A stretch of DNA of 64,000 nucleotides from Selenomonas ruminantium AC2024 (GTDB lineage: Bacteria > Bacillota > Negativicutes > Selenomonadales > Selenomonadaceae). The stretch spans positions 2,728,001-2,792,000 of the forward strand of contig NZ_JIAC01000001.1 of assembly GCF_000687995.1 (NCBI RefSeq), written 5' to 3'. How positions within the stretch are numbered: the first letter of the stretch is position 1; each line of letters starts with the position of its first letter. The position numbers and the translations under genes were made by a program. The notes under the pieces are model-generated. The model was given only the letters and a program-made list of their open reading frames with translations. It was not told the DNA's origin and did not search any database. This document shows, one piece after another, positions 1-64,000 of this stretch.

Positions 1-231
1 CCCCATATCCAGCCAGCGCTGAATCAGTGGACGAATCTGCACTTCATCGCCCATGGAGGCATAACACATGACGACCTTCGGCTCCTTGAAATCCGGCAAT
101 GCACAGAACACATCAATCATGCGCTGGCTGGCCTTTTGACGGTACGGCTCTTTCAGTTCCCGCCGAACCGCCAAAATCTTTGCACGCAAAGCCTTTTTCT
201 CAGCCAGCAGTTCCTTTTTATCCGTATCCAT
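1..231 (-). CDS. 5-formyltetrahydrofolate cyclo-ligase, C-terminus cut off by the window edge
   Basis: The first 77 codons of a minus-strand gene are visible; the rest lies before base 1. The N-terminus (MDTDKKELLAEKKALRAKIL, then VVMCYASMGDEVQIRPLI) has the lysine/arginine-rich helix and the strand carrying the YxSxxxEV-like segment typical of the 5-FTHF cyclo-ligase family (YgfA/FthC). Family members use ATP to turn 5-formyl-THF into 5,10-methenyl-THF in the cytosol. The ATG at 231 lies 3 bp after the yajC stop, so the gene is probably co-transcribed with tgt and yajC. The nucleotide-binding C-terminus cannot be checked here. Confidence 0.8.
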   Translation of the reverse strand, partial: MDTDKKELLAEKKALRAKILAVRRELKEPYRQKASQRMIDVFCALPDFKEPKVVMCYASMGDEVQIRPLIQRWLDMG

Positions 232-234
232 AAC

Positions 235-522
235 TTAGGCCTGCTTATCCTGGGTAATGTTGGCATTGATGGAAGCCCGGGAAACCTCAATCACCGTGTT
301 TTCGGCAATTTTCAACTTGATTACCTTATCGTCAATGCCCGCAATCGTACCGTAGATACCACCGATGGTCATAACCTTGTTGCCCTTTTCCAATGTATCG
401 AGCATGCTCATGCGGCGTTTCTGCGCCGCTTTCTGCGGACGATACAGAAGGAAATAGAAAATCGCAATCATCACAAAGATTGGGCCCCAAGTGCCCAAAG
501 CTGTCATGGTTTCCGGAGTCAT
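235..522 (-). CDS. yajC: Preprotein translocase accessory subunit YajC
   Basis: This encodes a small inner-membrane protein of about 95 residues with one N-terminal transmembrane helix (GPIFVMIAIFYFLLYRPQKA), followed by the basic RPQ..A.KRR segment and a short soluble domain beginning at about residue 50. That is the normal YajC layout. YajC associates with SecD-SecF at the SecYEG translocon. I start it at the ATG at 522 rather than the in-frame GTG at 531, because the GAGG ribosome site lies 8 nt before that ATG and abuts the GTG. It follows tgt by 24 bp. The tgt-yajC order is common in bacteria. Confidence 0.93.
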   Translation of the reverse strand: MTPETMTALGTWGPIFVMIAIFYFLLYRPQKAAQKRRMSMLDTLEKGNKVMTIGGIYGTIAGIDDKVIKLKIAENTVIEVSRASINANITQDKQA

Positions 523-546
523 AATAAGCACCTCTTCTTTAATTTA

Positions 547-1680
<1,134 letters not shown>

Positions 1681-1751
1681 TCAGCTGTCCAAGTGGTCTG
1701 ATGATAGACCACTACCAACCATAAATGATACCACAAAACAAGCCGAAACAC

Positions 1752-1802
1752 AAAAGAAAACTGCCGTATCACAGCGAAAGCCTGATACAGCAGTTTTCTT
1801 TT
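1752..1802 (-). terminator. Intrinsic terminator after yjfB
   Basis: This is a long hairpin with the arms AAAAGAAAACTGC and GCAGTTTTCTTTT and an inner GTATCA/TGATAC extension. The A/T-rich ends give a T-run on either strand. It starts at the yjfB stop codon and lies upstream of tgt, separating the two transcription units. Confidence 0.85.
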
Positions 1803-1977
1803 AAGCCTGAATATCCACCATCGTGCCCAGATTCGGGTCAACGGCCAGTTCCTCCAGCATTTCCTCTGCAGCAACTTCCGTGGTATCCATGGCCATTTTC
1901 AGAACCGCCATGCCCATATCCTGCATGGCCTGCCCTTGATGCATGTTCACCGACATTGCGGCGATACTCATATCCAT
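1801..1977 (-). CDS. YjfB family putative motility protein
   Basis: This is a 58-residue methionine-rich protein (MDMSIAAMSVNMHQGQAMQD) with a MxxxEVAAEEMLEEL segment and a C-terminal DPNLGTMVDIQA. It matches the small YjfB family, which Pfam labels a putative motility protein; the molecular function is unknown. I prefer the ATG at 1977 over the GTG at 1983, because GGAGG lies 7 nt before the ATG. A sigma-28-like promoter (2028-2053) fits a role linked to flagella. It is monocistronic, since a strong terminator follows immediately. Confidence 0.8.
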   Translation of the reverse strand: MDMSIAAMSVNMHQGQAMQDMGMAVLKMAMDTTEVAAEEMLEELAVDPNLGTMVDIQA

Positions 1978-2020
1978 AGCCACACCTCCTCAGCTAACTG
2001 AAGCAGCACATCCTTGTGCT

Positions 2021-2053
2021 ATTCTATATATCGAACGATTTGCGGACAAGTTA
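2021..2053 (-). promoter_or_regulatory. Candidate sigma-28 (SigD/FliA-type) promoter of yjfB
   Basis: The minus strand reads CTTAAC, 14 nt, TTCGATAT, close to the flagellar sigma consensus TAAA-N14/15-GCCGATAT. The identical arrangement occurs before the gene at 13132-13518. A housekeeping reading (TTGTCC, 17 nt, TAGAAT) overlaps it and cannot be excluded. Confidence 0.55.
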
Positions 2054-2089
2054 AGCCCCAAATTCATCAATCAGCGGATAAATCCCGCA

Positions 2090-3778
2090 TCACTTCTGCA
2101 GTAAATATCCCCTCCCGCTTATGAGCAGCTCTTTGCTTCCTTCGGGCCTCCGAACCGTAATCTCCGTGAAATACAGGCGGGACTTATCTTCGAGCAGGTA
2201 TTCATCATCGAGAACGACATTCTGCGTTCCCGCATCATTTTTATGCGCGGCCATAAGCCCCTTCACATAATCGTGGATATCCACCACTTGCTTATTTCCA
2301 TCTTCCAGCTGTATCACGGCCACTCCCCGCTTGACGGTAAAGGAATAAACCATTCGGAAACCGGCAACGGGAATTCCCTTTTGCCGTGGCTTAAAGACCA
2401 CTTTAGTCTGCTCCGTTCGCTTTTTTGTCTTGCCATTCGTTGGCTTGGCATTAATGTAGTAATCCCTCCAATTTATTTCATCGACCTGCCGGCAAAAGTC
2501 CTCCCTGCGCTCGCTGTCCAGATTGGATTCACAGATATACTCCACACAACTCCTTATAGCCGGCGTGCGTTCTGCAGAAATCGGATGGCTCATCACAATC
2601 CTGCCATCTTCATACAAACCTTCCTGCTCCAGCAGCGCGATTAAACGTGCCTGCTGATTATGCAGGGGCACCCGCATGACGTTAAGCGGAGTAATCGAAA
2701 AGACCAACAGCAAAACAGCCCCCAACAGAAAAAGCGGACGCATCCCCTGCCGCAGGAAGCGAAAGGCGAGCATCAGAATACCGCAGGCCGTACAAATCAT
2801 GGAAGCATAACGCAGGGAGGTAAGGCCGTAGGCTTCGTACCGAATCCAGATGCCACAGAACTGGACAACGAGGATGGGCAGGAAGAAAATCAGACCCCAA
2901 CGCATGAACTTTTCATACCAGCCCTTCTGAATATCATTCCAGAAGAAGTAGAAAAATCCATACCCGAGCATGGCCAGGGAAGCATACCAATTCATTTCCC
3001 CAATGGGCATGGCCTGTAGGATGATGATTTTACCAATGTACAGATAGAGAATCAGCAGCAAAAATACATAACAGGGAAATACCAGCCCTATGACCGAATT
3101 GCCCACGACTGGCTCTGCTGCCGACACTTCCTCATTTATCTCTGGTAACAGACACAGCAGCACATTGACCGCACAGGCAAAAGGCAACACGCCTAGCAGA
3201 AATAAGCTTGCCTCCATGGGAACAGGCAGCAGCAATGCCCGCACCGCCGCCAAACAAATCCCCAAAAGCAGGGAAATCATTCCGCCCAGAACACCAGCTG
3301 TTAGGAAAGCATTCGCAACGCACCGCAGCTGCGCACTCTGCCATTCCTTTTCCTTTGGCAGAAGCAGATAAAGAATCAGGCAAAGCCAAAAGCCGGGAAT
3401 GACAAAAAGGAACATCACCTGTTCTATCTCCGGCAAAAATTTCGTGCCAGCTTCCTGTATAATGCCCCAGAACAGTAGCGCACACCAGATTTTCCAGCGG
3501 TATTTTCCCGCCGGCCAGTCGCCCTTGCGTTCACGCCAAAGCTCCACTGCCACAGCCACCAGAATCAGCGACAACAGCCGAATCGTCCAGATAATCCAGT
3601 CCTTATCGATATCTTCCAGATTGACCTCTAGCAAGAATATGCCTTGATAGACAAGATGTACAAGATTCAGCAGAGCCGCCTCGGGAAACCGCGCCCAGAG
3701 CATTCTAAGCCGGCGTGTCATAATCTCCATGAAATTTTCTCTTAGGTATTGAAAACGAAAGGCTGATTTTTTCCACAT
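2090..3778 (-). CDS. DUF4153 family multi-spanning membrane protein
   Basis: This 562-residue protein begins with a basic region containing RFPEAALLNLVHLVYQ, followed by about ten hydrophobic helices up to roughly residue 360 and a soluble C-terminal domain of about 190 residues containing KTKKRTEQTKVVFK. The layout and the R-FP motif fit the DUF4153 family, whose function is unknown. The ribosome site is weak (GGTGAT), and an in-frame ATG 16 codons in (MEIMTRR) is a possible alternative start. It stands alone, with yjfB 113 bp downstream and the que operon terminator upstream. Confidence 0.7.
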   Translation of the reverse strand: MWKKSAFRFQYLRENFMEIMTRRLRMLWARFPEAALLNLVHLVYQGIFLLEVNLEDIDKDWIIWTIRLLSLILVAVAVELWRERKGDWPAGKYRWKIWCALLFWGIIQEAGTKFLPEIEQVMFLFVIPGFWLCLILYLLLPKEKEWQSAQLRCVANAFLTAGVLGGMISLLLGICLAAVRALLLPVPMEASLFLLGVLPFACAVNVLLCLLPEINEEVSAAEPVVGNSVIGLVFPCYVFLLLILYLYIGKIIILQAMPIGEMNWYASLAMLGYGFFYFFWNDIQKGWYEKFMRWGLIFFLPILVVQFCGIWIRYEAYGLTSLRYASMICTACGILMLAFRFLRQGMRPLFLLGAVLLLVFSITPLNVMRVPLHNQQARLIALLEQEGLYEDGRIVMSHPISAERTPAIRSCVEYICESNLDSERREDFCRQVDEINWRDYYINAKPTNGKTKKRTEQTKVVFKPRQKGIPVAGFRMVYSFTVKRGVAVIQLEDGNKQVVDIHDYVKGLMAAHKNDAGTQNVVLDDEYLLEDKSRLYFTEITVRRPEGSKELLISGRGYLLQK

Positions 3779-3880
3779 TTAAGTATCACCACTTCTTCAT
3801 TTTTCTCTGACAACTCACTGAAGAATAGGATACCCTATTATCATTATATTTCCATTAAAATCAGTCTTTTAGCAAAAAAT

Positions 3881-3924
3881 ACACGGCAAGGCTCTGCGAA
3901 AATATCCGTAAAGCCTTGCCGTGT
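3881..3924 (-). terminator. Intrinsic terminator of the queDE operon
   Basis: A perfect 13-bp stem (ACACGGCAAGGCT/AGCCTTGCCGTGT) lies 16 bp after the queE stop. On the minus strand it is followed by an interrupted T-tract (TATTTTTTGCT). Confidence 0.85.
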
Positions 3925-3940
3925 AAGTATTTATGCGTTT

Positions 3941-4672
3941 TTATATCTGCCCAATCATCTTATGCGTCTGCGGAATTACGCGCACATCCTTGAGTTTGGT
4001 CAGCGCGTAATTCTGGCAGATAAGGATTTTTTCCGGGCTGGCCGCCTGACAGCCGCCGTAAGGCGTGACCGGCTGGATGATAAAGAGTGTTTCCGGTGCC
4101 GTCTCTGCCACCAAATCAATGGCCTTGCGGAATTCTTCTTCCGTGGTTTCGTCGGCTACCACCAATTTGATATAAAGGTCTTTGGGCTTGGCCGTTTCGA
4201 TAAACTTCCTGTGCGCCTCCCACTGGGGCTGGCTCACGATGCTTGGCAGCTTGATATCCATGCTGATAATATCGGTGATGTCTATGATGCTCTCCAGTTG
4301 TTTGTACAGCGTGCCATTGGTTTCCAAAAAGACAGGCACTTCTACTTCCCTAGCCACTTCGCGGATAAAGTCTGCATGCAAGAGCGGCTCACCACCGGTA
4401 AAGCTCACAGCCTGATGAGGTACTTCCTTGCAAAGGCGGTTGATTTCCATAGCCACCTGCTCCGCCGAACGCGGATTGGGGAGCTTGGCAAACTCGCGGC
4501 TGCCCGCATAGGTTTCCACTTCGCACTGCGGATGACTGCCCGGCGCGTTTTCCGTGTCACAATAACTGCAATCGAGATTGCATCCCTCAAGACGCACAAA
4601 CACCTGACGGCAACCCACATACTTGCCTTCTCCCTGAATGGAGGAAAAAATTTCAATCAGATTTTCTTTCAT
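3941..4672 (-). CDS. queE: 7-carboxy-7-deazaguanine synthase (radical SAM)
   Basis: This 243-residue protein carries the radical SAM cluster motif GCNLDCSYCDT (Cys31, Cys35, Cys38) after an N-terminal IFSSIQGEGKYVGCRQVFVRL, the QueE signature, and the SFTGGEPLL segment. QueE converts 6-carboxytetrahydropterin to 7-carboxy-7-deazaguanine in queuosine biosynthesis, using a 4Fe-4S cluster and S-adenosylmethionine. It starts 3 bp after the queD stop and uses the QueD product as its substrate. queC and queF are not in the window. Confidence 0.95.
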   Translation of the reverse strand: MKENLIEIFSSIQGEGKYVGCRQVFVRLEGCNLDCSYCDTENAPGSHPQCEVETYAGSREFAKLPNPRSAEQVAMEINRLCKEVPHQAVSFTGGEPLLHADFIREVAREVEVPVFLETNGTLYKQLESIIDITDIISMDIKLPSIVSQPQWEAHRKFIETAKPKDLYIKLVVADETTEEEFRKAIDLVAETAPETLFIIQPVTPYGGCQAASPEKILICQNYALTKLKDVRVIPQTHKMIGQI

Positions 4673-4675
4673 GGC

Positions 4676-5053
4676 TCAATCCTCGGTATAGGTCACGCTG
4701 GATTTCGGCGATTCAAAAACCGTGATGGCAGAGAGCTTGCTGTCCCGCTGGAAGATTTCATGACCGGAGAGTTCCTCAAAGATAATGCGGGCAAGATTCT
4801 CTGCCGTGGGATTCACACCGTTCTTGAAGGGTTCCAGCTCATTGAGATAACGGTGGTCAAAATGCTCCAACGTGTCCTTTAAGGTCTGCTTGATGATTTT
4901 GAAGTCCACCAACATGCCCAGTTCGTCCAGTTCCTTGCCTTTGACGACAGCTTCCACTACCCAGTTATGGCCATGCAGACGGGCACATTTGCCGGGATAA
5001 CCATTTACATGATGGGCCGCCTCGAAAGCGCCCTCTACTTTTAACGTATACAT
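4676..5053 (-). CDS. queD: 6-carboxy-5,6,7,8-tetrahydropterin synthase
   Basis: The protein has 125 residues counted from the ATG at 5053. FEAAHHV supplies the first zinc histidine (His14), and CARLHGHNW holds the catalytic cysteine (Cys23) and the other two zinc histidines (His27, His29). QueD makes 6-carboxytetrahydropterin from dihydroneopterin triphosphate. An in-frame TTG at 5062 is rejected because AAGGAG would lie only 1 nt before it, against 10 nt before the ATG. It is the first gene of a two-gene operon with its own promoter. I see no preQ1 riboswitch in the leader. Confidence 0.94.
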   Translation of the reverse strand: MYTLKVEGAFEAAHHVNGYPGKCARLHGHNWVVEAVVKGKELDELGMLVDFKIIKQTLKDTLEHFDHRYLNELEPFKNGVNPTAENLARIIFEELSGHEIFQRDSKLSAITVFESPKSSVTYTED

Positions 5054-5091
5054 ATATATCAAACTCCTTACCTACATATAAAGTACACATG

Positions 5092-5120
5092 ATTATACCA
5101 CCTAAATATTGCTATTTCAA
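5092..5120 (-). promoter_or_regulatory. Promoter of queDE
   Basis: The minus strand reads TTGAAA, 17 nt, TATAAT, ending about 39 nt before the queD start codon. The -10 box is a perfect match to the housekeeping consensus. Confidence 0.75.
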
Positions 5121-5136
5121 CATTGACAATGTCAAA

Positions 5137-5181
5137 AGCCGCCAAATTGACATGTCAATCTGACTTGTCAATTTGGCGGCT
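5137..5181 (-). terminator. Intrinsic terminator after the beta-glucoside operon
   Basis: The 16-bp arms AGCCGCCAAATTGACA and TGTCAATTTGGCGGCT pair perfectly apart from the loop. The hairpin lies 35 bp upstream of the queDE promoter on + coordinates and 35 bp after the GH1 stop. The T-tract is weak (TTTTGACATTG on the minus strand), so an attenuator or operator role is possible. Confidence 0.6.
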
Positions 5182-5215
5182 CCCGTTCTTTTATTCCGAT
5201 ATGTTATTTTTCTAG

Positions 5216-6676
<1,461 letters not shown>

Positions 6677-8542
6677 TTAAGCGGGAATGATATCCAGCAC
6701 TTTGTCACCGGAAAGGTGATTGCCTGTGCTCGGAATAAAATCTACGTAATTATCTGCGTTAGTAATGACCATCGGTGTTGTAACCGAAAGGCCTTTTTCC
6801 TCAATGAAGTCGATATCGAACTCGATGAGCAAATCGCCTTTCTTTACCGAATCGCCGCCCTGAACATATGCCTTGAAACCTTGGCCATTCAGCTTTACGG
6901 TATCCAGACCGACATGGATGAGCAGTTCCGCGCCATTTTCACTCTTAAGGCCGATTGCGTGCAAGGTTTCAAAGAGCATCATGACCTGCCCATCACAGGG
7001 AGCATAGACTTTGCCTTCGGTGGGTTCAATGACCACACCTTTGCCCATGGCACCACTGGCAAAAGCCAAATCCTTGCAAGCAGACAGCGGCTTTACTTCG
7101 CCCTTGATGGGGCTGGCCAGCTCGAACGGCAGAGCGGGCAGGGCTTCTTTTTCTTCCAGAACAGGTTCCTCCACCTTTTCCTCGAAGCCAACAAGCTGTA
7201 CCAGGACAAAGGCACCAACGAGCGCGATGGCCGTACCAATAGCAGCACCAGTCAGGGAAGTAGGATTTGCAGCGTTATAGGCATTGGGCACGGTGAGCAG
7301 ACCAGCCAAACCGGCAAAAGCATAGTAAAGTGTGCCAAAGAAGGAAGCTGCCAGGGAACCTGCTGCCGAAGCAATGCAGGCACAGATAAAGGGCTTTTTG
7401 AGCGGCAAGGTGATACCGTAGATGGTGGGTTCCGTGATACCAAAGAGTCCCGTAAGACCGGCGGACATGGCCACGCCTTTGGTCTTTTTGCTCTTGCTCT
7501 TGAACCAGACGCCGAAGACCGCACCAACCTGTGCGCAAACGGCAATACCGCAGAAAGCCTGCAAGGTAGAGAAACCAACCTGTTCAAATTCCGTCAGGAA
7601 GATGGGCACGAAAGTCCAATGTACACCGAAGATGACGAATACCTGCCAGAATGCACCGAAGACCATAGCACAGAGCCAGGGCAAATGCGTGTAGAACGCC
7701 TGAAAGGCCGTAGACAGGCCATGGGCAACACCGGAGGTAATCGGGCCGACAACCAATAACGTAGCCGGTACCATAATCAGGTAGCTGCAAAGCGGCACGA
7801 AGATGGGCTGCAATACTTCGGGCATGTGACGTTTGAAGAAACGTTCCACATAGACCAATAATGCCAGAACGATAATCGGCGGCAGTACCGTGGATGTGTA
7901 AGTGGTTTCTGCCAGCGGCAGCATCATGAAGGTAAGCGGTTCACCGGCGGCAATGCGTCCGGCAATTTCTCCCCAGGAGGGATTCACCAGCGCACAGCAG
8001 CACAGTACAGCGAGCAGCGTATCCACCTTGAAATACTTGGAACCAGCCAGAGCGATGAGTACCGGCAGATAAGTGAACGGTGTCCATGACATATACGTCA
8101 GCACCTGAAAGGTCGTATTGTCCACCACATCAGGATAAAGGGCCGTGGCGATGATTAACGCACCCTGCAGCAGACCGCAGGCTGCCAGCACATAGACGAT
8201 TGGCGATACACACCCGGAAATCGCACCGATAACAGCAGCCGCAATGCCTTTCGAGGCTTTCGAGCCGTCCTCGCTGTTTTCGAGGTGTAGCATTTCTGCC
8301 GCTACCTTGTAAACATCGGTGACGTGGGTGCCGATTACCACCTGGAACTGACCACCGCTTTCCACAACGGTGATGACTCCGGCCATGGCACTGACCTTTT
8401 CCTTGGCGTCGGCAGTTGTTTCTTTCAACACGAGCCGTAAGCGCGTTGCGCAATGAGCAGCTTCCGAGATATTATCCTTGCCGCCTACGGCAGCGATGAT
8501 ATCGCCCGCCAGCTTTTCATAGTCTCTGACTTTTGAGGACAT
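6677..8542 (-). CDS. Beta-glucoside PTS permease, fused EIIBCA
   Basis: This 621-residue protein contains all three membrane-associated PTS domains. EIIB is at the N-terminus with the phospho-cysteine in EAAHCATRLRL (Cys31). EIIC spans roughly residues 105-465 with about ten membrane helices and contains GITEPTIYGITLP. EIIA is at the C-terminus with the phospho-histidine in LIHVGLDTV (His543). The order B-C-A is that of BglF/BglP. It imports and phosphorylates beta-glucosides for the GH1 enzyme encoded next. An operator-like sequence and a divergent-looking RpiR regulator gene directly upstream suggest substrate-controlled expression. No antiterminator hairpin or BglG-type gene is seen, unlike classical bgl operons. 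Confidence 0.93.
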   Translation of the reverse strand: MSSKVRDYEKLAGDIIAAVGGKDNISEAAHCATRLRLVLKETTADAKEKVSAMAGVITVVESGGQFQVVIGTHVTDVYKVAAEMLHLENSEDGSKASKGIAAAVIGAISGCVSPIVYVLAACGLLQGALIIATALYPDVVDNTTFQVLTYMSWTPFTYLPVLIALAGSKYFKVDTLLAVLCCCALVNPSWGEIAGRIAAGEPLTFMMLPLAETTYTSTVLPPIIVLALLVYVERFFKRHMPEVLQPIFVPLCSYLIMVPATLLVVGPITSGVAHGLSTAFQAFYTHLPWLCAMVFGAFWQVFVIFGVHWTFVPIFLTEFEQVGFSTLQAFCGIAVCAQVGAVFGVWFKSKSKKTKGVAMSAGLTGLFGITEPTIYGITLPLKKPFICACIASAAGSLAASFFGTLYYAFAGLAGLLTVPNAYNAANPTSLTGAAIGTAIALVGAFVLVQLVGFEEKVEEPVLEEKEALPALPFELASPIKGEVKPLSACKDLAFASGAMGKGVVIEPTEGKVYAPCDGQVMMLFETLHAIGLKSENGAELLIHVGLDTVKLNGQGFKAYVQGGDSVKKGDLLIEFDIDFIEEKGLSVTTPMVITNADNYVDFIPSTGNHLSGDKVLDIIPA

Positions 8543-8599
8543 ATACCGATCTTCCTTTCATTTCACAAATAAAAATTATCAATCCGTCTTACATGTGAC

Positions 8600-8629
8600 A
8601 ATATAACACAGCTATATAACGTGTTTCAA
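8600..8629 (-). promoter_or_regulatory. Promoter and candidate operator of the beta-glucoside operon
   Basis: The minus strand has TTGAAA, 18 nt, TATATT. An inverted repeat AACAC-11-GTGTT (8605-8625) fills the spacer and overlaps both boxes, a natural place for the neighbouring RpiR-type regulator to bind. Assignment to that regulator is inference. Confidence 0.5.
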
Positions 8630-8660
8630 TCGGTTTGGTCGCTTTCGGGACGCTGTTTAC

Positions 8661-8684
8661 AAAAAAATAGAGCCTCGCGGCTCT
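8661..8684 (-). terminator. Intrinsic terminator after the RpiR regulator gene
   Basis: The stem AGAGCC/GGCTCT with loop TCGC is followed on the minus strand by a run of seven T residues. It lies about 30 bp after the regulator stop and before the PTS promoter. Confidence 0.88.
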
Positions 8685-8713
8685 GTCTGAAACAGTGTTT
8701 ACAATTATTGGCG

Positions 8714-9592
8714 TTACCATAAACGGTCATTATCATCAAAGTGGCCCATGCCATCATCGAGACGATTGGTGAATGTTTCGATATCATCATAATCCTGTGC
8801 CAGCAGCAGACCGAACAGCACATCCTGATAATAGCGCACCCCTACGGAAAAAATCATGCCGCCCATGTCCATATAGTCAAGGTCAAGCGTGTTGGCAACA
8901 TAGAGAAACTCGTCCGCATATTTCGCTAACGGCGTTTTTTCCGAGGTGGAAAAGAGGACGATTTTCGTGCCCTGCTGTTTCAAAAGCTGTGCCGTCCGCA
9001 GCAGGCGTTTGTTCATACCTGTACGGCTGATGATAACGGCCAGATGCGTAGAATCCGAAAGCATGGCCTGTGCCAGCTGTGAGGTCATGGAACTGTTGGC
9101 TACGGCCACGCATTTTACCTGCAGCATATTAAAGACCATGCTCTGCGCCAGATGATAGTTCTGGTCGTAGGCATAGATATCAATGCTGGCGGCTTTACGC
9201 ATCATTTTTGCCACGCGCACCACCTGCGCTATGTCCATTTCGTTTTTGGTCTCCTCGATGGCCTCAATCTCCAACGCGGCCATCTTCTGTATAATACCCT
9301 CCGGATTATCCACGGAGGTAATCGGACGTTTGATTTTTATTTCCTCACAAGGCGCTGCTTTTTCCGTGCGGTTGAATTCGCTGATGAAACGCAGCTTGAA
9401 TTCGTTGTAGCCCTTGAGCCCCAGTTTTTGGCACAGTCGAAAGATACCTGCCGGACTACTGTAGGTTCTCTGCGCCAAATCCCGGATGGAAAGGTTCGCC
9501 AGTTCCCGTTTATGGCTCAGGATGTAATTGATCATGTTCTGCTCGGAGGGCGAAAAGCGCTCCTGCTCTTGCATTTTTTTAATTAAACGCAT
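8714..9592 (-). CDS. MurR/RpiR family transcriptional regulator
   Basis: This 292-residue protein has an N-terminal RpiR helix-turn-helix of about 75 residues (FSPSEQNMINYILSH, then LSIRDLAQRTYSSPAGIFRL) and a C-terminal SIS sugar-phosphate-binding fold (about residues 125-260, with LAVIISRTGMNKRLLRTAQ). It lies just upstream of the beta-glucoside PTS gene in the same orientation but is separated from it by a terminator and a new promoter. It is therefore a plausible regulator of that operon, sensing a phosphorylated sugar; this is inferred from position and family only. The ribosome site GAGAGG precedes the ATG at 9592. Confidence 0.88.
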   Translation of the reverse strand: MRLIKKMQEQERFSPSEQNMINYILSHKRELANLSIRDLAQRTYSSPAGIFRLCQKLGLKGYNEFKLRFISEFNRTEKAAPCEEIKIKRPITSVDNPEGIIQKMAALEIEAIEETKNEMDIAQVVRVAKMMRKAASIDIYAYDQNYHLAQSMVFNMLQVKCVAVANSSMTSQLAQAMLSDSTHLAVIISRTGMNKRLLRTAQLLKQQGTKIVLFSTSEKTPLAKYADEFLYVANTLDLDYMDMGGMIFSVGVRYYQDVLFGLLLAQDYDDIETFTNRLDDGMGHFDDNDRLW

Positions 9593-9636
9593 AACTACCT
9601 CTCCTTGCGTCCCTCTATAGCATTATTATAACACAA

Positions 9637-9661
9637 AAGCCCTCCCATTAAGGGAAGGCTT
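9637..9661 (-). terminator. Intrinsic terminator after the envelope glycosyltransferase cluster
   Basis: The arms AAGCCCTCCC and GGGAAGGCTT form a hairpin directly after the GT2 stop at 9668, followed by TTTTGTGTT on the minus strand. The regulator gene upstream of the PTS starts just beyond it. Confidence 0.7.
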
Positions 9662-9667
9662 GCTGAT

Positions 9668-10927
9668 TTACTTCAAAATGTCTTTCGTATTCTTCACGTT
9701 GCCCACGATATCATCCATGCTCATGGCGCGAGTGTGCTTCGTATGGCTCCACTCGTGTTCATTGCGGTGGATAAAGCCCAGGAAGATAATGGGAATCCAC
9801 GAGTAGATGAACACGGGATAGAGCAGCATGTAGAGCCAGGATTTCCATTTTGCCCGAATCTTTATGAGGATAATCATGGGCAGAATGTACTGACCGAGCA
9901 TGATGGCGGTCATGAGCTGCGACGGCATGAAGTTATAGATGTTCGTGTAGAACGGCGGGAACGCCAGCTGAATATAGCTGATGATGATGAAGATGGTGGA
10001 AATCATCAGGAAATGCGGCTGCATGAGGTAAATGCATTCGTCCCACATGCGGATGTCCTTGTTTTTCCAACCAGCTTTGAGCATCTTCGGAATGAAGCGG
10101 TTGCCCACATCAAACTGCCCCTGCGCCCAACGGCGGCGCTGATTCCAGGACTGCTTGAAAGTCAGCGGCTTTTCATCATAGATGATGGCGTCATGCGCCC
10201 AACTGGTCTTGATCCCTTCGGCCATGCACTTCATGGTAAATTCCATATCCTCGGTCAGGCAGGTTGCCTGCCAGCCATGGCGCTTGAGGATTTCCATGTC
10301 AAAGCACATGCCCGTGCCGCCCAGGCAGGCGGACAGGCCGATATTGGACTTGGCCAGATGGGAAATGTGGCAGATAACCCAGAACGCAATGGCAAAGGTT
10401 CCAGCCACCCAGGTATCGTAAGGGTTCTTGGCATCCATATAGCACTGGATAACCTTATCGCCCTTGCAGAGGCGGTTGTTCATTTCCATCAGGAACTGCG
10501 GATGTACGAGGTTGTCGGCGTCGAACACGCAGACGGCATCGTATTCCTTGTCCATCTTGAACAGGCGGTCAAACATCCAGTCGAGTGCGTAACCCTTGCT
10601 CTTTTTCGTCGGGTGCGTGCGCTCATGGACGATGGCGCCAGCTGCCGCGGCCACTTCGGCCGTATTATCCTCACAGTTGTCGGCAACCACATGGATATCG
10701 TACATATCCTTCGGATAGTTCAGGTGGCCCAGATTCTCTACCAGCTGACCGATAACCGCCGACTCATTATGCGCGGCCACCACGAGCGCAAACGTCTTTT
10801 TCGGAGTCTTAATCTTCTTCTCTTTCCGCCGCCACATGCCGCAGAAACCAATGATGAAGAAATACAAGGTAAAGAGGAAAATCATTATCTGCATCGGCAC
10901 CATGATGATGTCAAATGGATGTGTCAA
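9668..10927 (-). CDS. Membrane-bound family 2 glycosyltransferase
   Basis: This 419-residue protein has one N-terminal helix, a GT-A domain and three C-terminal helices. The GT-A motifs are LVVAAHNESAVIG, the metal-binding DADN, GTGMCFD, TEDMEF and QRRRWAQGQFD (QxxRW). These are the marks of processive synthases related to cellulose, hyaluronan or poly-GlcNAc synthases; the sugar is not predictable here. The start is a TTG at 10927 with GGAAGG 10 nt upstream, 6 bp after the pssA stop. It is the last gene of a wecG-psd-pssA-GT2 run, so it probably acts on the envelope. Confidence 0.85.
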   Translation of the reverse strand: MTHPFDIIMVPMQIMIFLFTLYFFIIGFCGMWRRKEKKIKTPKKTFALVVAAHNESAVIGQLVENLGHLNYPKDMYDIHVVADNCEDNTAEVAAAAGAIVHERTHPTKKSKGYALDWMFDRLFKMDKEYDAVCVFDADNLVHPQFLMEMNNRLCKGDKVIQCYMDAKNPYDTWVAGTFAIAFWVICHISHLAKSNIGLSACLGGTGMCFDMEILKRHGWQATCLTEDMEFTMKCMAEGIKTSWAHDAIIYDEKPLTFKQSWNQRRRWAQGQFDVGNRFIPKMLKAGWKNKDIRMWDECIYLMQPHFLMISTIFIIISYIQLAFPPFYTNIYNFMPSQLMTAIMLGQYILPMIILIKIRAKWKSWLYMLLYPVFIYSWIPIIFLGFIHRNEHEWSHTKHTRAMSMDDIVGNVKNTKDILK

Positions 10928-10933
10928 AAATCA

Positions 10934-11644
10934 TCAGCCTTCCTTTGCAAACAGTGCAATAATTGTATTGAGTATACCGGCTGCGCCATAGGTGCAGAAT
11001 ACTGCCACCGCCAGCGCCGGCAGCAAAGCCTCATGGCCCAGCCACAAAATACCGGCAAACATCACAAACGCAAAAATCTTCGTAACAAGGTAAATGGGTT
11101 CTGCCCCATCCCCCTTGAAATTAGGGTAATGCACATGGCTCACCATCAGATAACCTACAATGGCCATGATGATGGGATAAGTGATGCCAAAGCCCAGCGG
11201 GTCAATGCCCAAGCTCACAAAGAGCAGGGTGGTCATCGCCACGATATTGCCGCCGGCAGGAATTGCCAACCCCATGAAATAGCCATGCACGACATCCGCA
11301 TTGACATTAAAGCGGGCCAGACGCCACATGCCGCACACGGCAAAGATAATCACCACAGCCATGCCCAAAAGGCCATGATGCTGCAACACGAATACCCATG
11401 CCAAAAATGCCGGCGCAATGCCAAAGGAGCCCAGGTCACAGAGCGAATCCATTTCCTTGCCCATTTCGCTGGACACGCCAAAGAAACGCGCCGTGCGGCC
11501 ATCAAGGCCATCGGCCACGAGCGCCAGCAAAATGAAAATCGAGCCCCAAATCAAATCACCATGATAGGTCGAAAGTATGGAGCACATACCAAACACGAGG
11601 TTCATGGACGTGCATAAATTCGGTAGAAAACGTCTGTAATCCAT
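10934..11644 (-). CDS. pssA: CDP-diacylglycerol-serine O-phosphatidyltransferase
   Basis: This 236-residue integral membrane protein carries the CDP-alcohol phosphotransferase motif DG(x2)AR(x8)G(x3)D(x3)D, read here as DGRTARFFGVSSEMGKEMD with the preceding VADGLD. It transfers phosphatidate from CDP-diacylglycerol to serine, giving phosphatidylserine. Its ATG overlaps the psd stop by one base (TGATG), which implies translational coupling to the enzyme that decarboxylates its product. About seven hydrophobic helices are visible, as in Gram-positive-type PssA. Confidence 0.95.
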   Translation of the reverse strand: MDYRRFLPNLCTSMNLVFGMCSILSTYHGDLIWGSIFILLALVADGLDGRTARFFGVSSEMGKEMDSLCDLGSFGIAPAFLAWVFVLQHHGLLGMAVVIIFAVCGMWRLARFNVNADVVHGYFMGLAIPAGGNIVAMTTLLFVSLGIDPLGFGITYPIIMAIVGYLMVSHVHYPNFKGDGAEPIYLVTKIFAFVMFAGILWLGHEALLPALAVAVFCTYGAAGILNTIIALFAKEG

Positions 11645-12276
11645 CAGTCTTTTATCCTCCCCAAAACGGTCAAGCCGCCAGAAACCTTCTGCCCCTTGGT
11701 CACGGCGATTTCTACATTTTTCGGCATTACCACTTCCAGGCAGGAACCGAATTTAATCATACCGTAAAGCTCGCCCTGCTTCATTTCATCATCCAAAGTC
11801 ACATAGGACACGATGCGGCGAGCTAAGATGCCGGCAATCTGTTTTACACTGATACGAATGCGTTCATTTTCGATGCCGAGCACATGGTGCTCGTTCTCAA
11901 AGCCCACTGTATCTTTATAAGCGGGACGGAAACGGCCGCAGAAATACTTCTGCAGCTTGATTTTGCCCCGAATCGGACTGCGGTTCACATGCACGTTGAA
12001 TACGGACATAAAGATAACGACCTTGTTGCAAGGCTCTTTTACAAATTCGTCCGTTTCCATCGGCACGATATCCGTCACGGTACCGTCAGCCGGCGAAAGA
12101 ATCACATCTTCGTCAAGCGCAATTTCCCGCTTGGGATTGCGGAAGAAATAACAAAAATAAAACATCAGTACAATGGGGATTACCGCCGCATAGGGGCTAA
12201 TGGAAAAGCCCACGAGAAGCGCCAGCAAAAAGCAGGCACCAATAAAGGGGTAACCCTCAGAAATAATAGGGGTCAA
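11644..12276 (-). CDS. psd: Phosphatidylserine decarboxylase proenzyme
   Basis: This 210-residue protein is the short, archaetidylserine-like class of Psd. It has one or two N-terminal membrane helices, VLSPADGTV, FMSVFNVHVNRSPI, and the self-cleavage site MIKFGSC, whose serine becomes the pyruvoyl group. It converts phosphatidylserine to phosphatidylethanolamine at the inner membrane. Translation starts at a TTG (12276) behind a perfect AAGGAGG at 7 nt. It is encoded directly before pssA and after a WecG/TagA-type gene. Confidence 0.95.
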   Translation of the reverse strand: MTPIISEGYPFIGACFLLALLVGFSISPYAAVIPIVLMFYFCYFFRNPKREIALDEDVILSPADGTVTDIVPMETDEFVKEPCNKVVIFMSVFNVHVNRSPIRGKIKLQKYFCGRFRPAYKDTVGFENEHHVLGIENERIRISVKQIAGILARRIVSYVTLDDEMKQGELYGMIKFGSCLEVVMPKNVEIAVTKGQKVSGGLTVLGRIKD

Positions 12277-12303
12277 GCTTCCACCTCCTTATATTCTTAA
12301 ATA

Positions 12304-13038
12304 TTACGCGCGATTTGACTTATAGCCATGCACTTTCAACACAAATTTCGGCAGAGCCATCAGACGGCCTGCACGTTTCGGCTGCAAAAGACCGCGGAAC
12401 AGCCATTCGAGCTTGGCCTTCTGCATCCAATACGGGGCGCGTTTCATGACACCGGCCATAACATCCAGCGTACCACCTACACCAATAGCCACCGGTACAC
12501 CCAGTTCCTTTAAGTGCGCATTAAGCCACTTTTCCTGCTTGGGTACGCCAAGGGCGGCGAGCAGCAAGTCCGGCTGTGCGGCCTTGATTTCTTCAATGAT
12601 GGCAGGTTCATCCTCGGGCTTGAAGTAGCCATCACGCGTACCTACGATTTCAATGCCGGGATAAAGTTCCTCTGCCTTGGCTTTAGCCTTCTCTGCCACG
12701 CCGGGAGCCGAACCGAAGAAGAATACCTTCTGCTTCTTGCTCGGAGCAATGCGCATGAGTTCCTGCGCCAGGTCAAAGCCCGCTACACGCTCCGGCATTT
12801 CATAACCTAAGTGATGGGCAGCCCAAACCGTACCAGCCCCATCCGGCACGACCAAGGCGGCATCATTTAAGATATTTTTCAATTCCTCATCATGCGTTGC
12901 CCGCATAATCATCTCTGCATTGGCAGTGGCAATCAGGACATTTTTCCGTTCGTCCATATAACCTTCCACCTGTGCAACTGCCTGAGCCATGGTGACAGAA
13001 TCCACCTTAACGCCCAGTATATCAATCTTTTCGGCCAC
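12304..13038 (-). CDS. WecG/TagA/CpsF family glycosyltransferase
   Basis: This protein of about 244 residues has IDILGVKVDSVTM at the N-terminus, TANAEMIMRA, VVPDGAGTVWAA and FFGSAPGVAEKA, then LLLAALGVPKQEKWL and GVGGTLDVMAG near the C-terminus. These are the conserved blocks of family 26 glycosyltransferases, which add N-acetylmannosamine(-uronate) to lipid-linked GlcNAc or similar acceptors in surface polysaccharide synthesis. I start it at the GTG at 13038, which has GGGGAGGT 6 nt upstream; an in-frame ATG at 13080 has no ribosome site. It heads the psd-pssA-GT2 cluster. Confidence 0.88.
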   Translation of the reverse strand: MAEKIDILGVKVDSVTMAQAVAQVEGYMDERKNVLIATANAEMIMRATHDEELKNILNDAALVVPDGAGTVWAAHHLGYEMPERVAGFDLAQELMRIAPSKKQKVFFFGSAPGVAEKAKAKAEELYPGIEIVGTRDGYFKPEDEPAIIEEIKAAQPDLLLAALGVPKQEKWLNAHLKELGVPVAIGVGGTLDVMAGVMKRAPYWMQKAKLEWLFRGLLQPKRAGRLMALPKFVLKVHGYKSNRA

Positions 13039-13093
13039 GCCGCTACCTCCCCAATTTGCATCTAAACACTCATTAGACAAGTTTACTACAAAT

Positions 13094-13120
13094 AAAAGAG
13101 AGCGTCAACCGCTCTCTTTT
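13094..13120 (-). terminator. Intrinsic terminator after the orphan gene
   Basis: The arms AAAAGAGAGCG and CGCTCTCTTTT enclose a 5-nt loop. The hairpin lies 12 bp after the stop of the gene at 13132-13518, and the T-run reads correctly on the minus strand. Confidence 0.88.
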
Positions 13121-13131
13121 CGTCAGTGATT

Positions 13132-13518
13132 TTATTTTTGCAACAGCATATTCAGCATTTGCGCAGCCTGTTCACTGGCTGTCAGCTGCTCTTGCGCCTT
13201 ATCCGGTGTAGATTTTTCGACCTGCGTACTGAGAATCGTTGGAATTTTATCCGGATGTGCGGCATGGGTCTTAGTCTGGGATACCAGCTTATCCCCTGCA
13301 TACAGCGTAATCAGCACAGAACCATCCGACATAACCTGAATCACCGTAGTGGTATCTTCGCCGTTACTCTCCCCGGTATCGGTAATTCCACCGCCGGTTT
13401 CCAACTGCCGCAGCATGGTACTAAATTGCCCCTTTGCCAATACCGTTTTATCCCTGTTCACCATATCTTTGCTCGGCTCTGCCCAGACGGTCATCCCCTG
13501 CAAAGCATCAACATTCAT
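13132..13518 (-). CDS. Hypothetical protein, possibly flagellar/motility-linked
   Basis: I do not recognise this 128-residue soluble protein. It has no signal peptide or membrane helix. The N-terminus MNVDALQGMTVWAEPSKDMV is followed by NRDKTVLAKGQFSTMLRQLE, a glycine/threonine-rich stretch, a strand-rich segment (VIQVMSDGSVLITLYAG) and a helical end rich in Gln and Met. The segment LAKGQFSTMLRQL faintly resembles the start of FlgD-type hook-cap proteins, but this is weak. The start at 13518 is chosen because GGAGG lies 7 nt upstream. It is monocistronic, with its own sigma-28-like promoter and terminator, which is the only functional hint. Confidence 0.7.
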   Translation of the reverse strand: MNVDALQGMTVWAEPSKDMVNRDKTVLAKGQFSTMLRQLETGGGITDTGESNGEDTTTVIQVMSDGSVLITLYAGDKLVSQTKTHAAHPDKIPTILSTQVEKSTPDKAQEQLTASEQAAQMLNMLLQK

Positions 13519-13561
13519 GCCATCACCTCCACAATTTTGCAAACAAATCCATCTAAAGTTA

Positions 13562-13589
13562 ATATCGAAGAAAACTCTGGTAGGTTAAG
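13562..13589 (-). promoter_or_regulatory. Candidate sigma-28 promoter of the orphan gene at 13132-13518
   Basis: The minus strand reads CTTAAC, 14 nt, TTCGATAT, the same boxes and spacing as in front of yjfB (2028-2053). It lies 44 nt before the start codon and about 25 bp from the end of repeat copy A. Confidence 0.55.
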
Positions 13590-13613
13590 TCAAAAAATTA
13601 CAATTTGTGAGTT

Positions 13614-14181
13614 AGTTCTTGCTGAAATATTTTTGTTACAGCTCAGTTTGGGCGGAAGTGGTAATACTTTTCGCCGTTGCACTAAATGACCCACAAGCAA
13701 ATGTATGGGCTTTTTAGCCACCTGCGCCGGGCAAGACCGGCGGCGCGTATGTTCAACCCAGTGTTTAGTTTGTGCCGTTTGTGGGCCATTCCTCACTGCG
13801 TTCGGACAGTCGTTTCACGGCGAAAAGCATCACCACCTCCGCCCTAAGCGATGTCCGTATAAGACGGCATTTTCGTGGTGACAAGCAGCAAGTACATCGA
13901 TGTTCTTGTTACGGGAGCAATGAATTCGTGACAATAGGCTAATCCGTAACTTGGGGCGGACGGGGAGTGCTTTTTCTGTTAGGAGCGATTGCCTGAACGC
14001 AGTGAAGGCCGGCCCCTGTAGGAAACAGCTAAGCAAATACGCTGAAAGCAGCGCCGTTGGCCTGCCCGGCGCGAGTAGCTGGACAGCTCTATTTTATGAA
14101 GGGGTCGTTTAGCGGGAAACAGAAAAAGTACTCCCCGTTCGCCCCTGACAACGTATGAACAGGATATCTTTAGCACGAACT
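13614..14181 (-). repeat. Head-to-head double-hairpin repeat, copy A (inverted orientation)
   Basis: This is a non-coding element of about 568 bp, homologous to copies at 41453-42043 and 60702-61293 but in the opposite orientation. One hairpin module spans 13951-14145 and the other 13647-13847. They flank a near-palindrome of 20 bp (13889-13908) at distances of 51-52 nt. Outer stem arms pair over about 28 bp with two G-U type positions. The left end AGTTCGTG is conserved (14174-14181); the end near 13614 is the least certain. It sits between the aspS terminator and the sigma-28-like promoter of the orphan gene. Short open frames inside it are not conserved in frame, so I do not call genes. 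Confidence 0.85.
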
Positions 14182-14188
14182 GAACTCG

Positions 14189-14224
14189 AAAAAGCCCGCT
14201 GACAAAAGTGTCAGCGGACTTTTT
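14189..14224 (-). terminator. Intrinsic terminator after aspS
   Basis: The stem AGCCCGCTGACA/TGTCAGCGGACT with loop AAAG is flanked by A and T runs. It lies 43 bp after the aspS stop and 8 bp from repeat copy A. It is almost identical to the terminator at 42048-42082. Confidence 0.9.
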
Positions 14225-14267
14225 CGCTGTTAGGGAATTATCCCCCAACCAGGACTCTATTGGTCAG

Positions 14268-16079
14268 TTAAGCATTTTCTTCCTGCTTAGCTTCTTTTTT
14301 CTTTACTGCCGTACGGATGGACAGCTCACGGAGCTGTTTATCGTCAACTTCGGACGGAGCGTTGGACATAACGTCACGAGCACTCTGCGTCTTCGGGAAG
14401 GCGATTACGTCACGGATGGAAGCGCGTTTCGCCATAATCATAACCAGACGGTCAAGACCGAAAGCCAGGCCGCCATGAGGAGGCGTGCCGTACTGGAAGG
14501 CATCCATCATGAAGCCGAACTTCGCATGTGCTTCTTCCTGCGTGAGGCCCAAGGATTCGAATACCTTCTCCTGCAGTTCTGCATTATAGATACGCAGGGA
14601 GCCGCCACCGATTTCGACACCGTTCAGAACCATGTCGTAAGCATTAGCCTTTACGCGGCCCGGGTCAGTGGCGAGGAATTCGATATCTTCGTCACGCGGA
14701 GCCGTGAACGGATGGTGCATAGCTTTCCAGCGTTTTTCTTCATCGCTCCATTCGTACATCGGGAAGTCAACAACCCAGAGGAAACGGAGTTTATCCGGGT
14801 CAATGAGGTTGCGTTCCTTACCCATTTCAAGACGGAGCTGGCCGAGGGCCGTGTCAACAACGAGGCGCTTGTCAGCCACAACGAGCAGCAGGTCGCCGGT
14901 CTTGGCGCCAGTAGCTTCCGCAATCTTAGCGAAGGTTTCATCGCTGTAGAACTTCTTGAAGGGGCTCTTAACGCCTTCTTCGCTGTACTGAATCCAGGCC
15001 AGACCCTTGGCACCGTAAATCTGTACGAACTTAACGAGTTCATCCAGACGGCGGCGCGGAATGTCAGCATAGCCGTCCACCTTGATGCACTTAACCATGC
15101 CGCCGTTTTCGATAACGGCATTGAACACCTTGAAGTCAGAGCCTTTAACGTACTCGGAGATGTCCATGAGCGGCATATCAAAGCGCAGGTCCGGCTTATC
15201 GGAACCGTACTTATCCATAGCCGTATCCCAATCCATGCGTTCAAACGGCGTTTCCACCTTGGCACCGATGGATTTTTCAAAGAGTTCCTTAACCATTTCT
15301 TCCATAATGGTCAGAATTTCTTCCTGGCTCTTGAAGGACATTTCGATATCGAGCTGGGTGAATTCCGGCTGACGATCAGCACGCAGGTCTTCATCACGGA
15401 AGCAGCGCACAATCTGGAAGTATTTTTCAAAACCGGCAACCTGCAGAATCTGCTTGAAAATCTGCGGGGACTGCGGCAGAGCGTAGAACTCGCCCGGGTT
15501 TACACGGCTCGGCACGAGGAAGTCGCGTGCGCCTTCCGGCGTGCTCTTGCAGAGCATCGGGGTTTCGATTTCGAGGAAACCGTTGCGGTCGAAGTAATCG
15601 CGCATAATCTTCGTCACGCGGTGACGCAGAATGATGTTCTTCTGCATTTCCGGGCGGCGCAGGTCGAGATAGCGATACTTCAGGCGCAGCATTTCATCTA
15701 CATCAATGCCATCCTGAATGTAGAACGGCGGCGTCTTAGCCTTGTTCAGAATGCGCAGCTCGGTGCAGACAACTTCGATTTCACCGGTTTCGATGTTGCT
15801 GTTCACCGTTTCTTCGCTGCGGGCGCGTACCGTACCGCGAACAGCGATACAGAACTCGTTACGCAGGGATTCTGCCTTGTGGAACGTGCCGCCTTCCATG
15901 CTGGCTTCATCAAAGACAACCTGCACAAAACCGGAACGGTCACGCATATCCACGAATATGAGTCCACCATGGTCACGACGGCGGGCAACCCAGCCGCACA
16001 GCACGACATCCGTGCCTACATTTTCCTTGCGAAGCTCGCCACAATGATGGTCGCGCTTCATGCCTTGTAATGTTTCCAT
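14268..16079 (-). CDS. aspS: Aspartyl-tRNA synthetase
   Basis: This 603-residue class II synthetase has the bacterial arrangement: N-terminal OB-fold anticodon-binding domain (VLCGWVARRRDHGG), catalytic domain with motif 2 (RCFRDEDLRADRQPEFTQLD), an inserted GAD domain (about residues 300-410) and motif 3 (GLAFGLDRLVMIM). It charges tRNA-Asp in the cytosol. The ATG overlaps the hisS stop by one base (TAATG), so the two are translationally coupled. The hisS-aspS order is common in Firmicutes. A strong terminator follows. Confidence 0.97.
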   Translation of the reverse strand: METLQGMKRDHHCGELRKENVGTDVVLCGWVARRRDHGGLIFVDMRDRSGFVQVVFDEASMEGGTFHKAESLRNEFCIAVRGTVRARSEETVNSNIETGEIEVVCTELRILNKAKTPPFYIQDGIDVDEMLRLKYRYLDLRRPEMQKNIILRHRVTKIMRDYFDRNGFLEIETPMLCKSTPEGARDFLVPSRVNPGEFYALPQSPQIFKQILQVAGFEKYFQIVRCFRDEDLRADRQPEFTQLDIEMSFKSQEEILTIMEEMVKELFEKSIGAKVETPFERMDWDTAMDKYGSDKPDLRFDMPLMDISEYVKGSDFKVFNAVIENGGMVKCIKVDGYADIPRRRLDELVKFVQIYGAKGLAWIQYSEEGVKSPFKKFYSDETFAKIAEATGAKTGDLLLVVADKRLVVDTALGQLRLEMGKERNLIDPDKLRFLWVVDFPMYEWSDEEKRWKAMHHPFTAPRDEDIEFLATDPGRVKANAYDMVLNGVEIGGGSLRIYNAELQEKVFESLGLTQEEAHAKFGFMMDAFQYGTPPHGGLAFGLDRLVMIMAKRASIRDVIAFPKTQSARDVMSNAPSEVDDKQLRELSIRTAVKKKEAKQEENA

Positions 16080-17344
16080 TAACCTTTCACCTCAGCACAT
16101 AGCTTTTCAATTATATTATCAAAAGAAACTTTCTCCTGCTCGCTCTTTTCCATGTCCTTGAGCTGTACGCAAGCTTCCTTGACTTCATCTTCACCGATGA
16201 TTAAGGCAAAACGGGCGTTGGCCTTGTTTGCCTGCTTCATCTGGGCCTTCATGCTCCGGCCCGCATAGTCCATACCGGCTTTAAGTCCTGCCTGACGCAA
16301 TTTCGTCAGGAGCTTAAAGGCTGCGCCCTGCGCCTCTTCGCCCAGAGCAACCACGAACGCATCGGTCTGCGTGTCCATTTCCGGCAGGAGATTCTGTTTC
16401 TCCAGTGCCAGCAGCACACGTTCCAACCCCGTGGCAAAGCCCACAGCCGGAGTCGGGTTGCCGCCGATTTCCTCAATGAGTCCATCGTAGCGGCCGCCGC
16501 CTGCAACGGCACTCTGCGCACCGAGGGGCGGATATTTAATCTCGAAAGCGGTCTTGGTGTAATAGTCCAAACCGCGCACGAGACGGGCATCAAGTTCAAA
16601 TTCCACGCCAGCTTCCGTCAGGAAGTGCTGTACCTTGTGGAAATGGTCCTGACATTCCTCGCAGAGGCAGTCCGTAATCTTCGGTGCATCAGCCATATAG
16701 GGCTTGTCGGCATCAGCCTTGCAGTCGAGGATACGCAGCGGGCTGCGCTCAAAACGGTCTTTGCAGTCATCGCACAAATCTTCGAGCTTATCGCGGAAGA
16801 AGTCCTGCAGAACCTTGCGGTATACCGGACGGCATTTCGGACAGCCAACGGAATTCAGGGACAGCTTGAGGTCTTTAAGTCCCAGGCCACCTAATAAATC
16901 CATAGCCAGCATGATGATTTCTGCATCCACGGCCGGATTGGACTCGCCTAAAGCTTCGACACCAAACTGATGGAATTCGCGCATACGGCCGGCCTGCGGA
17001 CGGTCATAGCGGAACATGGAGCCGATGTAGAAAAGCTTCGTCAGGCTGCTGTCACCATAGAGCTTGTTCTGCAGATAGGCACGCACAGCCGAAGCCGTGT
17101 TTTCCGGACGCAGGGTAATGCTGCGGTCGCCACGGTCGGTGAAGGTGTACATTTCCTTGTCCACCACATCCGTGCCTTCGCCGATACCGCGATGGAACAG
17201 CTCCGTATGCTCGAACATCGGCGTACGGATTTCCTTGTAGCCATAACGGGCACACAGGTCACGGATTTTTTCTTCCACATAGGTCCATTGTCCGACAGTA
17301 TCGGGCAATATATCCTTTGTCCCTCTTGGGGCATTGGTTAACAT
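16079..17344 (-). CDS. hisS: Histidyl-tRNA synthetase
   Basis: This 421-residue class II synthetase has motif 1 near the N-terminus (APRGTKDILPD), TLRPENTAS, motif 2 (SMFRYDRPQAGRMREFHQFG), the histidine A motif LVRGLDYYTKTAFE, GGGRYDGL and a C-terminal anticodon-binding domain. A cysteine-rich stretch at about residues 170-230 (CPKC, CDDC, CLCEEC) is seen in many Firmicutes HisS proteins. It charges tRNA-His. The gene lies 18 bp after hemZ with GGGGGAG before the ATG. No T-box leader is present, because there is no leader space. Confidence 0.97.
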   Translation of the reverse strand: MLTNAPRGTKDILPDTVGQWTYVEEKIRDLCARYGYKEIRTPMFEHTELFHRGIGEGTDVVDKEMYTFTDRGDRSITLRPENTASAVRAYLQNKLYGDSSLTKLFYIGSMFRYDRPQAGRMREFHQFGVEALGESNPAVDAEIIMLAMDLLGGLGLKDLKLSLNSVGCPKCRPVYRKVLQDFFRDKLEDLCDDCKDRFERSPLRILDCKADADKPYMADAPKITDCLCEECQDHFHKVQHFLTEAGVEFELDARLVRGLDYYTKTAFEIKYPPLGAQSAVAGGGRYDGLIEEIGGNPTPAVGFATGLERVLLALEKQNLLPEMDTQTDAFVVALGEEAQGAAFKLLTKLRQAGLKAGMDYAGRSMKAQMKQANKANARFALIIGEDEVKEACVQLKDMEKSEQEKVSFDNIIEKLCAEVKG

Positions 17345-17362
17345 TCGTCTTACTCCCCCTAA

Positions 17363-18904
17363 TTAATTTGCGCAGGCTTCATCCAAAAGAGCCCGCCGTT
17401 TCTCGATATAAATATCAATATCGCGCAAGTATGTCACTAAATCCTTGGCGTTGAATGAGGACTTCATGCGCTTGTTCTTAAAGTCAACCACTTTGCTCGT
17501 GGCGGCGCCGCCAATGCCGATAATGGTCTGATGTTCCTCCATAATCTGGATGTTGTACATCCCTTCGGCACCTTTATGACAGCAGCCAATATTTTCCAAA
17601 TCACCGGCCATATAGCCTTGACGGTAAAGATAATACGGCTCATAGCCGAAACGCTTCATATAGCCCATGGCCACTTCCGCCATCTTGCGCGTTTCCTCTG
17701 CGCTGGGCAAGTCCACATGGCGTTCTTCCATAATGAGCTTGAGGCGTGAGCCGCGTTTCAAGGCTAAAGCGTGCAGGGTGATATCGTCCGGATTCAGCGC
17801 AGTGACCTTGGCCAGTGTATCGTCCACATCAGCCGCCGTCTCACCGGGCAGGCCCAAAATCAAATCCATGTTGATATGGGGAATGCCCGCTGCCCGCAGG
17901 GCATGGTACATTTCCGTAACCGCTTCCGGCGTATGCTGACGGCCGATAACCTTCAAGGTTCGCTCCTGCATGGTCTGCGGATTGACGCTGACGCGCGTGA
18001 CCTTGAAATCCCGCATAGCCGCAATCTTTTCCGGCGTAATGCTATCGGGTCGGCCTGCCTCCACCGTAAACTCGGCTAGATTATCGTGATAGAAGGCATC
18101 ACAGACCCAGCCGAGCATCGTGCGGAATTCCGCGTCCGGCAGAGCAGTCGGCGTACCGCCGCCCACATAGATATTCTGGACTTTAAGGCCGTGTGCCTCC
18201 ACCGCCGCTTTAGCGCCCTCGATATCCTTTTTAAGCACCGCCATAAACTCGGCAAGTTTCTTCGGCCCCGGCAGTACATTAGCCGGGAAGGAACAATACA
18301 GGCAGCGGGTCAGACAGAAGGGAATCCCCACATAAATACTGATGGTCTTTTCGTCCGAGGTCTTGAGGAACGGCAGCTGACGGAACGCCATCGGCGTGAT
18401 AATCCGTGCCTTTTCCTCACTGCAGGCAAAGTCGGTCATCAAACGCTTGACGATGGCTTCCTCATCCATGCCGTATTCAATCCAGCGATGGACGATTTTG
18501 GTGGGACGTACCCCGTGGAGAATCCCCCAAGGGGCAGGCGCATAGCCCAGTTCCTCACAGAAGATATGGTAGAGATTGAGCTTTATCGTGCGGTTTACCG
18601 CCGCCCGCTCCAGCTCGTCCTCTTTGCCACATTCCCAGCGGGTATAGCTTTTTAGCGTGCCATCCTCTGCAAAGAGCATCAGCGTGGTTTCCATGCAGAC
18701 CTTCGCGCCTTCACGCGGCTCGCCCTCTACCGGCAGGCGATGATTGACCACAGAAAGCTGCGCAAAATCTGCCTCGCCTTCCCGGCCCACGACTTCCACC
18801 TTAAAGAGTGTCAGCACTTCCCGGGTAATCTTGGATATAATTTCTTTTTTCGAGTTCAGTGTAAAGGTTCTTACCTTCAATTTTCTTTTTGGCACTCCTT
18901 GCAT
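17363..18904 (-). CDS. hemZ: Coproporphyrinogen dehydrogenase HemZ (radical SAM)
   Basis: This 513-residue protein carries an N-terminal region of about 170 residues and a radical SAM core with CLTRCLYCSFPANV (CxxxCxxC), IYVGGGTPTAL, and FTVEAGRPDSIT. This layout fits HemZ of Firmicutes, an oxygen-independent coproporphyrinogen III oxidase-like enzyme; true heme synthesis activity is not certain from sequence alone. The ATG at 18904 overlaps the fur reading frame by 28 bp and has no clear ribosome site, so the exact start is unsure. It lies between fur and hisS in one run. Confidence 0.85.
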   Translation of the reverse strand: MQGVPKRKLKVRTFTLNSKKEIISKITREVLTLFKVEVVGREGEADFAQLSVVNHRLPVEGEPREGAKVCMETTLMLFAEDGTLKSYTRWECGKEDELERAAVNRTIKLNLYHIFCEELGYAPAPWGILHGVRPTKIVHRWIEYGMDEEAIVKRLMTDFACSEEKARIITPMAFRQLPFLKTSDEKTISIYVGIPFCLTRCLYCSFPANVLPGPKKLAEFMAVLKKDIEGAKAAVEAHGLKVQNIYVGGGTPTALPDAEFRTMLGWVCDAFYHDNLAEFTVEAGRPDSITPEKIAAMRDFKVTRVSVNPQTMQERTLKVIGRQHTPEAVTEMYHALRAAGIPHINMDLILGLPGETAADVDDTLAKVTALNPDDITLHALALKRGSRLKLIMEERHVDLPSAEETRKMAEVAMGYMKRFGYEPYYLYRQGYMAGDLENIGCCHKGAEGMYNIQIMEEHQTIIGIGGAATSKVVDFKNKRMKSSFNAKDLVTYLRDIDIYIEKRRALLDEACAN

Positions 18905-19329
18905 GTACCGTAGAATTTCACCTGATGATTGAGGACTTTGAAACCCAGTTTATTCTGGATATCCCCTTCCAGTTCATCCAGCAAATCGTCTTCAAACTCC
19001 GTCACCTTGCCGCAGGTCGTGCAGATAAGGTGATGATGATGGTGTTCCAAAGGATTCGTGGTATTGACCTCATAACGGCTGCAGCCGTCGCCGAACTCCA
19101 TCTTCTGCAGAATTTCCAAATCCGACAGCAATTCCAGACTGCGGTAAACCGTAGCCAGACCGATTTCCGAGCTGCCCTGCCGCAGAATGCCATACACATC
19201 CTCTGCGGAAAGATGCTCACCGGGATGGTCAAGGAACACCTGCAGTACCGTCTGACGCTGGGGCGTCATCTTATGCTGGCGAGCCTGCAAGCGCTGTTTC
19301 AAATCGTCCATGGTAAATGTCTGTGCCAT
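18877..19329 (-). CDS. Fur family metal-responsive repressor
   Basis: This 150-residue protein has the Fur winged helix (TPQRQTVLQVFLDHPGEHLS, then LATVYRSLELL) and a dimerisation domain with the histidine-rich metal site HHHHHLICTTCGK and a C-terminal CKEC pair, forming the structural zinc site CxxC...CxxC. Fur or PerR identity cannot be settled: the regulatory-site ligands are compatible with iron sensing. It is the first gene of a run fur-hemZ-hisS-aspS, linking a metal regulator to a heme-pathway gene. Confidence 0.9.
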   Translation of the reverse strand: MAQTFTMDDLKQRLQARQHKMTPQRQTVLQVFLDHPGEHLSAEDVYGILRQGSSEIGLATVYRSLELLSDLEILQKMEFGDGCSRYEVNTTNPLEHHHHHLICTTCGKVTEFEDDLLDELEGDIQNKLGFKVLNHQVKFYGTCKECQKEN

Positions 19330-19414
19330 AAAACCTACCCTTTCATATATCTAATAACGCGTCATGTTCTCCGTCTTATAACACACAGTTTGACTTCTTA
19401 AATCAAATATATCC

Positions 19415-19443
19415 ATTATAGCAGAAAAAGTATTTTATGACAA
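19415..19443 (-). promoter_or_regulatory. Promoter of the fur-hemZ-hisS-aspS run
   Basis: The minus strand reads TTGTCA, 17 nt, TATAAT, beginning right at the relA stop codon region and about 85 nt before the fur ATG. The long AT-rich leader could hold an autoregulatory operator, but no convincing Fur box is visible. Confidence 0.75.
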
Positions 19444-19444
19444 A

Positions 19445-21667
19445 CTACATATTGGGATTGCTGCCCATTTTTCTTACCACGCTGTAAACGTCCTTGACCC
19501 GGCGCAGACGGGTGATAATCTGCTTCACCTGGGTGTTGCTGTTCACATCGAGTCCCAGGTAGATGGTAGAGGTCTTGGTATTGCGATTCGGGTTGGCGTT
19601 AATGCTGTGAATGTTAATCTTCATTTCCGTAGGCACCGACAGCACATTGGCCAGAATACCGCTGCGGTCATTGCAGACAATTTCCAGTTCCACCTTGTAC
19701 TGCTTATCAAGACCCACATCCCAGCTCACCTCAATCATACGGGTCAAATCCGTATCCATGAGCACATTGGGGCAGTCAGTGCGATGAACAGACACACCGC
19801 GGCCACGAGTCACATAACCCGTGATTGGGTCGCCGGGAATCGGATTGCAGCAGCGTGCGAGTCTCACCATCAGACCGCTTTCGCCCTCAACCAATACGCC
19901 GTGGCTTGATTTGCTCTTGCGGCCGCCATTGGCCGGACGCTTCAAGGCCGACAACATCTGGGTTACATCCAGCGGCGTCTTTTCCTTGATGTCTTCCTTA
20001 TGGAATTCCACCAGACGGGTCAAAATGCCATGAACAGCCAAACCGCCATAGCCTACAGCCGCCAGCAAATCATCCTCGCTCAAAATGTTGAGCTTCTTAG
20101 CCACTTCGAGCAGGCGGCCATCCTTTAAGAGCTCCTTGGGCGCATAGCCTAAGCGCTTAGCCTCCTCGCGGATAAGTTCCATGCCCCGCTCGATATTTTC
20201 CTCGCGCCGTTCCTTCTTGAACCAAGAGCGGATTTTGCTGCGGGTTTCCGAAGAAGCAACGATATTGAGCCAGTCGCGGGATGGGCCGTTATTGGCCTTG
20301 TTGGTGACAATGGACACGATATCGCCGTTTTTGAGCTTGTGCTCCAGCGGCACCAGTTTGCCATTGACCTTGGCTCCTACGCAGTGATGCCCCACCTCTG
20401 TATGAATGCGGTAAGCAAAGTCGATGGGAATGGAGCCCTTGGGCAAATCCACCACATCGCCCTTCGGCGTGAACACGAACACTTCATCCGAGAAAATATC
20501 CACCTTGAGGGCTTCAAAATATTCCTTGGGGTCGCTGAGTTCCTGCTGCAGGCTCACCATCTGCCGCAGCCAGTTCATCTTCTGGTCCATGGCGCCGCCC
20601 GCCGTCGAGCCCTTGCCATTTTCCTTGTACTTCCAATGCGCCGCGACACCGAACTCCGACACCTCATGCATATGGAAGGTACGAATCTGAATTTCCAGCG
20701 GATAACCGCGGGTCATAACTGTGGTATGCAGGGACTGATAGCCGTTGGACTTCGGCATGGCGATATAGTCCTTGAACCGGCCCGGAATCGGCTTCCACAT
20801 GGCATGGATTACGCCGAGCACTCCATAACAGTCCCGCACGGATTCCACCAATACGCGAATAGCCGACAAGTCATAGATTTCGCTGATATCCTTCTTGTCC
20901 CGCAGCATCTTTTTATAGATGCTGTAAAAATGCTTGGCCCGGCCTTTGATTTCGGCCTTGATATTGGACTCTTTGATTTTATTTTCAATCTGCTCAATGG
21001 CGGTGTCGATAAACGCCTGCCGCTCCTTGCGCTTCTGCTTGACGTTTTCCACCAAATCGTAGTATTTTTCCGGTTCCAGATAACGCAGACAGAGGTCCTC
21101 AAGCTCCCATTTGATATTGGAAATACCCAGACGGTTCGCCAGCGGCGCATAGATTTCAATGGTTTCCTTGGCAATGCGCTTCTGCTTATCCTCCCGCATG
21201 TATTTGAGCGTGCGCATATTATGCAGACGGTCAGCCAGCTTCACCATGATGACGCGAATATCCTTGGCCATGGCCAAGAACAACTTGCGGTAATTTTCCA
21301 GCTGAACTTCTTCCTTGGACTTGTACTTAATGCGCCCAAGTTTCGTGACACCATCCACAATCATGGCCACTTCTTCGCCGAACATCTCGGCAATCTGCTC
21401 TTTGGTATAAATGGTATCTTCCACCACATCATGCAGAAGCGCTGCGCTGATGGTCACATCATCAATATGCAGTTCCGTGAGGATTTCCGCCACATGCAGG
21501 GGATGAATGATGTATTCCTCTCCTGACACCCGCACCTGCCCCTTATGGGCACTGGCAGCCAGGTCATAGGCTTTCTGAATCAAAGCAATGTCTGCCCGAG
21601 GCTCATAGGCCTTTACCGCCTCAAGTATGGATTCTATGGTCACTGGTGCTTTATCTTTGTCATTCAT
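19445..21667 (-). CDS. relA: Bifunctional (p)ppGpp synthetase/hydrolase (RelA/SpoT)
   Basis: This 740-residue protein has the four domains of long RSH enzymes: HD hydrolase (HPLHVAEIL, LLHDVVEDT, near residues 52-84), synthetase (YRKLFLAMAKDIRVIMVKLA to the GYQSLHTTV segment), TGS (VFTPKGDVVDLPKGS, about residues 390-450) and a C-terminal ACT domain. Intact HD motifs indicate that both synthesis and hydrolysis of the alarmone are possible, as usual for single RSH proteins in Firmicutes. The gene follows recJ by 18 bp with a strong GGAGG site. Confidence 0.96.
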   Translation of the reverse strand: MNDKDKAPVTIESILEAVKAYEPRADIALIQKAYDLAASAHKGQVRVSGEEYIIHPLHVAEILTELHIDDVTISAALLHDVVEDTIYTKEQIAEMFGEEVAMIVDGVTKLGRIKYKSKEEVQLENYRKLFLAMAKDIRVIMVKLADRLHNMRTLKYMREDKQKRIAKETIEIYAPLANRLGISNIKWELEDLCLRYLEPEKYYDLVENVKQKRKERQAFIDTAIEQIENKIKESNIKAEIKGRAKHFYSIYKKMLRDKKDISEIYDLSAIRVLVESVRDCYGVLGVIHAMWKPIPGRFKDYIAMPKSNGYQSLHTTVMTRGYPLEIQIRTFHMHEVSEFGVAAHWKYKENGKGSTAGGAMDQKMNWLRQMVSLQQELSDPKEYFEALKVDIFSDEVFVFTPKGDVVDLPKGSIPIDFAYRIHTEVGHHCVGAKVNGKLVPLEHKLKNGDIVSIVTNKANNGPSRDWLNIVASSETRSKIRSWFKKERREENIERGMELIREEAKRLGYAPKELLKDGRLLEVAKKLNILSEDDLLAAVGYGGLAVHGILTRLVEFHKEDIKEKTPLDVTQMLSALKRPANGGRKSKSSHGVLVEGESGLMVRLARCCNPIPGDPITGYVTRGRGVSVHRTDCPNVLMDTDLTRMIEVSWDVGLDKQYKVELEIVCNDRSGILANVLSVPTEMKINIHSINANPNRNTKTSTIYLGLDVNSNTQVKQIITRLRRVKDVYSVVRKMGSNPNM

Positions 21668-21685
21668 AATGCCACTTCTCCTTCC

Positions 21686-23662
21686 TTAGCGGTGCCGCCC
21701 ATTCCGATAGGTAGGCGAACTTTCTAATTCCATACGGCCGCTGGCCTTGGGTAGGTAATAACAATTCTCCTGCAAATCCATACGCAAAAGATTGAGTTCC
21801 TGAAAAATCCGCAGGCCCAGACTCATGGTATAGAGGGAAATATGACTCCCCCGCTTGCAGAAATCCACCGTAAGCTGCTCGGCAGTGTAGGGAATATAAT
21901 CCTCGTTCTGCTGAATCTGATAGAGGAACTTATAAATATCAACCAGCTGTTCGCGCTCCGGGAAAATCCGTTCCCCGTCAGCCGGGGCAATGCTGTCCAC
22001 CATGCACTGGAGACTGCGGTTGCCCTGCCACTCGTTAACAGCAGGACTGTACACCATATCAATGACTTCACTGTTGATGATGCCCACATAATCGCTGCGA
22101 TTCCAAAGCAGGGCTGTGCGAGGCTCTGCCGGACTTCCCACCTGAAAGCGCAGATGCTGCCCTTCCTTGCCAATGGCCTGCGGCGAAGTTCCACGAATCC
22201 CCCGCACACCGAAAAGCGGCTTGGGATTAGCCATGCCAAAGGGCTCTAATTTCGCCAGTTCATCCACCAATTCAAAAGTGATTTCCTCCGGCGAAAGTTC
22301 CATTTCCACCTTCACCTTGGGCACATAATCATTTGCAGTCAAAGTAGATTCTGCCACCTGGGCAAATGCCTGCTTAAAATCTTCAAGCTGTTCGAGGCTC
22401 ACCGACAAACCTGCTGCCTGTGAATGGCCGCCGAACTGCAAAATATGTTCCTTGCAGGCACTCAGGGCTTCGTACATATGAAGTCCTTCGATACTGCGGC
22501 AGGAACCCTTGCAGACGCCGTCCTCCTGCTTGCTGAAAACAATCGTCGGTTTGTAATATTTATCCACCAGACGCGAAGCCACAATGCCGATTACACCGGG
22601 ATTCCACTTCTCCCCGGCCACCACAATGGCCGGCAGGTTGTTCACATCCACACCGACAAGTTCAGCCTCGGCCTTAGCTAGAATTTCTTGTTCGATACTT
22701 TGCCGCTGACTGTTGAGCATATCCAGCTCCATAGCCAAAGATTCTGCTTCCGCTTCGTCCTTGGTGAGCAGAAGTTCCACGCCCTTGCGGGCTGAACCAA
22801 TACGCCCCGCAGCATTGAGGCGGGGTGCCAGCCGAAAGCCCACATGCCCGGTGTTCAGTTCCTCCTCACGTATTTCGGAAACATTCACCAAAGCCCGCAT
22901 CCCCACAAAGGAGGATTTGCGCATTTTTTTAAGCCCTGTCGCCACAATCTTGCGGTTTTCTCCCAGCAGGGGCACAATATCGGCAACAGTCCCCAGAGCC
23001 ACGATTTCCAAATCCTGCTCGTAACTTTGACCGTGCATTTCCTGCCACAAAGCCTGACAGAGCTTAAAGGCCACGCCTACACCGGCCAGATTTTTATCCG
23101 GGTAGGGGCAGTCCTCACGATGAGGATTGACCACCGCCAGCGCCGGCGGAAGATTTTCCCCCGGCAGATGATGGTCGGTTACAATGATATCCAATTTGCC
23201 TGCCATGGCCGCCACATCATCCACTGAAGCGATGCCGCAGTCCACAGACACAAGCAGCTTTACGCCACTGTCGGCAATGCTCTGCAGTGCGGGCAGGTTA
23301 AAGCCATAACCTTCTTTTTCACGATGGGGAATATAAAAATCCACGCTGGCTCCCAAAGCCCGAAGGTTATGCACCAGCAAAGTCGTGGCCGTCATGCCGT
23401 CCACATCATAGTCCCCATAGACCACAATCTTTTCTTCATTATCTATGACCTCGATAATCCGGGCCACAGCCTTATCCATATCCTTCATCCGGAATGGGTC
23501 ATAAAAGGCCTGCTTCTCCGGCTGCAAGAAAACTTCCGCTGCCTCCCGGGTGCAGATGCCACGATTCCATAATATATTTGCCAGACTCCTGGTCACGCCC
23601 AGTTCTCTGGCAAAATCAGCCGCCTCCGGTACAGCGGCGCTTAACTTCCATTCTTTTAACAT
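21686..23662 (-). CDS. recJ: Single-stranded-DNA-specific exonuclease RecJ
   Basis: This 658-residue protein has the DHH phosphoesterase core (VVYGDYDVDGMTATTLL, LLVSVDCGI, IIVTDHHLPGE, VALGTVADIVPL) and the DHHA1 domain with FGGHSQAAGLS. These are the metal-binding motifs of RecJ, a 5'-3' exonuclease acting in recombination and mismatch repair. A C-terminal extension of about 100 residues follows the OB domain. It is the first gene of a recJ-relA pair and is divergent from the DUF192 gene. Confidence 0.95.
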   Translation of the reverse strand: MLKEWKLSAAVPEAADFARELGVTRSLANILWNRGICTREAAEVFLQPEKQAFYDPFRMKDMDKAVARIIEVIDNEEKIVVYGDYDVDGMTATTLLVHNLRALGASVDFYIPHREKEGYGFNLPALQSIADSGVKLLVSVDCGIASVDDVAAMAGKLDIIVTDHHLPGENLPPALAVVNPHREDCPYPDKNLAGVGVAFKLCQALWQEMHGQSYEQDLEIVALGTVADIVPLLGENRKIVATGLKKMRKSSFVGMRALVNVSEIREEELNTGHVGFRLAPRLNAAGRIGSARKGVELLLTKDEAEAESLAMELDMLNSQRQSIEQEILAKAEAELVGVDVNNLPAIVVAGEKWNPGVIGIVASRLVDKYYKPTIVFSKQEDGVCKGSCRSIEGLHMYEALSACKEHILQFGGHSQAAGLSVSLEQLEDFKQAFAQVAESTLTANDYVPKVKVEMELSPEEITFELVDELAKLEPFGMANPKPLFGVRGIRGTSPQAIGKEGQHLRFQVGSPAEPRTALLWNRSDYVGIINSEVIDMVYSPAVNEWQGNRSLQCMVDSIAPADGERIFPEREQLVDIYKFLYQIQQNEDYIPYTAEQLTVDFCKRGSHISLYTMSLGLRIFQELNLLRMDLQENCYYLPKASGRMELESSPTYRNGRHR

Positions 23663-23769
23663 ACTTTACACTCCCGGATAATATCTTATTACATTTTAGT
23701 TTCGCCGTAAACGGTAATTTTCCCTTTATCCGAAAAATTCCTGCCTGTACAGTTTATATCGACACATTC

Positions 23770-23798
23770 TTTCCATAATAAAAGTAGTCATGTATAAT
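23770..23798 (+). promoter_or_regulatory. Promoter of the DUF192 gene
   Basis: TTTCCA, 17 nt, TATAAT on the plus strand. The predicted transcript start near 23805 lies after the upstream in-frame ATG at 23790, which supports the internal start at 23835. Confidence 0.6.
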
Positions 23799-23834
23799 AG
23801 ATTGCATGACTACTTCTTAGAAAACGGTGATATT

Positions 23835-24131
23835 ATGCAATTACAAATCGAAATGGCTGATACCTTCCTCGCCCGCTTCCGGGGCCTTATGCTGCGCAAG
23901 CGCCTCCCCGCAGGCCACGCCCTGCTCATCGCGCCCTGCAACAGCATCCATATGTGCTTCATGCGCTTTGCCATTGACGCGATTTTCATCGACAAGGACT
24001 ACAAAGTGCTCAAAGTCGCCCGCAACGTGAAGCCCTGGATTGGCCTGGCCTGGTGCTGGAAGGCCTGGGGCGTGGTGGAAGTGAGTGCGGGGGAGGCAAA
24101 AGATGTACAAATCGGAGAGTTTCTGAATTGA
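23835..24131 (+). CDS. DUF192 family protein
   Basis: This 98-residue protein matches the compact DUF192 fold: ADTFLARFRGLMLRKRLP, then LIAPCNSIHMCFMRFAIDAIF and DYKVLKVARNVKPW. Function is not established for the family. The start at 23835 is chosen because GGTGAT precedes it and the likely promoter overlaps the earlier ATG. No signal peptide is present, although many family members are exported. It stands alone, between recJ (divergent) and the Tad operon tail (convergent). Confidence 0.85.
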   Translation: MQLQIEMADTFLARFRGLMLRKRLPAGHALLIAPCNSIHMCFMRFAIDAIFIDKDYKVLKVARNVKPWIGLAWCWKAWGVVEVSAGEAKDVQIGEFLN

Positions 24132-24136
24132 ATGTC

Positions 24137-24187
24137 AAAAACTCCTCCAAACCGTAAAGTTTTTGACTTACGATTTGGAGGAGTTTT
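24137..24187. terminator. Bidirectional terminator between the DUF192 gene and the Tad operon
   Basis: The 14-bp arms AAAACTCCTCCAAA and TTTGGAGGAGTTTT give a T-run in both directions. It sits 6 bp after the DUF192 stop and 4 bp from the end of the convergent TadG-like gene. Confidence 0.88.
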
Positions 24188-24190
24188 ATT

Positions 24191-25591
24191 TTAATCCCAG
24201 CTAAGACCTTCTGTTGAACCGACCAAGGCTATACCATCAGTGCTGACTGCTCCACCAGCGCTTGAACCGCCGCCTTTGCCTGTATAGTCCTTATATTTAT
24301 AGGAGCTGCGATTTCCTCTCAGACTAATTGAGGACCCCACAATTGTTCCCATAAACGTACTGTTCTCAGCATTAACTAATACACCTTCATTTTTATCACA
24401 ATAAGGAGCATAAACTACGCCCTTGAACGTATGTCCATTCAAATTAAAATGAACCTGCGATCTCTGGCTATCACTACCAGCTATACAGATTATCAAAGGA
24501 CGGCCTGTATCTGTATTCAAGTTAATATTAACTACGCCCATTCCCGCTTCTACATAAATATATACAGGTTTATCACTATTCCCCAGATTGGTATCAACTT
24601 CAATTGTCAGATTAGGAATGCTCCCTGTATGCGGTACACGAATAACATCACTTTTGAATAACGAACTGGAGGTCTTAACCGTTTGGTCCGTTGCTTTATT
24701 ACTGGTATTCGCAGTCTTTTGCTCCATATAGTCATAAAATGTTTGGAAATTATAGTTATAGTATTCAGCCTGGCTCCAATAACCACTTTTCAATGTTCCA
24801 TTGCTGTCAAATTTCGCTTTTTCCTTCGCACCGCTCTCCATTAGCGTATTTATATTGTTGCTCTTGTTATGATTTTGTGCTGCAGTGGTAAAAAAGCGGT
24901 CGAGTTTGTTTGTCTGTGTACTATAGGTCAATGAATCATACTTATATGATGGATTATTTACTCCATCACCTTTGGTGTAAACTATTCGTCCATCAAAGGT
25001 AGTAGTAAGCATATTCTTAGAATCTGTAGAATAGCTATTATTTGATAACTTATCAGGATTTTCCAAGGAATTAACCGCATCAAATTTGTCCTTAAAAACA
25101 AACATGTTTTCAAAGAAGCCACCACTTTCTGCCTGCCCCTGTATTGCCGCTACACTGGAGGCAGGCACAGTAAACGTATTTTTCCCACTGATTTTTTTGT
25201 AGATTGAGCCTAAAAAGTACAATGGCACTTCTTTCGTCAACTTAACACGGTAGTATGTTTTCTTGTCCTTGGTTTGAGCTTGAAACTTCTTGTCAGCTAT
25301 AGATTCTGACTGGTCAAGATTGTGATAATCTCCCTGCACATACTTTTCTGCCATTTTATTGGCTTTAGGATGGGAATTTACTTTTTCGCCCTGCACAGCA
25401 TACTCATGAGCCCCAGCAAGTGCTGCCGCATCGGCGGCATTTTGCAGGCGGCTGTACTGGACATAGATATTGCCTAAATCTACCGCCAGTCCTGTGCCCA
25501 CGATTATCATCGGCAGCAGCAAAGCTGTAAATGCTAAGATGGCGCCACTTTGGCGCCATTTTTTCGTGATGTTCTTCATATAAGTTTGCAT
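24191..25591 (-). CDS. TadG-like pilus assembly protein
   Basis: This 466-residue protein opens with the Tad/TadG signature: a short basic leader, a hydrophobic helix (ILAFTALLLPMIIVGTGLAV), then DLGNIYVQYSRLQNAADAAA. The remainder is predicted periplasmic, strand-rich and rich in Asn, Ser and Thr. No von Willebrand A motif is obvious, unlike some TadG proteins. The C-terminal part has regularly spaced short strands (VNINLNTDTG, VHFNLNGHTF) and a glycine-serine linker near the end. It is the last gene of the operon and distinctly AT-richer than the ATPase and platform genes. Confidence 0.8.
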   Translation of the reverse strand: MQTYMKNITKKWRQSGAILAFTALLLPMIIVGTGLAVDLGNIYVQYSRLQNAADAAALAGAHEYAVQGEKVNSHPKANKMAEKYVQGDYHNLDQSESIADKKFQAQTKDKKTYYRVKLTKEVPLYFLGSIYKKISGKNTFTVPASSVAAIQGQAESGGFFENMFVFKDKFDAVNSLENPDKLSNNSYSTDSKNMLTTTFDGRIVYTKGDGVNNPSYKYDSLTYSTQTNKLDRFFTTAAQNHNKSNNINTLMESGAKEKAKFDSNGTLKSGYWSQAEYYNYNFQTFYDYMEQKTANTSNKATDQTVKTSSSLFKSDVIRVPHTGSIPNLTIEVDTNLGNSDKPVYIYVEAGMGVVNINLNTDTGRPLIICIAGSDSQRSQVHFNLNGHTFKGVVYAPYCDKNEGVLVNAENSTFMGTIVGSSISLRGNRSSYKYKDYTGKGGGSSAGGAVSTDGIALVGSTEGLSWD

Positions 25592-25609
25592 AACTGTCGC
25601 TCCTGACTG

Positions 25610-26551
25610 TTACATATTTTTCATCAAGAATAACAAGGTTGGTACTAAAGTTACGACAAATAATGCCGGGAAAATAAAGAGCACCAAGGGAAAGACGATT
25701 TTTACCGGGGCGCGCATGGCTTCAGCTTTAACATACTGTCTGCGGCGTTCCCGGATATTATCGGCCTGATTTTTAAGCGTCTTGCTCATGCTAGTGCCCA
25801 AACGTTCTGCCTGAATGATGGAAGTCATAAACAAGGAAACATCCTGCACTTCACAGCGGGCCGCGAGATTTTTCATTGCCGTACGGCGCACCATGCCCAT
25901 GCGGATATCTTCCTGCAAACGCTTGCACTCGCTGATGAGTTCGCCCTTCATGCGGTCAGTTATCTTGCGCAAGGCTGCATCAAAGGAAAGGCCCGCCTGA
26001 ACGCTGACACACAAAAGGTCAAGCACCTCCGGCAACTGACGGGCAATCTCTGCCTGCCGTTTCTGCGCCATGATGTTAAGACACACCACAGGCATCAAGC
26101 CACCTAACATGCCACCAATCAGCATAAATGCCACACGCTGAATCAGCATATAATTGCTGTTCTCCCCCAATGTAAACATGAGGAACCACATGGAAAGGGC
26201 ACCCACAAAACAGATGACCATAAATTGCGGTGGCGTACACTCGTTAGCCTTACCAGCCATTACCAATCTCTTTTCGATAAGAACCTGCAGCTGTTTCGGT
26301 GCCAAACGGCTGATGGAGGCAGCCATCTGCTCCCCAGCAGGTTTTACTACACGCTCCATAAAAGGAATATCCCGCAGTTTTCGCTGTCCGTCATTTTTCT
26401 TCATGACAACAGGAGCCGACTGTGAGGCATCCAACGACAAAACGCGTTGACGTACACTGGCCTGAGGCAAAATCTTTTTACGGATAACGCTCATCAGCAG
26501 CAATAACACTACCAATGACACAGACAAGGAAAAAAGCATTACCAACATCAA
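25610..26551 (-). CDS. tadC: Tad pilus platform protein TadC (T2SS F family)
   Basis: This 313-residue protein has an N-terminal membrane helix, a cytoplasmic region and a GspF domain (LPEVLDLLCVSVQAGLSFDA, about residue 175) ending in two C-terminal helices. The sequence around QAERLGTSMSKTLKNQAD is typical of TadC. With TadB it forms the inner-membrane platform on which the TadA ATPase acts. Its start overlaps the tadA stop by four bases (ATGA). Confidence 0.9.
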   Translation of the reverse strand: MMLVMLFSLSVSLVVLLLLMSVIRKKILPQASVRQRVLSLDASQSAPVVMKKNDGQRKLRDIPFMERVVKPAGEQMAASISRLAPKQLQVLIEKRLVMAGKANECTPPQFMVICFVGALSMWFLMFTLGENSNYMLIQRVAFMLIGGMLGGLMPVVCLNIMAQKRQAEIARQLPEVLDLLCVSVQAGLSFDAALRKITDRMKGELISECKRLQEDIRMGMVRRTAMKNLAARCEVQDVSLFMTSIIQAERLGTSMSKTLKNQADNIRERRRQYVKAEAMRAPVKIVFPLVLFIFPALFVVTLVPTLLFLMKNM

Positions 26552-27942
26552 AAATATTCCCTCCTGCCACTATCCGCTGCTGCAAAGAAATCTTCGGGAA
26601 GCTCTACACCATTCACAGCAAATTTCTCCAGGAAATTAGGCTTCAATCCTGTAGACACATAACGTCCTACAGCTTTGCCATTTTCATCATAGCCCTGCTG
26701 CTGATAGCGGAAAATATCCTGCATGGTAATGGTATTACCTTCCATATGCTGAACTTCCGTCACATGGGTAATCTTACGACTGCCATCCTTCATGCGGGAT
26801 TGCTGAATAATCAGGTCAATAGCTGACGAAATCTGCTCGCGGATAGCCCGCACCGGTAGTTCCAAACCACTCATCAGCACCATGGTTTCCAAACGGGACA
26901 GTGCATCACGAGGGCTGTTGGCATGTGCCGTAGTCAAGGAACCATCATGACCTGTATTCATAGCCTGTAACATATCCAACGCCTCGCCGGAACGCACCTC
27001 ACCGACAATAATTCTATCGGGGCGCATACGCAGAGCATTGCGTACCAAATCGCGAATGGTAATCTGCCCTTCCCCTTCGATATTCGCCGGACGGGATTCC
27101 AAAGTCACTACATGCTCCTGCTGCAAGCGAAGTTCTGCCGCGTCCTCAATGGTAACAATACGTTCTTCCTCGGGAATAAACGAGGAAATCACATTGAGGG
27201 TGGTGGTTTTACCAGAGCCTGTACCGCCAGATACCAGAATATTAATTCGCGCTTTGACACAGGCCCGCAAAAATTTTGCCATCTTCTCATCAATAGTACC
27301 AAAGGCAATAAGATTATCCACCGTCAACGGCTTCTTGGAGAATTTACGAATCGTAATAGCCGGGCCGGTAAGGGAGAGCGGCGGAATGATGATATTGACA
27401 CGCGAACCATCTTCCAAACGGGCATCCACCAACGGTGATGACTCGTCAATTCTGCGTCCCAACGGCGTAAGAATTCGCTCGGCAATATTCATTACATGTG
27501 CATTGTCATGGAACTGCACATCCGTGAGTTCCAGCTTGCCCAACCGTTCCACAAAAACTTTCTTAGGGCCATTGACCATAATTTCTGTGATGCTGTCATC
27601 CTGCAAAAGAGGCTCAATTGGGCCTAATCCCAGCATTTCATCCCGAATATCGGCAATCAAGCGAGCCTTTTCCCCACGTGGAATAGCGAAGGGGTCAACG
27701 TCCAAGGCTCGTTGGCAATAAGTGTCAATAATAGCTTCCACCTTGCGCGGGTCTTGATGAATACTGGAAAGTACCACCTGTTCGGCAGGAGTCATTTCAT
27801 CGACAATACGCTGATGAATGCGATGTTTTACCGCCTGATAGGAGCGTTCATCTGCTAAATCTTGGGCTTCATCCTGTGCGGCAAAGATTTTCACTTGCCG
27901 ATTTTTTCCATCCCTGCGCCCCAGACGCGTCAATAATGACAT
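26548..27942 (-). CDS. tadA: Tad pilus ATPase TadA/CpaF
   Basis: This 464-residue secretion ATPase has the CpaF N-terminal region (INDEMTPAEQ-like segment), IMVNGPKKVFVERLGKL, Walker A in LVSGGTGSGKTTTLN, the Asp box VTIEDAAELRLQQ and the Walker B/His-box region DRIIVGEVRSGEALDML followed by TGHDGSLTTAHANSP. It powers Flp pilus assembly as a cytoplasmic hexamer. It lies between tadE and tadC; in canonical tad loci tadA is followed by tadB, so the order is changed here. Confidence 0.95.
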   Translation of the reverse strand: MSLLTRLGRRDGKNRQVKIFAAQDEAQDLADERSYQAVKHRIHQRIVDEMTPAEQVVLSSIHQDPRKVEAIIDTYCQRALDVDPFAIPRGEKARLIADIRDEMLGLGPIEPLLQDDSITEIMVNGPKKVFVERLGKLELTDVQFHDNAHVMNIAERILTPLGRRIDESSPLVDARLEDGSRVNIIIPPLSLTGPAITIRKFSKKPLTVDNLIAFGTIDEKMAKFLRACVKARINILVSGGTGSGKTTTLNVISSFIPEEERIVTIEDAAELRLQQEHVVTLESRPANIEGEGQITIRDLVRNALRMRPDRIIVGEVRSGEALDMLQAMNTGHDGSLTTAHANSPRDALSRLETMVLMSGLELPVRAIREQISSAIDLIIQQSRMKDGSRKITHVTEVQHMEGNTITMQDIFRYQQQGYDENGKAVGRYVSTGLKPNFLEKFAVNGVELPEDFFAAADSGRREYF

Positions 27943-27956
27943 TAATTTCTCTCCTC

Positions 27957-28403
27957 TTATTCCAATTTATTCTCACTATACATATTGTAAGTGACATTAA
28001 TTTTGATTTTTTTCATTTTACTTCCAGCTAAGTTATCCACAACTTTTGCCAATGCATATCCATCTGTATTTAACGCAGCCTTCATTTCCACTTTAACATT
28101 TTGGCTGTTCTTTTCATAAGTTATTTTGAAATCCTCTTTCGATGTTTTAGGATTCCATTCAAAAATATCTATCGGTAATTTATTATTTTCGTACTTACTT
28201 CGTATTTCCTGATATTTATATTTTTTATAGTCTTCTACTCTTATCACTGCAGCATCCCTAGCACTACTCCGAGCCAGACTGCTTAAAGTCAAATAATCTA
28301 CCATCATCATGCCAATAAAAAAAATGGCAAAAACTAATAAAAGAAATAGAGGAAGAACTATAGCAAACTCCACAATAGCTTGTCCTCTTTGCAAATTTCG
28401 CAT
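27957..28403 (-). CDS. TadE-like pilus assembly protein
   Basis: This 148-residue protein begins with RGQAIVEFAIVLPLFLLLVF, the TadE/TadF prepilin-like signature with the conserved Glu after the cleavage region, followed by the SSLARSSARDAAV segment. The periplasmic part is lysine-rich. TadE and TadF are pseudopilins processed by the prepilin peptidase. Only one such protein is encoded here. The gene is strikingly AT-rich compared with tadA next to it. Confidence 0.85.
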   Translation of the reverse strand: MRNLQRGQAIVEFAIVLPLFLLLVFAIFFIGMMMVDYLTLSSLARSSARDAAVIRVEDYKKYKYQEIRSKYENNKLPIDIFEWNPKTSKEDFKITYEKNSQNVKVEMKAALNTDGYALAKVVDNLAGSKMKKIKINVTYNMYSENKLE

Positions 28404-28437
28404 AATTCTTCCTCCATGCTAGTCAATTATAATTTGA

Positions 28438-28620
28438 TTATTGGAGCTGCCCAGAAACTTTAGTGAATACAGCTTTAATCTTTGTACTTAAACTATTGTC
28501 ACCAGATGACAAAGCAATAGCCAATACAACTACAAATGCAAGAATCAGTGCATACTCCACAATGCCCTGACCTTTTTCACTGCAATAACGAACCTTCAAA
28601 TACTCCATGATTTCCTTCAT
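28438..28620 (-). CDS. flp: Flp family type IVb pilin
   Basis: This 60-residue prepilin has a basic leader with SEKGQGIVEYALILAFVVVL: cleavage is expected after the glycine of the G(I/V)VEYALI motif, leaving a very short mature pilin. It should be the main shaft subunit of the Tad pilus. The start at 28620 is chosen over an upstream in-frame start at 28683 because AGGGAGG lies 8 nt before it. It sits between tadB and tadE within the operon, whereas flp genes usually come first. Confidence 0.92.
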   Translation of the reverse strand: MKEIMEYLKVRYCSEKGQGIVEYALILAFVVVLAIALSSGDNSLSTKIKAVFTKVSGQLQ

Positions 28621-28689
28621 TCTGAAATCCTCCCTAAAAATAGATAAATATTTATTTATGAAAATCCCTATTAGGATTGACACACAAAA

Positions 28690-29670
28690 TTATACTTTGA
28701 TTGTAACAATCTTTTGGATAACAAAATACCCTATCACTTCAAATGCCACTGCACCTACAACACACATCTTACCTATAGTTTCTGTAAATAGCGGTTGTAA
28801 ATAATTTGGATTTATCATCATCATCATAGCAGCAACACCTACAGGCAAAAGTGCTAGCACAATTCCTGACATTCTCCCCTGCGCAGTCAGTGCCATTACT
28901 TCCCGGCGCATCCTAATGCGCTCATTGATAGTCTCACTAATGGTATCCAATATCTGCGCCAGATTACCGCCCACCTGCCGTTGAATTACCACAGCAGTAA
29001 CCACAAGCTCAAAATCCGGACTATTAACCCGCCTCTGCATATTATCCAAGGCGGTTTCCAAATCCACGCCGATATTTACTTCATTAACAACCTTCTGCAC
29101 TTCCCGCCCGATAGGAGCATCCATCTCCCTGGCGATAAGTTCAAAGGCCTGCATAAAGCTAAAGCCTGCCCGCAGGGCGTTGGCTACCATGGTGAGCATA
29201 TCGCCCAGCTGGTTGGTAAATGCTTTTTGCCGCCGCTTGATGTAGATGTTCAGGAACAGCAAACCTGCCAGCACACCACCAGCGAAGGCCAGTAAAGCCA
29301 TCAGCGGCTCCAGTGTCGCGGCCAAGGTAATCACAGCACAGATGGCACCAAAGATGGCCAGCATTACTTCAAATTCAGAACCTAAGAGCGGCCAATCCGC
29401 CTGCTGCATTTTGAAGTCCATACTGTTGCCGCGATGTTGGAGGCGTTGGACGAAAAGGCCCGCCCGCCGCACGAACTCACGGAATCTATCCTTAGCCACC
29501 GCAGCCGTGCGCACACCGCGCAATTCCTGCTGACGCAAGCGTACCGCCGAGCCAGAGAAGTACTCCATGCGATTGACCAAATCTTTATGCTGCCGCATCT
29601 TGATGCGGATAAGCATCATCAGCAGGGCAAAGACCAGCAAGGTCACCGTCAAAGCTAGTGCAATTCTCAT
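28690..29670 (-). CDS. tadB: Tad pilus platform protein TadB (T2SS F family)
   Basis: This protein of 326 residues has an N-terminal helix, paired helices near residues 100-140 and the GspF domain beginning QLGDMLTMVANALRAGFSFM, with VQ-VGGNLAQILDTISETIN and two C-terminal helices. This fits TadB. I start at the ATG at 29670: its ATGA overlap with the stop of the preceding gene and the AAGGTG site fit better than a GTG at 29682. It is separated from tadA by flp and tadE. Confidence 0.9.
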   Translation of the reverse strand: MRIALALTVTLLVFALLMMLIRIKMRQHKDLVNRMEYFSGSAVRLRQQELRGVRTAAVAKDRFREFVRRAGLFVQRLQHRGNSMDFKMQQADWPLLGSEFEVMLAIFGAICAVITLAATLEPLMALLAFAGGVLAGLLFLNIYIKRRQKAFTNQLGDMLTMVANALRAGFSFMQAFELIAREMDAPIGREVQKVVNEVNIGVDLETALDNMQRRVNSPDFELVVTAVVIQRQVGGNLAQILDTISETINERIRMRREVMALTAQGRMSGIVLALLPVGVAAMMMMINPNYLQPLFTETIGKMCVVGAVAFEVIGYFVIQKIVTIKV

Positions 29671-30797
29671 ACGGCAGCCCACCTTATGCGATGCTGTCTG
29701 CCAATGATATTATCGGCCAGCCTGTCTACCTGCCGTGACAAGGGGCTGTCCGGACGGATATCCGTAGCCATCTTGCCCTTATCGGCGGCATCAGAAACAA
29801 TCGTATATTCATTGGGAATTATCTCCGTAACGGGATAGCCCAATTTTTGCGAAAGTTCCAGTTTGGAGCGAGAATCACATGGTTCCACACGAGTAAAGAT
29901 TACCTTTGCCCTGTCCTCCATATCCTCCCAATCCCGGAACACATCCAAAGCCCGTTTCATATGGTCAATCTCATAAGCACCATTTATCATGCTGACCAGG
30001 AATGTGGTATTAGAGCTTTCCGCCGCCGCAATGGAAGTCGGATTAAATCCTGCCGGTACATCAATGAGAATGTAGCGGAACAGGCTGCGGCTCATGGCGA
30101 TAAGGTTTTCCAGTTTGTCAATCTCCACCTTATCAATCATGTTCGGCGATGGTGTACCGCAAAGCACACTGACATTGGGCGCCACCGGCATAAAGTAAGA
30201 GCTGAGCGACGCCGGAGACAGGAACTTAGCATCCCGCACCGCTTCCACAATCGTGGTTTGAGGCGCAAGATTAAAGAACACGGCCATATCACCGAACTGC
30301 AAATCTGCATCGATGATGCCCACCGGCTCCCGCGTCTTTCGCGCGAGTGCCATGGCCAGATTGGCAATAAGAGTGGTCTTGCCGCTCTTGCCCTTGGGGC
30401 TGAAAAAAACCAATGTCTCCGCTCCGGCTTCGCTGCCCAGCCGTGAAAAAGTCTCCACGGTTTCCTGCAGTTCCATGCCAGTGAACGGCTTGATGATATA
30501 GCCCTTGGCACCAGCCTTGATACTGTGGCTGGCATTTTCCGCCTGCCACTTTTCCCCCATGCAGAGGATGGCCGCGCCGGGATAGGCCTTCTTGAACTCG
30601 TCAATAAGCCCCATGCCCCCGGGCTGCTCAATATCCAGTAATATCAGGTTGGGATTGAACACAGCCCCCTGCCCTAAGGCATCACTGACATTTTGGAATT
30701 TTGCCGCCAGGGTAAAATTCGGCGTATCATTTACCACCTGACCGAGCCGCTCCAGCATCAGTCTGTCCGACTCCGCCAGCAGTACGCGGTAATCCAT
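29667..30797 (-). CDS. cpaE: CpaE/TadZ-type pilus localisation ATPase with receiver domain
   Basis: This 376-residue protein has an N-terminal response-regulator-like receiver (phospho-acceptor candidate Asp55 in LILLD, conserved Lys103 in IIKP) fused to a ParA/MinD ATPase. Its Walker A is FFSPKGKSGKTT (about 131-142) and retains the signature lysine, and GIIDADLQFGDM carries the switch region. CpaE/TadZ proteins position the Tad machine at the pole. It is one of two such ATPases in the operon; the other lies directly upstream in transcription order. Confidence 0.9.
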   Translation of the reverse strand: MDYRVLLAESDRLMLERLGQVVNDTPNFTLAAKFQNVSDALGQGAVFNPNLILLDIEQPGGMGLIDEFKKAYPGAAILCMGEKWQAENASHSIKAGAKGYIIKPFTGMELQETVETFSRLGSEAGAETLVFFSPKGKSGKTTLIANLAMALARKTREPVGIIDADLQFGDMAVFFNLAPQTTIVEAVRDAKFLSPASLSSYFMPVAPNVSVLCGTPSPNMIDKVEIDKLENLIAMSRSLFRYILIDVPAGFNPTSIAAAESSNTTFLVSMINGAYEIDHMKRALDVFRDWEDMEDRAKVIFTRVEPCDSRSKLELSQKLGYPVTEIIPNEYTIVSDAADKGKMATDIRPDSPLSRQVDRLADNIIGRQHRIRWAAV

Positions 30798-30810
30798 GGC
30801 TTATCTCCTT

Positions 30811-31638
30811 TCAGCCAAAAATCCTGGCCAGCCAGGATTCCGGCACATCTTCATCCACTACATCATCGTCATAAACGCGATTGGTATAACGGGCTACCAA
30901 GTCCCGCAAAGCATCGCCCAGCTCACTTCCTTCGGAGCGGAGCACCAGTGGCACGCCCTCTTTGATGGAACGGCTGGCCGCCTGGAAGTCATTGGGGAGA
31001 ATATGGTAAAAAGGTTCTCCGAGCAGCTTTTCCACATCATCGATGCTGATACGAGTCTTGGCATTACTGCGGTTCAAAATCAAGCGAATCTTGTTCTTGT
31101 CGTAGTTGAGCTTTTTCAGCGTCTCCGCACCGATTTTCATATTCTTAATGGTAGGAATGAAATCCACAATGCCCAAAAAGCTGACAATAGTGGACAAATC
31201 CAGCAAAGCCAGATTGAGCTGACTGAACATGGACGTGGTATCCACCAACACATAGTCAAAGACTTTCTGCAACTTGCGAATCATGGCAATCGCCTTATCT
31301 GCATCGATATTGTAGGCTTCTTCCAAACGCTGGGGTGCCGGCAGTACATAGAACACCACATTGTGGTATTCGTAAGGCGTCAGAAATTCCTCCGCCCGCA
31401 CAGCATTTCCCTGCAAGCTCATGGCCTGCTGCAAATCGTAAACGGTGCGCTGAGGCATGAGCTGCAAATAATTGCTCACATCCCCAAACTGCAGGTCAAA
31501 GTCCACCAGGCAGACTTTTTTCCCCTGACGGGCCAGCTCCGAAGCCATATTCGTACTGATAAGGGTCTTACCCACCGCCGAAGCGGTGCTGAAAAAGGTG
31601 ATGACAACACCATTTATTTCCTGTGTAAATTCACCCAT
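30811..31638 (-). CDS. Second TadZ/MinD-like ATPase, no receiver domain
   Basis: This 275-residue ParA/MinD-type protein lacks a receiver domain. Its deviant Walker A reads FFSTASAVGKT (residues 15-25): the P-loop lysine is kept, but the signature lysine found in KGGxGKT is absent. LVDFDLQFGDVSNYLQL is the switch I region shared with CpaE. It is probably a paralogue of the next gene, perhaps forming a heterodimer with it or acting as a non-cycling membrane or polar anchor. That role is inferred. Confidence 0.8.
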   Translation of the reverse strand: MGEFTQEINGVVITFFSTASAVGKTLISTNMASELARQGKKVCLVDFDLQFGDVSNYLQLMPQRTVYDLQQAMSLQGNAVRAEEFLTPYEYHNVVFYVLPAPQRLEEAYNIDADKAIAMIRKLQKVFDYVLVDTTSMFSQLNLALLDLSTIVSFLGIVDFIPTIKNMKIGAETLKKLNYDKNKIRLILNRSNAKTRISIDDVEKLLGEPFYHILPNDFQAASRSIKEGVPLVLRSEGSELGDALRDLVARYTNRVYDDDVVDEDVPESWLARIFG

Positions 31639-31655
31639 AATTTCTCGAAGTCTCC

Positions 31656-33164
31656 TTAATTGCCCTGACTGCCACTTACCGGCATGATATTGTCTAAGGG
31701 ACTGGTTTCATCCTGAACCGCTACCTTTTTCTTCTTGTCCGGCTTCTCCGGAATGGGGCCGTTCACATCCACACTCTGCATATCCCGCACTTCACGGCGG
31801 CTGTCGTTGAAGTAATCCGCCATCTTATCCGACATCTTCACTTCCGTACGCTCATTAACCACCCGCGGCGTCAACAGAATCATGATTTCCGATTTCTGAC
31901 GGCTGTCATTGTGATATTTGAACAGCTCACCCAAGATGGGAATATCGCCTAACAAAGGCACCTTCTGTACGATTTTGCTATCCTCGGAATTTAAGAGACC
32001 GCCGATAGCCATGGTCATGCCCGAAGGAATATTCACAACGGTCTGAGCAGAACGCGTAGACAATCCCGGCATATTATAGCCGTTGGCTGAAACACTGTTT
32101 GTCCAATCCAAACGGCTGACTTCCGCATTGATTTTCGCGGTAATATTTCCCTGTTTATCCACCGTAGGATTGATGAGGTTCAAGGAAATACCATAAGGTT
32201 TGTATTCTACCGTAATATTGTTGCTCGAAGAAGATGCAACTGGGTAAGGAATCTGACCGCCTACCAGAATGCCGGCAGACTTGCCACTCATGGTCGTAAT
32301 ATTGGGGCGGGAAACTACGCGAGCCTTGCCCTGCTCCACGAGCAGTTTAAGCTGGGCATTAATCTTGGAAAAATGCGTATAGAGCCAGTTCCGGTTATAC
32401 CAATGGCTTCCCTTGGAGCGCTGAGCACCAAAACTTTCACCTGCGTAGAAAGTTCCCGGTTCATTCAGCGTTATGCCTCCCGTCGTACTGCCGTCCGTCG
32501 TCTGCGACGAATAAGTTATCCCTAATTTCTTTGCCTCATCGGAATTAATCTCGATAACCAGGGCTTCCATATTTATTTGGTCAGGATTCTCCATATCCAG
32601 AAGGTTAATAACCCGCGCACTGCTGTCTCTCTGCTCCTCTGTCGTTACTGACGTCGTAACCGTACTCGAACCGCTTTTGCCCAAATTCATCGTATCACTT
32701 TTGGTATTCGTGGGGTCATCTCCCACATAAAGGCAGGCAACCTTGAAGGCTAAATCCTTTTCATACTGATTATTGACTGTGCCGCGCAAAAGCACTCTGT
32801 TGTTTACCATCTGCACGGTCACGCCCGGCAAATTAATAGCCTTTTCAATGGCTGCGGCCAGACCTTTATCTTCATTATTTACGCTGACGGTGAAATCCTG
32901 ACGCATTCCATTTGCCGTCCAGACGTTTATTGTCGTGGTTCCCTGCTTTATCGCTACGATATTGATGGCAAACTTGCCCAGTTCCTGCACATCAGCAATC
33001 TTGGGGTTGCCGACAGCTACTCTTGTAATCGCGCTGTTGGTGCTCAAATAATAAGCCTGATTAACACCGAGCCACAAAGGCTGTGCATAGGCATAAGCCG
33101 GAGCCGGTGCCATGATAGTAGTCACCGCTGCCATTCCCAGCGCGATTTTCGTTCCTGTATACAA
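31656..33164 (-). CDS. cpaC: Tad secretin RcpA/CpaC
   Basis: This protein of about 502 residues has a signal peptide (TKIALGMAAVTTIMAPAPAYA), a pilus-secretin N-terminal domain (YYLSTNSAITRVAVGNPKIA), a BON-like segment (VTVQMVNNRVLLRGTV) and the secretin domain with LNLINPTVDKQG, SRLDWTNSV and GLLNSEDSKIVQKVPLLGDI. It should form the outer-membrane pore for the pilus. I place the start at a TTG (33164) that follows AGGGAGG by 6 nt and directly follows the cpaB stop. The C-terminal tail after residue 440 is lysine-rich and probably unstructured. Confidence 0.9.
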   Translation of the reverse strand: MYTGTKIALGMAAVTTIMAPAPAYAYAQPLWLGVNQAYYLSTNSAITRVAVGNPKIADVQELGKFAINIVAIKQGTTTINVWTANGMRQDFTVSVNNEDKGLAAAIEKAINLPGVTVQMVNNRVLLRGTVNNQYEKDLAFKVACLYVGDDPTNTKSDTMNLGKSGSSTVTTSVTTEEQRDSSARVINLLDMENPDQINMEALVIEINSDEAKKLGITYSSQTTDGSTTGGITLNEPGTFYAGESFGAQRSKGSHWYNRNWLYTHFSKINAQLKLLVEQGKARVVSRPNITTMSGKSAGILVGGQIPYPVASSSSNNITVEYKPYGISLNLINPTVDKQGNITAKINAEVSRLDWTNSVSANGYNMPGLSTRSAQTVVNIPSGMTMAIGGLLNSEDSKIVQKVPLLGDIPILGELFKYHNDSRQKSEIMILLTPRVVNERTEVKMSDKMADYFNDSRREVRDMQSVDVNGPIPEKPDKKKKVAVQDETSPLDNIMPVSGSQGN

Positions 33165-33165
33165 T

Positions 33166-34107
33166 TTAGTCCTCCCTGTTATTCTTCGTACCACGGATTA
33201 TGGTAAAACTTCCACTCTGTGCTGCAGGCTTAGCAGGCTGCGCGCTGGCAGCTGCCGGAGCAGGCGCTGGTGCCGGAGCAGGTGCTGGTTTTGGCGCACT
33301 AGCCTTCGGCGCCGTTTCCATCTTGCGTTCACCGGGAATCACATAATCCGTATTAATCGTAAAAATATCCGTGGGAGCTACAGGACGAAGCACCAGATAA
33401 ATCGTTCCCTTCTGGGAAGCCGTTGCTACTTTGAGCGCCTCATCCAGCGGCAGGGCCAACGTTGCTGTAGCCATAGCATCGCCGCTGCCCTTAATGGCAC
33501 CTTCATTGCCATCTTTCTTGCTGTCAGCAGATTTTTTCTCGTCCACTTCTGCCGCCGAGCCGCCCGTCTTATTAATGGCCAGGAGCTGCACATTCTGCAA
33601 GAGAATTTCGCCCCGCAGGCCGCTTTCCTTCGTTCCGGAAACCACCATTACATCCACATAATCGCCTGGTTTTGCAAAGCCAGAAACACCGGTAATATCG
33701 GTAATTGCTACAGACACCGCGCGGCAGTTGGGAGGAATCGTTCCGGTAAACCCAGCCATGCGAACATCCGCATAAACTTTTTTCGTGGTCAGAATATCAC
33801 CCTGCTGAATCGCAACGCTCGTGGGGCTGCCCGTAATCTCGCCTACCTCACGCACGGCTTCGGCAGGTACCACATCAGCCGGCATATCCACGACTTTCAG
33901 CATATTATCCTTGATAATCGTGCGTTCTGGAATATCCTGCTTGGCTACTACAACCTTCACCATCTCTACCTTAGGTCCATCCTGAGCAGAACTTTCTGTG
34001 CCGGATAATGACATATACACCATCAATCCCAACAGACAACTGACAAATACAGCCAGCGACACCCACTGCTTATAGGTAAGTTTTGTTTCCAACAACCACT
34101 TTTTCAT
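33166..34107 (-). CDS. cpaB: Flp pilus assembly protein CpaB/RcpC
   Basis: This 313-residue protein has one N-terminal membrane helix (WVSLAVFVSCLLGLMVYMSL), a SAF domain (about residues 50-120, VVVAKQDIPERTIIKDNM) and the RcpC domain with GFAKPGDYVDVMVVSG. The C-terminus carries an alanine-proline repeat (PAPAPAPAPA), probably a periplasmic spacer. CpaB assists secretin function, perhaps through peptidoglycan contact. It is the first gene of the ten-gene pilus operon and has a leader of about 115 nt. Confidence 0.9.
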   Translation of the reverse strand: MKKWLLETKLTYKQWVSLAVFVSCLLGLMVYMSLSGTESSAQDGPKVEMVKVVVAKQDIPERTIIKDNMLKVVDMPADVVPAEAVREVGEITGSPTSVAIQQGDILTTKKVYADVRMAGFTGTIPPNCRAVSVAITDITGVSGFAKPGDYVDVMVVSGTKESGLRGEILLQNVQLLAINKTGGSAAEVDEKKSADSKKDGNEGAIKGSGDAMATATLALPLDEALKVATASQKGTIYLVLRPVAPTDIFTINTDYVIPGERKMETAPKASAPKPAPAPAPAPAPAAASAQPAKPAAQSGSFTIIRGTKNNRED

Positions 34108-34137
34108 CTGTTCCCATCCTTAAAATGCGACTACCTC

Positions 34138-34179
34138 GGCGTTCTAAGAGATGCATCTAGGCTTTTAGTCTCAAACGCC
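34138..34179 (-). promoter_or_regulatory. Unclassified leader structure of the Tad operon
   Basis: The arms GGCGTT and AACGCC enclose a segment that itself contains the palindrome AGATGCATCT. The structure lies in the untranslated leader, 31 nt before the cpaB start. It does not match a riboswitch consensus that I can recognise. Confidence 0.35.
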
Positions 34180-34228
34180 TTAATCTTTCCTTAAAGTTTC
34201 TCTAATCACTTTCTAATGAATTGTTAAC

Positions 34229-34268
34229 AGAATAACACCTTTATATCGGAAAAGTCAACACTTTTCCG
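34229..34268 (-). promoter_or_regulatory. Tad operon promoter with an overlapping inverted repeat
   Basis: The minus strand has TTGACT (34253-34258), 18 nt, TATTCT (34229-34234). The -35 box is embedded in a perfect inverted repeat CGGAAAAG-6-CTTTTCCG (34247-34268), a likely operator. Confidence 0.55.
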
Positions 34269-34399
34269 GTTATTTTTTGTAAATTGTAGTAAAATAGGTG
34301 ATAAATCATATGAATTCCCCCATATCTAAACTAAGACTTAAGTCCCTAGCATTTGCTTTTTTTGCCCATTAACGGTAAACTAGGCTTGAGGTGAGATTC

Positions 34400-35041
34400 A
34401 TGTTGTTCATACTAAAACTATTCATAGCCGTTATTTGTGCTGTAAGTGGTGCTATCGCAGGCAATCACTGGATTGCAAAACTCTATCGCACAAAAGAAAA
34501 TATTCTCAGCTTTCCCCATAAGATTTTTGCCCAACACGAAAGCCGCAAGCGTTATCTGCCTGGCGTGCTCGGAATGCTTATGGCTTTCTATTTACTAAAT
34601 ATTAGTTCTACAGTCCTAAGTCATTTTTTTGGCTTGTTTTTCATCTATTTCCTTATTCTCTTTACTTTTACTGACTTCGAGCAAGAGGTTATTTTCGATG
34701 TCATGTTACTCCCTTTTGCACTACTAGGACTTCTTTCCTCTATTCTTAACGGTTATCCCGTACTCGACCATCTCGCTGCGGGATTGGGCGGCGGCATCCT
34801 GTTCCTGGTGCTGGCCATCCTGACCCGCGGGGGCATTGGCGGCGGTGATATCAAACTGATTGCCGCCTTGGGACTGTGGCTCGGCAGCAGCCAGCTTCTC
34901 GATGTCATTGTCATGGGATTGATTGCCGGCGGCATTGGTGCGTTCCTGCTCATGAAATTTGCGCATAAAAAAAAGACCGATACTTTTGCGTATGGTCCTT
35001 TTTTTACAGTTGCTGCATTGCTGCAGTTATTCGTATCGTAA
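34400..35041 (+). CDS. Prepilin peptidase (A24 family, TadV/CpaA-like)
   Basis: This membrane protein of about 213 residues carries the two aspartates of type IV prepilin peptidases: FTDFEQEVIFD in the middle, and GGGDIKLIAALGLWLG. It lacks the N-terminal cysteine zinc motif and methylase part, which fits the TadV class. It should process the Flp and TadE prepilins of the adjacent divergent operon. The ATG at 34400 has GAGG 8 nt upstream. The first half is AT-rich and the part from about 34750 is GC-rich. Its end overlaps the convergent MacB-like gene by 15 bp. Confidence 0.9.
   Translation: MLFILKLFIAVICAVSGAIAGNHWIAKLYRTKENILSFPHKIFAQHESRKRYLPGVLGMLMAFYLLNISSTVLSHFFGLFFIYFLILFTFTDFEQEVIFDVMLLPFALLGLLSSILNGYPVLDHLAAGLGGGILFLVLAILTRGGIGGGDIKLIAALGLWLGSSQLLDVIVMGLIAGGIGAFLLMKFAHKKKTDTFAYGPFFTVAALLQLFVS
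34967..35005. terminator. Terminator-like hairpin inside the prepilin peptidase gene
   Basis: A-rich and T-rich arms flank GACC...GGTCC with an inner ATAC/GTAT pairing, giving T-runs on both strands. It lies 22 bp beyond the stop of the convergent efflux permease gene and would end that operon, although it encodes the peptidase residues KKKTDTFAYGPFF. Confidence 0.6.
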
Positions 35042-36244
35042 TGCCTCAATGGGGTCGAGCTTAGCTGCTTTTCGCGCAGGATAGATGCCAAAGAACAGAC
35101 CAATGCCCACGGAAAAGATAAACGATATGATAATCGGGGTGATGGTGATAACCGTCGTGAAGTTGCCCACTTTGGCAATGATTTGTGAGACACCGCAGCC
35201 GACAATGATACCAATTATGCCGCCGATTATGCCAATGACCATGGATTCAATGAGGAACTGGGTCATGATGTTCATAAAAGTAGCGCCCAAAGCCTTGCGA
35301 ATACCAATTTCCCTCGTACGCTCGGTGACGGACACCATCATGATATTCATGATGCCGATACCGCCAACAATCAGGGAAATTCCGGCGATTGCGCCCAGCA
35401 GCAGGGTCAGCATGGAGGTGGACTGATTCACCGTTTCCATCAGGCTCGTGAGGTTGCGGACGTTGAAATCATCATCCTTGCCCGCAAGGATATGATGACG
35501 GGAGCGCAGAAGATTTTCAATTTCAGCCTGCACCTGCTCCATCTTTTCCTGACTGGAAACCTGCACGTTGATGGACTGGACATAGGTAATGCCCAACATG
35601 CGTTCCTGCGCCGTGGTCAAGGGAATGTAAATCACATCATCCTGGTCCTGTCCCACAGAGGACTGACCCTTGGATTCCAACAGGCCGATAACCTTGAAGG
35701 GCTGATTGTTAATACGGATATTCTTGCCCACCGGATTTTCCTTGGCAAAGAGATTAGACGCAACCGTGGTGCCGATTACGGCCACGCGGTTGCGTTTATT
35801 CATATCATCCGCAGTGATAAAGGAACCGTAGCCGATGGTCAGCGAGCGGATGGACATAAATTCTGCCGTTACGCCCTGCACACTGGTTTTCCAGTTGTTA
35901 TTGCCATAGACAATCTGATAGGACGAGGACACCGAAGGCGACACATAATCAATATTTTTGATTTTATCCTTGATGGCCTTGGCATCGTCATATTTCAGCG
36001 TCTGCATGGAGCCGGCCGCACCGCGCACGCCGCCTCTATTGGAGGAGCCTGGCGAGATAATCAGCATGTTGGAGCCGAGGCTCGCAATGGAGTTCGTGAC
36101 ATTACTGCGCACGCCCATGCCGACGGACACCAACGCAATCACAGCGGCCACACCGATAATGATGCCCAGCATGGTGAGCAGGCTGCGCATTTTATTGGCG
36201 TAGAGGGAAGTCAGCGCCATCTGGAAGCTTTCACTAAATAACAT
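35027..36244 (-). CDS. MacB-type ABC transporter permease
   Basis: This 405-residue permease has the MacB/FtsX layout: one N-terminal membrane helix (MRSLLTMLGIIIGVAAVIAL), a large periplasmic MacB_PCD domain (about residues 45-250), then three helices with GGIGIMNIMMVSVTERTREI and a C-terminal YPARKAAKLDPIEALRYE. ABC proteins of this kind work as mechanotransmitters with a MacA adaptor and a TolC channel. Unlike E. coli MacB, the ATPase is a separate protein. The start overlaps the ATPase gene by 11 bp. Confidence 0.92.
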   Translation of the reverse strand: MLFSESFQMALTSLYANKMRSLLTMLGIIIGVAAVIALVSVGMGVRSNVTNSIASLGSNMLIISPGSSNRGGVRGAAGSMQTLKYDDAKAIKDKIKNIDYVSPSVSSSYQIVYGNNNWKTSVQGVTAEFMSIRSLTIGYGSFITADDMNKRNRVAVIGTTVASNLFAKENPVGKNIRINNQPFKVIGLLESKGQSSVGQDQDDVIYIPLTTAQERMLGITYVQSINVQVSSQEKMEQVQAEIENLLRSRHHILAGKDDDFNVRNLTSLMETVNQSTSMLTLLLGAIAGISLIVGGIGIMNIMMVSVTERTREIGIRKALGATFMNIMTQFLIESMVIGIIGGIIGIIVGCGVSQIIAKVGNFTTVITITPIIISFIFSVGIGLFFGIYPARKAAKLDPIEALRYE

Positions 36245-36956
36245 CCATCACCACGCCCCTTCCTTCGTCCCGGGTGATTTTTCCATCCCGCACCAACAGC
36301 TGACGGCTGGCACAGGCAGCAATTTCCGGCTCATGGGTAACGAGAATTATGGTACGGCCCATGCCGTGCATCTTCTGGAAAATCTCCATGATTTCCTTGG
36401 TGGATTTCGTATCGAGATTACCGGTCGGTTCATCGGCCATAATGATATGCGGGTCATTGACGAGTGCCCGGGCGATGGCCACGCGCTGCCGCTGACCGCC
36501 GGAAAGTTCATTGGGCTGATGTTCCGCCCGGTCGGCAAGGCCCACTGCTTCTAAAAAGTGCATGGCCTTTTCCAGCCGTTCCTTGCGCCCCACGCCGGAA
36601 TAAACCAACGGCAGGGCCACGTTTTCGAGTGCCGAAATGCGGGACAACAGATTGAAGTTCTGAAAGACAAAGCCGATTTTCTTGTTGCGGGTAACTGCCA
36701 GCTTATCATCGCTGAGGCCAGCTACTTCCTGACCGTCCAGTTTATAAGAGCCGACCGTGGGACGGTCAAGGCAGCCCAGAATATTCATCAATGTGGATTT
36801 GCCGGAACCGGAGGGTCCCATCAGGGCGGCAAATTCGCCCTGATAGATGTTGGTGGTGATGCCGTCCAAGGCTGCCACCGTTTCCCCGCCGATTTTGTAA
36901 AGTTTTTTGATATCCTTCAGCTGGATGGTGGCAATTCGCTTTTCGTTGTTCGTCAT
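36234..36956 (-). CDS. MacB/LolD-type ABC transporter ATP-binding protein
   Basis: This protein of about 240 residues contains Walker A (GPSGSGKST), the Q-loop (VFQNFNLL), the signature LSGGQRQRVAIARAL, Walker B (IIMADEPTG) and the H-loop (ILVTHEPEIA). It energises the permease encoded downstream. The ATG at 36956 is chosen over a GTG at 36998 that lies inside the preceding gene. The substrate of the export system is unknown; macrolides, peptides and siderophores are all possible for this family. Confidence 0.93.
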   Translation of the reverse strand: MTNNEKRIATIQLKDIKKLYKIGGETVAALDGITTNIYQGEFAALMGPSGSGKSTLMNILGCLDRPTVGSYKLDGQEVAGLSDDKLAVTRNKKIGFVFQNFNLLSRISALENVALPLVYSGVGRKERLEKAMHFLEAVGLADRAEHQPNELSGGQRQRVAIARALVNDPHIIMADEPTGNLDTKSTKEIMEIFQKMHGMGRTIILVTHEPEIAACASRQLLVRDGKITRDEGRGVVMDVI

Positions 36957-36975
36957 CGCGTTCTTACCACCTTCC

Positions 36976-38106
36976 TCACATTGGTGGTGGGCCGCCACGG
37001 TCGTTCTTTTTTGAGCTGGAAGTTGTAGAGGCTTTCGCTACATAAGTGCTGACTACCTGTTCTCCTTCCGAAAGGCCTTCCAGAATTTCCACGTATTCAT
37101 CGCTGTAGATGCCGGTGGACACATAGCGGTTTTCCTGCGTGCCATCGTCATTTTTCACGATGACATAAGAGCCGTGGGTATCGGTTTTGAGAGTGGACAA
37201 AGGCACCACCAGCGCATCATTCTTCTCGGCGGTGTTGATTTCCACCCGGGCGGTCATGGCTGGCAGGAGCACATTTTCCGGGTCATCCACATCGAGCGTC
37301 ACATAGTAGTAGATAACGCTGGCGGAGGAACTGCTCGAAGATGAGCTGCTCGAAGTATTGACATTCCAGCTGTTGCTGGTATCGGTCTGGGATATCTTGG
37401 ACACTCTTGCCGTAAAGGTCTTGCCGTTGAAACTGTCCACGGTAAAGGTTGCGGACTGGCCTACCTTCACATTGCCGATATCCGTTTCATCCACCTTGGC
37501 CAGAATCTGCTTGCTGGACATATCCGCAATGCGCATGATGACCGTAGGGCTGCTGTTGCCCTGCACCGCCATGGTACCTGCAGTCTGTGGCTGACCGACC
37601 ACGACGCCGGACATGGGCGCCACAATCGTCATTTCGCTCATATTGGACTGGGATTCAGCCAGCGAAGAAAGTGCCGTGTCGTAATTCATTTTGGCATCTT
37701 CCAAATCGGACTGCGTTTTGGCGCCAATACTGTAAAGATAGCTGACGCGGTCATACTTGGCCTTGGTATTGGTGACCTTGTACTGGGCCTGATTGCGCTT
37801 TTCCTCGTAATCCTTGGCATCCAAAGTCGCGATAGTTTGGCCTGCCGTCACGGTGTCGTTTTCCTTGACGAGCACTTCCTTAATGCGGGCCGTAACCTTG
37901 GAGCTGACTTCGACGCTGTTCACCGGCTTAATCGTGCCCGTGGCCGAAACGGTGGATTTCACATTCATGCGGGTGACGGGTACCGTCTCCACCGCCGCTG
38001 CCTTCTTGGCCGCCTGCTGGCCTTGATAGTATTGGTAGCCATACACCGCCGCACCGATTATCAAGACGGCGGCTATGGCTGCTTTTATTTTCCAATTCAG
38101 CTTCAT
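36976..38106 (-). CDS. MacA-like periplasmic adaptor protein (HlyD family)
   Basis: This 376-residue protein has an N-terminal membrane anchor (IKAAIAAVLIIGAAVYGYQY), a barrel-sandwich/lipoyl segment (VEVSSKVTARIKEVLVKEND), an alpha-hairpin (about residues 105-150) and the second lipoyl half (IVAPMSGVVVG), followed by beta-barrel domains. A run of nine serines at about residues 255-265 interrupts the beta-barrel region and may be a flexible loop. It should bridge the MacB-like permease and the TolC-like channel. Its start overlaps the tolC-like stop by four bases (ATGA). Confidence 0.9.
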   Translation of the reverse strand: MKLNWKIKAAIAAVLIIGAAVYGYQYYQGQQAAKKAAAVETVPVTRMNVKSTVSATGTIKPVNSVEVSSKVTARIKEVLVKENDTVTAGQTIATLDAKDYEEKRNQAQYKVTNTKAKYDRVSYLYSIGAKTQSDLEDAKMNYDTALSSLAESQSNMSEMTIVAPMSGVVVGQPQTAGTMAVQGNSSPTVIMRIADMSSKQILAKVDETDIGNVKVGQSATFTVDSFNGKTFTARVSKISQTDTSNSWNVNTSSSSSSSSSSASVIYYYVTLDVDDPENVLLPAMTARVEINTAEKNDALVVPLSTLKTDTHGSYVIVKNDDGTQENRYVSTGIYSDEYVEILEGLSEGEQVVSTYVAKASTTSSSKKNDRGGPPPM

Positions 38107-39515
38107 TTATTTCCCTCATTTCCTGCCAGTTCTTCCGCTACTTTGCGGGTACTGTCCACGGTGGTATCATTGCGGCTGCCCAGGCGGGACTGGGCAAGCG
38201 CTGCATCTGCATCCGTTTCCAGAAGGGCCGCGGCCTGCTTTTCCTCGGCCGTCAGCTCAACTCCCATGGCGTTTTCCACGGTGGCCTTGTAGCGGGCGTA
38301 ATCGTACTGGGCGCTGATGTAATTGAGCCGCGCCGTGGACAGAGCTTCCTGCGCATCGATAATATCGAGCATAAGCCCTTCACCAGCACGGTATTTCTCG
38401 CGGGCGATGAAAGCATCTTCCTCCGCCTGATGCACGGCATCCTGCGTGGAATTGAAACGCTTTTCTGCCTCGCGCATATTGTAATAAGCCTGCCGCACTG
38501 CCAAATCAATGGCCTCTTTGTCTTTGAGGTAATTGAGCTTGGCCACATCCCGGCTGGTTTCGGCAGTCTTTACCTGCGCACGGGTCACACCACTGTCAAA
38601 AATACTCCAGCTGAGTCCCACCGAAGCAGTAGCCCCATGGCTGTTCTCACTGCTCGGATGGAATTTCTGACTGCTGTTAAGCCCCACCGACAGATTCAGC
38701 GTTGGCAGATAGCCAGCCTTTGCTTCCTTAATGGCCTGCTCCTGCTGTTCGAGCTTGTTCTTGTCCACCAACAAATCCTTGCGATTGCGGTATGCATAAT
38801 CAAGGCAGGTACCCATATCCCGGTCAAAAGCCAGATAGGAAAAATCCGTGGTGAGATTCAAGGGCTCACTGCGGTCTATGTTCAGATAATTGCGCAGGTC
38901 TGCCAGCTCCAATTCGTAGCTGTTTTCTGCTTTAATCAAATTCTGTCTGGCATTGCTTAACTCCACCTGCGAACGGATTACATCGATTCTGGCCTTGGAA
39001 CCAGCTGCATAAAGCTGACTGACGTTGGTAAAGTGCTCCTGATACTTGTCCACGGTTTCCTGGCGCACACCCACGGTCTTTTGGGCTTCCAGGGCATCAT
39101 AGTAAGACTTGATGACATTGAGCTTCAAGACTTCCTGTGCCCGTTGGGTTTCGAGGCTGGCCGATTCCACGCCGATTTTGGCCTTTTTGATGTTCGCCTG
39201 ATTCTTGCCGCCGCTGTACAGAGGCATCTTGCCCGAAAGGCTCAGACTGTTACTGTCCTGACGGTCAGAACCGCTGGTCTTGCTCGTACTAAGGCTGTCG
39301 CTCAGCCCTACCGTTACACCGTTATTGCCCTGTGCTTCTTCCAGCGCATATTTCGCGGTATCTTCTCCTTTTTGGGTGACCTTGAGTCCTGTATTCTGCG
39401 CAAGCGCCATATTGATGGCCTCCTGCAGGCTCAAGTCCGCCGCCTGAGCTCCGGGACTTGCCAAAAGCAGGGCCATAAAGGGCACGCCTGCCTTTATCCA
39501 ACGCTTTAATTTCAT
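38103..39515 (-). CDS. TolC family outer-membrane efflux channel
   Basis: This protein of about 470 residues has a signal peptide ending in SPGAQA, followed by DLSLQEAINMALAQNTGLKV, the typical outer-membrane efflux protein start, and two homologous coiled-coil/barrel halves (second half near GYLPTLNLSVGLNSS). The start at 39515 is chosen because GGGGAGG lies 8 nt upstream; an in-frame start at 39548 is weaker. It is the first gene of the efflux operon tolC-macA-macB(ATPase)-macB(permease) and is direct evidence of a diderm cell envelope. Confidence 0.92.
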   Translation of the reverse strand: MKLKRWIKAGVPFMALLLASPGAQAADLSLQEAINMALAQNTGLKVTQKGEDTAKYALEEAQGNNGVTVGLSDSLSTSKTSGSDRQDSNSLSLSGKMPLYSGGKNQANIKKAKIGVESASLETQRAQEVLKLNVIKSYYDALEAQKTVGVRQETVDKYQEHFTNVSQLYAAGSKARIDVIRSQVELSNARQNLIKAENSYELELADLRNYLNIDRSEPLNLTTDFSYLAFDRDMGTCLDYAYRNRKDLLVDKNKLEQQEQAIKEAKAGYLPTLNLSVGLNSSQKFHPSSENSHGATASVGLSWSIFDSGVTRAQVKTAETSRDVAKLNYLKDKEAIDLAVRQAYYNMREAEKRFNSTQDAVHQAEEDAFIAREKYRAGEGLMLDIIDAQEALSTARLNYISAQYDYARYKATVENAMGVELTAEEKQAAALLETDADAALAQSRLGSRNDTTVDSTRKVAEELAGNEGNK

Positions 39516-39597
39516 GAAGATTTCCTCCCCAATATTATTTCCTTTCACATCTTTCTATTTTACCACATTTTATTATTTCCGTGGCGCAATTTGGTGT

Positions 39598-39612
39598 ATT
39601 CTATGATAGAAT
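39598..39612. promoter_or_regulatory. Palindrome between the tolC-like and recQ genes
   Basis: ATTCTAT-G-ATAGAAT is a perfect palindrome in the divergent intergenic region, and the half-site ATTCTATGA recurs at 39625-39633. It is a possible operator for recQ or for the divergent efflux operon. Confidence 0.35.
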
Positions 39613-39673
39613 AGATACGTTGTAATTCTATGAGAAACAGATTAAATTTGCATTAGAAATAGGTGTATTTTTC

Positions 39674-41461
39674 GTGGAAAATCCATATTTTGCTGAAGCG
39701 CAGAATCTCCTGCGCAAATATTACGGTTATCCCGACTTCCGCCCCGCCCAAAAACCTGTGGTGGAAAGCCTCTTGCGGGGTTCTGACACATTGGCCATCA
39801 TGCCCACGGGTGCGGGCAAGAGCATCTGCTTTCAGCTGCCCGCGCTGGTATTCCCAGGCATTACCCTTGTCATCTCACCGCTTATCTCCCTGATGAAAGA
39901 CCAGGTGGATGCGCTGGCCGAGCAGGGCGTACCCGCTACCTATATCAACAGCCAGTTGACCCTTGAGCAATCAAACGCCCGCTTCAGCGCCATTGCCGAA
40001 GGCCGCTACAAGCTCATCTATGTGGCCCCGGAACGGCTAGACACCGACTACTTCCGCTACATCATCGAACGGCAGGAAATCTCCATGGTGGCCGTGGATG
40101 AAGCCCACTGTCTCTCCCAATGGGGCCATGACTTCCGCCCCAGCTACCGGCAGATTGCCCCCTTTATTGCAGGACTCCCCCGCCGTCCGCTGGTCAGCGC
40201 TTTTACCGCTACGGCCACACCGGAAGTCAAAGAGGACATCATCAGCCTCTTGCACCTGCGCCAGCCGCGGATTCATGTCACGGGCTTTGACCGTCCCAAC
40301 CTCTATTTTGAAGTGCGCCGCGGCGAGGATAAGAAGAAATTTATCGAAAAATACCTGAAAGCACATAAGGAGGAGGCCGGCATTATTTACGCCGCCACCC
40401 GCAAGGAAGTGGACAGCCTCTACGAACACCTCAAAAAGAAAAAGTTTGCCGTAGGACGCTACCATGCAGGCCTGTCCGACAAACAGCGCAATCAGGCACA
40501 GGATGATTTTCTCTACGACAACGTGCAGGTCATTGTGGCCACCAACGCCTTTGGCATGGGAATTGACAAGTCAAATGTCCGCTATGTCATCCACTACAAT
40601 ATGCCGAAAAACATCGAAGCCTACTATCAGGAAGCAGGCCGTGCGGGGCGCGATGGCGAACCCGGCAGCTGTATTCTGCTCTACTCACCGCAGGACGTCA
40701 TGACGCAGAAATATCTGATTGACGTGTCAATCGAAAACGAGGAACGCAAGGCGCACAACCTCGGCACTCTGCAAAAGATGGTGGACTACTGCCATACGCC
40801 GGAATGCCTGCGGCATTTCATCATCAGTTACTTTGGTGATACGAGTGCGGAGGTGACCTGCGATAATTGCGGCAACTGCAAGGCCGGGCTCGAAAAAAAC
40901 GATGTGACCATCGATGCCCAGAAGGTCTTTTCCTGCGTCTACCGCATGCACGAGCGCTTCGGTCTGACGCTTGTCGCACAGGTGCTCAAAGGCTCCAGCG
41001 ACAAACGGGTAAAGGAACTCCATTTCGATAAGCTCTCGACCTTCGGCCTTATGAAGGAACGGACGCTGGCTGACATCAAGCTATTAATTCAGCGCTTTAT
41101 CGCCACGGACTACTTAGGCCTGACCGAAAGCAAATTCCCCGTGGTCACGCTCAAGCCCGCCGCCTATCCCGTCCTCAAAGGACAGGAAAAAGTCTGGCAG
41201 GCCGTACCCAAACCGGAGAATGAAAAGGAACCCGCAGCACCAGAACTCTTCGACCATTTGCGCCACCTGCGCAAGGAAATCGCCACCCGCGAACACGTCC
41301 CACCCTATGTGGTCTTTTCCGACGCCACCCTCAAAGACATGTGCCGCGTCCAGCCCGCCACACTCGATGAAATGCTGGATGTAAAAGGTATCGGCGAAAT
41401 GAAGCTGCATAAATACGGACAGGAATTTCTGGATTGCATCAAAGCCCATAAAAGTTCGTGA
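39674..41461 (+). CDS. recQ: ATP-dependent DNA helicase RecQ
   Basis: This 595-residue protein has the RecQ helicase core with Walker A (MPTGAGKSICFQLP), DEAH (VDEAHCLSQWGHDFRPSY), FTATATPEV and the GRAGRDG motif VI, then the zinc-binding RQC domain (CLRHFIISYFGD, CDNCGNC) and a C-terminal HRDC domain (FDHLRHLRKEIATRE). It unwinds DNA in recombination and repair. The start is GTG at 39674. The last two codons and the stop (AGT TCG TGA) coincide with the left end of repeat copy B. Confidence 0.95.
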   Translation: MENPYFAEAQNLLRKYYGYPDFRPAQKPVVESLLRGSDTLAIMPTGAGKSICFQLPALVFPGITLVISPLISLMKDQVDALAEQGVPATYINSQLTLEQSNARFSAIAEGRYKLIYVAPERLDTDYFRYIIERQEISMVAVDEAHCLSQWGHDFRPSYRQIAPFIAGLPRRPLVSAFTATATPEVKEDIISLLHLRQPRIHVTGFDRPNLYFEVRRGEDKKKFIEKYLKAHKEEAGIIYAATRKEVDSLYEHLKKKKFAVGRYHAGLSDKQRNQAQDDFLYDNVQVIVATNAFGMGIDKSNVRYVIHYNMPKNIEAYYQEAGRAGRDGEPGSCILLYSPQDVMTQKYLIDVSIENEERKAHNLGTLQKMVDYCHTPECLRHFIISYFGDTSAEVTCDNCGNCKAGLEKNDVTIDAQKVFSCVYRMHERFGLTLVAQVLKGSSDKRVKELHFDKLSTFGLMKERTLADIKLLIQRFIATDYLGLTESKFPVVTLKPAAYPVLKGQEKVWQAVPKPENEKEPAAPELFDHLRHLRKEIATREHVPPYVVFSDATLKDMCRVQPATLDEMLDVKGIGEMKLHKYGQEFLDCIKAHKSS

Positions 41462-42043
41462 TAAAGGTATCTTGGTCATACGTAGTTTGGGGCCGAATGG
41501 GGGAGTAATTTTTCTGTTTTCCGCTAAACGACCCCCTCGCAAAATAAAGCTGTCCAGTTACCTGCGCCGGGCAGGCCAACGGCGCTGCTTTCAGCGTATT
41601 TTCTTAGCTTTCTCCTACATGGGGCCGGCCTTCACTGCGTTCAGGCAGTCGCTCCCTACAGAAAAATTACTCCCCCATTCGACCCAAGTCACGACCTATA
41701 CGATTGCCACGAACTCGTTGCTCCCATAACAAGAACATCGATGTACTTGCTCCTTATTACTGCGAAGATGGCGTTTTATACGGACTTCGCTTAGGGCGGA
41801 GGTAGTGATGCTTTTCGCCGTGGAACGACTGTCCGAACGCTGTGAGGACTGGCCCACAAACGGCACAGACTAAACACGGGGCTGAACATACGCGCCGCCG
41901 GTCTTGCCCGGCGCAGGCAACTATAAGCCCATAAATTTACTTGTGGGTCATTCAGTGCAACGGCGAAAAGTATTACCACCTCCACCCCAACTGAGCTGTA
42001 ACAAATATAATTAAGCTCGCATTAACATCGACAAACTGCAATT
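41453..42043 (+). repeat. Head-to-head double-hairpin repeat, copy B
   Basis: This non-coding element of 591 bp is homologous to copies A and C. Hairpin module 1 spans 41487-41687, with a 23-bp perfectly paired outer stem, and module 2 spans 41791-41990. A near-palindrome of 20 bp (41730-41749) lies midway, 51-52 nt from each module. Both modules contain GCGCC...GGCGC inner stems and a GAACGCAGTGA-like segment, showing that they are inverted homologues. The left end overlaps the recQ stop codon and the right end lies 5 bp from a terminator. The spacer fills the whole recQ to gltD-like gap. Short open frames inside are not conserved in frame. Confidence 0.9.
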
Positions 42044-42047
42044 CACT

Positions 42048-42082
42048 AAAAAGCCCGCTGACATTTTGTCAGCGGACTTTTT
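42048..42082 (-). terminator. Intrinsic terminator after the GltD-like gene
   Basis: The stem AGCCCGCTGACA/TGTCAGCGGACT with a 3-nt loop is flanked by A and T runs and lies 27 bp after the gene end. It differs from the aspS terminator at 14189-14224 essentially only in the loop. Confidence 0.9.
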
Positions 42083-42108
42083 ACGTTACGGATATTTCTT
42101 ATAACCAC

Positions 42109-43329
42109 TCAGCTTATAGATTGCAAATAAGCATCCATTTGCCCTGCCACTTCTTTGGCGGCTTTAGCTGCCTGCACTACATTCCATGGGCCGGTGACGA
42201 CATCACCGGCTGAAAAGATTCCCGGACGTGTAGTCTGTCCATGTTCATCTACAGCCACCAGCCCCTTATCATTCACATCCAGTCCCGAGGTCGTATTCAC
42301 CAGCTTGTCCTTAGGCTGCTGACTGACGGCGATAATGGTGCTGTCAGCAGGAGCCAGTTCCGGTTGTCCCTGACTGATTATTTCGCCAGTCTCAGAAAAT
42401 TCCCGTTTGACAAAGACAGGCCCCTGTTCTGTAATCTTCTCCACAGCCATGCCATAGAGCATCTCTGCGCCATCGGCGATGGCATAATCCAGTTCCCGCT
42501 GGCTGGCCGTGACATGATTGCTGCGCGCATAGATGGTGACGAAACGGCTGCCCTGCCGCAAAGCCGTGCGGGCCGCATCCATGGCCGAATTGCCGGCCCC
42601 AATCACCGCCACCCGCTCGCCTAACGCATAGGCGCCGGGATTTTGCAGATAATCAATGGCATAATGGACATTGCCCAAGCTCTCTCCGGGTACCCCCAAA
42701 CGCCGTGCCCGCCAAGTCCCCGTACCAATGAAAATGGCCTGATAACCATCGCTGATCAGATCATCCAGATGCAAAGCTCCGCCAATGGTGGTATGCGGCC
42801 GGATATGAATGCCCAACAGGCGCATTTTTTCCTTGTAGCGGCTCAGAATCGTGCGCGGCAGGCGAAAGTCCGGAATGCCATAACGCATCATACCGCCGAT
42901 ATGACTCTTGCGCTCAAAGATGGTCACATCATAACCTTTCTGTGCCATCTCCACCGCCACCACCAGTCCCGCAGGGCCGCTGCCGATTACCGCTACCCGC
43001 TGTCCCTTGGGCGGCTGTTTTTCCAGTTGCAGCTTCTCAAAGAAGCCATTGGATATATAATGCTCAATACTGGAAATCTGCACCGCACTGCCCTTGCGCC
43101 CCTGAACGCAATGCCCTTCGCATTGTTTTTCATGGTCGCAGACCAGCGAGCAGATTATGCTCATGGGATTGTTGGCAAATAACATCGCTGCGGCTTCATT
43201 CCCCTGACCGGCTAGGAACAGCCGAATCATTTCCGGGATATTGGTGCCAATGGGACAACCTTGCAGCTGACACATTGGCTTCTTGCATTGCAGGCAACGT
43301 CTCGCTTCATTGATTACATGGACTGCCAT
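42109..43329 (-). CDS. GltD-like NAD(P)-dependent FAD oxidoreductase
   Basis: This 406-residue flavoprotein has an N-terminal cysteine-rich region for two 4Fe-4S clusters (CLQCKKPMCQLQGCPIG; CSLVCDHEKQCEGHC), an FAD-binding motif (VAVIGSGPAGLVVAVEMAQ), an NAD(P) motif (VAVIGAGNSAMDAARTA) and a C-terminal FSAGDVVTGPWNVVQA. It belongs to the small subunit of glutamate synthase and its relatives, such as NfnB, which pass electrons from NAD(P)H to a partner. No large partner subunit is encoded nearby. It lies 31 bp after kduD and could be the last gene of the uronate operon. The partner and role are unknown. Confidence 0.85.
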   Translation of the reverse strand: MAVHVINEARRCLQCKKPMCQLQGCPIGTNIPEMIRLFLAGQGNEAAAMLFANNPMSIICSLVCDHEKQCEGHCVQGRKGSAVQISSIEHYISNGFFEKLQLEKQPPKGQRVAVIGSGPAGLVVAVEMAQKGYDVTIFERKSHIGGMMRYGIPDFRLPRTILSRYKEKMRLLGIHIRPHTTIGGALHLDDLISDGYQAIFIGTGTWRARRLGVPGESLGNVHYAIDYLQNPGAYALGERVAVIGAGNSAMDAARTALRQGSRFVTIYARSNHVTASQRELDYAIADGAEMLYGMAVEKITEQGPVFVKREFSETGEIISQGQPELAPADSTIIAVSQQPKDKLVNTTSGLDVNDKGLVAVDEHGQTTRPGIFSAGDVVTGPWNVVQAAKAAKEVAGQMDAYLQSIS

Positions 43330-43360
43330 TAGGATTCACCTCTGCACGTTTTTCTTTGTC

Positions 43361-44152
43361 TCAGGGCTGCTTGCCGATATAGGCCAGAATCCCCCCATCC
43401 ACATAAAGGATATGGCCGTTGACAAAGTTTGAGGCATCCGAGGCTAAGAAGATGGCCGGACCTTCCAAATCCTCTGTGGTTCCCCAGCGGTTAGCCGGCG
43501 TCTTGGCCAGAATGAACTCATTGAAAGGATGTCCCGGCGTGCGCAGCGGAGCCGTCTGCGGCGTGGCGATATAGCCCGGGCCAATGCCATTGCACTGGAT
43601 ATTGGCATTGCCATACTCCGAGCAGATGTTGCGCGTCAACATCTTGAGGCCGCCCTTGGCAGCTGCATAAGCCGATACCGTTTCCCGGCCCAGTTCGCTC
43701 ATCATGGAGCAGATATTGATAATCTTGCCATGGCCTTTTTTCAGCATGCCTGGAATCACGGCCTTGGATACGATGAACGGTGCGTTGAGGTCGATATCCA
43801 CCACCTGCCGGAAGTCCTCAGCCGACATCTCCAGCATGGGAATGCGTTTGATGATGCCAGCATTATTCACGAGAATATCAATGGTGCCCAGTTCCTTTTC
43901 GATATCGGCCACCATCTTCTGCACTTCATCTTCCTTCGTCACATCGCAGTAATAACCCTTTGCCTCGATGCCTTCGGCCTTGTAAGCAGCCAAGGCTTCC
44001 TCCATATGCTTTTCACCACGGCAGTTGAAAGCGATTTTAGCCCCAGCCTTGGCATAGGCTTTGGCAATGGCAAAACCAATGCCATAAGCTGCACCGGTCA
44101 CCAGTGCCACCTTGCCGTCCAGCGAGAATTGTTTCAGGTATTCCATATCCAT
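43361..44152 (-). CDS. kduD: 2-dehydro-3-deoxy-D-gluconate 5-dehydrogenase (SDR)
   Basis: This 263-residue short-chain dehydrogenase has the TGAAYGIG cofactor loop, NNAG, the catalytic serine in NICSMMSE and the YAAAKGG catalytic Tyr-Lys. Gluconate 5-dehydrogenases and KduD are close relatives. The position next to kduI, kdgK and eda favours KduD, which reduces 2,5-diketo-3-deoxygluconate to 2-keto-3-deoxygluconate in the unsaturated-uronate branch. The ribosome site AAGGAG is 9 nt before the ATG. Confidence 0.88.
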   Translation of the reverse strand: MDMEYLKQFSLDGKVALVTGAAYGIGFAIAKAYAKAGAKIAFNCRGEKHMEEALAAYKAEGIEAKGYYCDVTKEDEVQKMVADIEKELGTIDILVNNAGIIKRIPMLEMSAEDFRQVVDIDLNAPFIVSKAVIPGMLKKGHGKIINICSMMSELGRETVSAYAAAKGGLKMLTRNICSEYGNANIQCNGIGPGYIATPQTAPLRTPGHPFNEFILAKTPANRWGTTEDLEGPAIFLASDASNFVNGHILYVDGGILAYIGKQP

Positions 44153-44165
44153 CTCTATGCGCTCC

Positions 44166-45008
44166 TTATCTCAGTTCCGTATTCTTGATGTGGTCCATAT
44201 CGTCAAAAGCCTTGTTCTCGCCGCCCATAGCCCAGATAAACGTATAGTTGACGGTGCCGCAGCCGGCATGGATGCTCCAGGACGGACTGATGATGGCCTG
44301 TTCGTTCTGCATCACCACATGGCGGGTTTCCTGCGGTTCGCCCATCATATGGAACACCACTTCATTTTCCGGAATCTCGAAGTAGAAATAGATTTCCATG
44401 CGGCGCTCATGCGTATGGGCCGGCATGGTATTCCAGACACTGCCCGGCTCTAGTGAAGTCATCCCCATCGAGAGCTGGCAGGTTTCCAGAACGTCCGGAT
44501 GGATAAACTGATTGATGGTGCGCTTATTGCTGGTCTTGGCATCCCCACAGGGAACCTTGTTGGCATCCTTGATGGTCAGAAGTTTTGTCTGGCAGGCCTT
44601 ATGGGCGGGTGCCGAAACCATGTAGAACTTGGCCGGCCTATCGCCATCCTGACTCTTGAAGGTAACCTGCTTCGTGCCCATGGTGATATAGAGGCAGTCT
44701 TTATATCCCAATTCGTAGGTCACGCCATCTGCCGTAATCGTGCCAGCGCCGCCTACGTTGAAGATACCGATTTCCCGGCGCTCCAGGATGAACTTCGTAC
44801 CGAAATTGTGCCAGACATCAATGCCCTTATCCAGCGGCACTTCCTCCTTGACCGGCATGCAGCCAAAGGTCACCATGCGGTCCACATGGGAGTAAACGGC
44901 TGTTACCATATCGGCGCGGAACAGGTTTTCCATCAAGAACTCCTGCCGTACTTCCTCCGTCGTATAACGCTTGAAATCTCTCTGATTTGCCGAATAACGA
45001 ATATCCAT
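44166..45008 (-). CDS. kduI: 5-dehydro-4-deoxy-D-glucuronate isomerase
   Basis: This 280-residue cupin-like protein has the full length of KduI, with MDIRYSANQRDFKRYTTEE at the start, FFLERRE-like FILERREIGIFN, and the metal ligands in PAHTHERRMEIYFYFE. KduI converts 5-keto-4-deoxyuronate, released from unsaturated oligogalacturonides by the GH105 or by lyases, to 2,5-diketo-3-deoxygluconate. It lies between kdgK (3 bp gap) and kduD (13 bp gap). Confidence 0.95.
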   Translation of the reverse strand: MDIRYSANQRDFKRYTTEEVRQEFLMENLFRADMVTAVYSHVDRMVTFGCMPVKEEVPLDKGIDVWHNFGTKFILERREIGIFNVGGAGTITADGVTYELGYKDCLYITMGTKQVTFKSQDGDRPAKFYMVSAPAHKACQTKLLTIKDANKVPCGDAKTSNKRTINQFIHPDVLETCQLSMGMTSLEPGSVWNTMPAHTHERRMEIYFYFEIPENEVVFHMMGEPQETRHVVMQNEQAIISPSWSIHAGCGTVNYTFIWAMGGENKAFDDMDHIKNTELR

Positions 45009-45011
45009 TGT

Positions 45012-45959
45012 TCAAACTGCCTCCATAAAATGTTGTAATTCCGTACGATTGGGCAAGCCCTCATTGTCACCTGCTGACATGATGGCTAATGCACCAATCG
45101 CAGCGCCGCGCAGTGCGGCTTCTTCCAGCGTCCTGCCCTCCAGCAGAGCCGATACAGTCCCCACGGCGAAACCATCCCCGGCTCCTACCGTATCCACCAC
45201 ATGTTCCACCCGGAAGGACGGCGCAATAAATTCCTTGCCTTCCCGCTCCTTGCCATAGGCGCCCTTACTGCCGCCTAATTTAATGACCACAGCCTTGGCT
45301 CCACGAGCCAGATAAAAATCTGCTATCTGCTCTGGCTTTTCCAATCCGGTGAGAATCTTGCCTTCGCCCAGTCCCGGCAGAATCAGGTCAGCCTTTCCTG
45401 CCAGACGGTTCAAAGTCCTGACCATGACCTTATGAGAAGGCCAGAGAGCCGGCCGCAGGTTGGGGTCGAAGGATACCGTCGCCTCATGAGCATGAGCAGC
45501 ATCCATGAGCGCTTCCACAGACGCACAGCAGCTGTCAGACAAAGCCGCGGGGATGCCCGTTACATGAACATGCTTCACGCCCTGCCAGTCAATCCCCCGC
45601 AAGTCCTCCGGTGCAAAATGGGAAAATGCCGTATGGCGGCGGTAGTTGACCACCAGTGGGTCAGTCCCTTCCGGTGCCATTTCTTTGAACTGCATGCCGG
45701 TCAGATGTTCCCGGTCAATCTGCACATAACTGTCCTCAATGCCGTTTTCCTTCAGGAAATCCCGTATATGCTGGCCGATGGGATCACTGCCCACCCGGGA
45801 TACATAGGACACCGTATGCCCCAGCCGGGAAAGCCCGATGGAAAAATTCACTTCCGCCCCGCATACCAGACGGGTGAATGTCTGTACATCCTTCAACGGC
45901 TTTGCCTCCTGTGCCACAAAGAGCCCCATGGGCTCACCAATCGTCAGTACCTCGGCCAT
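45012..45959 (-). CDS. kdgK: 2-keto-3-deoxygluconate kinase (PfkB family)
   Basis: This 315-residue ribokinase-type kinase has the N-terminal GEPMGLFVAQ, and near the C-terminus VVDTVGAGDGFAVGTVSALL with the catalytic aspartate (PfkB signature 2). It phosphorylates 2-keto-3-deoxygluconate, the point where the kdu and uxa branches meet, giving the substrate of Eda. The ATG at 45959 is chosen because AAAGGA precedes it; the first in-frame start at 45992 overlaps the previous gene. Pathway context supports the substrate. Confidence 0.9.
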   Translation of the reverse strand: MAEVLTIGEPMGLFVAQEAKPLKDVQTFTRLVCGAEVNFSIGLSRLGHTVSYVSRVGSDPIGQHIRDFLKENGIEDSYVQIDREHLTGMQFKEMAPEGTDPLVVNYRRHTAFSHFAPEDLRGIDWQGVKHVHVTGIPAALSDSCCASVEALMDAAHAHEATVSFDPNLRPALWPSHKVMVRTLNRLAGKADLILPGLGEGKILTGLEKPEQIADFYLARGAKAVVIKLGGSKGAYGKEREGKEFIAPSFRVEHVVDTVGAGDGFAVGTVSALLEGRTLEEAALRGAAIGALAIMSAGDNEGLPNRTELQHFMEAV

Positions 45960-45988
45960 AATAATCGTTCCTTTCCTGCCAACTGAAC

Positions 45989-46837
45989 TCAAAGTTCAGC
46001 ATAAAGTTCTTCCAAATATTTTCGTGCAGTCACAGCATTGTCCGGACGGGTATTTTCCAACGTAGCCTGAATGCCGCATTTTTCCTGCTTCAGATAGGCA
46101 AGCAATGGCTTGTAATCCATAAGCCCCGTCCCTGGAGCCATTGCAGTAAGCCCATGCTCCGTTATCTGAAAATCCTTCAGATGGACAACTTCCACATATT
46201 CACCAAAACATTCGATTGCCTCGCCAATCACCCGCTCACGCTCCATATAATTCTCCATGGACAGGAGGTTCACGGGGTCAAAGATAATCCGCAGATTCGG
46301 TGAAGCCATCTCCCGAATCACCCGTCTGGCCACCTGCGGGTTCCAGACGATATGATTCCAGACCGGTTCGATGGCCAGAAGCGTACCGAAATGTTCCGCT
46401 GCTTCTACCACCGGGGCCAGATTATGCAGAAAAGTCTGCAGGGCTGCCTCACTATGGCAAGCTTCCTCATAGTGATAATCCGCATTCGGAGCGCCGGTCT
46501 CCGTTCCCACTACTGAGCAATCAAGCGCTTTCGCCATGCGCAGATGTGCAATATAATTCTCCTGAATCTTTTGCAGTTCCTGCGGGTCCGGATGCGCGAG
46601 ATTCTTATAACATCCCAGCACCGCTACATCCACCTTATGCGCAGAAAATACCTCCCGCAGATGCTTGCCCAATCCAGAGGTCAGTTTTCCCGGACTCATC
46701 ACAAAGCCCGGTATGGTTTTCTCCAATGCCAGATGCACACAGGAAAATCCCTGACCCCGGGCCCAGGCAGCCCGCTCGGCTAGTGTTCCCGCCCGCATAT
46801 CATGAAGCCTGATACCTAATTGCAACACAGTAGTCAT
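45989..46837 (-). CDS. Sugar phosphate isomerase/epimerase-like TIM-barrel protein
   Basis: This 282-residue protein belongs to the xylose isomerase-like/AP endonuclease 2 superfamily: LGCYKNL, SVVGTETGAP, LLAIEPVWNHIVWN, IIFDPVNLLS and VVHLKDFQ provide Glu, Asp and His metal ligands. The reaction is unknown. Its place among uronate genes suggests a sugar-acid isomerase or epimerase, perhaps for pectin side-chain sugars such as rhamnose or for an epimeric uronate. That is inference. Confidence 0.75.
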   Translation of the reverse strand: MTTVLQLGIRLHDMRAGTLAERAAWARGQGFSCVHLALEKTIPGFVMSPGKLTSGLGKHLREVFSAHKVDVAVLGCYKNLAHPDPQELQKIQENYIAHLRMAKALDCSVVGTETGAPNADYHYEEACHSEAALQTFLHNLAPVVEAAEHFGTLLAIEPVWNHIVWNPQVARRVIREMASPNLRIIFDPVNLLSMENYMERERVIGEAIECFGEYVEVVHLKDFQITEHGLTAMAPGTGLMDYKPLLAYLKQEKCGIQATLENTRPDNAVTARKYLEELYAEL

Positions 46838-46930
46838 CCCTTTTCCTTAGCTTGTTCTCTTATGTTTCATACAATTTATTTATATTCTATATTGCTTTCC
46901 ATAAATCCTCCATTCACAAGCAACTTTCTT

Positions 46931-48034
46931 TTAGAGGCGTTCATACTCCGCAGCTGCCAGAATGAAGGGCCCTAATCCCTTGGGTTCATTGGTAACAATC
47001 GGCTCACTGATATAGTAGGCAAAGGAACCATCACGTTCCCCATATGCCTTGGTGGGCTTGCCGCCCAAACCTGCCACAAAGCAAATCTTATTGAGACAAA
47101 TGGTTCCCATGGGCGTCTCGGTGATGAACTCATCAATGAGTCCATGATAGGAGAGTTTGGCAAATTCCCGCATGCTCTCCGGCAACCAGCCCATACGCAC
47201 GCCCTTGAACAGGGCATAGGCAATCATGGACGAGCCGGATGCTTCCACATAATTGCCCGGACGATCGCCGCAATCCGGCACCTGATACCAGACATGTGAC
47301 TTGGGGCTGGCTACTTTTATCAGCGCTTCCATCGTTTCATTCAGAATCTTGATGAGTTCCGGCTTATATTTATTATCAGCTGGCAGCTCTGCCAAAGTAT
47401 CCACCAGTGCCATGCAATACCAGCCGATGGAGCGGGCCCAAAAATGCTTGGACAGTCCGGTCAGTTTATTGGCCCAGGGCTGCTGACGGGCATCATCATA
47501 GGCATGATACAAAAGACCTGTCTGTTCATCGAGCGTATGCTTGCGGGCAATGATGAACTGCCGGGCAATATCATCATATTCCTCCATGCTGCGGCTGAAC
47601 TCGCTGACGTATTTGGCATAGAAGGTCGCGCCCATATAGAGGCCGTCCAGCCAGATTTGCTCCGGATAGATTTCCTTGTGCCAGAACACCCCTTCCTTCG
47701 TGCGGGGATGATGTTCAATCTGGCTGCGCAGAAGCTCCAGGGCCTTGCGGTATTTTTCCTCATGAGTTTCCTTGTAGATGGTCAGCAGTATCTTGCCATT
47801 GTTGAGGTGGTCGATATTGTACTCCTTCACATCATAGCCCCGGATACTGCCATCTTCCCCGATAAACGTATCCATGCAGGACTTGATATAATCGAAGTAT
47901 TTCCGCTCTCCGGTCTGACGCCAGACCTCCGCAATGCCGTCCAGCGTCAGCCCAAATTCATAAGCCCAATAGCTCGTAAGGTCGGTCTTGCGCTGTATAA
48001 CGGAATCAGCCATCCACTGTGAGTATTTTTTCAT
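46931..48034 (-). CDS. Unsaturated rhamnogalacturonyl/glucuronyl hydrolase (GH105/GH88 type)
   Basis: This 367-residue protein lacks a signal peptide and shows the (alpha/alpha)6-barrel family pattern: YWAYEFGLTLDGIAEVW, IDHLNNGKILL, and WLDGLYMGATFYA with the catalytic aspartate, then ARSIGWYCMALVD and ASGSSMIAYAL. The order and motifs match YteR-like GH105 enzymes, which remove unsaturated uronic acid from lyase products in the cytosol. The released sugar would feed KduI. It lies between the sugar isomerase and the transporter gene. Confidence 0.88.
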   Translation of the reverse strand: MKKYSQWMADSVIQRKTDLTSYWAYEFGLTLDGIAEVWRQTGERKYFDYIKSCMDTFIGEDGSIRGYDVKEYNIDHLNNGKILLTIYKETHEEKYRKALELLRSQIEHHPRTKEGVFWHKEIYPEQIWLDGLYMGATFYAKYVSEFSRSMEEYDDIARQFIIARKHTLDEQTGLLYHAYDDARQQPWANKLTGLSKHFWARSIGWYCMALVDTLAELPADNKYKPELIKILNETMEALIKVASPKSHVWYQVPDCGDRPGNYVEASGSSMIAYALFKGVRMGWLPESMREFAKLSYHGLIDEFITETPMGTICLNKICFVAGLGGKPTKAYGERDGSFAYYISEPIVTNEPKGLGPFILAAAEYERL

Positions 48035-48078
48035 TTTCTTCGTTCTCTCCTAAATATTACAAAAATTAATCGGTGAAT

Positions 48079-49611
48079 TCAGTAGGAATGGGCACTCTTG
48101 GGTTCATCATGGACACGCATCAAATCATTGTGCCCGAAGCACTGCTCATACTTCCAGCCCGTCAGGGATTCTACCGCCTTGCGGGTTTCCGGCGTCACAT
48201 CGGCCATGCTGCCGCCCGAACGGATGCGATGCACCTCATCCACGAGGAGCTTATGATTTTCTTTGGTCAGGGTCAGATTACGGGAAATCAGGTAAACGAT
48301 AGCGCAGAGAACGATTGGCACCACAATGGTCATAACCAGTACACCATCAATAGCCATAGCCGTCTGCTGGCCAGCGCCCTTTTCAAAACCGAAGAGTGCA
48401 AGACCTACGCCCAGCAGGAAACCTTCCGCAGCCGAAGCCAGCTTCGAAAGCAGGCCGTTTACCCCTGTGAAGATACCTTCACGGCGTTCCATGGTAACGG
48501 CTTCATCAATGTCAGCCATAAAGGGCAGCTGGAATACGGGGATATAATCCGCACCGGCCTTGCCCACATTGTTGATGATGGCCAGCACCGTCAACCAGAC
48601 AATCACAGCCTCTTCGCCCATGCTGGACTGATTCTGGAACAGGACATAGTAACCAACCAGCGAAGCCGTCACGATAACACCAACCACTTTGAAAGCGAAC
48701 GGGCCACCACGGCGATAGCAGATGGTGATGAAGATAGCCAACGCGATAAAGGAAACTAACGTAGCAAAACTCGTGATAATGGAAGTTGCGCTTACAGACA
48801 GGGACAAGGCGTAGATTACATAATAGGTGAAAACACCAGCAGCCAGATTCTTATAGATACCGATAAAGAGCATCATGCCGGCATGGAGGCGGAAAGCCCG
48901 GATGCGCATGGAAGCGAACACATCATTGACCAATTTGCGCAGTACATGGGATACCGAACCCATTTCTTCCGTATAGTGAATATCCTCGGGAGCACGCTCA
49001 TAGGTCAGGAAATACATAACAGCCAGGGAGAGGGAAACCACTACGGCATAAGTCAGACCCGTGTAGAAGAAGGCATCCAGATTGCCTTCACCGAAACGCT
49101 GGAAGAAGAAAGCCGGGAACAGAAGGGCAATCGTGCTGGCAAAGGTGCCGCAATACTGTTTGGCCGAAACCAGTTTGGTCTTTTCGGCTGCAACCTGCGT
49201 CATTTCTGCCGGCAGCGTCGGGCCAGGAACCATTACGCTGGTGAAGACCACTTCGTAAATGATATTGGCAACCACATAGAATTCAAAACTGTGTCCCGGA
49301 GTCCAAAGGATTGGATAGGTAATAAGCACCAAAGGGATCCCCGTCAGGATGAAGAACTTGCGCCGCCCGAAGCGTTTGCCCAATCGGGTACGGCCAAAGT
49401 TATCACTGATATAGCCCATCACCGGATTGCCAACGGCATCAATACATCTGGCAATGGTAAAGATAAGACCTGCCTGTACAGCGGGAATATCGCAATACAT
49501 GGTGTAAAACAACATCAGAAATGCGGAACTGAGTGCCTGTGTACCACCACCCAGGAAATTCAAACAGGCATAGCCCAGCACATTCCACCAGGTAACTTTT
49601 CTTGTTTCCAT
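48079..49611 (-). CDS. GPH-family sugar transporter (oligogalacturonide carrier-like)
   Basis: This 510-residue protein has twelve predicted membrane helices. ARCIDAVGNPVMGYISDNFG, then KRFGRRKFFILTGIPL, is the hallmark of the glycoside-pentoside-hexuronide:cation symporters. The best-known relatives near pectin genes import oligogalacturonides or unsaturated disaccharides by cation symport. The cytosolic GH28 and GH105 encoded on either side act on such cargo. GGAGG lies immediately before the ATG. Exact substrate is inferred. Confidence 0.87.
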   Translation of the reverse strand: METRKVTWWNVLGYACLNFLGGGTQALSSAFLMLFYTMYCDIPAVQAGLIFTIARCIDAVGNPVMGYISDNFGRTRLGKRFGRRKFFILTGIPLVLITYPILWTPGHSFEFYVVANIIYEVVFTSVMVPGPTLPAEMTQVAAEKTKLVSAKQYCGTFASTIALLFPAFFFQRFGEGNLDAFFYTGLTYAVVVSLSLAVMYFLTYERAPEDIHYTEEMGSVSHVLRKLVNDVFASMRIRAFRLHAGMMLFIGIYKNLAAGVFTYYVIYALSLSVSATSIITSFATLVSFIALAIFITICYRRGGPFAFKVVGVIVTASLVGYYVLFQNQSSMGEEAVIVWLTVLAIINNVGKAGADYIPVFQLPFMADIDEAVTMERREGIFTGVNGLLSKLASAAEGFLLGVGLALFGFEKGAGQQTAMAIDGVLVMTIVVPIVLCAIVYLISRNLTLTKENHKLLVDEVHRIRSGGSMADVTPETRKAVESLTGWKYEQCFGHNDLMRVHDEPKSAHSY

Positions 49612-49649
49612 CTTGCTCCTCCTAACTCACATCATTAAAACTCCGGCTC

Positions 49650-51134
49650 TTATCTAACCTGCCCATCAGAGCCAATATCCACCAGCCGGTCCGGCTGACG
49701 TTTCCCATTAATCGTCACATTCTCAAAGGCCAGCGCATGTACATTTTCGAGCACCGCCTCCCCCTTCACCCCTTCGAGCTTCATATCCCGGAAGGTGATG
49801 TTTTCAATGGGAGCATCGGCAAAACCTTTGAGATAAAAGGCATATTTCGCATCAATGCTGCCGCCTTCTGCCGTCCAAAAACCATCCAGCGTGATATTAT
49901 CCAGCTGGGGGAGGTTTTCTCCCATATGGCCTTCTTCGTAGAAGAAATCGGCATGCACCACCGCCAGCCGTGCCTTGTTGACCACGCTGTCCCTCACATA
50001 GACATTTTCCAGCGTGCCGCCCCGCATGGCGTTGGTCTTGAAGCGGATCGGATAATCGAGGTTGGGGCTGTCGAAGTGATTGCCTGCGGCAAACACATCA
50101 TGCACGCCGCCGGAAATCTCACTGCCCAGCGTGATGCCGCCATGCCCGTTAGCAAAGCGGTTATGACGGATAATCACATTAGCTGTCGGCACCCCGATAC
50201 GCCGTCCATCCTCATTGCGCCCGGATTTTATCGCAATGCAGTCATCCCCGGTGAGGAAGTAGCAATCCTCAATCAGCACATTGCGGCTGGATTCCGGATC
50301 AATGCCATCATTGTTATAGAGATCCGTCTTAATATGCACACCTTTGATCCAGACATTCTCACAAAGCACCGGATTGATTTCCCAAAAGGGGGAATTGACG
50401 ATATGCACGCCCATAATGCGGATATCCTTGCTGTTGTAGAACTGGATAAAGGGTGGCCGCAGCGTGGATACATCATCGGCAAAAATCCGCTGACGAACCG
50501 GGATTCCCTCTGCACCAGCCTGAAAGAGACGCTGTCGCTGCTTCTCCTGCTCCGGCTCACCAAAGTAACCGAACTTCCAGGGCATCCAGTTGAATTCATC
50601 CGCCTGCCCATCCAATGTACCTTGCCCCGTAATGCTGATGTCTTCCGCACCATCCGCATAGATGAACGGCGAGAAGTTCATGCATTCCACGCCTTCCCAG
50701 CGGGTATAGCGCAGGGGATAAAAGACATTGCTCTTGTTGCGGATAAAGCAAAGTCTTGCGCCGTCCTCCAGATGCAGCTCCACATGCGACCTGAGTTCCA
50801 ACGCTCCGGTATACCAGATACCTGCCGGAATTTCCACCCGGCCGCCGCCCGCCTGCGCCATATCATCAATGGCCTGTTGAATAGCCTCACCATGAAATAA
50901 TACCTGCTGGCGCCGTTCCAGCAGTTTTTCCTGCCGGTAGGCCAAATCTTTCTTCAGCTCATCCTTGCTGCCCTCGTAAGGCCCCCAGGGATGCTCGTAG
51001 TAGATTTCCTCCACCGACCGCCAAAGTGCCTGATACCGGCTGTCTGTAATCCGGCAGGCCCTTGTGCGGGGATGCGGCGGCTTGAATCGAGCCAGGATTT
51101 CCTCATAAAGTTTTTGATTCCAGGAAAATGCCAC
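49650..51134 (-). CDS. Cytosolic polygalacturonase-type glycoside hydrolase (GH28)
   Basis: This 494-residue protein has the GH28 catalytic motifs NNDGID (Asp276, Asp279), TGDDCIAIKSG (Asp297, Asp298) and GHGGITLGSE (His331) on a parallel beta-helix. No signal peptide is present, so it should act inside the cell as an exo-type enzyme on imported oligogalacturonides, releasing galacturonate for UxaC. An alternative is a rhamnogalacturonan-type substrate. Translation starts at GTG (51134) with GAGG 8 nt upstream. An extra N-terminal stretch of about 80 residues precedes the helix. Confidence 0.9.
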   Translation of the reverse strand: MAFSWNQKLYEEILARFKPPHPRTRACRITDSRYQALWRSVEEIYYEHPWGPYEGSKDELKKDLAYRQEKLLERRQQVLFHGEAIQQAIDDMAQAGGGRVEIPAGIWYTGALELRSHVELHLEDGARLCFIRNKSNVFYPLRYTRWEGVECMNFSPFIYADGAEDISITGQGTLDGQADEFNWMPWKFGYFGEPEQEKQRQRLFQAGAEGIPVRQRIFADDVSTLRPPFIQFYNSKDIRIMGVHIVNSPFWEINPVLCENVWIKGVHIKTDLYNNDGIDPESSRNVLIEDCYFLTGDDCIAIKSGRNEDGRRIGVPTANVIIRHNRFANGHGGITLGSEISGGVHDVFAAGNHFDSPNLDYPIRFKTNAMRGGTLENVYVRDSVVNKARLAVVHADFFYEEGHMGENLPQLDNITLDGFWTAEGGSIDAKYAFYLKGFADAPIENITFRDMKLEGVKGEAVLENVHALAFENVTINGKRQPDRLVDIGSDGQVR

Positions 51135-51160
51135 GTTTATGACCTCATTTCATTTCCTAA

Positions 51161-51877
51161 TCAAGAAATCTTCAATTTGCGCTTTTGTAAATAGTCTGAT
51201 TTATTTTTGCGATACAAGCTGTTCACAGCCTGCTTGCCGCGTCCTCTTACCTCCTTGACGATTGTGGCGGCCTCACGGACCAGCTTGATAATACCGTCCC
51301 AGTCACCGTCAGCCATCATCTGCTGCTTGACCATCCAGCTGCCGCCGCAGGCCAGGATTTTCTCATCAGCCAGATAAGCGCGGACATTTTCCGGCGTAAT
51401 ACCGCCTGTCGGCATAAAGACCAGCTGGCCATAAGGTGCAGCCACCGCCTTGATCATCTTGAGTCCGCCTGCTGGTTCGGCAGGGAAGAACTTCACAAAA
51501 TCCAGCCCCAGGCCAATAGCCTGTTCCATTTCACTGGGGGTCTGGGTTCCCGGTGCCACCGGCATATCCTTGGACTGGCAGTATCTGACCACTTCCGGAT
51601 TGAGGCCCGGGCTGACGATAAACTTTGCGCCTGCCTCAATGGCCAAATCAACTTCCTGCGTGGTGAGCACAGTTCCCGCACCGACCAGAAGTTCCGGACG
51701 ATGTTTTACCATGCGGGAAATCACCTCAGCAGCTGCTGCCGTGCGAAAGGTGACCTCGGCACAGGGCAGGCCGTTATCACAGAGGACATCGGCGAGCTTT
51801 TCTGCATACTGTGCATCTTCCATCACCACCACGGGGATAATCCCAATCTCCTTGAACTGCTTGAATATCTCTTTCAT
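51161..51877 (-). CDS. eda: KDPG/KHG aldolase
   Basis: This 238-residue protein has the class I aldolase pattern of Eda: EVTFRTAAAAEVI, VGAGTVLTTQEVDLAIEAGA, FIVSPGLNPEVV, and VKFFPAEPAGGLKMIKAVA with the Schiff-base lysine in the VKFFPA segment. It cleaves 2-keto-3-deoxy-6-phosphogluconate to pyruvate and glyceraldehyde 3-phosphate, the last step of the uronate pathway here. The C-terminal 25 residues (KNKSDYLQKRKLKIS) are basic and longer than usual. Confidence 0.93.
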   Translation of the reverse strand: MKEIFKQFKEIGIIPVVVMEDAQYAEKLADVLCDNGLPCAEVTFRTAAAAEVISRMVKHRPELLVGAGTVLTTQEVDLAIEAGAKFIVSPGLNPEVVRYCQSKDMPVAPGTQTPSEMEQAIGLGLDFVKFFPAEPAGGLKMIKAVAAPYGQLVFMPTGGITPENVRAYLADEKILACGGSWMVKQQMMADGDWDGIIKLVREAATIVKEVRGRGKQAVNSLYRKNKSDYLQKRKLKIS

Positions 51878-51909
51878 TTTCTCTAAATCCTTTCCTTTAC
51901 ATGCCGCTC

Positions 51910-53343
51910 TTAAATATGGAAGTAGCGGACTGCGTTTTTATAGCTGATGCCTTCCACAATCTTCTGCAAAGATGCTTCATGGCAGGGATACTCACCGTGT
52001 TCTACCCAGTCGCCAATGATATTGCACAAAATGCGCCGGAAGTAATCATGACGGGTATAAGACAGGAAGGAACGGGAATCCGTCAGCATGCCGACAAAGT
52101 TCCCCAGCAGGGAAAGCCTAGCAAGTGAGCGCATCTGCTTTTCCATGCCATCCTTGGTATCGAGGAACCACCAGGCCGAACCCATCTGAATCTTGCCGGG
52201 CATTTCCTCCGACTGAAAGCAGCCCATCAGGGAGGCAATCCTATCAAAATCTGTGCTGTCTAGTGAGAACAGAATCATCTGCGGCAGATTTCCTTCCTTG
52301 TAGAGCTCGCTCATGAATTTGGCCAAATTGCCAATGCAGGTGGTCTGAGCAATCATGTCAAAGCCCGTATCCGGCCCCTGCAGGGCAAACATCTTTTCGT
52401 TGTTGTCGCGGCTGCAGGAATAGTGGATTTCCATCACAATCTGTGCTTTATGATATTCCCGGGCCAGATGCAGGAGCACTTCGGTCTGATAGGCCTCGGC
52501 CTCAGCCTGTGTGAGCGTTTCGCCAGCCAGGGCTTTTTTATAGGCCTTGTCGGCAGCTTCCAGTCCCTGATGGTTGAACATCACATAATCCAGTCCGTGG
52601 TCGCTGGCCCGGCAGCCGTGTTTCTTGAAATAGGCAATCCGGTCCGTAAGTGCTGCCAGCACATCTTCGATGGAGGCTAGTTTATCCTTGCCCACACTGG
52701 CCGCCAATTTTTCCATATACGCAGGAAAACCATCTTTATGGATATTGATGGCTTTGTCCGGGCGGAAGGACGGGCAGACCTTGAAGCCCACCGTTTCATC
52801 CGCAGCCAGTTTCTCATGCCATTCCAAATTGTCAATGGGATCATCCGTGGTGCCGATGTAATCCACCTTGGACTGGCGAATCAGGCCCCGCACGGACATA
52901 TCCGGGTTATGCTGGAGCATGTCGTTGGCTTTATCCCAGACCGCTTTCATATTGCTCTCGGTAAGGGGTTCGGTCACGCCGAAATATTTATGCAGTTCCA
53001 GATTGCACCAGTGATACATGGGATTGCCGATAGCCATTTCCAACGATTTTGTAAAAGCACTGAACTTTTCATAGGGATCTGCCCCGCCGGTAACCATGTC
53101 CTCAGGTACACCGTTCGTACGCATCACCCGCCATTTATAATGATCTCCGAAATAAGTGCCATCCGCATTGCGTCCGCCCAGCCAAATCTGCGCGATATTG
53201 TCAAAGCGGCGGTCTTCAAAAATCTCTTTGGGTGAGATATGGCAATGATAGTCAACCAGCGGCAAGTCCCGGGCATATTCTTCATACAGCCTCTGACCTG
53301 TCTGATTGCGAAGCATAAAATCTTTCCCCATAAAAGCCTTCAT
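51910..53343 (-). CDS. uxaC: Glucuronate/galacturonate isomerase
   Basis: This 477-residue TIM-barrel protein shows the UxaC signatures FMGKDFMLRNQTGQRLYEEY, VDYHCHISPKEI, HYKWRVMRTNGV and GNPMYHWCNLELHKYFG. It isomerises galacturonate to tagaturonate and glucuronate to fructuronate. The start MKAFM matches the family N-terminus, although the ribosome site is about 14 nt away. It follows uxaA by 19 bp. Confidence 0.95.
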   Translation of the reverse strand: MKAFMGKDFMLRNQTGQRLYEEYARDLPLVDYHCHISPKEIFEDRRFDNIAQIWLGGRNADGTYFGDHYKWRVMRTNGVPEDMVTGGADPYEKFSAFTKSLEMAIGNPMYHWCNLELHKYFGVTEPLTESNMKAVWDKANDMLQHNPDMSVRGLIRQSKVDYIGTTDDPIDNLEWHEKLAADETVGFKVCPSFRPDKAINIHKDGFPAYMEKLAASVGKDKLASIEDVLAALTDRIAYFKKHGCRASDHGLDYVMFNHQGLEAADKAYKKALAGETLTQAEAEAYQTEVLLHLAREYHKAQIVMEIHYSCSRDNNEKMFALQGPDTGFDMIAQTTCIGNLAKFMSELYKEGNLPQMILFSLDSTDFDRIASLMGCFQSEEMPGKIQMGSAWWFLDTKDGMEKQMRSLARLSLLGNFVGMLTDSRSFLSYTRHDYFRRILCNIIGDWVEHGEYPCHEASLQKIVEGISYKNAVRYFHI

Positions 53344-53362
53344 AACGGAAAATCAGTCCTTC

Positions 53363-54850
53363 CTATAACACAACACCATCTTTGAAAATGGAAATCTGAC
53401 GATAGCCGTTTTTCTCGTTGTTCGTGGGTTCGCCGCTGGCAACCTGTAAGACTTTATCCAACAGGCGCTTGCCCGCTTCATCCAACGCTTCACCTGCCGC
53501 CACCGTACCGGCATTGAAGTCAATCCAGTGCGGCTTGCGTCCGGCCAACTGGCTGTTGGTCGCAATCTTGACCGTTGGCACCGGTGAACCAAAAGGCGTT
53601 CCCCGGCCCGTGGTGAAGAGAATCATCACGGCGCCGGCTGCGGCCAGAGCCGTACTGGATACCAGGTCATTGCCCGGCCCATAGAGCAGATTCAGGCCCT
53701 GTGTCTTTACCTGCTCTCCGTAGCCCAGCACATCTTCAATGGGGGCCGTACCGCCCTTTTGAACACAGCCGCAGCTCTTGTCCTCCAGTGTGGTGATGCC
53801 CCCCTGCTTGTTGCCGGGGCTGGGATTATCATAAACCACCTCGTGATGGGAGATGAAGTAATCCTTGAAGCCATTGAGCATGGCCGCCGCCTTGTCAAAC
53901 ACCTGCTGATTGCGGCACCGGCCCAAAAGGATGCCTTCTGCACCGAACATTTCCGGTACCTCAGTCAGGATGGTACTGCCGCCCTGACTTAGCAGCAAAT
54001 CGCTGAACCGGCCCACAGTGGGATTGGCGGTGATTCCTGAAAGACCATCCGAAGCCCCACATTTTAGCCCCACCACCAGCTTGCTTGTGGGCAGTGACTG
54101 CCGCTGGAAGCAGCTGGCATAAGCGGCAAGTTCCTGCAGCAGCTGACGGCCGGCAGCCAGTTCATCCTCTGCCTGCTGACAGTTAAGGAAGCGTACCCGC
54201 TCCCGGTCAAAGTCTCCGAGTTCTTCCACAAACTGTTCATGGGTGCAGTTCTCACATCCTAAGTGCACCACCAGCACCGCCCCGGCATTGGGGTGATTGA
54301 CCAGCGCCGCCAAAAGCTTTCTGGTCTGGGCATGGTCAGCACCAGTCTGGCTGCAGCCGAAGGGATGCGTGAAAGCATGGATGCCATCGATATTTTCGCC
54401 CTGCAAGTCCTGATTGGCCTGCGCCAGTTTCAGCACCACATCATTGACACAGCCCACGGTGGGGATGATCCAAATCTCATTGCGGATACCTGCCCGGCCA
54501 TCCTTTCGCAGATAACCTGTGAACGTCTGTGCCGGCTGGGAGTTCAAATCGCAAACCTGCGGCTCATAAACATATTCGACCTCGCCCTTGAGATTTGTCT
54601 GCAGGTTGTGGGTATGTACCCAGCAGCCTGATTGAATAGCGCAGGTTGCATGACCTATCGGATAACCATACTTTATGATATTTTCATCAACTGCGATATC
54701 CCGCAGCGCAATTTTATGTCCTTGGGGAATCTCCTCACAAGCGGTAACTTCCACATTGCCCACCTGCAGGCATTCACCTTTCTCTATTTTAGTCAGTGCC
54801 ACCGCCACATTATCCTGCGTGGCGATGCGCACTGCTCTTGTCATTTCCAT
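53363..54850 (-). CDS. uxaA: Altronate dehydratase
   Basis: This 495-residue protein contains an N-terminal SAF domain (about residues 1-90, ending YEPQVCDLNSQPAQ) and the large GD_AH_C domain with FTHPFGCSQTGADHAQTRK, HLGCENCTHEQFVEELG, VGLKCGASDGLSG and FTTGRGTPFGSP. UxaA dehydrates altronate to 2-keto-3-deoxygluconate using iron. The protein is full length for the family. It lies between uxaB and uxaC. Confidence 0.96.
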   Translation of the reverse strand: MEMTRAVRIATQDNVAVALTKIEKGECLQVGNVEVTACEEIPQGHKIALRDIAVDENIIKYGYPIGHATCAIQSGCWVHTHNLQTNLKGEVEYVYEPQVCDLNSQPAQTFTGYLRKDGRAGIRNEIWIIPTVGCVNDVVLKLAQANQDLQGENIDGIHAFTHPFGCSQTGADHAQTRKLLAALVNHPNAGAVLVVHLGCENCTHEQFVEELGDFDRERVRFLNCQQAEDELAAGRQLLQELAAYASCFQRQSLPTSKLVVGLKCGASDGLSGITANPTVGRFSDLLLSQGGSTILTEVPEMFGAEGILLGRCRNQQVFDKAAAMLNGFKDYFISHHEVVYDNPSPGNKQGGITTLEDKSCGCVQKGGTAPIEDVLGYGEQVKTQGLNLLYGPGNDLVSSTALAAAGAVMILFTTGRGTPFGSPVPTVKIATNSQLAGRKPHWIDFNAGTVAAGEALDEAGKRLLDKVLQVASGEPTNNEKNGYRQISIFKDGVVL

Positions 54851-54861
54851 AGCTTATCCTT

Positions 54862-56361
54862 TCAAGCACAGGCCCGCAAACAGCTGGCAAAGGCTTTCTT
54901 CGTGCCCTGCTGGCGAATCAGCTGCAAATCCTCCAGCACCTGCTTTTCCAAACCAGGCAACTGCGTCAAATCACAGCCCCACATCTTTTCATAGGCCAGC
55001 ACATCATGTACCAATTTCGCATCATCACTGTGACGATGTTCATAATAAAAATCCAGTACCCAGCCATCATCCTGCACCGAATATACATCCCCTTGCGGGC
55101 GGCGGCACAGGAGTGCTTTTTCCTGCCGTTCCTGAATATCGGTGGAATAGAAGGCGATATAGGCAGCCAGTGTCATCACGAGACTGCGCGGCAGCTTGCC
55201 GAACTTTTGCCGGTATTCCAGCAGCGAGCCCATATCCCTGGCCTTCCACTTGGCCGTGGAATTCAGGGCAATGCTCAGAAGCTGATGTTCCATAAAGGGA
55301 TTATTGAAGCGGTCAGCCACCGATGCGGCAAATTTTTCGCAATCCTGCTTGTCCAACGGCAGGATGGGAATGACTTCTTCATAGAGCATCTGATTCATGA
55401 ACTCCCGAATCACATCATCCTTCATGCAATCCCGGACAATATCCTTACCTGCCAGGAAACCGCCCAGCGCAAAACCTGTATGCGCACCATTCAGGATGCG
55501 TACCTTCCGTTTCTTATAAGGTGCGATATCCGGCACCACATGAACATTCAGCCCTGCCCGCTTGAAGGGAAGTTTATCTTCCAATTCTTTGGGCCCTTCA
55601 ATGTACCAGACGCCGAAGACCTCACCGACATCCATCAATCTGTCTTCATAACCGTTAGCCTGATTCAGGGCTGCAAGTTCTTCCGCATCCCGAATCTCAC
55701 CGGGAACAATGCGGTCAACCAAAGTGGAGCAGAACAGATTGTCCTGTTCAATCCAACGGATGAAATCATCACCGAGCTGCCAGTCCCGGGCATGCTGCAG
55801 AACGATTCGCTGCAATTCCCGGCCGTTATTATCAATCAGTTCACAGGAGAGAATAATCAAACCTTTCTTTCCTGCCTGAAAACGTGCATATAAGAGTTTT
55901 GCCAGTTTTGCCGGGAAGCTGGCCGGGGGTACGTCCGTCAACTTTGCAGTTGGATCATAGACAATGCCAGCTTCCGTGGTATTACTGGTGATATATTCCA
56001 GGGTATCCAGACAAGCAACTTCCTGCAGTTTGTCAAAATGCTCCAGGGGGTTGTAACATTTTTCCACTAAGGAAATCACCCGCCGTTCATCTACCTTCCG
56101 GCCTTTTTCATTGCCACGGATGTAGAGGGTGTAGAGGCCTTCCTGTTCGTTGAAGACCTTGTCCTTGCCCTTGCCCCGCGGCTGGGTTAAGATGGCCTTG
56201 CCGTGCCAGCCGGCTTTTTCATTGGCCACATCAAAGAAGTAATCCACAAAGGCTCGCAGGAAATTTCCCTCACCAAACTGCAGCATCTTCACCGGCGCTT
56301 CTTCCAGGAAATATCCCTGATAGCCACTTTTCTTCAATACTTCATAGTTAAGCCGTTCCAT
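54862..56361 (-). CDS. uxaB: Tagaturonate reductase
   Basis: This protein of about 499 residues is a polyol-type dehydrogenase: VKMLQFGEGNFLRAFVDYF is the NAD-binding start, and VRILNGAHTGFAL carries the catalytic Lys/Asn/His region of the mannitol dehydrogenase family. It reduces tagaturonate to altronate. The ATG at 56361 is chosen; upstream codons to 56448 encode a lysine/isoleucine-rich stretch from AT-rich leader DNA and are unlikely to be translated. It is the first gene of the uronate operon. Confidence 0.93.
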   Translation of the reverse strand: MERLNYEVLKKSGYQGYFLEEAPVKMLQFGEGNFLRAFVDYFFDVANEKAGWHGKAILTQPRGKGKDKVFNEQEGLYTLYIRGNEKGRKVDERRVISLVEKCYNPLEHFDKLQEVACLDTLEYITSNTTEAGIVYDPTAKLTDVPPASFPAKLAKLLYARFQAGKKGLIILSCELIDNNGRELQRIVLQHARDWQLGDDFIRWIEQDNLFCSTLVDRIVPGEIRDAEELAALNQANGYEDRLMDVGEVFGVWYIEGPKELEDKLPFKRAGLNVHVVPDIAPYKKRKVRILNGAHTGFALGGFLAGKDIVRDCMKDDVIREFMNQMLYEEVIPILPLDKQDCEKFAASVADRFNNPFMEHQLLSIALNSTAKWKARDMGSLLEYRQKFGKLPRSLVMTLAAYIAFYSTDIQERQEKALLCRRPQGDVYSVQDDGWVLDFYYEHRHSDDAKLVHDVLAYEKMWGCDLTQLPGLEKQVLEDLQLIRQQGTKKAFASCLRACA

Positions 56362-56490
56362 ACCACATTTTACCTCCCGCAGCCTGTTTTCATATTTGTT
56401 GCTTATTATTTTAATCGTTTTTATCTTTATAGTAAATGTGTTTATCATCTTTTCATTTGTGTTTTAATTTTATTTCTCAAATTTTCGCAA

Positions 56491-56537
56491 TAAAAAAGTT
56501 GTGTTTATAACATCCTGTATACATATAAACACAACTT
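56491..56537 (-). terminator. Intrinsic terminator between the AraC-fusion gene and the uronate operon
   Basis: The perfect arms AAGTTGTGTTTATA and TATAAACACAACTT are followed by a T-run on the minus strand. It lies 18 bp after the AraC-fusion stop, so the uronate operon (from 56361 downwards) must have its own promoter in the AT-rich leader 56362-56490. Confidence 0.85.
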
Positions 56538-56554
56538 CTATTTCCAGATGTATA

Positions 56555-57751
56555 TTATTTTTTATCTGCCATTCCCTGATAATCCCGGGGAGAAATCCCC
56601 ACATGCTTGCGGAACATCTTGGAAAACTGCACATAATCGCTATAGCCGACCTGCGCGGCCACTTCCTTGCATTGCAGATTACTGCCATTTTTCAGCAGGG
56701 CCTTGGCCTTGCCCATGCGGAACTGCAGCAGATAATCCGTGAAGCTGATGCCTGTCTCTTTCTTGAACCGCCCGCCCATATACGAAGCCGACATATGGGC
56801 CACCAAGGCCAGGTCGCCCAGCTTCACATCATCCATATAGTGTTCCTCAATATAATGACGCATGGATTCCACCATCTGACTGCCGCCCCATTTGCGTTCC
56901 CGCAATGTGCCGATAGATTCCGGGCTGCAGTGCTGCTTGAACGAACTCACAGTATCATAGATGGATTTTTCCATGGGAATACGGTCGAAGGTTGAACCGC
57001 CAATGTACCCTTGACAGTCCGTATTCTGGTAGATGTACTGCATATCCATCAGCGTGTTCGCCGGCCCGGCATAAACCATGCGCAGACATTCCGGATTTTT
57101 CACCTTGCATAAATCAAAAATCTCCTGCGCAATCCTCCGCGCTTCACTGATGGTCAAATGACGCTTAGCGCCCAAAAGGCCGCCAGCCGTCAGCCCCATA
57201 TGCACACAGATGATATCGGCCCCCACCGCCAGCATTTTATCGGCCTCTTCCACAGATGTCACAAAGGCCATCGTCAAAAGGCCCAGCTGATTCGCCAAAC
57301 TTATCGCGACCACTTCCCGCTCATAGGAACTGCCCTCTTCTTCCAACGCTTCGCGGAAACTGCCATCCACCAACGCCAATGTTGGTGAATTCACCACACC
57401 GGTAAAGCCGCTTTCCTTTATGAGCTTCAGATAATCATAGAGCTTCACATAAGGGTCACTGGCCATCAGGCCAAAGAGCAGCGGCACATCCTGCACCACG
57501 GGAAAAATCTCTCGCTTGCCCATGTCCATCACAATCTGATTGCTGCTGCCATAGCAAAAAAAACTGCTCAGGGAACTGCGGCCCATAATGCGGAATTTTC
57601 CTGCGGATAAGGCCAGCAGAATATCTGCGCCGCCCATAGCCGCAAGTTTGGCCGTCATGCCGGACCCTACAGCCGCACCAATGATATGGCCGCCGACATT
57701 GATTTCCGCCCGCAGGCGCCGAAGGATGAATTCCTTGTCGTTTTCCTTCAT
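56555..57751 (-). CDS. PEP-hydrolase-family TIM barrel fused to an AraC DNA-binding domain
   Basis: The 398-residue product has two parts. Residues 1-280 form a phosphoenolpyruvate hydrolase-like TIM barrel (INVGGHIIGAAVGSGMTAKL, ADILLALSAGKFRIMG, GVVNSPTLALVDG, GADIICVHMGLTAGG, YIGGSTFDRIP). Residues 290-398 form a pair of AraC helix-turn-helix motifs (VKLGDLALVAHMSASYMGGR; CKEVAAQVGYSDYVQFSKMF). It is likely a transcription regulator whose sensor is an enzyme-like barrel. It is encoded directly upstream of the uronate operon and overlaps its paralogue by four bases. The target and ligand are unknown. Confidence 0.85.
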   Translation of the reverse strand: MKENDKEFILRRLRAEINVGGHIIGAAVGSGMTAKLAAMGGADILLALSAGKFRIMGRSSLSSFFCYGSSNQIVMDMGKREIFPVVQDVPLLFGLMASDPYVKLYDYLKLIKESGFTGVVNSPTLALVDGSFREALEEEGSSYEREVVAISLANQLGLLTMAFVTSVEEADKMLAVGADIICVHMGLTAGGLLGAKRHLTISEARRIAQEIFDLCKVKNPECLRMVYAGPANTLMDMQYIYQNTDCQGYIGGSTFDRIPMEKSIYDTVSSFKQHCSPESIGTLRERKWGGSQMVESMRHYIEEHYMDDVKLGDLALVAHMSASYMGGRFKKETGISFTDYLLQFRMGKAKALLKNGSNLQCKEVAAQVGYSDYVQFSKMFRKHVGISPRDYQGMADKK

Positions 57752-58617
57752 CGTCCTGCCCCCGTTCTCTGCAATGCTGCCCGTTTCATTTTATCCAACG
57801 AGCGATATTCCCTGACCTTTGTCGTCAGACCTTTCTCCAGCTCCTCACCTTTGCCCGGGAAAAAAATAAAAAATCCCGCTACAGAAGGGATGCTCTGCAC
57901 GAGCTGCGCCGCACCTTCCAGGGAATCCACCTGCTGTCCACAGCAGCCAATCAGAATATCCCGGCGTACCGCCCTGCACTTTTCCCAAACCTGCCGCAGT
58001 TTATCCGCGCAGGACTCAACAGAGGGTGCCTCGCCCCTCTCCAGTGCCTTTTTCGTAACCAGACCAAAATGCAGGAGAAGCATATCGGCACCCGCATGGG
58101 TCATGGCCTCGCCTTGTTCTGCATCAAAGATAAAGGGGCAGGTAAATAAATCCAGTTCATGTGCAGTCCGAATCATATCCACTTCAAGCTGATAGCCCAT
58201 ATTCGTGCCTTCCATATTCGCCCGGAAGCGACCATCGACAATCCCCACAGTAGGAAAATTCTGCACGCCGTTAAAGCCCTGCTCCTTTAGTGTGCCCAAA
58301 AACATGTCCATCTTGCGAAAGGGGTCAGTGCCGCAGACACCGGCAAACACCGGCGTTTTACGGACGGCAGGCAGAACTTCATCACCGAGCTCCTGAACGA
58401 TAGTATTGGCATCATCATAAGAGAGCATGCCCGCCAACATACTGCGGCCTGCCCGCTGCAGCCGCCCGGTGTGATAGAACGCAAGAAAATCGGCGCCGAG
58501 ATGGTCCCCATGCTTTGCTGTCTGTTCCATCCCTGTGCCGATTCCTGTTAATATTTTTCCATTTTCACTGCGTTCCCGAAATAAATCGACAATCTCCTGC
58601 CGGCTTTTTCTATACAT
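57748..58617 (-). CDS. PEP-hydrolase-family TIM-barrel protein
   Basis: This protein of about 289 residues is a paralogue of the barrel in the next gene: GKILTGIGTGMEQTAKHGD, GADFLAFYHTGRLQRAGR, GVCGTDPFRKMDMFL, GVQNFPTVGIVDGRFRA and GADMLLLHFGL. The family is named for a phosphoenolpyruvate hydrolase-like activity; the true function is unclear. I start it at 58617, where GGGAGGC lies 7 nt upstream, instead of an in-frame ATG at 58668. It may produce or bind the ligand sensed by the fused regulator, because the two genes are coupled (ATGA overlap). Confidence 0.82.
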   Translation of the reverse strand: MYRKSRQEIVDLFRERSENGKILTGIGTGMEQTAKHGDHLGADFLAFYHTGRLQRAGRSMLAGMLSYDDANTIVQELGDEVLPAVRKTPVFAGVCGTDPFRKMDMFLGTLKEQGFNGVQNFPTVGIVDGRFRANMEGTNMGYQLEVDMIRTAHELDLFTCPFIFDAEQGEAMTHAGADMLLLHFGLVTKKALERGEAPSVESCADKLRQVWEKCRAVRRDILIGCCGQQVDSLEGAAQLVQSIPSVAGFFIFFPGKGEELEKGLTTKVREYRSLDKMKRAALQRTGAGR

Positions 58618-58692
58618 TGCCACTGCCTCCCAGACGAACGAATTACCCAATTTAATAAAATTCGCCAAAGGAAGCTGAATTCCTGCAAATAA

Positions 58693-60012
58693 TTACATTA
58701 AACCCAATGGCAGCCAATAAGCCTCTGTCCCTGCAATCTGGTCAGGGGAGAATCTTGCATAAAGAGCGCTGGGATTCTTGCCGAGCATAAAGCAGCTGAG
58801 CGTCTTATACCCCGTCAGCCGTCCGCTGTCGGTGTCGGCCTCATAGGGCTGCTGGTCCACAAAGAGCTGATACATGGAATCCCGGCTGTCACGCCGCACG
58901 ATATCCTCTGTATCCACATTCTTGCCAAAGCGCACGCCATCCCGGTCGAGCACTTCAATGCCTGCGCCCTCCCGGCCCCATATGGGCTTCTTTATCCAGC
59001 TTGAGCCTGCGGCAATATTACGCTGGTCAAAGTCCCGGGCAAAGTAGGACGGCAGCATATAGCGGGAAATAATCGCCGATTCCTCGGCCGTAAATACCTG
59101 AGCTGTCCCCGCCGGCTGATTATTGAGCGCCCAGACAAGTGCCTGAAAAGCCTTGGACTGCATGATGATGGCTTCGGGCGGATTGAACATCATAAATTTA
59201 TCGTGCAGATAGCCATCCATAAAGTCCTTGCCCAGCGTTTCCCCCTCCGGCGTCCGCTCCTCAATGAGAATTTCCAATGGATGCAGGCGATAAATCGCAT
59301 TAGCCGTACGCCCATCCGGCAACAGAATAGAGCCATCACGCCACACAGCCAAATCATAGAAGGAGACAAAAGTAATGGCATCATCCACCTCTGTGGCCAG
59401 CGCATTCTTCTTCATGGCGTTCATCAGAAATTTGGTTGTCGCATAATCTTCCTGATAGTCATGAAAACAGGAAAAAAGGAACGGATGGCGGCGATGAAAC
59501 CTCCCCGTGCTGATGCTCACGCCTGGCTCTGAAGCCAAAAATATTTCATTGAGCCAGCTGCAGAGTTTATCGTATTCCCCATAGTTGGGGTCTTCCACCC
59601 CAAAATGCGTACAGGCCACCATATTGCCATAATATGCCTCAATCACCGCGCAGGGAGTATCCGCATTGATTTCCACCATATGGAAATTGCCCTGCTTGTC
59701 CAAGACATAATCAAAACGGGAAAGCCACGAAGCCAGATGCAAGGGATTATCCTTCTGCAAGTAGGGAATCAGCTGCGGCGGTATCTCCAAATCTGCCAGA
59801 AAATTATCGCCACATTTCTGGCAAACCGCCACCGCCCGTTGAAACGCACCGAACAGCACGCCGCTGACATAGCGCATTTCCTCGGCCAGCTCCGGCTGGA
59901 TTAACTCTATATTTTTTGTCGGATATTTATCATCGTAGCCCTCGTATTCCACAAACGGAAAAATTTCCCGATTTAATAAATCACGCCAATCTGCACTCAC
60001 TGCTCTATTCAC
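58693..60012 (-). CDS. Glutathionylspermidine synthase-family ATP-grasp protein (YgiC-like)
   Basis: This 439-residue protein matches the C-terminal ATP-grasp part of glutathionylspermidine synthetase: FDYVLDKQGNFHMVEINADT, CAVIEAYYGNMVA, SSWIKKPIWGREGAGIEV and a C-terminal FMLGKNPSALYARFSPDQI. Stand-alone members such as YgiC and YjfC probably ligate an amino group to a peptide, with unknown substrates. It follows the gene at 60028 by 15 bp. No amidase domain is present. Confidence 0.85.
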   Translation of the reverse strand: MNRAVSADWRDLLNREIFPFVEYEGYDDKYPTKNIELIQPELAEEMRYVSGVLFGAFQRAVAVCQKCGDNFLADLEIPPQLIPYLQKDNPLHLASWLSRFDYVLDKQGNFHMVEINADTPCAVIEAYYGNMVACTHFGVEDPNYGEYDKLCSWLNEIFLASEPGVSISTGRFHRRHPFLFSCFHDYQEDYATTKFLMNAMKKNALATEVDDAITFVSFYDLAVWRDGSILLPDGRTANAIYRLHPLEILIEERTPEGETLGKDFMDGYLHDKFMMFNPPEAIIMQSKAFQALVWALNNQPAGTAQVFTAEESAIISRYMLPSYFARDFDQRNIAAGSSWIKKPIWGREGAGIEVLDRDGVRFGKNVDTEDIVRRDSRDSMYQLFVDQQPYEADTDSGRLTGYKTLSCFMLGKNPSALYARFSPDQIAGTEAYWLPLGLM

Positions 60013-60027
60013 CTGCTCATCAATATT

Positions 60028-60588
60028 TTAAGATGCCGAACTTCTGGCTCCGGCAGAACCAAAACCGCTTTTGGAACTGGAATGACTCGACGATTTGGCC
60101 GAAGAACTGCTCTTGCCTGAAGTCTTGCCTGCCCGAACCGTAGTTCCCCGCGATGAACTGCTGTAGGCACTGCCACCGCTGCTGCGATAGTCGTCCTTTT
60201 CCTTCAGCGGCTGAACCGGGCCGTTGGGGATATAGCGCCCCTGAACCACACTATAGCGGCCCCCTGTGCCGCCGCTAAGTCCATGAAACATATAATACCC
60301 GGCAGCCAGACCGGCAATCAGTCCCTCCGCACCGGAAATATAACGCAGACTGCCATTCTCTTCCCGTTTGACCGTCACCGAACGGCCATCCTCATAGGTT
60401 GCCGTTTCCGTACCATCCGCATTCTGCGTCAAGGTATATTCCCGACCTTCATCATCCAATAAAGTCTGCGGCCCTGTTTCCTGTTCGGCAGGGATATCCA
60501 CATCCTGTGCCATCCAGGAAGCAAAGGCCACCGTAGTTGATACCGCCATAAAAACCGCCAGTACCTTGCTTGTCTTAGTACTTAACAA
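60028..60588 (-). CDS. Exported serine/glycine-rich protein, YgiB-like
   Basis: This protein of about 186 residues has a signal peptide (SKVLAVFMAVSTTVAFAS), a short domain with repeated DEGREYTLTQNADG and YEDGRSVTVKREENG segments, a glycine-rich hydrophobic stretch (GAEGLIAGLAAGYYMFHGLSG) and a serine-rich tail ending SGFGSAGARSSAS. E. coli YgiB, encoded beside YgiC, has the same order: hydrophobic glycine-rich block, a glycine-tyrosine segment and a serine/glycine tail. I choose TTG at 60588, with GAGGGG 8 nt upstream, over GTG at 60621. It may be the substrate or partner of the ATP-grasp protein. Confidence 0.6.
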   Translation of the reverse strand: MLSTKTSKVLAVFMAVSTTVAFASWMAQDVDIPAEQETGPQTLLDDEGREYTLTQNADGTETATYEDGRSVTVKREENGSLRYISGAEGLIAGLAAGYYMFHGLSGGTGGRYSVVQGRYIPNGPVQPLKEKDDYRSSGGSAYSSSSRGTTVRAGKTSGKSSSSAKSSSHSSSKSGFGSAGARSSAS

Positions 60589-60701
60589 AATCCCAACCCC
60601 TCTAATCAATAATTTATTCACATGATATAATAAATTTCTTAAAAATTCCTTAAAAGCTAACCATCTTCTTCAGTTTTTGGGCAAATTGCATTTTATCAGG
60701 G

Positions 60702-61293
60702 AGTTCGTGATAAAGGTATCTTGGTCATACGTAGTTTGGGGCCGGACGGGGGAGTAATTTTTCTGTTTTCCGCTAAACGACCCCCTCGCAAATTAGAACT
60801 GTCCAGTTATCTGCGCCGGGCAGGCCAACGGCGCTGCTTTCAGCGTATTTGCTTAGCTGATTCCTACATGGGGCCGGCCTTCACTGCGTTCAGGCAGTCG
60901 CTCCCTACAGAAAAATCACTCCCCCGTCCGCCCCAAGTTGCGGATTAGACATTTGCCACGAACTCGTTGCTCCCGTAACAAGAACATCGATGTACTTGCT
61001 CCTTGTCATCATGAGAATAACAGTTGGTACGGACATCACTTAGGGCGGAGGTGGTGATGCTTTTCGCCGTGGAACGACTGTCCGAACGCAGTGAGGACTG
61101 GCCCACAAACGGCATAGACTAAACACTGGGCTGAACATACGCGCCGCCGGTCTTGCCCGGCGCAGGTAACTAAAAAGCCCATACATTTACTTGTGGGGCA
61201 TTCAGTGCAACGGCGAAAAGTATTACCACCTCCGCCCAAACTGAGCTGTAACAACTATAAGTAAGCACGCATTAACATCGACATACTGCAATT
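60702..61293 (+). repeat. Head-to-head double-hairpin repeat, copy C
   Basis: This non-coding element of 592 bp has the same orientation as copy B and closely similar sequence. Module 1 is at 60736-60936 and module 2 at 61040-61239; the central near-palindrome is at 60979-60998, 51-52 nt from each. In the module 1 stem, base pairs differ from copy B by compensatory A-T to G-C and T-A to C-G changes. It sits in the divergent promoter region between the YgiB-like gene and the DUF2939 gene, so the remaining gap is 60589-60701 (AT-rich, probably the YgiB-like promoter). Confidence 0.9.
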
Positions 61294-61320
61294 TCTCTGC
61301 CCTTTTTAATTTTCCCTTAA

Positions 61321-61349
61321 TTGCAATTCACTATCGATAATGCTATCAT
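61321..61349 (+). promoter_or_regulatory. Promoter of the DUF2939 gene
   Basis: TTGCAA, 17 nt, TATCAT on the plus strand, 28 bp after repeat copy C and about 35 nt before the start codon. Confidence 0.6.
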
Positions 61350-61383
61350 AATTTTTGTATGAAATTTGAGGAGATGATACAAA

Positions 61384-62085
61384 ATGGAAGAAATGGCCCC
61401 TTATGAAGCCGGCAATGGGCGAAACAAAAAATTCATTGCGATTGCCGTAGTCATCCTGTTAGTCATTTGCGGCATTGGCGGTTATCTGTACTACAAGCGC
61501 ACCCCCGCCTACTCCATGCAGCTGATTCAGGAATCCGTCAAAGAGCACAACTGGGAAAAATTCAGCCGTCATGTGGATACCAAAAATCTGGCTGATGCTG
61601 CCTTTGACGATATCATTGAGATAAGCATGGAAGAACGCGGCGATTTGGACGAACATACCAAGGCCCTGGCCATGAGCTTTGTCAAACTGGTAAAACCCAA
61701 CATCACCAGCCTGCTTGAATCTGCCGTCAAGGAATACGTGGAAACCGGCGAATTCAAAAAAGACGAGACGGGTAACGCCAAAAATAACAGCACCACGCAA
61801 AATAAAAAGGCCGCACCAAAAAAAGGCAATCCGGCCGATAATCTGCTGCAGGACACCAAAGCAGATAAGCTGAAATTCTCCAGCATAAAATCAACGGAGA
61901 CCAACGACAGCACCGCCATCGTCACCTTGGAGCTTCGTGACGAAGCTGCAAGTGCCAACTATGAACTGAAAATCCGTATGATTCAACTCGAAGATGGCAC
62001 CTGGAAAGTCAGCAAAATCGATAATCTCAAGGAATTCTACAAAGCCGTCAAGGAAAACGAAAAGCAGCATAAAAAAGCGGCTTAA
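61384..62085 (+). CDS. DUF2939-like membrane-anchored protein
   Basis: This 233-residue protein has one N-terminal membrane helix (FIAIAVVILLVICGIGGYLYY), then TPAYSMQLIQESVKEHNWEKF and a periplasmic domain with the (F/Y)SRHVDTKNLADAAF pattern that resembles DUF2939. A lysine- and asparagine-rich linker (about residues 125-160) separates this from a C-terminal strand-rich part ending in GTWKVSKIDNL. No function is known. GAGGAGA lies 9 nt before the ATG. The gene is monocistronic, flanked by repeat copy C and a strong terminator. Confidence 0.7.
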   Translation: MEEMAPYEAGNGRNKKFIAIAVVILLVICGIGGYLYYKRTPAYSMQLIQESVKEHNWEKFSRHVDTKNLADAAFDDIIEISMEERGDLDEHTKALAMSFVKLVKPNITSLLESAVKEYVETGEFKKDETGNAKNNSTTQNKKAAPKKGNPADNLLQDTKADKLKFSSIKSTETNDSTAIVTLELRDEAASANYELKIRMIQLEDGTWKVSKIDNLKEFYKAVKENEKQHKKAA

Positions 62086-62095
62086 ACACGAAAAT

Positions 62096-62131
62096 AAAGG
62101 CTATGCACCAAGCAACGTGCATAGCCTTTTT
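62096..62131. terminator. Bidirectional terminator between the DUF2939 and CtpA genes
   Basis: The stem AAAGGCTATGCAC/GTGCATAGCCTTT with a 7-nt loop and T-runs on both strands serves the two convergent genes. Confidence 0.9.
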
Positions 62132-62133
62132 CT

Positions 62134-63279
62134 TTACTGCATTTTCTTCTGTAATACTTCCTTGGCCATATTGAGCTGTTTGTCCACCGTATCCCCTTCG
62201 CTGAGGTTCACAGTTATATCCGGCTCAATGCCAATGCCGTCAATACATTTGCCGCTGGGCGTATAGTATTTGGCAATGGTGAGTTTCAGGCCATCATTGT
62301 GGAACAGAGGTACTACCACCTGCACCGAACCCTTGCCGTAGGATTTGGAGCCTACGATGGTGGCCGCTTCTCTGTCCTGCAGAGCGCCGGCCAGAATTTC
62401 CGAAGCACTGGCGCTGTTGCCGTCAATCAGCACTACGATAGGCGGTGTACTTTCCTCTAAGCTGGAGTCATACTCCTCCTTGCTGCCGTCCCGCTGTACC
62501 ACGGAGACGATATTGCCCTTGGGCACCAGCATATCGGCCACTTCCACACAACTTGTTATGAGCCCGCCGGGGTTTTGGCGCAAATCCACAATCAGACCAG
62601 CCATGCCGGCCTCTTTGAGCTTGTTGTATTCGCTCTTGAATTCATCCCCGGTGTTTTCCCCAAAGGACGCAATGCGGATATAGCCCATCCGGCCATCGTC
62701 CAGCATTTTGCCTTTAGCCGAGGGAACCTTTATCATATCTCGCTGAATGGCGTATTCCTTGTCGGCCTCATCCGCCCGATGAATCAGCAGTTTGACTTCC
62801 GTACCTGCGTCGCCGCGGATATGAAGTGCCACTTCTTCCGGCTGATACTCCGTCACGGGCGTACCATCCACCGACATGATTTCGTCACCAACTTTGAGGC
62901 CCACCTTTTCGCCGGGTGTCCCTTCGAGCACCGCCATAATCGTGACCTTGTCATCCTTGAAGCCCATGGTGACACCGATGCCCCCAAAGGCACCGGCTGT
63001 ATGTTCTTTCAGGGCTTTATACATGGAGGTCTTCATATAGATGGAATGCGGGTCGCCGAGGGATTTTACCATGCCGTCAATGGCGCCATCCATAAGGCTG
63101 GTAGTGTCCACATCGCTGACATAGCGGGTTTCAATCATGCGCTTGACGCCGAAGAACCGCAGTAAATCCGTAGTCTTTTCTCCGTCAAGGCCAAAGAGTT
63201 TCATAAGTCCCATTATCGTCAGGAAACTGGACGCTAGTGCCGTCACCACCACGATAAGGGCTATTTTTTTCTTGCTCAA
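62134..63279 (-). CDS. ctpA: C-terminal processing protease (S41 family)
   Basis: This 381-residue protein has an N-terminal signal/anchor helix (IALIVVVTALASSFLTIMGL), a PDZ domain (about residues 95-175; GGIGVTMGFKDDKV, VGDEIMSVDGTPV) and the S41 peptidase domain with the catalytic serine region GNSASASEI and the lysine in KSYGKGSVQ. Such periplasmic proteases cleave the C-termini of envelope proteins. It starts 25 bp after an M23 peptidase gene; ctpA next to an envC-like M23 gene is common (divisome-linked cluster). Confidence 0.95.
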   Translation of the reverse strand: MSKKKIALIVVVTALASSFLTIMGLMKLFGLDGEKTTDLLRFFGVKRMIETRYVSDVDTTSLMDGAIDGMVKSLGDPHSIYMKTSMYKALKEHTAGAFGGIGVTMGFKDDKVTIMAVLEGTPGEKVGLKVGDEIMSVDGTPVTEYQPEEVALHIRGDAGTEVKLLIHRADEADKEYAIQRDMIKVPSAKGKMLDDGRMGYIRIASFGENTGDEFKSEYNKLKEAGMAGLIVDLRQNPGGLITSCVEVADMLVPKGNIVSVVQRDGSKEEYDSSLEESTPPIVVLIDGNSASASEILAGALQDREAATIVGSKSYGKGSVQVVVPLFHNDGLKLTIAKYYTPSGKCIDGIGIEPDITVNLSEGDTVDKQLNMAKEVLQKKMQ

Positions 63280-63304
63280 ACAATTTCACCTTCTATCCCT
63301 TAGA

Positions 63305-64000
63305 TTACAGATAACCGTAAGGACTTACCGGCGAGCCGTTCTGGCGCACCTCGAAATGGCAGTGGGGGCCGGTAGAGTTGCCAGTGGAACCGCAGTAAGC
63401 GATGGTTTCGCCCTGGCTCACCTGCTGGCCGACTGACGCCGCCAAAGACTGATTATGACCATAGAGGGTGGTGATGCCGCCGCCATGGTTGATGATTATC
63501 GTATTGCCGTAGCCGGAAATCCAGCCCGCATATTCCACGGTGCCGGAGGCAGCTGCTGCAATCGGCACGCCATAGTCCGCACCGATATCGATACCGCTGT
63601 GGAACTTCTGCGTGCCCGTAATGGGATGGGTACGCCAGCCAAATTCAGAGGTAATCGTACCGCCCACGGGCCAAATCATGGAGCCATTGCCGCCCGCCAT
63701 TGCGCCAGCCGGAGCATTGGCCATGCTGCTGCGCCGCAGCATTTCCTCAATCTGCTTGGAAGCGGCCATCATTTCATCATACTGGCGGTCTACCGTGGCC
63801 TTATCGTTTTTCATCTGGTCGATGATGGCCTTGCGCTTGCGGACCTTTTCTTCCATGATTTCCCGGGCCTGACGGGCTTTTAATTCCTGCTCCGCCCGGG
63901 CTTCTTTATCTTTTTCGAGGCTCTTCTGCGTCTCTTCGATTTCGCTCTTTTCTTCCAGCACCACATGAACCAAATCATAGTCCTGCTTGATGACCTTTTT
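63305..64000 (-). CDS. M23 (LytM/EnvC-like) peptidoglycan peptidase, N-terminus cut off by the window edge
   Basis: The visible part of about 230 residues is a coiled coil of charged heptads (EEKSEIEETQKSLEKDKEAR, up to about residue 90 of the visible part) followed by a C-terminal M23 domain: GWRTHPITG, HSGIDIGADYG (HxxxD), HGGGITTLYGHNQSL and HCHFEVR (HxH). All zinc ligands of an active endopeptidase are present. The frame stays open to base 64000, so the start and any signal peptide lie outside. It resembles EnvC-type hydrolases that act in septum splitting, and it is followed by ctpA. Confidence 0.9.
   Translation of the reverse strand, partial: KKVIKQDYDLVHVVLEEKSEIEETQKSLEKDKEARAEQELKARQAREIMEEKVRKRKAIIDQMKNDKATVDRQYDEMMAASKQIEEMLRRSSMANAPAGAMAGGNGSMIWPVGGTITSEFGWRTHPITGTQKFHSGIDIGADYGVPIAAAASGTVEYAGWISGYGNTIIINHGGGITTLYGHNQSLAASVGQQVSQGETIAYCGSTGNSTGPHCHFEVRQNGSPVSPYGYL

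Follow-up and report, generated by a model that had tools for sequence, protein, structure and literature searches.

REPINs, REP doublets mobilised by RAYTs, are symmetrical pairs of inverted hairpin units that are intergenic, multi-copy and show compensatory changes; they are short, with 71 bp between the 16-mers of a GI doublet (PMC3116915), and are built from REP palindromes of 20-40 bp in inverted pairs (PMC3733652). Bacterial MITEs such as Correia, ERIC, RUP, BOX and QMITE are non-coding and intergenic with inverted ends and expected structured transcripts, the reviewed elements being described as under 200 bp, mostly AT-rich and with target-site duplications (PMC10969869, PMC2229807). 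CIR of Caulobacter/Brucella has two long arms joined by a linker, while YPAL of Yersinia, 168 bp in length, has internal inverted repeats and is not AT-rich (PMC2229807). Pneumococcal BOX is modular, built of boxA, boxB and boxC, can be expressed and is over-represented between convergent genes (PMC3049150). In Wolbachia, 2 of 22 ISWpi1 loci are inverted through TIR-TIR recombination, with the same copy flipped at the same site and with the same junctions (PMC3004938). Here we describe an apparently non-coding element of about 600 bp from rumen Selenomonas, present in dozens of copies and composed of two mirror-image, RNA-like hairpin modules, in which the copy occupying a given chromosomal site is often replaced by another copy in either direction.

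We analysed a window of 64,000 nucleotides (positions 2,728,001-2,792,000) from the single-contig genome of Selenomonas ruminantium AC2024 (2,831,713 bp, designated G000; other genomes compared carry G numbers and individual loci carry L numbers). Its AspS protein is 100 % identical to that of several S. ruminantium genomes, among them ATCC 12561. The initial annotation had described three elements of 570-590 bp at 13614-14181, 41453-42043 and 60702-61293, each with a central near-palindrome and a hairpin module of about 200 nt on either side, homologous to each other when read outward. This observation was confirmed, although the number of copies and the position of the ends had been underestimated. 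BLAST with the second copy (copy B) identified 33 places in G000, 31 near full length at 77.5-91 % identity to B and 2 partial. Alignment of the 31 showed that full copies are bounded by inverted ends, AAATTGCAGTTTGT and ACAAACTGCAATTT, outside the coordinates given initially; both ends are recognisable in 20 of 31 copies, 592-614 bp apart. All 21 exact matches to the end pattern AAATTGCAGTTTRT in G000 lie at element ends, as do 13 of 17 one-mismatch matches (the other 4 do not), while the reversed control pattern gave none. Over 151 ends compared, positions -4 to +7 are 88-98 % conserved.

Copy C (60683-61294, + strand) is complete, 612 bp end to end, with end repeats at 60683-60696 (+, AAATTGCATTTTAT) and 61281-61294 (+, ACATACTGCAATTT), a left module at 60739-60934 (outward strand -), a central near-palindrome CAAGAACATCGATGTACTTG at 60979-60998 and a right module at 61040-61244 (outward strand +). 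Copies A and B have each lost one end. Copy A (13595-14181, - strand) is inverted relative to B and C and lies downstream of aspS, named from its Pfam domains; its end repeat on the aspS side is lost and the other, AAATTACAATTTGT, is at 13595-13608 (-). Its right-type module lies at 13647-13847 (outward strand -), its central near-palindrome CAAGTACATCGATGTTCTTG at 13889-13908 and its left-type module at 13953-14145 (outward strand +). Copy B (41453-42044, + strand) lies between recQ and an FAD/NAD oxidoreductase gene and has lost its left end repeat, so that the element abuts the 3′ end of recQ; it comprises a left module at 41490-41685 (outward strand -), a central near-palindrome at 41730-41749, a right module at 41791-41990 (outward strand +) and a right end repeat ACAAACTGCAATTC at 42031-42044 (+). 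Terminator-like hairpins with the motif AAAAGTCCGCTGAC adjoin copy A (14187-14226, between aspS and the element) and copy B (42047-42083).

From the centre outward the element consists of a palindrome (CAAG-A-ACATCGATGT-A-CTTG in copy C), a conserved stretch, a module on each side with an outer stem and an inner branched part, and the inverted end. In the three window copies each module forms one long hairpin with stem arms of 28-40 nt, 81-96 % complementary and 128-140 nt apart. The initial annotation placed the modules 51-52 nt from the centre in every copy, and we read off about this spacing in A and C. Copy B aligns to its own reverse complement at 61.6 % over 568 nt, and to that of 29 of the other 30 near-full copies at 60-64 % over 431-620 nt, and a joint alignment of left and right modules over nine genomes shows one shared topology. 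Covariation and length variation make a conserved reading frame unlikely. Single-sequence folds of copy C are far from chance (z = -8.45 for the right and -7.18 for the left module, 0 of 200 shuffles each).

Covariation in the modules is strong. In a core alignment of 27 left and right modules from the same nine genomes, 10 of 17 predicted pairs change on both sides against a shuffled mean of 5.4 (1 of 500 shuffles as high; slid versions 1-3), 94.8 % of cells pair against 29-41 % when the partner is slid, and the covariation score of 0.425 exceeds all 500 shuffles (mean 0.197), although one further measure, 17 further pair types, is reached by 80 of 500. Shuffling does not remove relatedness and some changes separate the left from the right module class, so these values are not a probability. 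Among the 90 right and 90 left modules extracted (86 and 87 distinct), 10 of 34 and 12 of 32 pairs change on both sides (slid versions at most 3 and 4). On the outward strand G.U outnumbers A.C by 256 to 16 (right) and 150 to 15 (left), although 157 of the 256 cells come from two columns and 70 of the 150 from one, and consensus folding favours this strand by 11 kcal/mol on each side and by 13 in the joint alignment. A duplex-DNA cruciform would show no such bias whereas single-stranded RNA or single-stranded DNA would, suggesting that selection acts on a single-stranded fold, probably RNA. No Rfam family matched the window at the gathering threshold, copy C at E ≤ 5, or six loci of other genomes.

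With copy C as the DNA query, 15 of 22 genomes of the genus (G000 included) and 0 of 19 others matched. The layout of ends, modules and central ACATCGATGT is kept, by eye, in genomes whose elements are 65-82 % identical; a match to a known Rfam or ISfinder/MITE family, or loss of the spacing and two-module symmetry across many copies, had been named in advance as refuting the initial reading, and, with family matches sought in Rfam only, neither was observed. A covariance model of the module core, with rough E-values and strict filters, finds 26 of 151 genomes and 5 of 30 genera of the family, including 17 of the 22 genomes of the genus. Outside the genus the best matches are 2.4e-15 (G063, one match), 4.6e-12 (G051, one), 1.8e-10 (G047, 16 matches) and 7.0e-8 (G105, 4), those of G082 and G124 near 1e-4 being weak. 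By eye, G105 (L270) has a head-to-head pair, several related-looking hairpin modules lie within about 1 kb of each other in G047 (L269, contig 6, around 747,000), and G014, a member of the genus missed by the DNA query but with 27 model matches, has two hairpin modules between ACAAACTGGAATTT and AACTTCCAGTTTGT. One S. ruminantium plasmid matched among 72,556 records. A phage origin was rejected as no match was found in 50,697 phage records, nor any exact match in IMG/VR for one 21-base core pattern, an insensitive search.

Conservation of structure and loop motifs over several genera could indicate host-serving non-coding RNA genes, a divergent pair transcribed from a central promoter and homogenised only by gene conversion, and in copy A a TTGTCA-17-TATACG arrangement reads outward right of the centre, by our own inspection of the sequence. 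We consider this unlikely given the 33 copies, the lack of even a covariance model match in 5 of 22 genomes of the genus (G008, G010, G018, G019, G021), the interruption of elements by ISs and their reduction to half forms at several sites. Recurrent short forms (L065, L066, L202, L033, L222, L223, L228) have one module deleted at similar points, or left and right modules fused into one hybrid hairpin, while in G011, a close relative, L224, L225 and L226 carry the central segment of about 80 nt two or three times in tandem.

Comparison between genomes showed that sites are shared while their occupants differ. At aspS, the window and seven other loci with a 99-100 % identical protein have an element directly after the aspS terminator, five one way round (window, L064, L065, L066, L131) and three the other (L067, L069, L111), with L064, L069 and L131 cut by contig ends inside the element; the other 73 of 80 loci compared had no hit in the stretch examined. 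Between G000 and G011, which has at least 30 copies, 27 of 33 G000 sites have an element at the matching site (three of them, a duplicated region, match one G011 site), and with L003, L012 and L021 this rises to 30 of 33. L008 and L022 found no match and L025 matched on one flank only, the comparison covering 30 G011 loci plus four further stretches. Ten of the 27 are inverted. Both copies are near full length in 24 G000 rows, or 22 pairs when the duplicated region L014/L015/L023 is counted once. Of these, seven same-way pairs stay at 91-98 % identity, seven same-way and seven inverted pairs are at 76-89 %, the level of unrelated copies (mean 85.6 % within G000), and one inverted pair, L019/L145, is at 92 %, nearly tied with other copies. 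About two thirds of comparable pairs thus hold a different copy, half of those inverted, although these classes were set after seeing the values. Association between inversion and replacement gives Fisher p = 0.022 if L019/L145 counts as replaced and 0.167 if it counts as kept. The element at G000 L026 is 96.9 % identical to G011 L158, which sits at another site (that of G000 L024), the match running end to end and stopping outside. Two elements at different loci in G017 (L218, L219) have identical left parts (252/252).

Copies tend to lie at gene 3′ ends, as other bacterial repeats do (PMC3049150); with a crude ORF rule, 15 of 33 lie between converging and 6 between diverging genes. Many lie beside terminator-like hairpins, and the nearly identical hairpin carrying AAAAGTCCGCTGAC lies beside 14 of 33, including L014/L015/L023, L020, L022 and L024; several non-terminator flanks read close to ATCCACACATAT before the end. 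The motif stays with the flank where the cassette is exchanged (for instance L018, L024, L026) and so is not part of the exchanged unit. Repeated independent insertion into such sites, with loss of the earlier copy, appears improbable however: 21 of 26 near-exact genome hits to the motif lie beside an element, so that it looks like a companion rather than a pre-existing target, and 30 of 33 shared sites would be hard to reach by independent choice among all gene ends. One such terminator without an element (L230, G000 56600-57200) is followed by ACTTACAATTTATC, which resembles an end repeat and perhaps marks a vacated site. At the L003 site G000 has a full element, G011 a short form and G020 a full inverted one, while in other genomes (L204-L207), by eye, a different set of long hairpin repeats and small hydrophobic ORFs occupies the site. 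At the L144 site G011 has an element, five genomes (G000, G003, G007, G016, G020) do not and two are cut off. We found no constant target-site duplication at the ends of the aligned copies and no clean empty site at L003 or L144, where regions without the element differ too much for the original insertion to be read. In G000, 11 of 33 copies lie within 250 kb of coordinate 0 (p = 0.035, KS p = 0.012), but 9 of 31 (p = 0.10) after dropping two duplicated copies; as position 0 was not shown to be the origin, we do not claim origin-proximal clustering.

The inverted alleles bear on whether two ordinary processes could suffice, TIR-TIR homologous recombination flipping an element in place and separate ectopic gene conversion making the sequences differ, without a dedicated enzyme. 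In favour, L019/L145 is inverted and still the best match (91.6 % or 92.1 %, depending on the comparison), and copies do recombine by homology. The 4,692-bp S. ruminantium plasmid pSR1 (RefSeq NC_002139.1, L296) has four annotated genes, none annotated as a replication gene, and its 4,207 bp from 184 to 4390 are 100 % identical to G013 (contig C49, 8000-16500, L302), where the stretch is flanked by one full and one truncated element in the same direction. Its length is the distance between equal points of the two elements, and left of the crossover it equals one copy and right of it the other, with the switch between 4558 and 52. The simplest reading is a chromosomal circle released by homologous recombination between two copies in HD4-like DNA. 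Some copies may also be mosaic (L024/L147), so that ordinary gene conversion may contribute. Simple inversion however predicts inverted pairs as similar as their flanks. Over eight genomes, after dropping three rows involving L067 (the same genome as G020), 67 pairs remain, 20 inverted with none at or above 93 % and 47 same-way with 5 at or above 93 %, although flank identity averages 84-97 % per genome pair. These pairs are not independent and include some matched on one flank only, a few with flanks at 72-75 % that may not be orthologous. A simple inverton was rejected for most pairs on these grounds. The conserved end of 12-14 bp is short for RecA, and 10 of 27 G000/G011 sites are inverted against 2 of 22 in Wolbachia. 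We regard the two-process reading as doubtful, though it is the strongest of the alternatives.

The change of occupant starts at the end repeat, as inverted alleles keep the flank up to it at one or both ends in 9 of 10 G000/G011 pairs, by eye. The end contains a 12-bp near-palindrome, AAATTGCAGTTT, palindromic at 10 of 12 positions. In 26 inverted-end comparisons, counted by eye with two mis-called ends (L159) dropped, a rare variant in the outer half of the 12-mer is shared with the partner flank in 7 of 16 cases (AACT, AAGT, CAAT and TACA types, five sites) and one in the inner half in 0 of 7, and identity falls after +8; the exchange therefore begins at or within the end repeat, without the exact point being fixed. 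This would be consistent with a site-specific recombinase using the 12-mer as crossover site and shuffling cassettes among fixed sites, the palindromic core making orientation random, as would the 7 same-way and 7 inverted replacements. Five of 30 G011 sites lack a two-flank G000 partner, so site gain or loss looks rarer than replacement. However no candidate enzyme was identified, 9 of 16 outer variants are not shared, and single crossovers between so many ends should also cause large rearrangements, whereas G000/G011 flank pairs mostly keep their partners. We consider this reading unlikely, and similarly speculative its fullest form, a genome-wide cassette-exchange system of 30 or more fixed sites through which cassettes carrying two mirror-image structured RNAs are shuffled in random orientation by a dedicated recombinase, the folded strand itself perhaps being the substrate.

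We found no transposase or recombinase with matching ends when the end pattern was searched in G000, G017, G011 and G005, RAYT being the only mobility family for which genomes were searched by profile. Units of 2.1-2.3 kb in G017 and G005 looked promising by end spacing but are elements interrupted by ordinary ISs. In L218, L219 and L220 of G017 a DDE-transposase IS sits in the GC-rich stem base of a module, apparently with 9-bp duplications, and the hairpin may be a specific target; in L221 of G005 an IS110-type IS interrupts the left module. The RAYT family (Y1_Tnp, PF01797) had no match at E ≤ 0.001 in the copy-rich G000, G011 and G017, nor in G001, G002 and G006, all with the element, although 13 of 22 genomes of the genus do have a match.

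Taken together, we favour, with a probability of roughly 0.6, a MITE-like, non-autonomous structured cassette of the S. ruminantium clade whose occupant is exchanged end to end in either orientation. The sequences themselves establish the inverted ends, the central palindrome, the two homologous outward-facing modules keeping one secondary structure through compensatory changes, the strand bias, the sharing of sites, end-to-end replacement in both orientations and, from the make-up of pSR1, homologous recombination between copies. It is by inference only that the cassette would be cut, exchanged or copied at its ends by a transposase or recombinase acting in trans, or by gap repair primed on the ends, internal homology probably not aligning the partners because inverted and same-way replacements are equally common. 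Transcription, and RNA rather than single-stranded DNA as the folded species, are likewise inferred. In this view the symmetrical design gives each DNA strand one correctly oriented module, so that a transcript through the element in either direction would carry a folded module, which may act as a 3′-region structure (mRNA end, processing or protein binding) or in the mobility reaction itself. The element adds a large covarying, RNA-like module family, found in several genera of one bacterial family and absent from Rfam, arranged as a mirror-image mobile unit. As sites stay put while occupants change place and direction, it separates where a repeat sits from which copy sits there, gives a natural record of end-specific exchange and predicts breakpoints inside AAATTGCAGTTT.

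The initial annotation had read the repeat as an oversized REPIN-like mobile unit or a pair of structured RNAs, with an arrangement not known from any described family, and this interpretation is partly supported. The head-to-head dimer, the mobile unit, single-strand structure and absence of an Rfam match are supported, whereas REPIN membership is not; the inverted ends, the 33 copies and the fixed sites with exchanged and inverted occupants had been missed. Literature searches, confined to open-licence PMC papers and judged from titles and the beginnings of abstracts, listed none that we recognised as describing a covarying branched RNA-like module, a head-to-head dimer and exchange of occupants in combination. 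The element resembles REPINs in being a mirror pair of hairpins, but is about 600 bp with branched 200-nt modules and inverted ends, and lacks a RAYT match in the genomes given above. It works like a MITE in being short, end-bounded and multi-copy, and has the inverted ends of one, although neither a target-site duplication nor a partner transposon could be shown; it differs from those reviewed in its length, its GC-rich modules, its covarying branched fold and the exchange of occupants. CIR shares two long arms and YPAL internal inverted repeats, although no homologous head-to-head modules are described for them in the text consulted, and for BOX, similarly modular, neither a mirror pair nor occupant exchange is described there. 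Like the ISWpi1 inversions it keeps site and junctions while changing direction, but there the same copy flips whereas here mostly a different copy is found, in either orientation, at many sites.
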